A stretch of DNA of 18,792 bases from Arthrobacter sp. (lineage in GTDB: Bacteria; Actinomycetota; Actinomycetes; Actinomycetales; Micrococcaceae): positions 1 to 18,792 of the forward strand of contig JAODMS010000035.1 in the NCBI GenBank assembly GCA_025464925.1, written 5' to 3'. Below, in pieces: positions 1-18,792 of the stretch (positions are counted from its first letter, which is position 1; every line of letters starts with the position of its first letter). Below the pieces are notes generated by a model, which was not told where the DNA came from, made no database searches, and saw only the letters and a program-made list of their open reading frames with translations. The translations under genes were made by a program, and so were the position numbers.

Positions 1-1872
1 CAGCCGCCGCATGATCTTGCCGCTGCGCGTCTTCGGCACATCCGGGACCACGACGACGTCGCGCGGCTTGGCGATCGGGCCGATCTCCTTCGCGACGTGG
101 TTGCGGAGTTCGGCGGCGATGTCCTCGCGAACCGAATCCTTCAGCACCACGAAGGCGACGATGGCGTGGCCGGTCTTGGGATCGGCGACCGGACACACCC
201 CGGCCTCCACCACGTCCGGGTGGCAGACGAGGGCGGATTCGATCTCGATGGTGGAGAGCAGATGCCCGGAAACGTTGAGCGTGTCATCCACCCGCCCCAG
301 GATCCAGATGTCGCCGTCGTCGTCATACTTCGCGCCGTCGCCGGCGAGGAACCAGCCCTGCGCGGCGTACTGGCGCCAGTACGAATCGAAGTACCGCTGC
401 GGGTTGCCCCACACGGTCCGGGCGATGGCGGGGCCGGGGGCGTCCACCACGAGAAAACCCTGGATGCCCGGCGGCACGGTGTTGCCCGCCTCGTCCACGA
501 TCCGGGTGCCCACCCCGGGCAGCGGCCGGGCGGCGCAGCCCGGCTTGAACTCGGTGTCCGTCGGGGCGGGCGAGAGGATGGTGGCGCCGGTTTCGGACTG
601 CCACCAGGTATCCACCACCGGGGCGGTGCCGGCGCCGACGTTCTCCCGGAACCAGCGCCAGGCCTCGGGGTTGACGGCCTCGCCGACGGTGCCGAGCAGG
701 CGGATGGAGGAGAGGTCGTAGCCGGCCGGAACGCCGTCCGGGAACCAGCCCATCAGGGAGCGGACCAGGGTGGGGGCGGTGTAGTACTGCGTCACGCCGT
801 AGCGCTCGATGATCTCGAAGTGCCGGCCCGGGTGCGGGGTGTTCGGGGTGCCCTCGAAAATCACCTGGGTGGCGCCGTTGGAGAGCGGGCCGTAGATCTC
901 GTAGGTGTGGGCGGTAACCCAGGCGAGGTCGGCCGTGCACCAGTGGACGTCCCGGTCCCGGAGGGCCGGTTCCGGGTTGCTGAAGAGGTGCTCGTAACTC
1001 CAGGACGCCTGCGTCAGGTAGCCGCCGGAGGTGTGCACCAGGCCCTTGGGCTTCCCGGTGGTGCCGGAGGTGTACATGATGAACAGCGGCGTCTCGGCGT
1101 CGAACGCCTCCGCTGTGTGGTCCGCGGAGGCGCGCCCGACGGCGTCGTGCCACCATACGTCGCGGCCCGCGGTCATCGGGACGGTATCCAGCAGTTCGGG
1201 TGCGGTGGTGCGGTTGACCACCAGCACGTGCTCGATCGCGTTGTCGCCGGCGACGGCCGCGTCCGCGTTGTCCTTCACGGGCACCGCGGCCCCGCGGCGG
1301 AACTGCCCGTCGGTGGTGACGAGCAGCTTCGCGCGGGTGTCCTCGACCCGGAACTTGAGCGCCTCGGCGGAGAAGCCGCCGAAGACGAGCGAGTGGATGG
1401 CTCCGATGCGGGCCACGGCCAGGGTGATGATGATGGTTTCCGGGATGACCGGGAGGTAGATGACCACCCGGTCGCCCTTGGTGATGCCGAGTTCCAGCAG
1501 GGCGTTGGCGGCCTTGGCGACTTCGCGCCGCAGTTCCGCGTACGTGATGGAGCGGCGGTCGCCCGGTTCGCCCTCGAAGTGGAGGGCCACCTTGTCTCCG
1601 CGCCCCGCGGCGACGTGGCGGTCGACGCAGTTGTGGGCGACGTTGAGCCTGCCGCCTTCGAACCAGCTGATTGCAGGTCCCAGGCCCGCCTCGACGTCGG
1701 CCGGGACGCGGCGGTGCGCGGTGTGCCAGGGCTTGCTTCCCGGCGCGCTGCCAGCCGGCGCGTCCTCCCAGTCGAGGCGGAGGGCGGCTTCCTCCCAGAA
1801 CGCGATGCGTTCTTCCTCGGTGACGGGGGCGGTTCCGTTGCTTGCGCTGGTGGCGGTGACGCTCAGGCCCAT
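1..1872 (-). CDS. acs: Acetyl-CoA synthetase (AMP-forming), 3' end cut by window edge
   Basis: Activates acetate to acetyl-CoA through an acetyl-AMP intermediate in the cytoplasm. 624 residues are visible; the family is about 650 long, so only the last 30 or so are missing. The adenylate-forming loop YTSGTTGKPKG lies at residues 267-277. DTWWQSETG has W423/W424; the conserved Trp of this motif limits the acyl pocket to acetate, so this is a true Acs. SGKIMRRL ends the visible part, with K619 matching the lysine whose acetylation inactivates Acs in other bacteria. I chose the ATG at 1872. An in-frame ATG at 1887 is possible and sits just behind a GGAGA. The start lies inside the end of ssuC (10-nt overlap), so the gene is almost certainly co-transcribed with the sulfonate transporter and may share its riboswitch control. 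No separate promoter is apparent. Confidence 0.93.
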   Translation of the reverse strand, partial: MGLSVTATSASNGTAPVTEEERIAFWEEAALRLDWEDAPAGSAPGSKPWHTAHRRVPADVEAGLGPAISWFEGGRLNVAHNCVDRHVAAGRGDKVALHFEGEPGDRRSITYAELRREVAKAANALLELGITKGDRVVIYLPVIPETIIITLAVARIGAIHSLVFGGFSAEALKFRVEDTRAKLLVTTDGQFRRGAAVPVKDNADAAVAGDNAIEHVLVVNRTTAPELLDTVPMTAGRDVWWHDAVGRASADHTAEAFDAETPLFIMYTSGTTGKPKGLVHTSGGYLTQASWSYEHLFSNPEPALRDRDVHWCTADLAWVTAHTYEIYGPLSNGATQVIFEGTPNTPHPGRHFEIIERYGVTQYYTAPTLVRSLMGWFPDGVPAGYDLSSIRLLGTVGEAVNPEAWRWFRENVGAGTAPVVDTWWQSETGATILSPAPTDTEFKPGCAARPLPGVGTRIVDEAGNTVPPGIQGFLVVDAPGPAIARTVWGNPQRYFDSYWRQYAAQGWFLAGDGAKYDDDGDIWILGRVDDTLNVSGHLLSTIEIESALVCHPDVVEAGVCPVADPKTGHAIVAFVVLKDSVREDIAAELRNHVAKEIGPIAKPRDVVVVPDVPKTRSGKIMRRL

Positions 1873-2774
1873 CGTTTTACCGCCCATTTCTCCGCAAGCC
1901 CCAGCAGCGCATCGGTGATCTTGCCGATGACGGCAAGCAACACGATGGCGAGCAGGAGCCGGTCCGTGCGGCCGTTGTTTTGCGAATCGGTCAGCAGGAA
2001 GCCGAGTCCCATGGAGGATGCGATGAGTTCGGCGGCGACCAGGAACAGCCAGGCCTGGGCCAGCGCCAGGCGGAGCCCGGAGAAGACCGCCGGCACCACG
2101 GCCGGTAGCTGGACGGTGGTCAGGAGCTTCACGCCCTTCAGGCCGAACGCCCGCGCCGCTTCCACGAGGTTCCGGTCCACGTGGCGCAGGGCCAGGGAGA
2201 CGGTGGTGAAGACGGGGAAGAACGCCCCGATCAGGATCAGTGTGATCTTCGAATCCTCACCGATTTTCATCCAGAGGATCAGCAGCGGCACCCAGGCCAG
2301 CGAGGGGACCGCGCGGAGGGCGCCGATGGTCGGGGCCAGCAAGGCGTCGGCGAACTTCGAGAGTCCCACGAGGGAACCGAACACCAGTCCCAACGCCGCG
2401 CCAGCGGCGAAGCCGATCAGCACGCGCTGGGTGGAGATCGCGATGTGCTGGCCCAGCTGCCCGGCCTGAAGGAGGTCGACGCCGGCTTCGAGCACCATGC
2501 CCGGCGGCGGGAGCTGCACGACGCTGAAGACGCCGGCCGCGGTGGACAGCTGCCATGCCGTCAGCACCGCCGCCGGAATGATCAGCCCAAGTAGCAGACG
2601 CGCCCAGCCGTTGGCCAGGATCCCGGCGGGGGACCATCCGTTCGCCGGGGAGCCGCTCGGACCCGATTCGGGCGAGCCCGGCTGGGCGGCGTCTGCTGGG
2701 GTTGCGGGGACGGCTGCAGCGCGCCCGTCCGCAACACTGTTGCCGGTGAGGTAAGGATTTCCGAGATGGGTCAT
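1863..2774 (-). CDS. ssuC: ABC transporter permease, sulfonate/taurine (SsuC/TauC) type
   Basis: Inner-membrane permease of the importer encoded with the two upstream genes; 303 aa. The first 55 or so residues are Pro/Ala/Ser-rich and probably cytoplasmic. Hydrophobic segments follow from about residue 58 to 290, as in the BPD_transp_1 fold. The cytoplasmic coupling motif EAARAFGLKGVKLLTTVQLP (about 205-224) fits the EAA loop that docks on the ATPase. The start ATG at 2774 overlaps the stop of ssuA as TGATG, so translation is probably coupled. The stop at 1863-1865 lies inside acs. The sulfonate substrate is inferred from family resemblance and from the SAM riboswitch upstream of the operon. 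Nitrate, thiamine-precursor and riboflavin importers share the fold, so the exact substrate is open. Confidence 0.88.
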   Translation of the reverse strand: MTHLGNPYLTGNSVADGRAAAVPATPADAAQPGSPESGPSGSPANGWSPAGILANGWARLLLGLIIPAAVLTAWQLSTAAGVFSVVQLPPPGMVLEAGVDLLQAGQLGQHIAISTQRVLIGFAAGAALGLVFGSLVGLSKFADALLAPTIGALRAVPSLAWVPLLILWMKIGEDSKITLILIGAFFPVFTTVSLALRHVDRNLVEAARAFGLKGVKLLTTVQLPAVVPAVFSGLRLALAQAWLFLVAAELIASSMGLGFLLTDSQNNGRTDRLLLAIVLLAVIGKITDALLGLAEKWAVKRWA

Positions 2775-3817
2775 CAGGAATCCTTGACGGCGGAGGGATC
2801 CGCCTTGGTCACCAGCGAGTCATCAAGAATGGTGGCCACTGCGGTGTCGATCTGCTGCTGGGTCTTTACGTCGCCGGTCTCAACGAAGGTCGGGCCGATC
2901 TTGGCCAGGACCTTGCGCTGCGCTTCGCCCGGTGCCGGGTCGACGTCGAGGTTGCTGCGCTCCAGGACCACGGTCTTGGCGACGGCGAGGTCCAGGCCGG
3001 CTACCTCGGCCAGGATCTGCGCGGTCTCGTCCGGGTTGGCGGCGGCCCAGGCGCGTGCCTTCTCATAGGTGTTGACGACCGCCTGCGCGGTCTTCGGCTT
3101 GTTCTTGAGGAAGGATTCGGTGGCGTTCAGGAAGCCGTAGGTGTTGAAGGAGAGGTTGCGGTAGAACAGCTTCGCGCCCTTCTGCTCCGCACCGGCCATG
3201 ATCGGGTCCAGGCCGGACCAGGCGTCCACGGATCCGTTCTCCAGCGCGGCGCGGCCGTCCGCGTGCTGCAGGTTCTGCACGGTGACGTCCTTGGCCGACA
3301 GGCCCGCTTCCGAGAGGGACTGCAGGAGGAAGAAGTACGGGTCCGTGCCCTTGGTGGCGGCCACGGACTTGCCCTTGAGGTCGGCCACGGTGGTGATTCC
3401 CGCGGAGGGCTTCGCCACGAGCGCGGCCCACTCGGGCTGGGAGTAGATGCTGATGGCCTTGATCGGTGAACCGTTGGCCCGGGCCAGCAGGGCGGCGGAG
3501 CCGGCCGTGGAGCCGACGTCGATCGCGCCGGAGCGGAGGGCTTCGTTGGCCTTGTTCGAGCCTGCGGACTGGACCCAGTTGACCGTGACGCCCTGGTCCT
3601 TCAGCGTGGCCTCCAGCCAGCCCTTCTTCTTGATAACGAGGCTCAGCGGATTGTAGGTGGCAAAGTCGATGTTCAGGGTGCCGCCCTCGGCGGCGCTATT
3701 CGCTGCCGGAGTGCCTCCGGAGCCTTCACCGGCGACGCAGCCGGTGAGGACGAGGGCGGCGGAGACGGTGGCGGCGGCCAGGAGGGAGCGGCGGGTTGTC
3801 TTGCGAGGGGACGGCAT
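2774..3817 (-). CDS. ssuA: Substrate-binding lipoprotein of sulfonate-type ABC importer
   Basis: Extracellular solute-binding protein of the SsuA/TauA (NMT1-like) family, 347 aa. It captures the ligand and delivers it to the SsuC permease. The N-terminus has basic residues (RKTTRR) and a hydrophobic stretch ending in LVLTGC, a lipobox with lipidated Cys27. A short Gly/Ser/Ala linker follows before the mature domain. Typical family stretches include the segment with GAIDVGSTAGSAA, TDPYFFLLQSL, and DAWSGLDPIMAGAE. The frame is open further upstream, but ATG at 3817 is preferred: AAAGGA lies 7 nt before it and the signal peptide begins there. It follows ssuB after 85 nt with no visible terminator and overlaps ssuC by one nucleotide. 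The sulfonate ligand is inferred, not proven. Confidence 0.87.
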   Translation of the reverse strand: MPSPRKTTRRSLLAAATVSAALVLTGCVAGEGSGGTPAANSAAEGGTLNIDFATYNPLSLVIKKKGWLEATLKDQGVTVNWVQSAGSNKANEALRSGAIDVGSTAGSAALLARANGSPIKAISIYSQPEWAALVAKPSAGITTVADLKGKSVAATKGTDPYFFLLQSLSEAGLSAKDVTVQNLQHADGRAALENGSVDAWSGLDPIMAGAEQKGAKLFYRNLSFNTYGFLNATESFLKNKPKTAQAVVNTYEKARAWAAANPDETAQILAEVAGLDLAVAKTVVLERSNLDVDPAPGEAQRKVLAKIGPTFVETGDVKTQQQIDTAVATILDDSLVTKADPSAVKDS

Positions 3818-3902
3818 GGAGATCCTTTGGAAAACGGTGCGAACGGGTGGAAAGGGCGGTGTGAGGGACGCTGCTGCGCGCGTCCGGCTGATCGGGGAGA
3901 GG

Positions 3903-4784
3903 CTAGTGGGCGTCGACGCCCAGGCTTTCCAGGAGCGAGGCCCGCATTCGGGCCAGTTCCACAGACGCGCGGTTCCGCGGGCGCTCGCCCGGGACGGCGA
4001 CGGTGCGCACGATCGTCGCACCGGAGGCTGTGGCGCCGCTCCGGGCGCCGTCGACTGCAGCCTGTTTGCCCAGGACAATGATGCGGTCCGCCAGCTGGAG
4101 GGCCTCGTCGACGTCGTGCGTCACCAGCAGTACCGTGGTGGGCTCGGCGCGGTGGATGTCCAGCAGCAGGTCCTGCATCTTGATGCGGGTCAGGGCATCG
4201 AGCGCGCCAAACGGTTCATCCAGCAGCAGGACGCCGGGATTGCGGGCCAGCGCCCGGGCCAGCGAGGCCCGCTGGGCCATGCCGCCGGAGACTTCCCGGG
4301 GGCGGTGCTTGGCGAAATCCTTCAATCCCACCAGCTCCAGCAGTCGGGCGACCTTGGCTTTGCCTGACCTGGCGCTGACACCGGCGGGGAGGCCGATTGC
4401 GACGTTGGCCTGCAGGGTGTGCCACGGCAGCAGTCGCGGTTCCTGGAAAGCGAATGCGCAGCGGGGATCGATACCCTGGACCGGGGTGCCGTCGATGTCC
4501 ACGCTGCCGGAACTGGGCGAGTCGAGTCCGGCGGTGGCACGGAGCAGGGTGGATTTGCCGCAACCGGAGGTGCCGAGGATGGCCAGGACCTCACCGGCCC
4601 GGACCTCGAAGTCCACGTCCCGGAGCACGGTGTGGGCCGCCGGGCCCGAACCGAAGGTGCGGCGCAGGGAGCGGAAGGACACGGGCAAGGCGGAGGCGGA
4701 GCCGCGGCCTGCCATGGTGGTGGAGGCCTCGGCCGTGGCGTCCGGGGACGTCCCGGGCGCGGAGGTGGGCAGGACAGCAGTCAT
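3903..4784 (-). CDS. ssuB: ABC transporter ATPase, sulfonate type (SsuB)
   Basis: Cytoplasmic ATPase that powers the SsuABC importer; 293 aa. Walker A is GTSGCGKST (71-79), the Q-loop is FAFQEPRLLPW (about 111-121), the signature is VSGGMAQR (165-172), Walker B is VLLLDEPFGALD (185-196) and the H-loop is VTHDVDEA with His223. FAFQEPRLLPW is typical of the SsuB/TauB/NrtD group. About 35 extra Ala/Ser/Thr-rich residues precede the domain. The start ATG at 4784 is supported by GGAG 8 nt upstream. It is the first gene of the operon, directly behind the S-box riboswitch. The GG of that GGAG also belongs to the closing P1 stem of the aptamer, so SAM binding should hide the ribosome binding site. 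Confidence 0.9.
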   Translation of the reverse strand: MTAVLPTSAPGTSPDATAEASTTMAGRGSASALPVSFRSLRRTFGSGPAAHTVLRDVDFEVRAGEVLAILGTSGCGKSTLLRATAGLDSPSSGSVDIDGTPVQGIDPRCAFAFQEPRLLPWHTLQANVAIGLPAGVSARSGKAKVARLLELVGLKDFAKHRPREVSGGMAQRASLARALARNPGVLLLDEPFGALDALTRIKMQDLLLDIHRAEPTTVLLVTHDVDEALQLADRIIVLGKQAAVDGARSGATASGATIVRTVAVPGERPRNRASVELARMRASLLESLGVDAH

Positions 4785-4793
4785 AGGAATACT

Positions 4794-4960
4794 CCATCGG
4801 TCCTGGCAGTAGCACCCTACGGAACGAGCCTCCGGGCCGGGTGGTCAGTCCGGCCGTTCCCGCGGCTCATCACCTTGCTATCGCCGGATTCCAGGGAGGT
4901 TTCCGACGACCAGGGTTGCTGCGGCTTCATCGATCCAGGTCTCTCGGCCGCTCGGGATGG
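4794..4960 (-). promoter_or_regulatory. S-box (SAM-I) riboswitch in the ssuB leader
   Basis: Read on the minus strand, the leader carries the S-box core. P1 is CCATC (4956-4960) with GATGG (4794-4798). P2 is GCGGC (4947-4951) with GCCGC (4921-4925), enclosing the kink-turn CGAGAGA...GATGAA. The joining segment is AGCAACCCT. P3 is ACCCT (4912-4916) with AGGGT (4814-4818). The 3' core is GGGTGCTACTGCC. These match the SAM-I consensus as I remember it (Rfam RF00162). P3 holds a long insert of about 93 nt with two further hairpins (4881-4887/4903-4909; 4835-4840/4850-4855 extended by 4821-4825/4856-4860). P1 runs into the ssuB ribosome binding site, which suggests control of translation. SAM-IV, which shares the core, is the main alternative class. 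Confidence 0.87.
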
Positions 4961-4969
4961 TCGCTTCCC

Positions 4970-4998
4970 ACTAAACCGGATTCGCATCTTTTCCTCAA
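4970..4998 (-). promoter_or_regulatory. Promoter of the ssuBAC-acs operon
   Basis: On the minus strand a -35 box TTGAGG (4993-4998) and a -10 box TTTAGT (4970-4975) are separated by exactly 17 nt, each matching four of six consensus bases. Transcription would start at about 4962-4965, just before the first P1 strand of the riboswitch at 4960, where it is expected. Further upstream (5000-5144) I see only an AT-rich patch around 4995-5030 and the leaderless promoter of the divergent gene. Confidence 0.55.
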
Positions 4999-5132
4999 AT
5001 TAAGGCTCTTTGCGCCGTAATATTCGGTCACCCGGCGGCATTTCTGAGCACACCAGCCATTTGTTCGGAAACGCTTGCCTCGCGGCGGCGTGGCTGCCGG
5101 CCGGAGGTGCGGAGGCTCGGCGGCGCGGCGCG

Positions 5133-5138
5133 TAAGCT
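5133..5138 (+). promoter_or_regulatory. -10 box for a leaderless transcript (CoA-binding protein gene)
   Basis: TAAGCT ends exactly 6 nt before the ATG at 5145, so RNA synthesis should begin at or next to the A of the start codon. There is no Shine-Dalgarno sequence close to this ATG. No clear -35 box is visible. The same spacing is seen at 5609, 7236 and 11234. Confidence 0.55.
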
Positions 5139-5144
5139 GTGCTT

Positions 5145-5570
5145 ATGGCGCACCTGAACGATCCGGCAGTCCTCGAAAGGCTCATGCGCACCAAGGGCAG
5201 GTGGGCCATCGTCGGACTCACCACCAATGAATGGCGTGCCGCCTACGACACCTCCCGGTTCATCCGCGACCGCCTCGGCATGGAGATCATCCCGGTAAAC
5301 CTTCCCGGCGATCCCGTCCACGGCGAAACGGGGTACTCCACGCTGGCCGAGATTCCGGCGACCAAGCAGCCCATCGACGTCGTGGACTGCTTCGTGAATT
5401 CGCAGAAGGTGGGCGCCGTCGTGGACCAGGCGATCGCCGTCGGCGCCAAAGCCGTCTGGCTGCAACTGGGTGTCATCGATGAAGCGGCGGCCGAACGGGC
5501 GAAGGCAGCAGGCCTGGACGTAATCATGAACGCCTGCCCCGCGCAGCACGCCGCCCGCCTCGGCCTATAG
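5145..5570 (+). CDS. CoA-binding domain protein (YccU-like)
   Basis: 141-aa single-domain protein of the CoA_binding_2 type, a Rossmann fold resembling the CoA-binding domain of succinyl-CoA synthetase. The segment WAIVGLTTNEWRAAYDTSRF holds the nucleotide-binding beta-turn, GMEIIPVNL the second strand, and VDCFVNSQKVGAVVDQAI with AVWLQLGVIDEAAAERAKAAG the later core. Family members bind CoA but their physiological role is mostly unknown. I chose the ATG at 5145 over a GTG at 5139, because the -10 box at 5133-5138 places the transcript start on that ATG. It stands alone, divergent from the ssu operon. Confidence 0.85.
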   Translation: MAHLNDPAVLERLMRTKGRWAIVGLTTNEWRAAYDTSRFIRDRLGMEIIPVNLPGDPVHGETGYSTLAEIPATKQPIDVVDCFVNSQKVGAVVDQAIAVGAKAVWLQLGVIDEAAAERAKAAGLDVIMNACPAQHAARLGL

Positions 5571-5608
5571 CCGCGGTACTGCCGGGGTCGAATGCCGGTG
5601 CAGGGCAG

Positions 5609-5614
5609 TAGGCT
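5609..5614 (+). promoter_or_regulatory. -10 box for a leaderless transcript (YjbR-like gene)
   Basis: TAGGCT ends 6 nt before the ATG at 5621. No ribosome binding site precedes that ATG, which fits a leaderless mRNA. This promoter would drive the three-gene unit 5621-7205. Confidence 0.55.
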
Positions 5615-5620
5615 CGAAGC

Positions 5621-6043
5621 ATGGATGCAGCTGCACTCCGGATACTCTGCCTCGGTTTTCCCGGCGTTTTCGAGGACTTTCCGTTCGGTCCGGAGACGTC
5701 CGTGTTCAAGGTGCGGGCCGCGGTGCCCGGGGGAACCCGGCACGAAGCCAAGATGTTCGCCCTGTCCTCGATGGACGACGCCGCCCTGTCGGTGAGCCTC
5801 AAGTGCGAGCCGGCGCTGGCCGAACAGCTGCGTGCTGCCCACCCGGAGATTACCGGAGCCTGGCACCTCAACAAGACTCACTGGAACGGCGTCCGGCTGG
5901 ACGGCTCGTTGCCCGATTCCATGATCTGCGACCTGGTCGAGGACTCCTACGATCTCGTCGTGGCCACCTTGAGCCGGCGCCAGCAGGAACAGCTCGGATG
6001 GGCCAGGCTTGCACAAGGGGCACCCCGGAAGGAGCGGACGTGA
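5621..6043 (+). CDS. MmcQ/YjbR family protein
   Basis: 140-aa protein of the MmcQ/YjbR (DUF419) family, whose members have a CyaY-like fold and are often called DNA-binding without strong proof. Family features are the N-terminal FPGVFEDFPFGPETSVFKV, then KMFALSS, SVSLKCEP, and the C-terminal TGAWHLNKTHWNGVRLDGSLPD, where HLNKTHWN is the usual hallmark. The start ATG is placed by the -10 box 6 nt upstream. The stop overlaps the start of the DUF1990 gene by four bases (GTGA), so the two are translationally coupled. Its specific role is unknown. Confidence 0.85.
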   Translation: MDAAALRILCLGFPGVFEDFPFGPETSVFKVRAAVPGGTRHEAKMFALSSMDDAALSVSLKCEPALAEQLRAAHPEITGAWHLNKTHWNGVRLDGSLPDSMICDLVEDSYDLVVATLSRRQQEQLGWARLAQGAPRKERT

Positions 6044-6588
6044 GCGGTCTCCGGATTGCACCCGGCCAGTTGAACTATCAGGGCATCGGATCCACCGAGC
6101 ACGGCCCGGTGCCCGCGGAGGTCGAGTGCCTCATCTCGCGGGCATACGTGGGGGAAGGTGGAGCGGCGTACCGGCGCGCTGTCCAGGGCATGCTGACCTG
6201 GCAGCTACAGAAGGGGGCCGGGCTGCGAGTCCGCGCGGAGTCTGACGTCGTGGTCCTCGGCACGCGCGTGGTGAGCGGTTTCGGCGTCGGACCGCTCCGG
6301 ATCAACGCGCCCTGCGAGGTCGTCTGGGTCCGCCCCCCGGCACCCGGGGACGGGCCCCAATCGGCAGGATTCGGTTACGGCACGCTGCCGGGCCATCCGG
6401 TCCGCGGTGAAGAGGCTTTCGAGATCTCGATAGATGAGATGGGCAGCGTGGCCATCGAGATCACGGCCTTCGGTGTACCGTCCAACCTGTTTTACGCCGC
6501 CGGCAGCGCCCTTGCCAAGCCGATCCGCAGACTCATCACTTCCCGCTACATTAGGAGTGCGCAAGAACTGGCCGCAGGTGCGAGCTGA
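6040..6588 (+). CDS. DUF1990 domain protein
   Basis: 182-aa protein matching DUF1990 as I remember it: an N-terminal NYQGIGSTEHGPVP, then YRRAVQGMLTWQLQKGAGLRV, GFGVGPLRINAPCEVVWV, FGYGTLPGHPVRGEEAFEIS, and the C-terminal SALAKPIRRLITSRYI. The FGYGTLPGHPxxGEEAF block is the most diagnostic. No function has been established for the family that I know of. The frame is open further upstream, but the start is GTG at 6040: AAGGAG lies 5 nt before it and it overlaps the preceding stop as GTGA. It is the middle gene of the 5621-7205 unit. Confidence 0.82.
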   Translation: MSGLRIAPGQLNYQGIGSTEHGPVPAEVECLISRAYVGEGGAAYRRAVQGMLTWQLQKGAGLRVRAESDVVVLGTRVVSGFGVGPLRINAPCEVVWVRPPAPGDGPQSAGFGYGTLPGHPVRGEEAFEISIDEMGSVAIEITAFGVPSNLFYAAGSALAKPIRRLITSRYIRSAQELAAGAS

Positions 6589-6602
6589 GCAGGAGCAGGC
6601 AG

Positions 6603-7205
6603 ATGCTGGATCAACAGACTCTGGACCGATTGTGGGACTTCGACAATCCGGACCTCTCGGAAGCCCGCTTCCGGGCGGCAGCGGCGGACCCTACGTTCGA
6701 TGCCGACGAACAGGCCGAACTTGCCACCCAGTTGGGCCGGGCCATCGGACTGCAGGGCCGCTTCGAGGAAGCCGACGCGCTGCTGGATTCAATCGACGCC
6801 GACGAACCGACCGTGGCCATCCGGGTGCTGCTGGAACGCGGCCGGGTGCTGAACTCCAGTGGCCACTCAGCGATGGCCGTACCGTTGTTTGAACAGGCCG
6901 CGGAACTCGCGGACCATCTGGTCGAGGAATTCCTGGCGGTGGATGCGCTCCAGATGCTGGCCGTTGCGGACGCCGCCCACGCCGGAACGTGGAACCGCAG
7001 CGCCCTGGAATACGCCTCCACGGCGCACGACGCCACGACCAGGCGGTGGATGCCGGCGTTGCATATCAACCTGGGCCGGGTCCTGCATGCCGCCGGCCGC
7101 TGCGCCGAGGCGTTGGTGGAGTTCCAGCTCGCCGAGCAATGGGCGGATCGGGCTGGTACGCCGCGGCAACAGGAACTGGCGCGGGACGCCATCAACGGCT
7201 GCTGA
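6603..7205 (+). CDS. TPR-like repeat protein
   Basis: 200-aa, probably all-helical cytoplasmic protein. Helix pairs with tetratricopeptide spacing are visible: QLGRAIGLQGRFEEADALLDSI, LLERGRVLNSSGHSAMAVPL, and HINLGRVLHAAGRCAEALVE with FQLAEQWAD, each with the small-large residue pattern (Gly/Ala, then Phe/Leu) of TPR units. No catalytic motif or signal peptide is seen. Such proteins usually act as scaffolds for protein partners, but the partner is unknown. AGGAG lies 7 nt before the ATG. It follows DUF1990 by 14 nt and is the last gene of this small operon. Confidence 0.75.
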   Translation: MLDQQTLDRLWDFDNPDLSEARFRAAAADPTFDADEQAELATQLGRAIGLQGRFEEADALLDSIDADEPTVAIRVLLERGRVLNSSGHSAMAVPLFEQAAELADHLVEEFLAVDALQMLAVADAAHAGTWNRSALEYASTAHDATTRRWMPALHINLGRVLHAAGRCAEALVEFQLAEQWADRAGTPRQQELARDAINGC

Positions 7206-7235
7206 CCACCCTGTCCGGCACTTCACGTCATCGGC

Positions 7236-7241
7236 GACAAT
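7236..7241 (+). promoter_or_regulatory. -10 box for a leaderless transcript (DUF503 gene)
   Basis: GACAAT ends 6 nt before the ATG at 7248. It lies in the 42-nt gap after the TPR-like gene and gives the DUF503 gene its own transcript start on the initiation codon. No Shine-Dalgarno sequence is present. Confidence 0.5.
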
Positions 7242-7247
7242 GGGGTT

Positions 7248-7541
7248 ATGTGGATCGGCTGGATTGAATTCGACCTGCTCCTCGGCGACGTCCACACCCT
7301 CAAAGAGAAGCGTTCCGTGGTGCGGCCCGTGCTCGCCGAGCTCAAGCGCCGTTTCGATGTCTCCGTGACCGAAGCCGGGATGCAGGACCAGTACCGGCGG
7401 ACCATGATCGGGGTCGGGCTGGTGGCGGCGGACCGGGCCCATCTGGTGGAGGTGCTCGCCGCCGTCGAACGCTTCGTGGCCGCACGCCCGGAGATGGAGC
7501 TGCTCAGCGCTCGCCAGCGCGAACTCCGCAGCGACGACTAA
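7248..7541 (+). CDS. DUF503 (YlxP-like) protein
   Basis: 97-aa protein of the DUF503/YlxP family. The N-terminal strand WIGWIEFDLLLGDVHTLKEKRSVVRPVLAEL-type region, with the LKEKRS block, is the family hallmark. It is followed by RFDVSVTEAG, the MIGVGLVAADRAHL strand, and the final helix AVERFVAARPEMELLS. In many bacteria the family is encoded near rbfA and infB and is suspected to act in ribosome maturation. Here it is not in that context, so no role is claimed. The ATG is set by the -10 box 6 nt upstream. The gene ends 5 nt before a strong bidirectional terminator shared with purL. Confidence 0.87.
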   Translation: MWIGWIEFDLLLGDVHTLKEKRSVVRPVLAELKRRFDVSVTEAGMQDQYRRTMIGVGLVAADRAHLVEVLAAVERFVAARPEMELLSARQRELRSDD

Positions 7542-7545
7542 GCAA

Positions 7546-7613
7546 AAAGCGCGGCGGTTTCAGACCTGCGCCCCCGGGATCCGGGGTGCGCTGGTCTGAA
7601 ACCGCCGCGCTTT
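7546..7613. terminator. Long bidirectional terminator palindrome between DUF503 and purL
   Basis: A perfect 21-bp inverted repeat pairs 7546-7566 with 7593-7613. The inner 26 nt continue as an imperfect GC-rich stem around GGATCC. The outer ends are A-rich on the left and T-rich on the right, so on either strand the stem is followed by a short T run. It lies between two convergent genes and can end both transcripts. Confidence 0.88.
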
Positions 7614-7623
7614 CGCGGAACGG

Positions 7624-9933
7624 CTAGCCGAAGTATTTCGGCAAGGTGGCCTCGTGGGCGTCGCGGAGGGCCTCGAGGGACATGGTTTCGACGCCGTTGA
7701 TCTCCAGCTGGCCGCTCTCAGCGTCCACGACGCCGATCCGGAGGTGCGCGAAGCCGCGGGCGGTGCACATGTCCTTGAAGCGGATTTCCTCCGAGCGCGG
7801 GACCGCCACGATGGCACGGCCCTGGGACTCGGAGAACAACGTCGTGAAGAGGTCCACGCCGTCGCGGTCCAGGACATCCTGGAGGGCGATCCGGGCCCCG
7901 ACGCCGTAGCGCAGCGAGGATTCCACGAGGGCCGCCGCGAGGCCGCCTTCGGAGAGGTCGTGGGCGGCGTCCACCATGCCGTCGCGGGAGGCGTTGACCA
8001 GGATCTCGCCCAGCGCGCGTTCGGCGGCAAGGTCAACCTTGGGCGGCAGCCCGCCGAGGTGCCCGCGCATGTTGGACCATTCGGAGCCGTCCAGCTCTGC
8101 CGCCGTCGTCCCCAGCAGGTAGATGGCCTGGCCGTCCTCGCGCCAGCCCGACGGCGTGCGCCGAGCGACGTCGTCGAATTTGCCCAGCACGGCCACCACC
8201 GGGGAGGGGTGGATCGGGGTTGCGCCGGTCTGGTTGTACAGCGAGACGTTGCCGCCGGTGACCGGGATGCCCAGCACCATGCAGGCGTCCGAGAGGCCTC
8301 GGATGGCCTCGGCCAGCTGCCACATCACATCGGGGTCCTCGGGCGAGCCGAAGTTCAGGCAGTCGCTGACGGCCATCGGCACTGCGCCGGAAGTGGCGAC
8401 GTTGCGGTACGCCTCGGCCAGTGCCAGCTGTGCGCCGGAGTACGGATCGAGGTAGGTGTAGCGGCCGTTGGCGTCGGTCGCCAGGGCCACACCCAGGCCG
8501 GTTTCCTCGTCCACCCGGACCACTCCGGCGTCGTCCGGCATGGCCAGCGCGGTGTTGCCGCCGACGTAGCGGTCGTACTGGTCGGTGATCCAGGACTTGT
8601 CGCACATGTTGGGCGAGGCAATGAGCTCGGCAATTGCGGCGGCCAGTTCCTCGGGGGTGGACGGGCGGCCGGCGTCCTGCACGGATCCGGTGAAAACATC
8701 GGCCTGCAAGGAGTCCTGCCACTCGGGGCGGGCATACGGACGGTCGTAGACCGGACCGTCGTGGGCCACGGTCCGCGGGTCCACGTCGACAATGATTTCG
8801 CCGTCCCAGGTGATGATCAGGCGGCCGGTATCCGTCACCTCGCCCAGCCAGGAGTACTCCACAGCCCATTTGTCCATGACTGCTTCAAAAGCGGCGACGT
8901 TTTCGGGGGTGACCACGGCCATCATGCGTTCCTGCGACTCGGACATCAGGATTTCGCCCGGGGTCAGGGTGGGGTCCCGCAGCAGGACGGAGGTCAGTTC
9001 AACTTCCATGCCGCCGTCGCCGTTGGAGGCGAGCTCGGACGTGGCGCAGGAGATGCCTGCGGCGCCCAGGTCCTGGATACCCTCAACCAGTGATCCCTTG
9101 AACAGTTCGAGGCAGCACTCGATCAGGACCTTCTCGGCGAACGGGTCGCCCACCTGGACGGCGGGGCGCTTGGATGGCTTGGTGTCGTCGAAGGACTCCG
9201 ACGCCAGCACGGAAGCGCCGCCGATTCCGTCACCGCCGGTGCGGGCACCGAACAGCACCACCTTGTTGCCCTTGCCGGAGGCGTTGGCGAGGCGGATGTC
9301 CTCATGGCGCATCACGCCGACTGCCAGCGCGTTGACCAGCGGGTTGCCCTGATAAACGGAATCGAAGACCATTTCGCCGCCGATGTTGGGCAGCCCCAGG
9401 GAGTTGCCGTAGCCGCCGATGCCGGCCACGGCGCCGTGCATGACGCGGGCCGTGTCCGGGTGGTCAATGGCACCGAAACGCAGCGGATCCATCACGGCCA
9501 CCGGGCGGGCGCCCATCGAGATGATGTCCCGGACGATGCCGCCGATGCCGGTTGCGGCACCCTGGTAGGGCTCCACGAACGACGGCGAATTGTGGGACTC
9601 GATCTTGAACGTCACGGCCCAGCCGTCGCCGAGATTGGTGACGCCGGCATTTTCGCCGATCCCCACCAGCATGTATTTATTCATCTCTTCGGTCACCTTG
9701 TCGCCAAACTGGCGCAGGTGGTTCTTGGAGGACTTGTAGGAGCAGTGCTCGCTCCACATCACGGAGTACATGGCGAGCTCGGCGCCGGTCGGGCGGCGGC
9801 CCAGGACCTTAACGACCTCGTCGAACTCGTTCTGCTTCAGGCCCAGTTCGGCCCAGGGAAGCTCGGTGTCCGGGGTCTTGGCCGCGTTTTCCACGGTGTC
9901 GATGTTGAATTTCTTGGTGGTGTCGATGCTCAT
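7624..9933 (-). CDS. purL: Phosphoribosylformylglycinamidine synthase subunit PurL
   Basis: Large subunit of the three-part FGAM synthase (EC 6.3.5.3), which converts FGAR to FGAM with ATP and ammonia in de novo purine synthesis; 769 aa, normal for small-type PurL. The AIR-synthase-like fold is clear: an N-terminal [15 protein letters not shown], then [19 protein letters not shown], the glycine-rich [26 protein letters not shown], the second half beginning near [10 protein letters not shown], and [14 protein letters not shown]. The start ATG at 9933 overlaps the purQ stop as ATGA, with GGAGG 7 nt upstream. Third gene of purSQL. Its glutaminase partner is PurQ, and PurS links the two. Confidence 0.98.
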
Positions 9934-10706
9934 TTGGCGCCTCCCACAATCTTGTTCAGGACGGAGGTGAAGAAGCCGAGGCCCTCGGTATCGGAACCGC
10001 CGACTCCGTCGAGGGACTCCGGGCCGAACCCTGCCTCGACCGCGTGCTCCGGGTGCGGCATGAGGCCCACCACGTTGCCGGCGGCGTTGGAGATGCCGGC
10101 GATGTCGCGGCGGGAGCCGTTCGGGTTGAAGCCCACGTAGCGGAACACGACACGGCCCTCCGCCTCGAGGGCGTCCAGGGTCTTCTCGTCCGCGATGTAC
10201 TGGCCGTCCTGGTTCTTCAGCGGGACGGTGATTTCCTGGCCCGGCTGGTAGTCCCCGGTCCAGTCCGTGCTGTTGTTCTCCACCCGGAGGATCTGGTCAC
10301 GGCACATGAACTTCAGGTGGTCGTTCTTGATCATCGAGCCCGGCAGGAGGTGGGACTCGGTCAGGATCTGGAAGCCGTTGCAGATGCCGAGCACGGGAAG
10401 CCTGGCGTCCGAGTTGGCGGCATCGATGACCTTGGCCATCAGCGGCGCGAAGCGTGCGATGGCGCCGGCGCGGAGGTAATCGCCGTAAGAGAAGCCGCCG
10501 GGAATCACGACGGCGTCGACGTCGCCCAGGGTCGTGTCGGCGTGCCACAGCGCCACCGGGGTGGCGCCCGCCAGGCGGACAGCACGGGCGGCGTCGCGGT
10601 CGTCCAGCGTGCCGGGGAAGGTAATGACGCCGATTCGCGCGCCCGCGAGGCTGCGGGCGTCCGGGGCGCCGGCGAGGGACTCGCCGATCAGGGGGAGTTC
10701 AGTCAT
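9930..10706 (-). CDS. purQ: Phosphoribosylformylglycinamidine synthase subunit PurQ (glutaminase)
   Basis: Class I glutamine amidotransferase that supplies ammonia to PurL; 258 aa. The nucleophile is Cys109 in [13 protein letters not shown], and the rest of the triad is His218/Glu220 in [27 protein letters not shown] is also typical. The frame is open further upstream, but ATG at 10706 is preferred: GAGG lies 6 nt before it and it begins one base after the purS stop (TGAGATG). This gives about 20 residues ahead of the usual start of the fold ([10 protein letters not shown]). No closer start codon is available, so the extension seems real. It overlaps purL by four bases. Confidence 0.97.
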
Positions 10707-10707
10707 C

Positions 10708-10959
10708 TCAGGCCTCGACGACCTCGACGTTGACGACGTCCTCGATAACCGGGTTGGACAGCAGGGTCGCCGCGGCATCGCGGGCCTGGGCCAGGATTTC
10801 CTCGGTCACCTCGCCGTCGACCAGAAGTTCAAAGCGCTTGCCCTGCCGGACGGCGCTAAAGGCGGTGAAGCCCAGCCGGGGGAGTGCACCCACGATGGCC
10901 TTCCCCTGCGGGTCCAGAATCTCGGGCTTGGGCATGACGTCGACAACGATCCGGGGCAT
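10708..10959 (-). CDS. purS: Phosphoribosylformylglycinamidine synthase subunit PurS
   Basis: 83-aa accessory subunit that bridges PurQ and PurL in the FGAM synthase complex. Family features are the N-terminal strand [17 protein letters not shown], the [16 protein letters not shown] block, and the C-terminal [15 protein letters not shown]. The ATG at 10959 has AGGAG about 8 nt upstream. The frame extends eight residues further back, but without a ribosome binding site. First gene of purSQL. The promoter must lie in the 286-nt gap to the divergent small gene at 11246. Confidence 0.96.
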
Positions 10960-11047
10960 CCGGCAACTCCTGTGCGTGAGCATTGGGTAAGGGCGCAGCG
11001 GAGTGGTGCCGTCTCACGCCGGTCTTCTGCCTGGCTTTGAACATCAA

Positions 11048-11070
11048 CGTGAACATTAGACAGCGTGAAC
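11048..11070 (-). repeat. CGTGAAC direct repeats upstream of purS (possible operator)
   Basis: Two copies of CGTGAAC (11048-11054 and 11064-11070) start 16 nt apart, about 90-110 nt before the purS start. On the minus strand a -10-like TAATGT lies between them. This could be the purSQL promoter with a repeat-type operator, but no good -35 box is visible and the repeats are short. The rest of the gap 10960-11245 shows nothing else except the -10 box of the gene at 11246. Confidence 0.25.
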
Positions 11071-11233
11071 GGGCGCTCCGCGAGCTTGCATGCCCATTCT
11101 ACCGGCCCCGGCCCGTCCCGCCGCATCGACGGCGGTACGGTGAAGCTGTACCCGGGAAACGGCACGGCAACCGGCGCCTCGAACAGGGCGGGAGACGGCA
11201 ACGGCGGCTATGGTCCCGGAGGTGCGCCGGAAG

Positions 11234-11239
11234 TAGGAT
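11234..11239 (+). promoter_or_regulatory. -10 box for a leaderless transcript (61-aa gene)
   Basis: TAGGAT ends 6 nt before the ATG at 11246. No Shine-Dalgarno sequence is present between them, which fits a leaderless mRNA. Confidence 0.5.
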
Positions 11240-11245
11240 GTGCGC

Positions 11246-11431
11246 ATGTCTGGGAAATCAAAATCCGTGCTGTTGCCCGTAGTCGCTGCCGCCGTGTTCA
11301 CGGGCCTTGGCCGCATGGTCCTGCAAAAGATCAAGGCGGACCGCTCCGCCCGGCACGGCAATGTGCCGGGGCCTCTCGATGACAAGACCCGCGCCTGGAT
11401 CAGCGAGGTAGTTCGCACCCCGCGGCAGTAG
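11246..11431 (+). CDS. Small hypothetical protein, possible membrane anchor
   Basis: 61-aa protein that I do not recognise. A basic start (MSGKSKS) is followed by a short hydrophobic stretch SVLLPVVAAAVFTGLG, which could be one membrane helix or an amphipathic anchor. The rest is polar (QKIKADRSARHGN), with DDKTRAWISEVVRTPRQ at the end. An in-frame GTG at 11240 is the alternative start, but the -10 box 6 nt before the ATG argues for 11246. Codon use looks like that of the neighbours. It is divergent from purS and ends 258 nt before the subtilase start. Confidence 0.6.
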   Translation: MSGKSKSVLLPVVAAAVFTGLGRMVLQKIKADRSARHGNVPGPLDDKTRAWISEVVRTPRQ

Positions 11432-11504
11432 GACGAACGCGCGCCTGGGGGAGACCGGAACCGCGGGGTCTGGCCTCTCCGGCGCGCCCGTAATCACCAT
11501 AAGT

Positions 11505-11555
11505 CAAATTGCGTGACAAATTTGATTTTGCTCTTGGTTTTCTATGTCATATACC
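11505..11555 (+). promoter_or_regulatory. AT-rich promoter-like region of the subtilase gene
   Basis: The stretch of about 11500-11580 is far richer in A and T than its surroundings. A -35-like TTGCTC (11528-11533) and -10-like TATACC (11550-11555) are separated by 16 nt. Just upstream lies an inverted repeat, CAAATT (11505-11510) with AATTTG (11519-11524), which could bind a regulator. Several alternative hexamers exist, so the exact promoter is uncertain. Confidence 0.4.
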
Positions 11556-11594
11556 ACTCTCAGTCTGTACTGTTTGAATCGGCTGGTATCCCGT

Positions 11595-11628
11595 CGGGGC
11601 TGCACCTGTCACTGCAGGTGCAGCCCCG
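11595..11628 (+). other. Perfect 14-bp hairpin in the subtilase leader
   Basis: CGGGGCTGCACCTG (11595-11608) pairs completely with 11615-11628 around a 6-nt loop. It lies downstream of the likely promoter and 61 nt before the GTG start. No T run follows, so it is not a normal intrinsic terminator. It could stabilise the mRNA, act as an attenuator, or bind a regulator. Confidence 0.7.
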
Positions 11629-11689
11629 CCAGCTTGCTTGTCCCGGCAATGTCGCTGGGCCCGTTCCTTATGAAAGGTTCAAACCACTC

Positions 11690-14600
11690 GTGAAATCACC
11701 AGGAAAGAGCTTCCTTCGAAGCGGGGGACTCCGGAGGGCCGCGGCACTGACCCTGGGCTTACCGGTTCTTCTGTCCACAGTCGCCATCGCACCCGCCAGC
11801 GCAACCCCGACCCAGGGCACGCCACTGGCCGGAGTTGCGCAGAAGAATCTGAATCCGAACAACTACAAGGACGGCCGCTACATCGTCGTCCTGGCCGAGA
11901 AGCCGGCGGCAACCTACGACGGAGGCACGGTGGGGCTGCCGGCCACCAAGCCGGAATCCGGCCGGAAACTGGACGCCAACAAGGCTGAAGTCAAGCAGTA
12001 CCAGGCGCACCTCGAGCACAAGCAGACCGAGGTCGCCGGGCAGCAGAACGTGCAGATCCAGCGCCAGTTCACGGCGGCGATCAACGGCTTCAGCGCCAAG
12101 CTGACGGCCGACCAGGCCATCAAGCTGGCCAAGGACCCCGGCGTGCTGGTGGTCGCTCCGGATACGGAAAACGCGCCTGACTATTCCAGCACCGAGTTCC
12201 TGAAGCTCAGCGGCGCCAACGGCACCTGGAACACCAAATTCGGCGGCCAGGCCGCGGCCGGCAAGGGCGTCGTCGTCGGCGTTATCGACACCGGCTACAC
12301 ACCGTCCAACCCCTTCTTCGCCGGCGAACAGGTCAAGCCGCTCGTCGGCGAGCCCGTCGTCGGTGAGCCCTACCGCACCGACGACGGCAAGATCGCCATG
12401 CTCAAGTCCGACGGCGACACCTTCGTGGGCGAATGCCAGAAGGGCCAGGACTTCGACGGTTCCGCCTGCAACTCCAAGGTGCTGAGCGCCCACTACTTCG
12501 CCGACGACTTCGAGAAGTATGTTCCGCCCGAGGACCGCGCCCCGCAAGAACTGCTGTCCCCGATTGACGTCGACAGCCACGGCACGCACACGGCCAGCAC
12601 CGCCGCCGGCAAAGCCAACGTCGAGACGGTTGTCGACGGCCGCAGCTTCGGCGTGACCAGCGGCATTGCGCCGGCTGCGAAGCTTTCCATCTACAAGGTC
12701 TGCTGGGAAGACACCAATCCCGATTCCGGCGGCTGCTACTCCTCCGCCGCCATCGATGCGATCAACCAGGCAATCCTCGACGGAGTGGATGTCCTCAACT
12801 ACTCCATCTCCGGCGCCACGGACACCACCACTGATCCGGTTTCGCTGGCGTTCCTGTCCGCCGCCTCGGCCGGAATCTTCGTCGCCGTCTCGGCCGGCAA
12901 CTCCGGTCCGACGGCCAGCACGGTCAACCACGGCGCGCCGTGGCTCACTACGGTTGCCGCCAGCAGCTTCTCCCAGGAGTTGCAGGGCACGGCCGAGTTC
13001 TCCGACGGCAGCAAGTTCCGCGGTGCCAGCATCATGAACAGCCAGGTCTCGAACACCGGCGTCGTGCTGGCCGCCAGCGCGGCTGCCGCGGGAGCAGCCG
13101 ACGCGGCACTGTGCGGTCCTGACACCCTGGATCCCGCCAAGGTTTCCGGCAAGGTTGTGGTCTGTGACCGCGGCGTCATTGACCGCGTCGCCAAGAGCGC
13201 CGAGGTTAAGCGTGCCGGCGGCGTCGGCATGATCCTGGTGAACCTGAGCGATTCCTCGCTGGACACGGACAAGCACGCCGTTCCGACCGTCCACGTGAAC
13301 CCGCCGGCCACCGAGACCATCAAGGCCAAGGTCACCGCCAACCCGGCCCTCAAGGTTTCCCTGGTCAACAAGGACACCACCGGGCTGCCCGCCGAGGCCC
13401 AGCCGCAGATCGCCGGCTTCTCGTCCCGCGGCCCGCTGCTGGCCACCGACTCTGACCTGCTGAAGCCGGATGTTGCCGCTCCCGGCGTCGCAGTTCTGGC
13501 CGGCGTCTCGCCGATCGGCACGGGCGGGGACGACTTCGGCTTCCTGTCCGGCACCTCGATGGCAGCCCCGCACGTTGCCGGCTTCGGTGCGTTGATCCTC
13601 GGCAAGAACCCGACATGGTCCCCGGCCACGGTGAAATCCGCAATGATGACCACTGCCGGTGACGTCAAGCTCGCTGACGGCAGCAAGAATACCGATGTCC
13701 TGGCCACCGGTGCCGGCCACGTGGACCCGGCCCGGGTGCTGGATCCGGGCCTGGTCTACGACGCCAACGAGGCCGATTACCTGGCGTTCATGCGGGGCAC
13801 CGGCTTCGAGCTGGGCATCCCTGGCATCGGCACCACCAAACCCCGCGACATGAACGTTCCGTCCTTCTCGCTGGGCAACCTGACCGGCAAGATCGAGGTC
13901 ACCCGCACGGTGACGGCGCTGACCCCGGGCGTCTACCGGGCCAAGGCTGATGTGCCGGGCGTGAAGGTCAAGGTGACCCCCAGCGTCCTGAACTTCAGTG
14001 CCGCCGGAGAGAAGCGCACCTTCAAGGTGTCCTTCGAAAACCAGCGCGCTGCCCTCGGCGAGTTCGCCATGGGTTCGCTGACCTGGCAGGGCGCCAACAA
14101 GAATGTAACCTCCCCGATCGCGGTCCGTCCGCAGTCCGCTGTGGCCGCGAAGGATGTCGCCTTCACCTCTGAAGGAGGCACCGGCTCCGGCGCCATCAAC
14201 GTCGTCTCCGGCACCGATCGCCCGATCGATATGACGCTCGACGGGCTCTCCAAGGCTGATTCCACGGCCGTGGAGCTGATTCCGGGGCAGTTCACCGGCG
14301 TTACGGACGCCTCGAACCACGTCAAGACGGTCCAGGTTCCGGCCGGCAGCCCGCTGGCCAAGTTCTCGGTCCTGTCCTCGGATCCGAACGCCGACTTTGA
14401 CATGTTCCTCATGACACCCGAGGGCCCGCTCACGGCGGCCACGAGTTCCGCCAGCGAGTCGGTATCCATTCCCAACCCGGCCCCGGGCGAGTACACGATC
14501 TACGCAAACCTGTATGCCAGCCCCAACGGGCAGGCCACCAAGGGAAGCGTCGATGCGTCCGTGCTGGGTCCGAACGTGGGCAACGCGACGCTCACGCCGA

Positions 14601-14941
14601 ACCCGCTGCGGCTGGCCAACGGCACCTCCGGAAAAGTCACCCTGAACTGGAAGGGCCTGGCCGCCGGTTCCTACGTCGGCCGCGTCACGTTCGCCGGAGC
14701 AAGTGATCCGACGTTCGTCAGCGTGCTGGTTACGCCGGCCGGCGTCACGGTGGTTCCGCCGACGTCGGAGGACCAGGAGAGCGATGATGGTCCGGGGCAC
14801 GATTCCGGCGAGGACGACCACGGTAAGAAGGACGACCACAAGGACACGAAAGAAAAGAAGGACAAGGGCAAGAAAGTGAAGAAGGAGACAGGCAAGATCC
14901 AGAACGGCGAGCTGGGCGACGCCCCGGACAACGCAGTCTAG
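11690..14941 (+). CDS. Secreted subtilisin-like serine protease (S8) with propeptide, PA and C-terminal domains
   Basis: 1083-aa exported subtilase. A signal peptide (basic start, hydrophobic core about 17-34, cleavage near APASA, residue 38) precedes an I9 propeptide (about 63-158). The catalytic residues are Asp200 (GVIDTGY), His297 (DSHGTHTAS), Asn404 (SAGNSG) and Ser623 (SGTSMAAPH). A PA domain is inserted at about 474-550. An Fn3-like domain (about 720-813) and a second beta-rich segment (about 880-947, DFDMFLMTPEG) follow. The last 60 residues are highly charged, first Asp/Glu/His-rich, then Lys-rich. No LPxTG or transmembrane anchor is seen. I chose GTG at 11690, because the signal peptide starts there and GAAAGG lies upstream. 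The frame stays open back to 11513, but that would put the signal peptide inside the protein. Substrate unknown. Confidence 0.92.
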   Translation: MKSPGKSFLRSGGLRRAAALTLGLPVLLSTVAIAPASATPTQGTPLAGVAQKNLNPNNYKDGRYIVVLAEKPAATYDGGTVGLPATKPESGRKLDANKAEVKQYQAHLEHKQTEVAGQQNVQIQRQFTAAINGFSAKLTADQAIKLAKDPGVLVVAPDTENAPDYSSTEFLKLSGANGTWNTKFGGQAAAGKGVVVGVIDTGYTPSNPFFAGEQVKPLVGEPVVGEPYRTDDGKIAMLKSDGDTFVGECQKGQDFDGSACNSKVLSAHYFADDFEKYVPPEDRAPQELLSPIDVDSHGTHTASTAAGKANVETVVDGRSFGVTSGIAPAAKLSIYKVCWEDTNPDSGGCYSSAAIDAINQAILDGVDVLNYSISGATDTTTDPVSLAFLSAASAGIFVAVSAGNSGPTASTVNHGAPWLTTVAASSFSQELQGTAEFSDGSKFRGASIMNSQVSNTGVVLAASAAAAGAADAALCGPDTLDPAKVSGKVVVCDRGVIDRVAKSAEVKRAGGVGMILVNLSDSSLDTDKHAVPTVHVNPPATETIKAKVTANPALKVSLVNKDTTGLPAEAQPQIAGFSSRGPLLATDSDLLKPDVAAPGVAVLAGVSPIGTGGDDFGFLSGTSMAAPHVAGFGALILGKNPTWSPATVKSAMMTTAGDVKLADGSKNTDVLATGAGHVDPARVLDPGLVYDANEADYLAFMRGTGFELGIPGIGTTKPRDMNVPSFSLGNLTGKIEVTRTVTALTPGVYRAKADVPGVKVKVTPSVLNFSAAGEKRTFKVSFENQRAALGEFAMGSLTWQGANKNVTSPIAVRPQSAVAAKDVAFTSEGGTGSGAINVVSGTDRPIDMTLDGLSKADSTAVELIPGQFTGVTDASNHVKTVQVPAGSPLAKFSVLSSDPNADFDMFLMTPEGPLTAATSSASESVSIPNPAPGEYTIYANLYASPNGQATKGSVDASVLGPNVGNATLTPNPLRLANGTSGKVTLNWKGLAAGSYVGRVTFAGASDPTFVSVLVTPAGVTVVPPTSEDQESDDGPGHDSGEDDHGKKDDHKDTKEKKDKGKKVKKETGKIQNGELGDAPDNAV

Positions 14942-14959
14942 GCGGCACTCCGGAACGCA

Positions 14960-14994
14960 GCAACGGCCGGCGGGCTCTCCCCGCCGGCCGTTGC
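14960..14994. terminator. Terminator after the subtilase gene
   Basis: A perfect 15-bp GC-rich stem pairs 14960-14974 with 14980-14994 around a 5-nt loop, 19 nt after the subtilase stop. The tail is only weakly T-rich (CGTTTA). It lies between convergent genes and may also stop transcription from the minus-strand operon ending at 15037. Confidence 0.8.
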
Positions 14995-15036
14995 CGTTTA
15001 AGCCGTCTTAGTCCGGGTGCCCGGATCCGGGCGGGT

Positions 15037-15408
15037 TCAGATCGCGCCGGTGGAACCGGCAACCCCGCCCAGCAGCGGCGCCATGGCGCGCCAGCGGGCG
15101 ATCTCGCAGCCGTCGGTGCGGCTGAACCGGCTGCGCACTTCGCGCCCCAGGAACCAGCCCGTCACCACGGCGGTCTGCGGGCCGCCGTACTGCTGAGTGC
15201 AGATCCTGCCCGGCGCCGGCTTGGGGAAAAAGAGGCCTTCCCCGTGCCGCTGCACGGCCTCGAGGGCGGCGGCGGGATCCGGCAGCGTGGACGCGCTGGA
15301 GACGATGCCGTCGCTGGCCACCAGACGGAAGGTGTACCCCGGGGCTCCCGGAGACTCCGTCAGGCGGACGGTGAGATCGACGTCGTTCGGCGCGTGGATG
15401 GCGGTCAC
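15037..15408 (-). CDS. SSI-like protein without signal peptide and with one disulfide pair
   Basis: 123-aa protein related to the Streptomyces subtilisin inhibitor family and to the lipoprotein at 16375. The shared block is CTQQYGGPQ (70-78), then VVTG, GREV, and TDGCEIARW with Cys101. Cys70 and Cys101 match the pair that braces the reactive-site loop in SSI. The other SSI cysteines are replaced (Ala31 in TFRLVA, Leu49 in AALEA). There is no signal peptide or lipobox, so it is probably cytoplasmic, where a disulfide would be unusual. GTG at 15408 overlaps the stop of the upstream gene as GTGA, and AAGGA precedes it. Last gene of the operon. An inhibitor role is inferred from the fold only. 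Confidence 0.68.
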   Translation of the reverse strand: MTAIHAPNDVDLTVRLTESPGAPGYTFRLVASDGIVSSASTLPDPAAALEAVQRHGEGLFFPKPAPGRICTQQYGGPQTAVVTGWFLGREVRSRFSRTDGCEIARWRAMAPLLGGVAGSTGAI

Positions 15409-16388
15409 CGCTGTCCTTCCGGGCCTTCTTGAGACTGCGGCGCCGCGGCCCCGAGGGCCTCCGCGCCCAATGCCTGCAGCAGCGGCGTCAGCTCCCGCAG
15501 GAGCCGGTGCCGCAGTTCCTGCGACTCGGCGGCGAATGCCCGCTGGTATGCAACGTACTCGGCCTTGCCGTCCGGCGTCTCGATCCTGATGGCGGGATAG
15601 CCCCACTCGCTCAGCTCATAGGGGGAGGCCTGCATGTCCATGGCCCGGATCCGCCAGGAGAGCTCGAAGCAGTCCATCACGAGTTCGCTGGGCAGTGCCG
15701 GCGCCAGCTTGTAGGCCCACTTGTACAGGTCCATGTTCGCGTGAAGGCAGCCGGGCTGTTCCATGGCCCGCTGGTTCTCCCTGCTGGGCTCGAGGCTGTT
15801 CAGCGGAACGGCGTCAGGGGTGTAGAAGCGGAAGGCATCGAAGTGGGAGCAGCGGATCCGGTTCTCCTCCACCACCTGGTCCGTGCGGGCGGCACCGAGC
15901 CGTAGCCGGAGGTATTCGTGGCGCAACTCGAACTTGTCCTGCCGGTACACCATGGCCCACTCGTGGAGCCCGAAGCAGCCGAACTGGGCGGGCCTTGCGG
16001 CGGTCCCGGAGAGAATGATGCCTGCAAACCGGAGCGCCTCCCGGCGGTCGCGCAGGAAAGCAGCGACGTCGACGGTGACGGCCGCGGCGCCCGCCGGCAG
16101 CCCGGCGGCGGCGAGTTCGCCGTCGTCGGCGCCGCGGTAATACTTCCAGCCGGTCCGCTCAGCCGCAACAGGTCCGGAGAGCACGACGCCGGCGCCCGGG
16201 TGCCAGCGCAGCAGCTGGCCGGGCTTCTGGGTGTAATAGGTGAAGAGGAAGTCCTCAACCGGGTGCTTATGCCCGGCGGACCGCCGGGCAAGGTAGGGAT
16301 CCGCGTAGCGTCGGACGCGCTGCTGGTAGGCCGCCTGGTGCTGCAGCCAGTCTTCTTGCGGAAAGTGCAACAGCTTAGACAGCTCCAC
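15405..16388 (-). CDS. Conserved actinobacterial protein of unclear function
   Basis: 327-aa soluble protein. Strong conserved-looking blocks are KHPVEDFLFTYY, LLRWHPGAGVVL, GCFGLHEWAMVY, LRHEYLRLRLG, RCSHFDAFRFYTP, EQPGCLHANMDLYKWAYKLAP and DCFELSWRIRAMDMQASPYEL. The His, Cys, Glu and Asp residues in these blocks would suit an enzyme, possibly metal-dependent. From memory, similar proteins are labelled 3-methyladenine DNA glycosylase in actinobacterial genomes, but I see no motif of any known glycosylase fold and do not rely on that label. The GTG start at 16388 overlaps the preceding lipoprotein gene by 14 nt and the stop overlaps the next gene by four, so it sits tightly between the two SSI-like genes. 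Confidence 0.72.
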   Translation of the reverse strand: MELSKLLHFPQEDWLQHQAAYQQRVRRYADPYLARRSAGHKHPVEDFLFTYYTQKPGQLLRWHPGAGVVLSGPVAAERTGWKYYRGADDGELAAAGLPAGAAAVTVDVAAFLRDRREALRFAGIILSGTAARPAQFGCFGLHEWAMVYRQDKFELRHEYLRLRLGAARTDQVVEENRIRCSHFDAFRFYTPDAVPLNSLEPSRENQRAMEQPGCLHANMDLYKWAYKLAPALPSELVMDCFELSWRIRAMDMQASPYELSEWGYPAIRIETPDGKAEYVAYQRAFAAESQELRHRLLRELTPLLQALGAEALGAAAPQSQEGPEGQR

Positions 16389-16920
16389 CGGTAGCGCCCA
16401 GTACGTCCTTCGCGGCGTTCCAGGCGGCGATTTCGCAGCCGTCGCGCAGGCTGAACGTCACCTCCACGGACCTGCCGTCGACGACGCCGGTCACGATTGA
16501 CTGTTGCGGACCGCCGTACTGCTGCGTGCAGGCCCGGCCCTTCGCCGGCCAGGCGCTGATGATGGCCGGGTTGGTTTTCAGGGCAGCGCATGCGGCGGCG
16601 GCGTTGGGGTGCTGGCTTTCGGCCGCCGGAACCCCGTTCTGGCACACCAGGGTGAAGTTGCTCGGAGCCGCGGTGTCGGAGGGCTTGACCATGATGGCCA
16701 GTTCGGCGTTGCCCTGCCCTGGTCCGGAAGTGAGGGGGGCCGCGGAGGGGGAGGGGGCCGGCGAGGTCGTTTCGGTGTCCGGGGAGGGGGTGCCGGCGGA
16801 GGGACTCGCGGCGGTGCCCGTCGGGGAGGGGGACGGGCTGGTCCCGCCGCCCGGGGTGCAGGCCGCCAATCCGGCGACCGCCATCAGAACGAGCGCCGCG
16901 TGGCTCAGCTGCTTGCGCAT
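16375..16920 (-). CDS. Lipoprotein with SSI-like (subtilisin inhibitor) domain
   Basis: 181-aa exported lipoprotein. A signal peptide ends in the lipobox LAAC with Cys21. A Ser/Pro/Thr-rich linker (22-68) follows, then an SSI-like domain (about 70-175). Cys93, Cys111, Cys131 and Cys162 have spacings 18, 20 and 31, close to 15, 21 and 30 in Streptomyces SSI (Cys35, 50, 71, 101). Text matches include TLVCQNG with HPNAAAACAAL, and VVDGRSVEVTFSLRDGCEIAAWN. The SSI scissile bond Met73-Val74 corresponds to Gln133-Gln134 here (CTQQYGGP), so classical subtilisin inhibition is uncertain. ATG at 16920 has GGAGG 7 nt upstream. It lies 27 nt after the MarR-type gene. It may instead be a surface protein that only reuses the fold. 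Confidence 0.75.
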   Translation of the reverse strand: MRKQLSHAALVLMAVAGLAACTPGGGTSPSPSPTGTAASPSAGTPSPDTETTSPAPSPSAAPLTSGPGQGNAELAIMVKPSDTAAPSNFTLVCQNGVPAAESQHPNAAAACAALKTNPAIISAWPAKGRACTQQYGGPQQSIVTGVVDGRSVEVTFSLRDGCEIAAWNAAKDVLGATGGAV

Positions 16921-16947
16921 CAGCGTCCTCCTCTGTTTCGAACCAGT

Positions 16948-17439
16948 CTACCGCCGGGGCGCAGCTTCGGGCGCTGTCCTCGTGGCGGCGATCAGGTCCA
17001 TCATGGACGCGTGCAGCTGGCCGACCTGGTCCCGGGTCAGGCCCAGCCGGGCCATCATCGCGGCGGGGACCGCCGCCGCCACCTGGCGAAGGGATTCGCC
17101 GCGGGGGGTTAGCCGCACGTCGAGGGTGCGCTCGTTGCCTTCCATGCGCTGGCGGGTGATCAGGCCGGCCGTTTCGAGGCGGCGCAGGAGGGGCGAGATG
17201 GTCGCCGGCTCCTGGGCGAGGGCCTCGCTGATGTCGCGGACGGAGCGCGGGCTGGATTCCCAGAGGCACAGCATGACGAGGTATTGGGGGTGGGTCAGTC
17301 CGAGCTTGTCCAGCACCGGTTTGTACGCGCCCACCACGCTCCGGGAGGCCACCGTGAGGGCGAAGCAGAGCTGCTGTTGCAGCAGGAGGTCGTCCTCGGC
17401 GGTGGGGTCTCCGCTGGGTTTCGTTGTCACATCGGCCAT
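16948..17439 (-). CDS. MarR-family regulator, OhrR-like
   Basis: 163-aa winged-helix repressor, first gene of the operon. It resembles the organic-peroxide sensor OhrR: QQQLCFALTVASR places Cys25 where OhrR has its reactive cysteine. AYKPVLDKLGLTHPQYLVMLCLWE has the conserved Tyr39, while the second cysteine-contacting Tyr of Bacillus OhrR is His50 here. EPATISPLLRRLETAGLITRQR is the recognition helix and wing, with NERTLDVRLTPRG the rest of the wing. No C-terminal second cysteine is present, so it would be a one-Cys type. No ohr gene lies in this window. GGAGGAG precedes ATG 17439, and a perfect palindrome at 17458-17469 is a likely operator for itself and the divergent gene. Confidence 0.88.
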   Translation of the reverse strand: MADVTTKPSGDPTAEDDLLLQQQLCFALTVASRSVVGAYKPVLDKLGLTHPQYLVMLCLWESSPRSVRDISEALAQEPATISPLLRRLETAGLITRQRMEGNERTLDVRLTPRGESLRQVAAAVPAAMMARLGLTRDQVGQLHASMMDLIAATRTAPEAAPRR

Positions 17440-17457
17440 GCCCGCTCCTCCAAATAG

Positions 17458-17469
17458 TTAGTGCACTAA
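17458..17469. promoter_or_regulatory. Palindromic operator between the MarR gene and the divergent small gene
   Basis: TTAGTGCACTAA is a perfect 12-bp palindrome in an AT-rich spot 19 nt before the marR start and 50 nt before the plus-strand gene at 17519. For the plus strand it lies just upstream of a -10-like TACACT (17479-17484). For the minus strand it covers the likely start point after TACGCT (17475-17480). This is the usual arrangement for autoregulation by a MarR dimer. Confidence 0.65.
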
Positions 17470-17518
17470 TGATTAGCGTACACTGGTGTCATTGTCTTGT
17501 TCGTAGGAAAGGATAGCG

Positions 17519-17743
17519 ATGGCCAAGGAAAACGGCGCCCAGAGGTTCATGCGGGCAACCGGGAAGCTCCGTGCAATCTTCGGGCCGGCCAACCGCAGTT
17601 CCCTTGTTCATGAGATGACGGAGCAGAACAAGGAACTGCTGGAGCAGCGGCAGGCCGAGACCCAGCAGTGGGAGACGGTCCGGCGGCCCGACGGCAGCAC
17701 GTATGTCGTGCCCCGCAACCCTGACGACAAATCCCTGCGGTAG
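17519..17743 (+). CDS. Small hypothetical protein, paralogue A (FGPA motif)
   Basis: 74-aa hydrophilic protein of unknown function. The N-terminus has QRFMRATGKLRAIFGPANR, a basic amphipathic stretch. A helical, Glu/Gln-rich middle follows (EMTEQNKELLEQRQAE, probably a coiled coil), and then WETVRRPDGSTYVVPR, which could be a small beta hairpin. It shares the RFM..T.KLR..FGPA.R block and the C-terminal Y.V.R pattern with the protein at 17889. AAAGGA lies close before ATG 17519. It is divergent from marR across the palindromic operator, so it may be under the same repressor. Confidence 0.78.
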   Translation: MAKENGAQRFMRATGKLRAIFGPANRSSLVHEMTEQNKELLEQRQAETQQWETVRRPDGSTYVVPRNPDDKSLR

Positions 17744-17774
17744 AACGTCTTCCGCCCGCCCGGAACGGTCCCTG

Positions 17775-17797
17775 ACGACCCGCCTTGGCTGGGTCGT
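17775..17797 (+). terminator. Weak terminator-like hairpin after paralogue A
   Basis: ACGACCC (17775-17781) pairs with GGGTCGT (17791-17797) around 9 nt and is followed by TTC. The stem is short, so termination may be partial. Confidence 0.4.
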
Positions 17798-17814
17798 TTC
17801 GGCGCCTTCAGGCG

Positions 17815-17820
17815 TAAAAT
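17815..17820 (+). promoter_or_regulatory. -10 box of paralogue B gene
   Basis: TAAAAT is the best -10 hexamer in this intergenic gap and would start RNA near 17827, leaving a leader of about 60 nt before GTG 17889. The -35 region is not clear. Confidence 0.45.
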
Positions 17821-17888
17821 GAGGGCACAGGAACCATCCTGCCAGCGCAGAACTGCTTGACCTGTAACCAGGGAAGGGGGTGGGAATT

Positions 17889-18107
17889 GTGGCGCAATAT
17901 GCCATCCGCTTCATGCAGCGGACCGACAAGCTAAGGTTCTTTTTCGGACCCGCGACTCGGGGTGACGCCGAAGCGCCGGTGGTCCATCGGCACGATGACT
18001 TCGAGCACGCCTCGGAAGAAGACCTGGCGTCTTTTGAGGTGGAGACGGACTCGCAAGGCCATCACTACGCGGTCCGCCGGGAAGACCTCTGGAAGGAAGA
18101 GATCTGA
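17889..18107 (+). CDS. Small hypothetical protein, paralogue B (FGPA motif)
   Basis: 72-aa hydrophilic protein of unknown function, paralogous to the protein at 17519. IRFMQRTDKLRFFFGPATR lines up with QRFMRATGKLRAIFGPANR, and FEVETDSQGHHYAVRRED with WETVRRPDGSTYVVPRNP. The middle is acidic (HDDFEHASEEDLAS) and differs from the Gln-rich middle of its neighbour. GTG at 17889 is preferred over GTG at 17880, because AAGGGGG lies 8-9 nt before it and it aligns with the start of the paralogue. It ends before a strong bidirectional terminator shared with lysC. Confidence 0.75.
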   Translation: MAQYAIRFMQRTDKLRFFFGPATRGDAEAPVVHRHDDFEHASEEDLASFEVETDSQGHHYAVRREDLWKEEI

Positions 18108-18110
18108 CAG

Positions 18111-18137
18111 CCCTTTCCGGCCTCGCGCGTGAAAGGG
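18111..18137 (+). terminator. Upstream hairpin behind paralogue B
   Basis: CCCTTTC (18111-18117) pairs with GAAAGGG (18131-18137) around 13 nt, directly after the stop codon. Its arms can also pair with parts of the larger terminator that follows, so it may be an alternative fold. Confidence 0.35.
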
Positions 18138-18147
18138 AGAGCATGAA

Positions 18148-18175
18148 AAAGGGAGCGGCATCTGCCGCTCCCTTT
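18148..18175. terminator. Bidirectional terminator between paralogue B and lysC
   Basis: A perfect 12-bp stem (18148-18159 with 18164-18175) and a 4-nt loop. On the minus strand it is followed by a run of five T, a classical intrinsic terminator for lysC. On the plus strand the T run is three bases. Confidence 0.88.
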
Positions 18176-18205
18176 CGCGTTGTCAGGTTCGTGCGGGCCG
18201 CGGGA

Positions 18206-18724
18206 TTAGCGGCCGGTGCCGCCGTAGACCGTCGCCTCGTCCTCGCTGTCCAGATCGAAGGCCTTATGGATGGCGCGCACGGCGTCGTCGAGCAAATCCG
18301 CGTGCGTCACCACGGAGATGCGGATCTCCGAGGTGGAGATCATGTTGATGTTGATCCCCGCCGCGGACAGCGCCGCGAAGAACCGTGCGGAGACGCCCGG
18401 GTGGGAGCGCATGCCGGCGCCGATCAGGGACAGCTTGCCGATCTTCTCGTTGTACTCGATGTTCTCGAAGCCGATCTGCCCCTGGGCGGCGCGGAGGGCG
18501 GCCAGCGCGTCGGCGCCCTCGACGATCGGCAGGGTGAAGGAGATGTCCGTCCGGCCGGTCCCGTGGGTGGAGACGTTCTGCACGATCATGTCGATGTTCG
18601 AGTGCGCATCCGCGATCACCTGGAAGATCGCCGCGGCCTTGCCCGGGATGTCCGGTACGCCGACAACCGTGACCTTGGCTTCGGAACGGTCGTGTGCAAC
18701 GCCGGAGATGATTGGCTGCTCCAA
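18206..18724 (-). CDS. Possible aspartokinase beta subunit from an internal start
   Basis: Within lysC, TTG at 18724 is preceded by GAGGGAG at a spacing of about 5 nt. Starting there gives 172 residues that contain just the two ACT domains. Corynebacterium aspartokinase makes a beta subunit of, as I recall, the same length from an internal start at the same place. TTG is a weaker start codon than the one used there, so expression is uncertain. Confidence 0.5.
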   Translation of the reverse strand: MEQPIISGVAHDRSEAKVTVVGVPDIPGKAAAIFQVIADAHSNIDMIVQNVSTHGTGRTDISFTLPIVEGADALAALRAAQGQIGFENIEYNEKIGKLSLIGAGMRSHPGVSARFFAALSAAGININMISTSEIRISVVTHADLLDDAVRAIHKAFDLDSEDEATVYGGTGR

Positions 18725-18792
18725 GGCAACTCCCTCTTGGGTCTTGATCTTGTCGTCGGCGCTGGGCAGGACCCAGGTGCCTTCGTTCTGGC
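18206..18792 (-). CDS. lysC: Aspartokinase, C-terminal regulatory part (5' end outside window)
   Basis: Only the last 194 residues are visible. They hold the two ACT domains of aspartokinase, which bind lysine and threonine for feedback control of the first step of the aspartate pathway (Lys, Thr, Met, diaminopimelate). ISGVAHDRSEAKVTVVGVPD begins the first ACT unit, then NIDMIVQNVS and TDISFTLP. KLSLIGAGMRSHPGVSARFF and NINMISTSEIRISVV form the second, and DEATVYGGTGR is the usual actinobacterial end. The visible upstream residues run in frame without a stop to the window edge, so the catalytic domain should lie beyond it. An internal TTG at 18724 may start a separate beta subunit. Confidence 0.95.
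   Translation of the reverse strand, partial: QNEGTWVLPSADDKIKTQEGVALEQPIISGVAHDRSEAKVTVVGVPDIPGKAAAIFQVIADAHSNIDMIVQNVSTHGTGRTDISFTLPIVEGADALAALRAAQGQIGFENIEYNEKIGKLSLIGAGMRSHPGVSARFFAALSAAGININMISTSEIRISVVTHADLLDDAVRAIHKAFDLDSEDEATVYGGTGR

Follow-up and report, generated by a model that had tools for sequence, protein, structure and literature searches.

Within the window, by which we mean the whole 18,792-nucleotide stretch of Arthrobacter sp. DNA that was analysed, a conserved middle gene is flanked by the genes for two proteins resembling the Streptomyces subtilisin inhibitor (SSI), here named SSI1 and SSI2 (Table 1). The SSI family, PF00720, corresponds to MEROPS family I16. The coordinates, reading frames and shared motifs that the original prediction gave for the two proteins proved correct. 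SSI2 begins at a GTG codon (15408), and the bases GTGA are common to this start and the stop codon of the middle gene. Because of this 4-nt overlap, and of a 14-nt overlap between the middle gene and SSI1, the row looks translationally coupled. The public name of the middle gene is presumably '3-methyladenine DNA glycosylase', and its product had no match in Pfam or NCBIfam.

The OhrR-like regulator scores 126 bits against NF052638, below the cut-off of 200, and no ohr-like gene was seen beside it on reading the listed ORFs. On the other side of the row, the start of the subtilase ORF probably lies too far upstream, since a signal-like stretch is found only about 70 codons into the frame. The hairpin that separates this ORF from SSI2 has a folding z of about -6.3 on both strands and is possibly a two-way terminator, which the terminator scan did not list because few T's follow the stem.

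Table 1. Features of the gene row and its neighbours in the window.
Feature	Position	Strand	Description
Subtilase ORF	11513..14941	+	Peptidase_S8, Inhibitor_I9 propeptide, PA, fn3_6; convergent with SSI2; candidate target
Hairpin	14957..14997		strong, G+C-rich, main stem of 15 pairs, in the gap between the SSI2 and subtilase genes
SSI2	15037..15408	-	signal-less SSI-fold paralogue (predicted), 123 aa, cysteines C70 and C101 only, P1-P1′ Gln72-Gln73
Middle gene (label GLYC)	15405..16388	-	conserved, between SSI1 and SSI2
SSI1	16375..16920	-	predicted lipoprotein, Subtilisin-inhibitor-like domain (PF00720), four domain cysteines, loop CTQQYGGPQ
MarR-family regulator, OhrR-like	16948..17439	-	27 nt upstream of SSI1

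Family assignment of SSI1 and SSI2

In a Pfam profile search SSI1 matches PF00720 at 26.2 bits against a cut-off of 23.9, which places it in the family, and by sequence it also has both the signal peptide and the four cysteines expected of a member. The cysteines, which had been described earlier as kept from SSI, are C93, C111, C131 and C162. The leader ends in VAGLAAC, with the lipobox LAAC, and is followed by a linker rich in Ser, Thr and Pro; "predicted lipoprotein" is a better label for SSI1 than simply "exported". All 119 SSI1 homologues among the matches listed have four cysteines beyond the lipobox; here and below, the matches listed are the best 120 of each protein search (586, 514 and 984 hits).

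SSI2 is 41% identical to SSI1 over 111 residues (E = 7e-23 in a single pairwise comparison). C70 and C101 align with the second cysteine pair of SSI1, and Ala31 and Leu49 stand in for the first pair (in 117 and 119 of 121 proteins, respectively, among the matches listed), in agreement with the original prediction that one disulfide had been lost and the other kept. A Pfam search with SSI2 alone matched no family up to E 1, PF00720 and PF12690 included, and the best NCBIfam match, 'protease inhibitor protein', is far below threshold at 17.4 bits against a cut-off of 292. Neither a profile built from SSI2 proteins nor the single sequence found an SSI among solved structures; the sole match of the single sequence, to a leucine-rich-repeat protein, looks like chance. 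The sequence link to solved SSI structures was obtained only with a mixed profile that included exported relatives, and in the mixed alignment 9 of the 45 members match PF00720 at E 0.01. The place of SSI2 near the family therefore depends on its similarity to SSI1 and on the structural model.

The model predicts an SSI fold, as the original prediction had anticipated, although it matches SSI structures loosely, with a TM-score of about 0.5 and an rmsd of 4–7 Å. The best structural matches are sermetstatin (PDB 4hwx, 4hx2, 4hx3) and SSTI (PDB 6i0i), Streptomyces inhibitors of the SSI family, at 16–20% identity in structural alignments. SSI2 thus shares with the family the predicted fold, a loop behind a cysteine, the second cysteine pair and identity to a PF00720 member, and differs from it in lacking the first pair, a signal peptide and a Pfam match. 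With these last three absent, SSI2 is not filed as a plain family member, and the earlier view that both proteins fit the SSI pattern holds in full for SSI1 and, for SSI2, in identity and predicted fold.

Alignment with SSI structures through the mixed profile reads P1-P1′ as Gln-Gln in both proteins, and shows the reactive loop to be one residue longer than in SSI (YGGP compared to YD-P). SSI itself has Val at P1′. Its P1 residue, by contrast with the Gln of SSI2, is Met, and subtilisin inhibitors other than SSI usually have Thr at P2, as do the loops described here (PMC9623506).

Close homologues in Arthrobacter and Pseudarthrobacter records are named 'serine protease inhibitor' or 'subtilase-type protease inhibitor' among the matches listed, names that are silent on location, pairing and cysteine loss. 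Other SSI2 homologues among these matches (P0004, P0008, P0091 and others) carry the public name 'aminoglycoside phosphotransferase (APT) family kinase protein', evidently a misnaming; one member of the mixed SSI alignment gave a weak APH match (E 0.0032).

Distribution and descent

The order SSI1, middle gene, SSI2 on one strand recurs in 78 of 80 scanned loci, which are the best 80 of 160 confirmed places and come from Arthrobacter, Pseudarthrobacter or Paenarthrobacter, so that the search for the pair in other genomes suggested earlier was borne out within this group. The two exceptions are a locus cut by its contig (L041) and an exported lone form (L074). OhrR precedes SSI1 in 75 of the 78 triple loci, with a second subtilase between them in 6 of those, and a convergent subtilase is found somewhere downstream in the locus in 74 of the 78. 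Four of 87 loci have no subtilase within 3 kb, one of which (L063) has one about 5 kb away. Since most loci are close relatives, these counts are not independent. Different subtilases lie on both sides of the triple in L036, L037, L044, L048, L052–L054, L182, L188 and L190. Two stretches of 10 bases (L130, L178) are fillers and were excluded.

Beyond this group, an SSI match at E 0.001 is present in 165 of the 295 genomes of the family sample (130 are without one) and in 52 of the 347 genomes of the order sample, and a PF00720 match in 111 of the 394 genomes of the class sample; the loci read from these samples are a chosen part of the matches. Four arrangements were seen: the SSI1 lipoprotein with a signal-less SSI2; a lone lipoprotein that has four cysteines and follows the middle gene; a lone lipoprotein that has two cysteines and lies next to a convergent subtilase, the other locus genes being undetected nearby in all 12 cases with context; and SSI1 adjoining SSI2 without the middle gene, in three genomes (L111, L112, L179). 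The 27 order-sample loci beyond the family sample (L151–L177) all have the four-cysteine pattern, with a lipobox by rule in 26. Of 66 checked PF00720 places in the class sample, 59 are above the signal threshold and the remaining 7 lie just below it with leaders that are evident on reading. Among the genomes examined, no signal-less form was seen outside the Arthrobacter group and the family sample.

In the tree, proteins with two cysteines group with those that have none in a single clade (97/88) of 46 signal-less and 13 exported rows. The 13 exported relatives are predicted lipoproteins that also lack the first cysteine pair. The wider tree, in which SSI1 and signal-less SSI2 are represented by every fourth locus of L001–L080 and a few more, and which omits L081–L090 and domains shorter than 95 residues or with X, suggests a root among four-cysteine forms; the first pair would then have been lost near the base of the clade, a loss untied to being inside the cell. 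The data are compatible with the signal having been lost just once. The clade tree further drops L146 and all SSI1 rows except 18 four-cysteine rows.

Calculated by the Nei-Gojobori method on a fixed subsample of pairs with dS between 0.15 and 2, dN/dS has a median of 0.26 over 323 SSI2 pairs and of 0.27 over 322 SSI1 pairs, and by this measure SSI2 is under purifying selection. The loss of a whole cysteine pair had been put down to adaptation rather than decay. The gene's upkeep agrees with the second half of that claim, but adaptation to the cytoplasm is not supported as its cause, because the 13 exported relatives have lost the pair too and share the clade with the signal-less forms.

In one genus, all four genomes (L127, L141, L145, L146) have a zero-cysteine SSI2 with a longer, rebuilt loop without CTQQ, and OhrR is again in the locus. 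The model of one such member is still SSI-like, with a mean pLDDT of 71 and a loop under 50, and three pairs give dN/dS values of 0.11, 0.30 and 0.34. The zero-cysteine copy of L146 has a broken frame, and positions 4950–5600 of L181 hold a broken copy of an exported two-cysteine relative.

Cellular location of SSI2

The original prediction described SSI2 as lacking a signal peptide and apparently cytoplasmic. Upstream of its start, the SSI2 frame remains open as far as a GTG at 15606, and no signal-like stretch was found in this extension. In relatives the room for a leader is often closed: of 108 signal-less loci, 34 have an in-frame stop that leaves room for no more than 25 codons ahead of the domain, and in 24 of the 34 for no more than 18, and 6 of 162 signal-less proteins have only 3 residues ahead of the Leu12 column. 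In SSI2 loci with a longer open frame, the most hydrophobic upstream 12-mer scores 1.64. Most lipoprotein leaders exceed 2, but seven of the Streptomyces type reach only 1.58–1.65, so the hydrophobicity measure alone would not decide. Signal peptides were called by hydrophobicity and a lipobox rule that includes LPAC-type lipoboxes, rather than by a trained predictor; of the 116 SSI1 rows preceding the middle gene, 12 were scored exported even without a lipobox by the rule, mostly cut loci or ones with a broken frame.

Cysteine numbers point the same way. An odd number, which leaves an unpaired thiol, is found in 23 of 100 distinct signal-less domains and in 0 of 163 exported domains (61 of 161 compared to 0 of 119 in the protein sets), a difference whose Fisher value of 4e-11 overstates the case because the rows are related. 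The two signal-less domains scored with four cysteines (L057, L100) include one before the likely start. The upstream-stop, P1 and cysteine counts omit loci fetched twice (L081–L086, L092, L097, L106, L108) and L191 onward, and L175 and L181 are also omitted from the upstream-stop count (the signal-less set) and the cysteine count. Given the lack of a leader at an upstream start and the odd cysteine numbers among signal-less forms, SSI2 very probably stays inside the cell.

A comparable case is IPI of Bacillus subtilis (BsuPI, PF12690), a bacterial protein reported to inhibit intracellular subtilisin, whose intracellular nature has been questioned because translation from an alternative start would give it a signal peptide (PMC3901451). 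For SSI2 such a doubt is largely met by the in-frame stops in its relatives. The role of IPI is as proposed below for SSI2 from sequence and model, but IPI has an immunoglobulin-like fold, and SSI2 has no PF12690 match. Intracellular peptidase inhibitors are called rare in the same paper (PMC3901451). No cytoplasmic SSI was found in searches of the open literature; subscription papers were mostly outside this scope, and absence there proves little.

Proposed role and alternatives

All 162 signal-less proteins have the motif CTQQYGGP without variation, and the same is true of D99-G100-C101-E102, R105 and W106. P1 of SSI2 is Gln in all 100 readable loops, the 4 unread of 104 being zero-cysteine members, whereas P1 of SSI1 at the same loci is Gln in 58, Glu in 21, Met in 17, Asp in 2, Thr in 1 and Leu in 1, with 4 of 104 unread on account of loop inserts. 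In L001, L002, L004 and L020, SSI1 carries a reactive-loop insert of roughly a dozen residues between CTQQ and YGGP. Gln-Gln had been taken earlier as a sign of a new target; the residues were read correctly in both loops, but they do not support that reading, because Gln at P1 is frequent among other exported relatives too. What is peculiar to SSI2, in these alignments, is that P1 is fixed whereas that of SSI1 varies.

Taken as a whole, the locus is best explained, tentatively and at somewhat below an even chance, by SSI2 being a cytoplasmic SSI paralogue that blocks a serine protease, plausibly the neighbouring subtilase. Whether SSI2 is a protease inhibitor at all is about evenly poised, and the convergent subtilase as its putative target is the more tentative part. 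SSI2 would derive from an exported inhibitor line that earlier, or simultaneously, lost its first cysteine pair, and its N-terminus would now start near the first domain strand, with a start coupled to the preceding gene. The Cys-Thr-Gln-Gln-Tyr loop would most likely still be offered to a serine-protease active site for a substrate-like block as in SSI. The most plausible target would be the exported subtilase encoded convergently, caught if it is active before or during export, and the membrane-anchored SSI1 may cover the same subtilase outside. An inhibitor is favoured by the invariant loop, by the linkage to a subtilase even without the other locus genes, and by the presumed outside twin, SSI1. 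Against it, the loop cysteines are invariant though they would normally be unpaired in a reducing cytoplasm, and an open loop should inhibit less well. The zero-cysteine genus keeps the gene with a rebuilt loop, so action through the canonical loop cannot hold for all members.

One gene row thus encodes a natural pair in which the same inhibitor fold occurs once outside the cell and once, probably, inside it, and among the relatives both cysteine pairs, one pair or neither may be retained. Such a pair makes it possible to test what changes adapt an inhibitor stabilised by disulfides to the cytoplasm, and whether bacteria protect themselves from the subtilases they secrete while these are still inside the cell.

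The zero-cysteine genus, with its rebuilt loop, SSI-like model and low dN/dS, also speaks for SSI2 being intracellular but no longer an inhibitor, its SSI fold having been recruited for another binding role. A P1 residue that is fixed in SSI2 and variable in SSI1 would be unusual for an inhibitor tracking changing proteases, and D99-G100-C101-E102 and R105-W106 vary no more than the loop does, though this motif is strong in exported relatives too. The invariance of CTQQYGGP, for which a non-inhibitor has no obvious need, counts against such recruitment, which we regard as unlikely, if still a serious competitor.

Export of SSI2 without a classical signal peptide, so that it acts outside like SSI1, is favoured by the retention of both loop cysteines, which exported forms retain too, and by the 13 predicted lipoproteins within the same two-cysteine clade. 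Yet odd cysteine numbers occur only in signal-less forms, the gene row already includes an exported SSI1, and neither leader nor long linker is left in SSI2, which makes this route improbable. To the same degree we doubt that SSI2 is a partner or regulator of the middle-gene product with translation coupled to it. The SSI2 domain starts a median of 2 nt from the middle-gene stop codon (105 loci), but the middle gene is present in 289 of the 295 family genomes, 130 of which lack any SSI match, and is thus an unlikely partner; SSI1 and SSI2 also occur together without it in the three genomes mentioned above.

A variant of the cytoplasmic inhibitor, very doubtful in our view, is a redox switch in which C70 and C101 would pair only under oxidative stress and stiffen the CTQQY loop, so that the signal sensed by the OhrR-like regulator would also switch on protease control; if true, a guard inside the cell would be matched by a permanently oxidised twin, SSI1, outside. 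The zero-cysteine genus, which also carries OhrR in its locus, argues against it. A decaying duplicate, for which the broken copies in L146 and L181 could be cited, is disfavoured as highly improbable by the low median dN/dS, by the motifs invariant in all 162 proteins and by the near-constant arrangement across the scanned loci.
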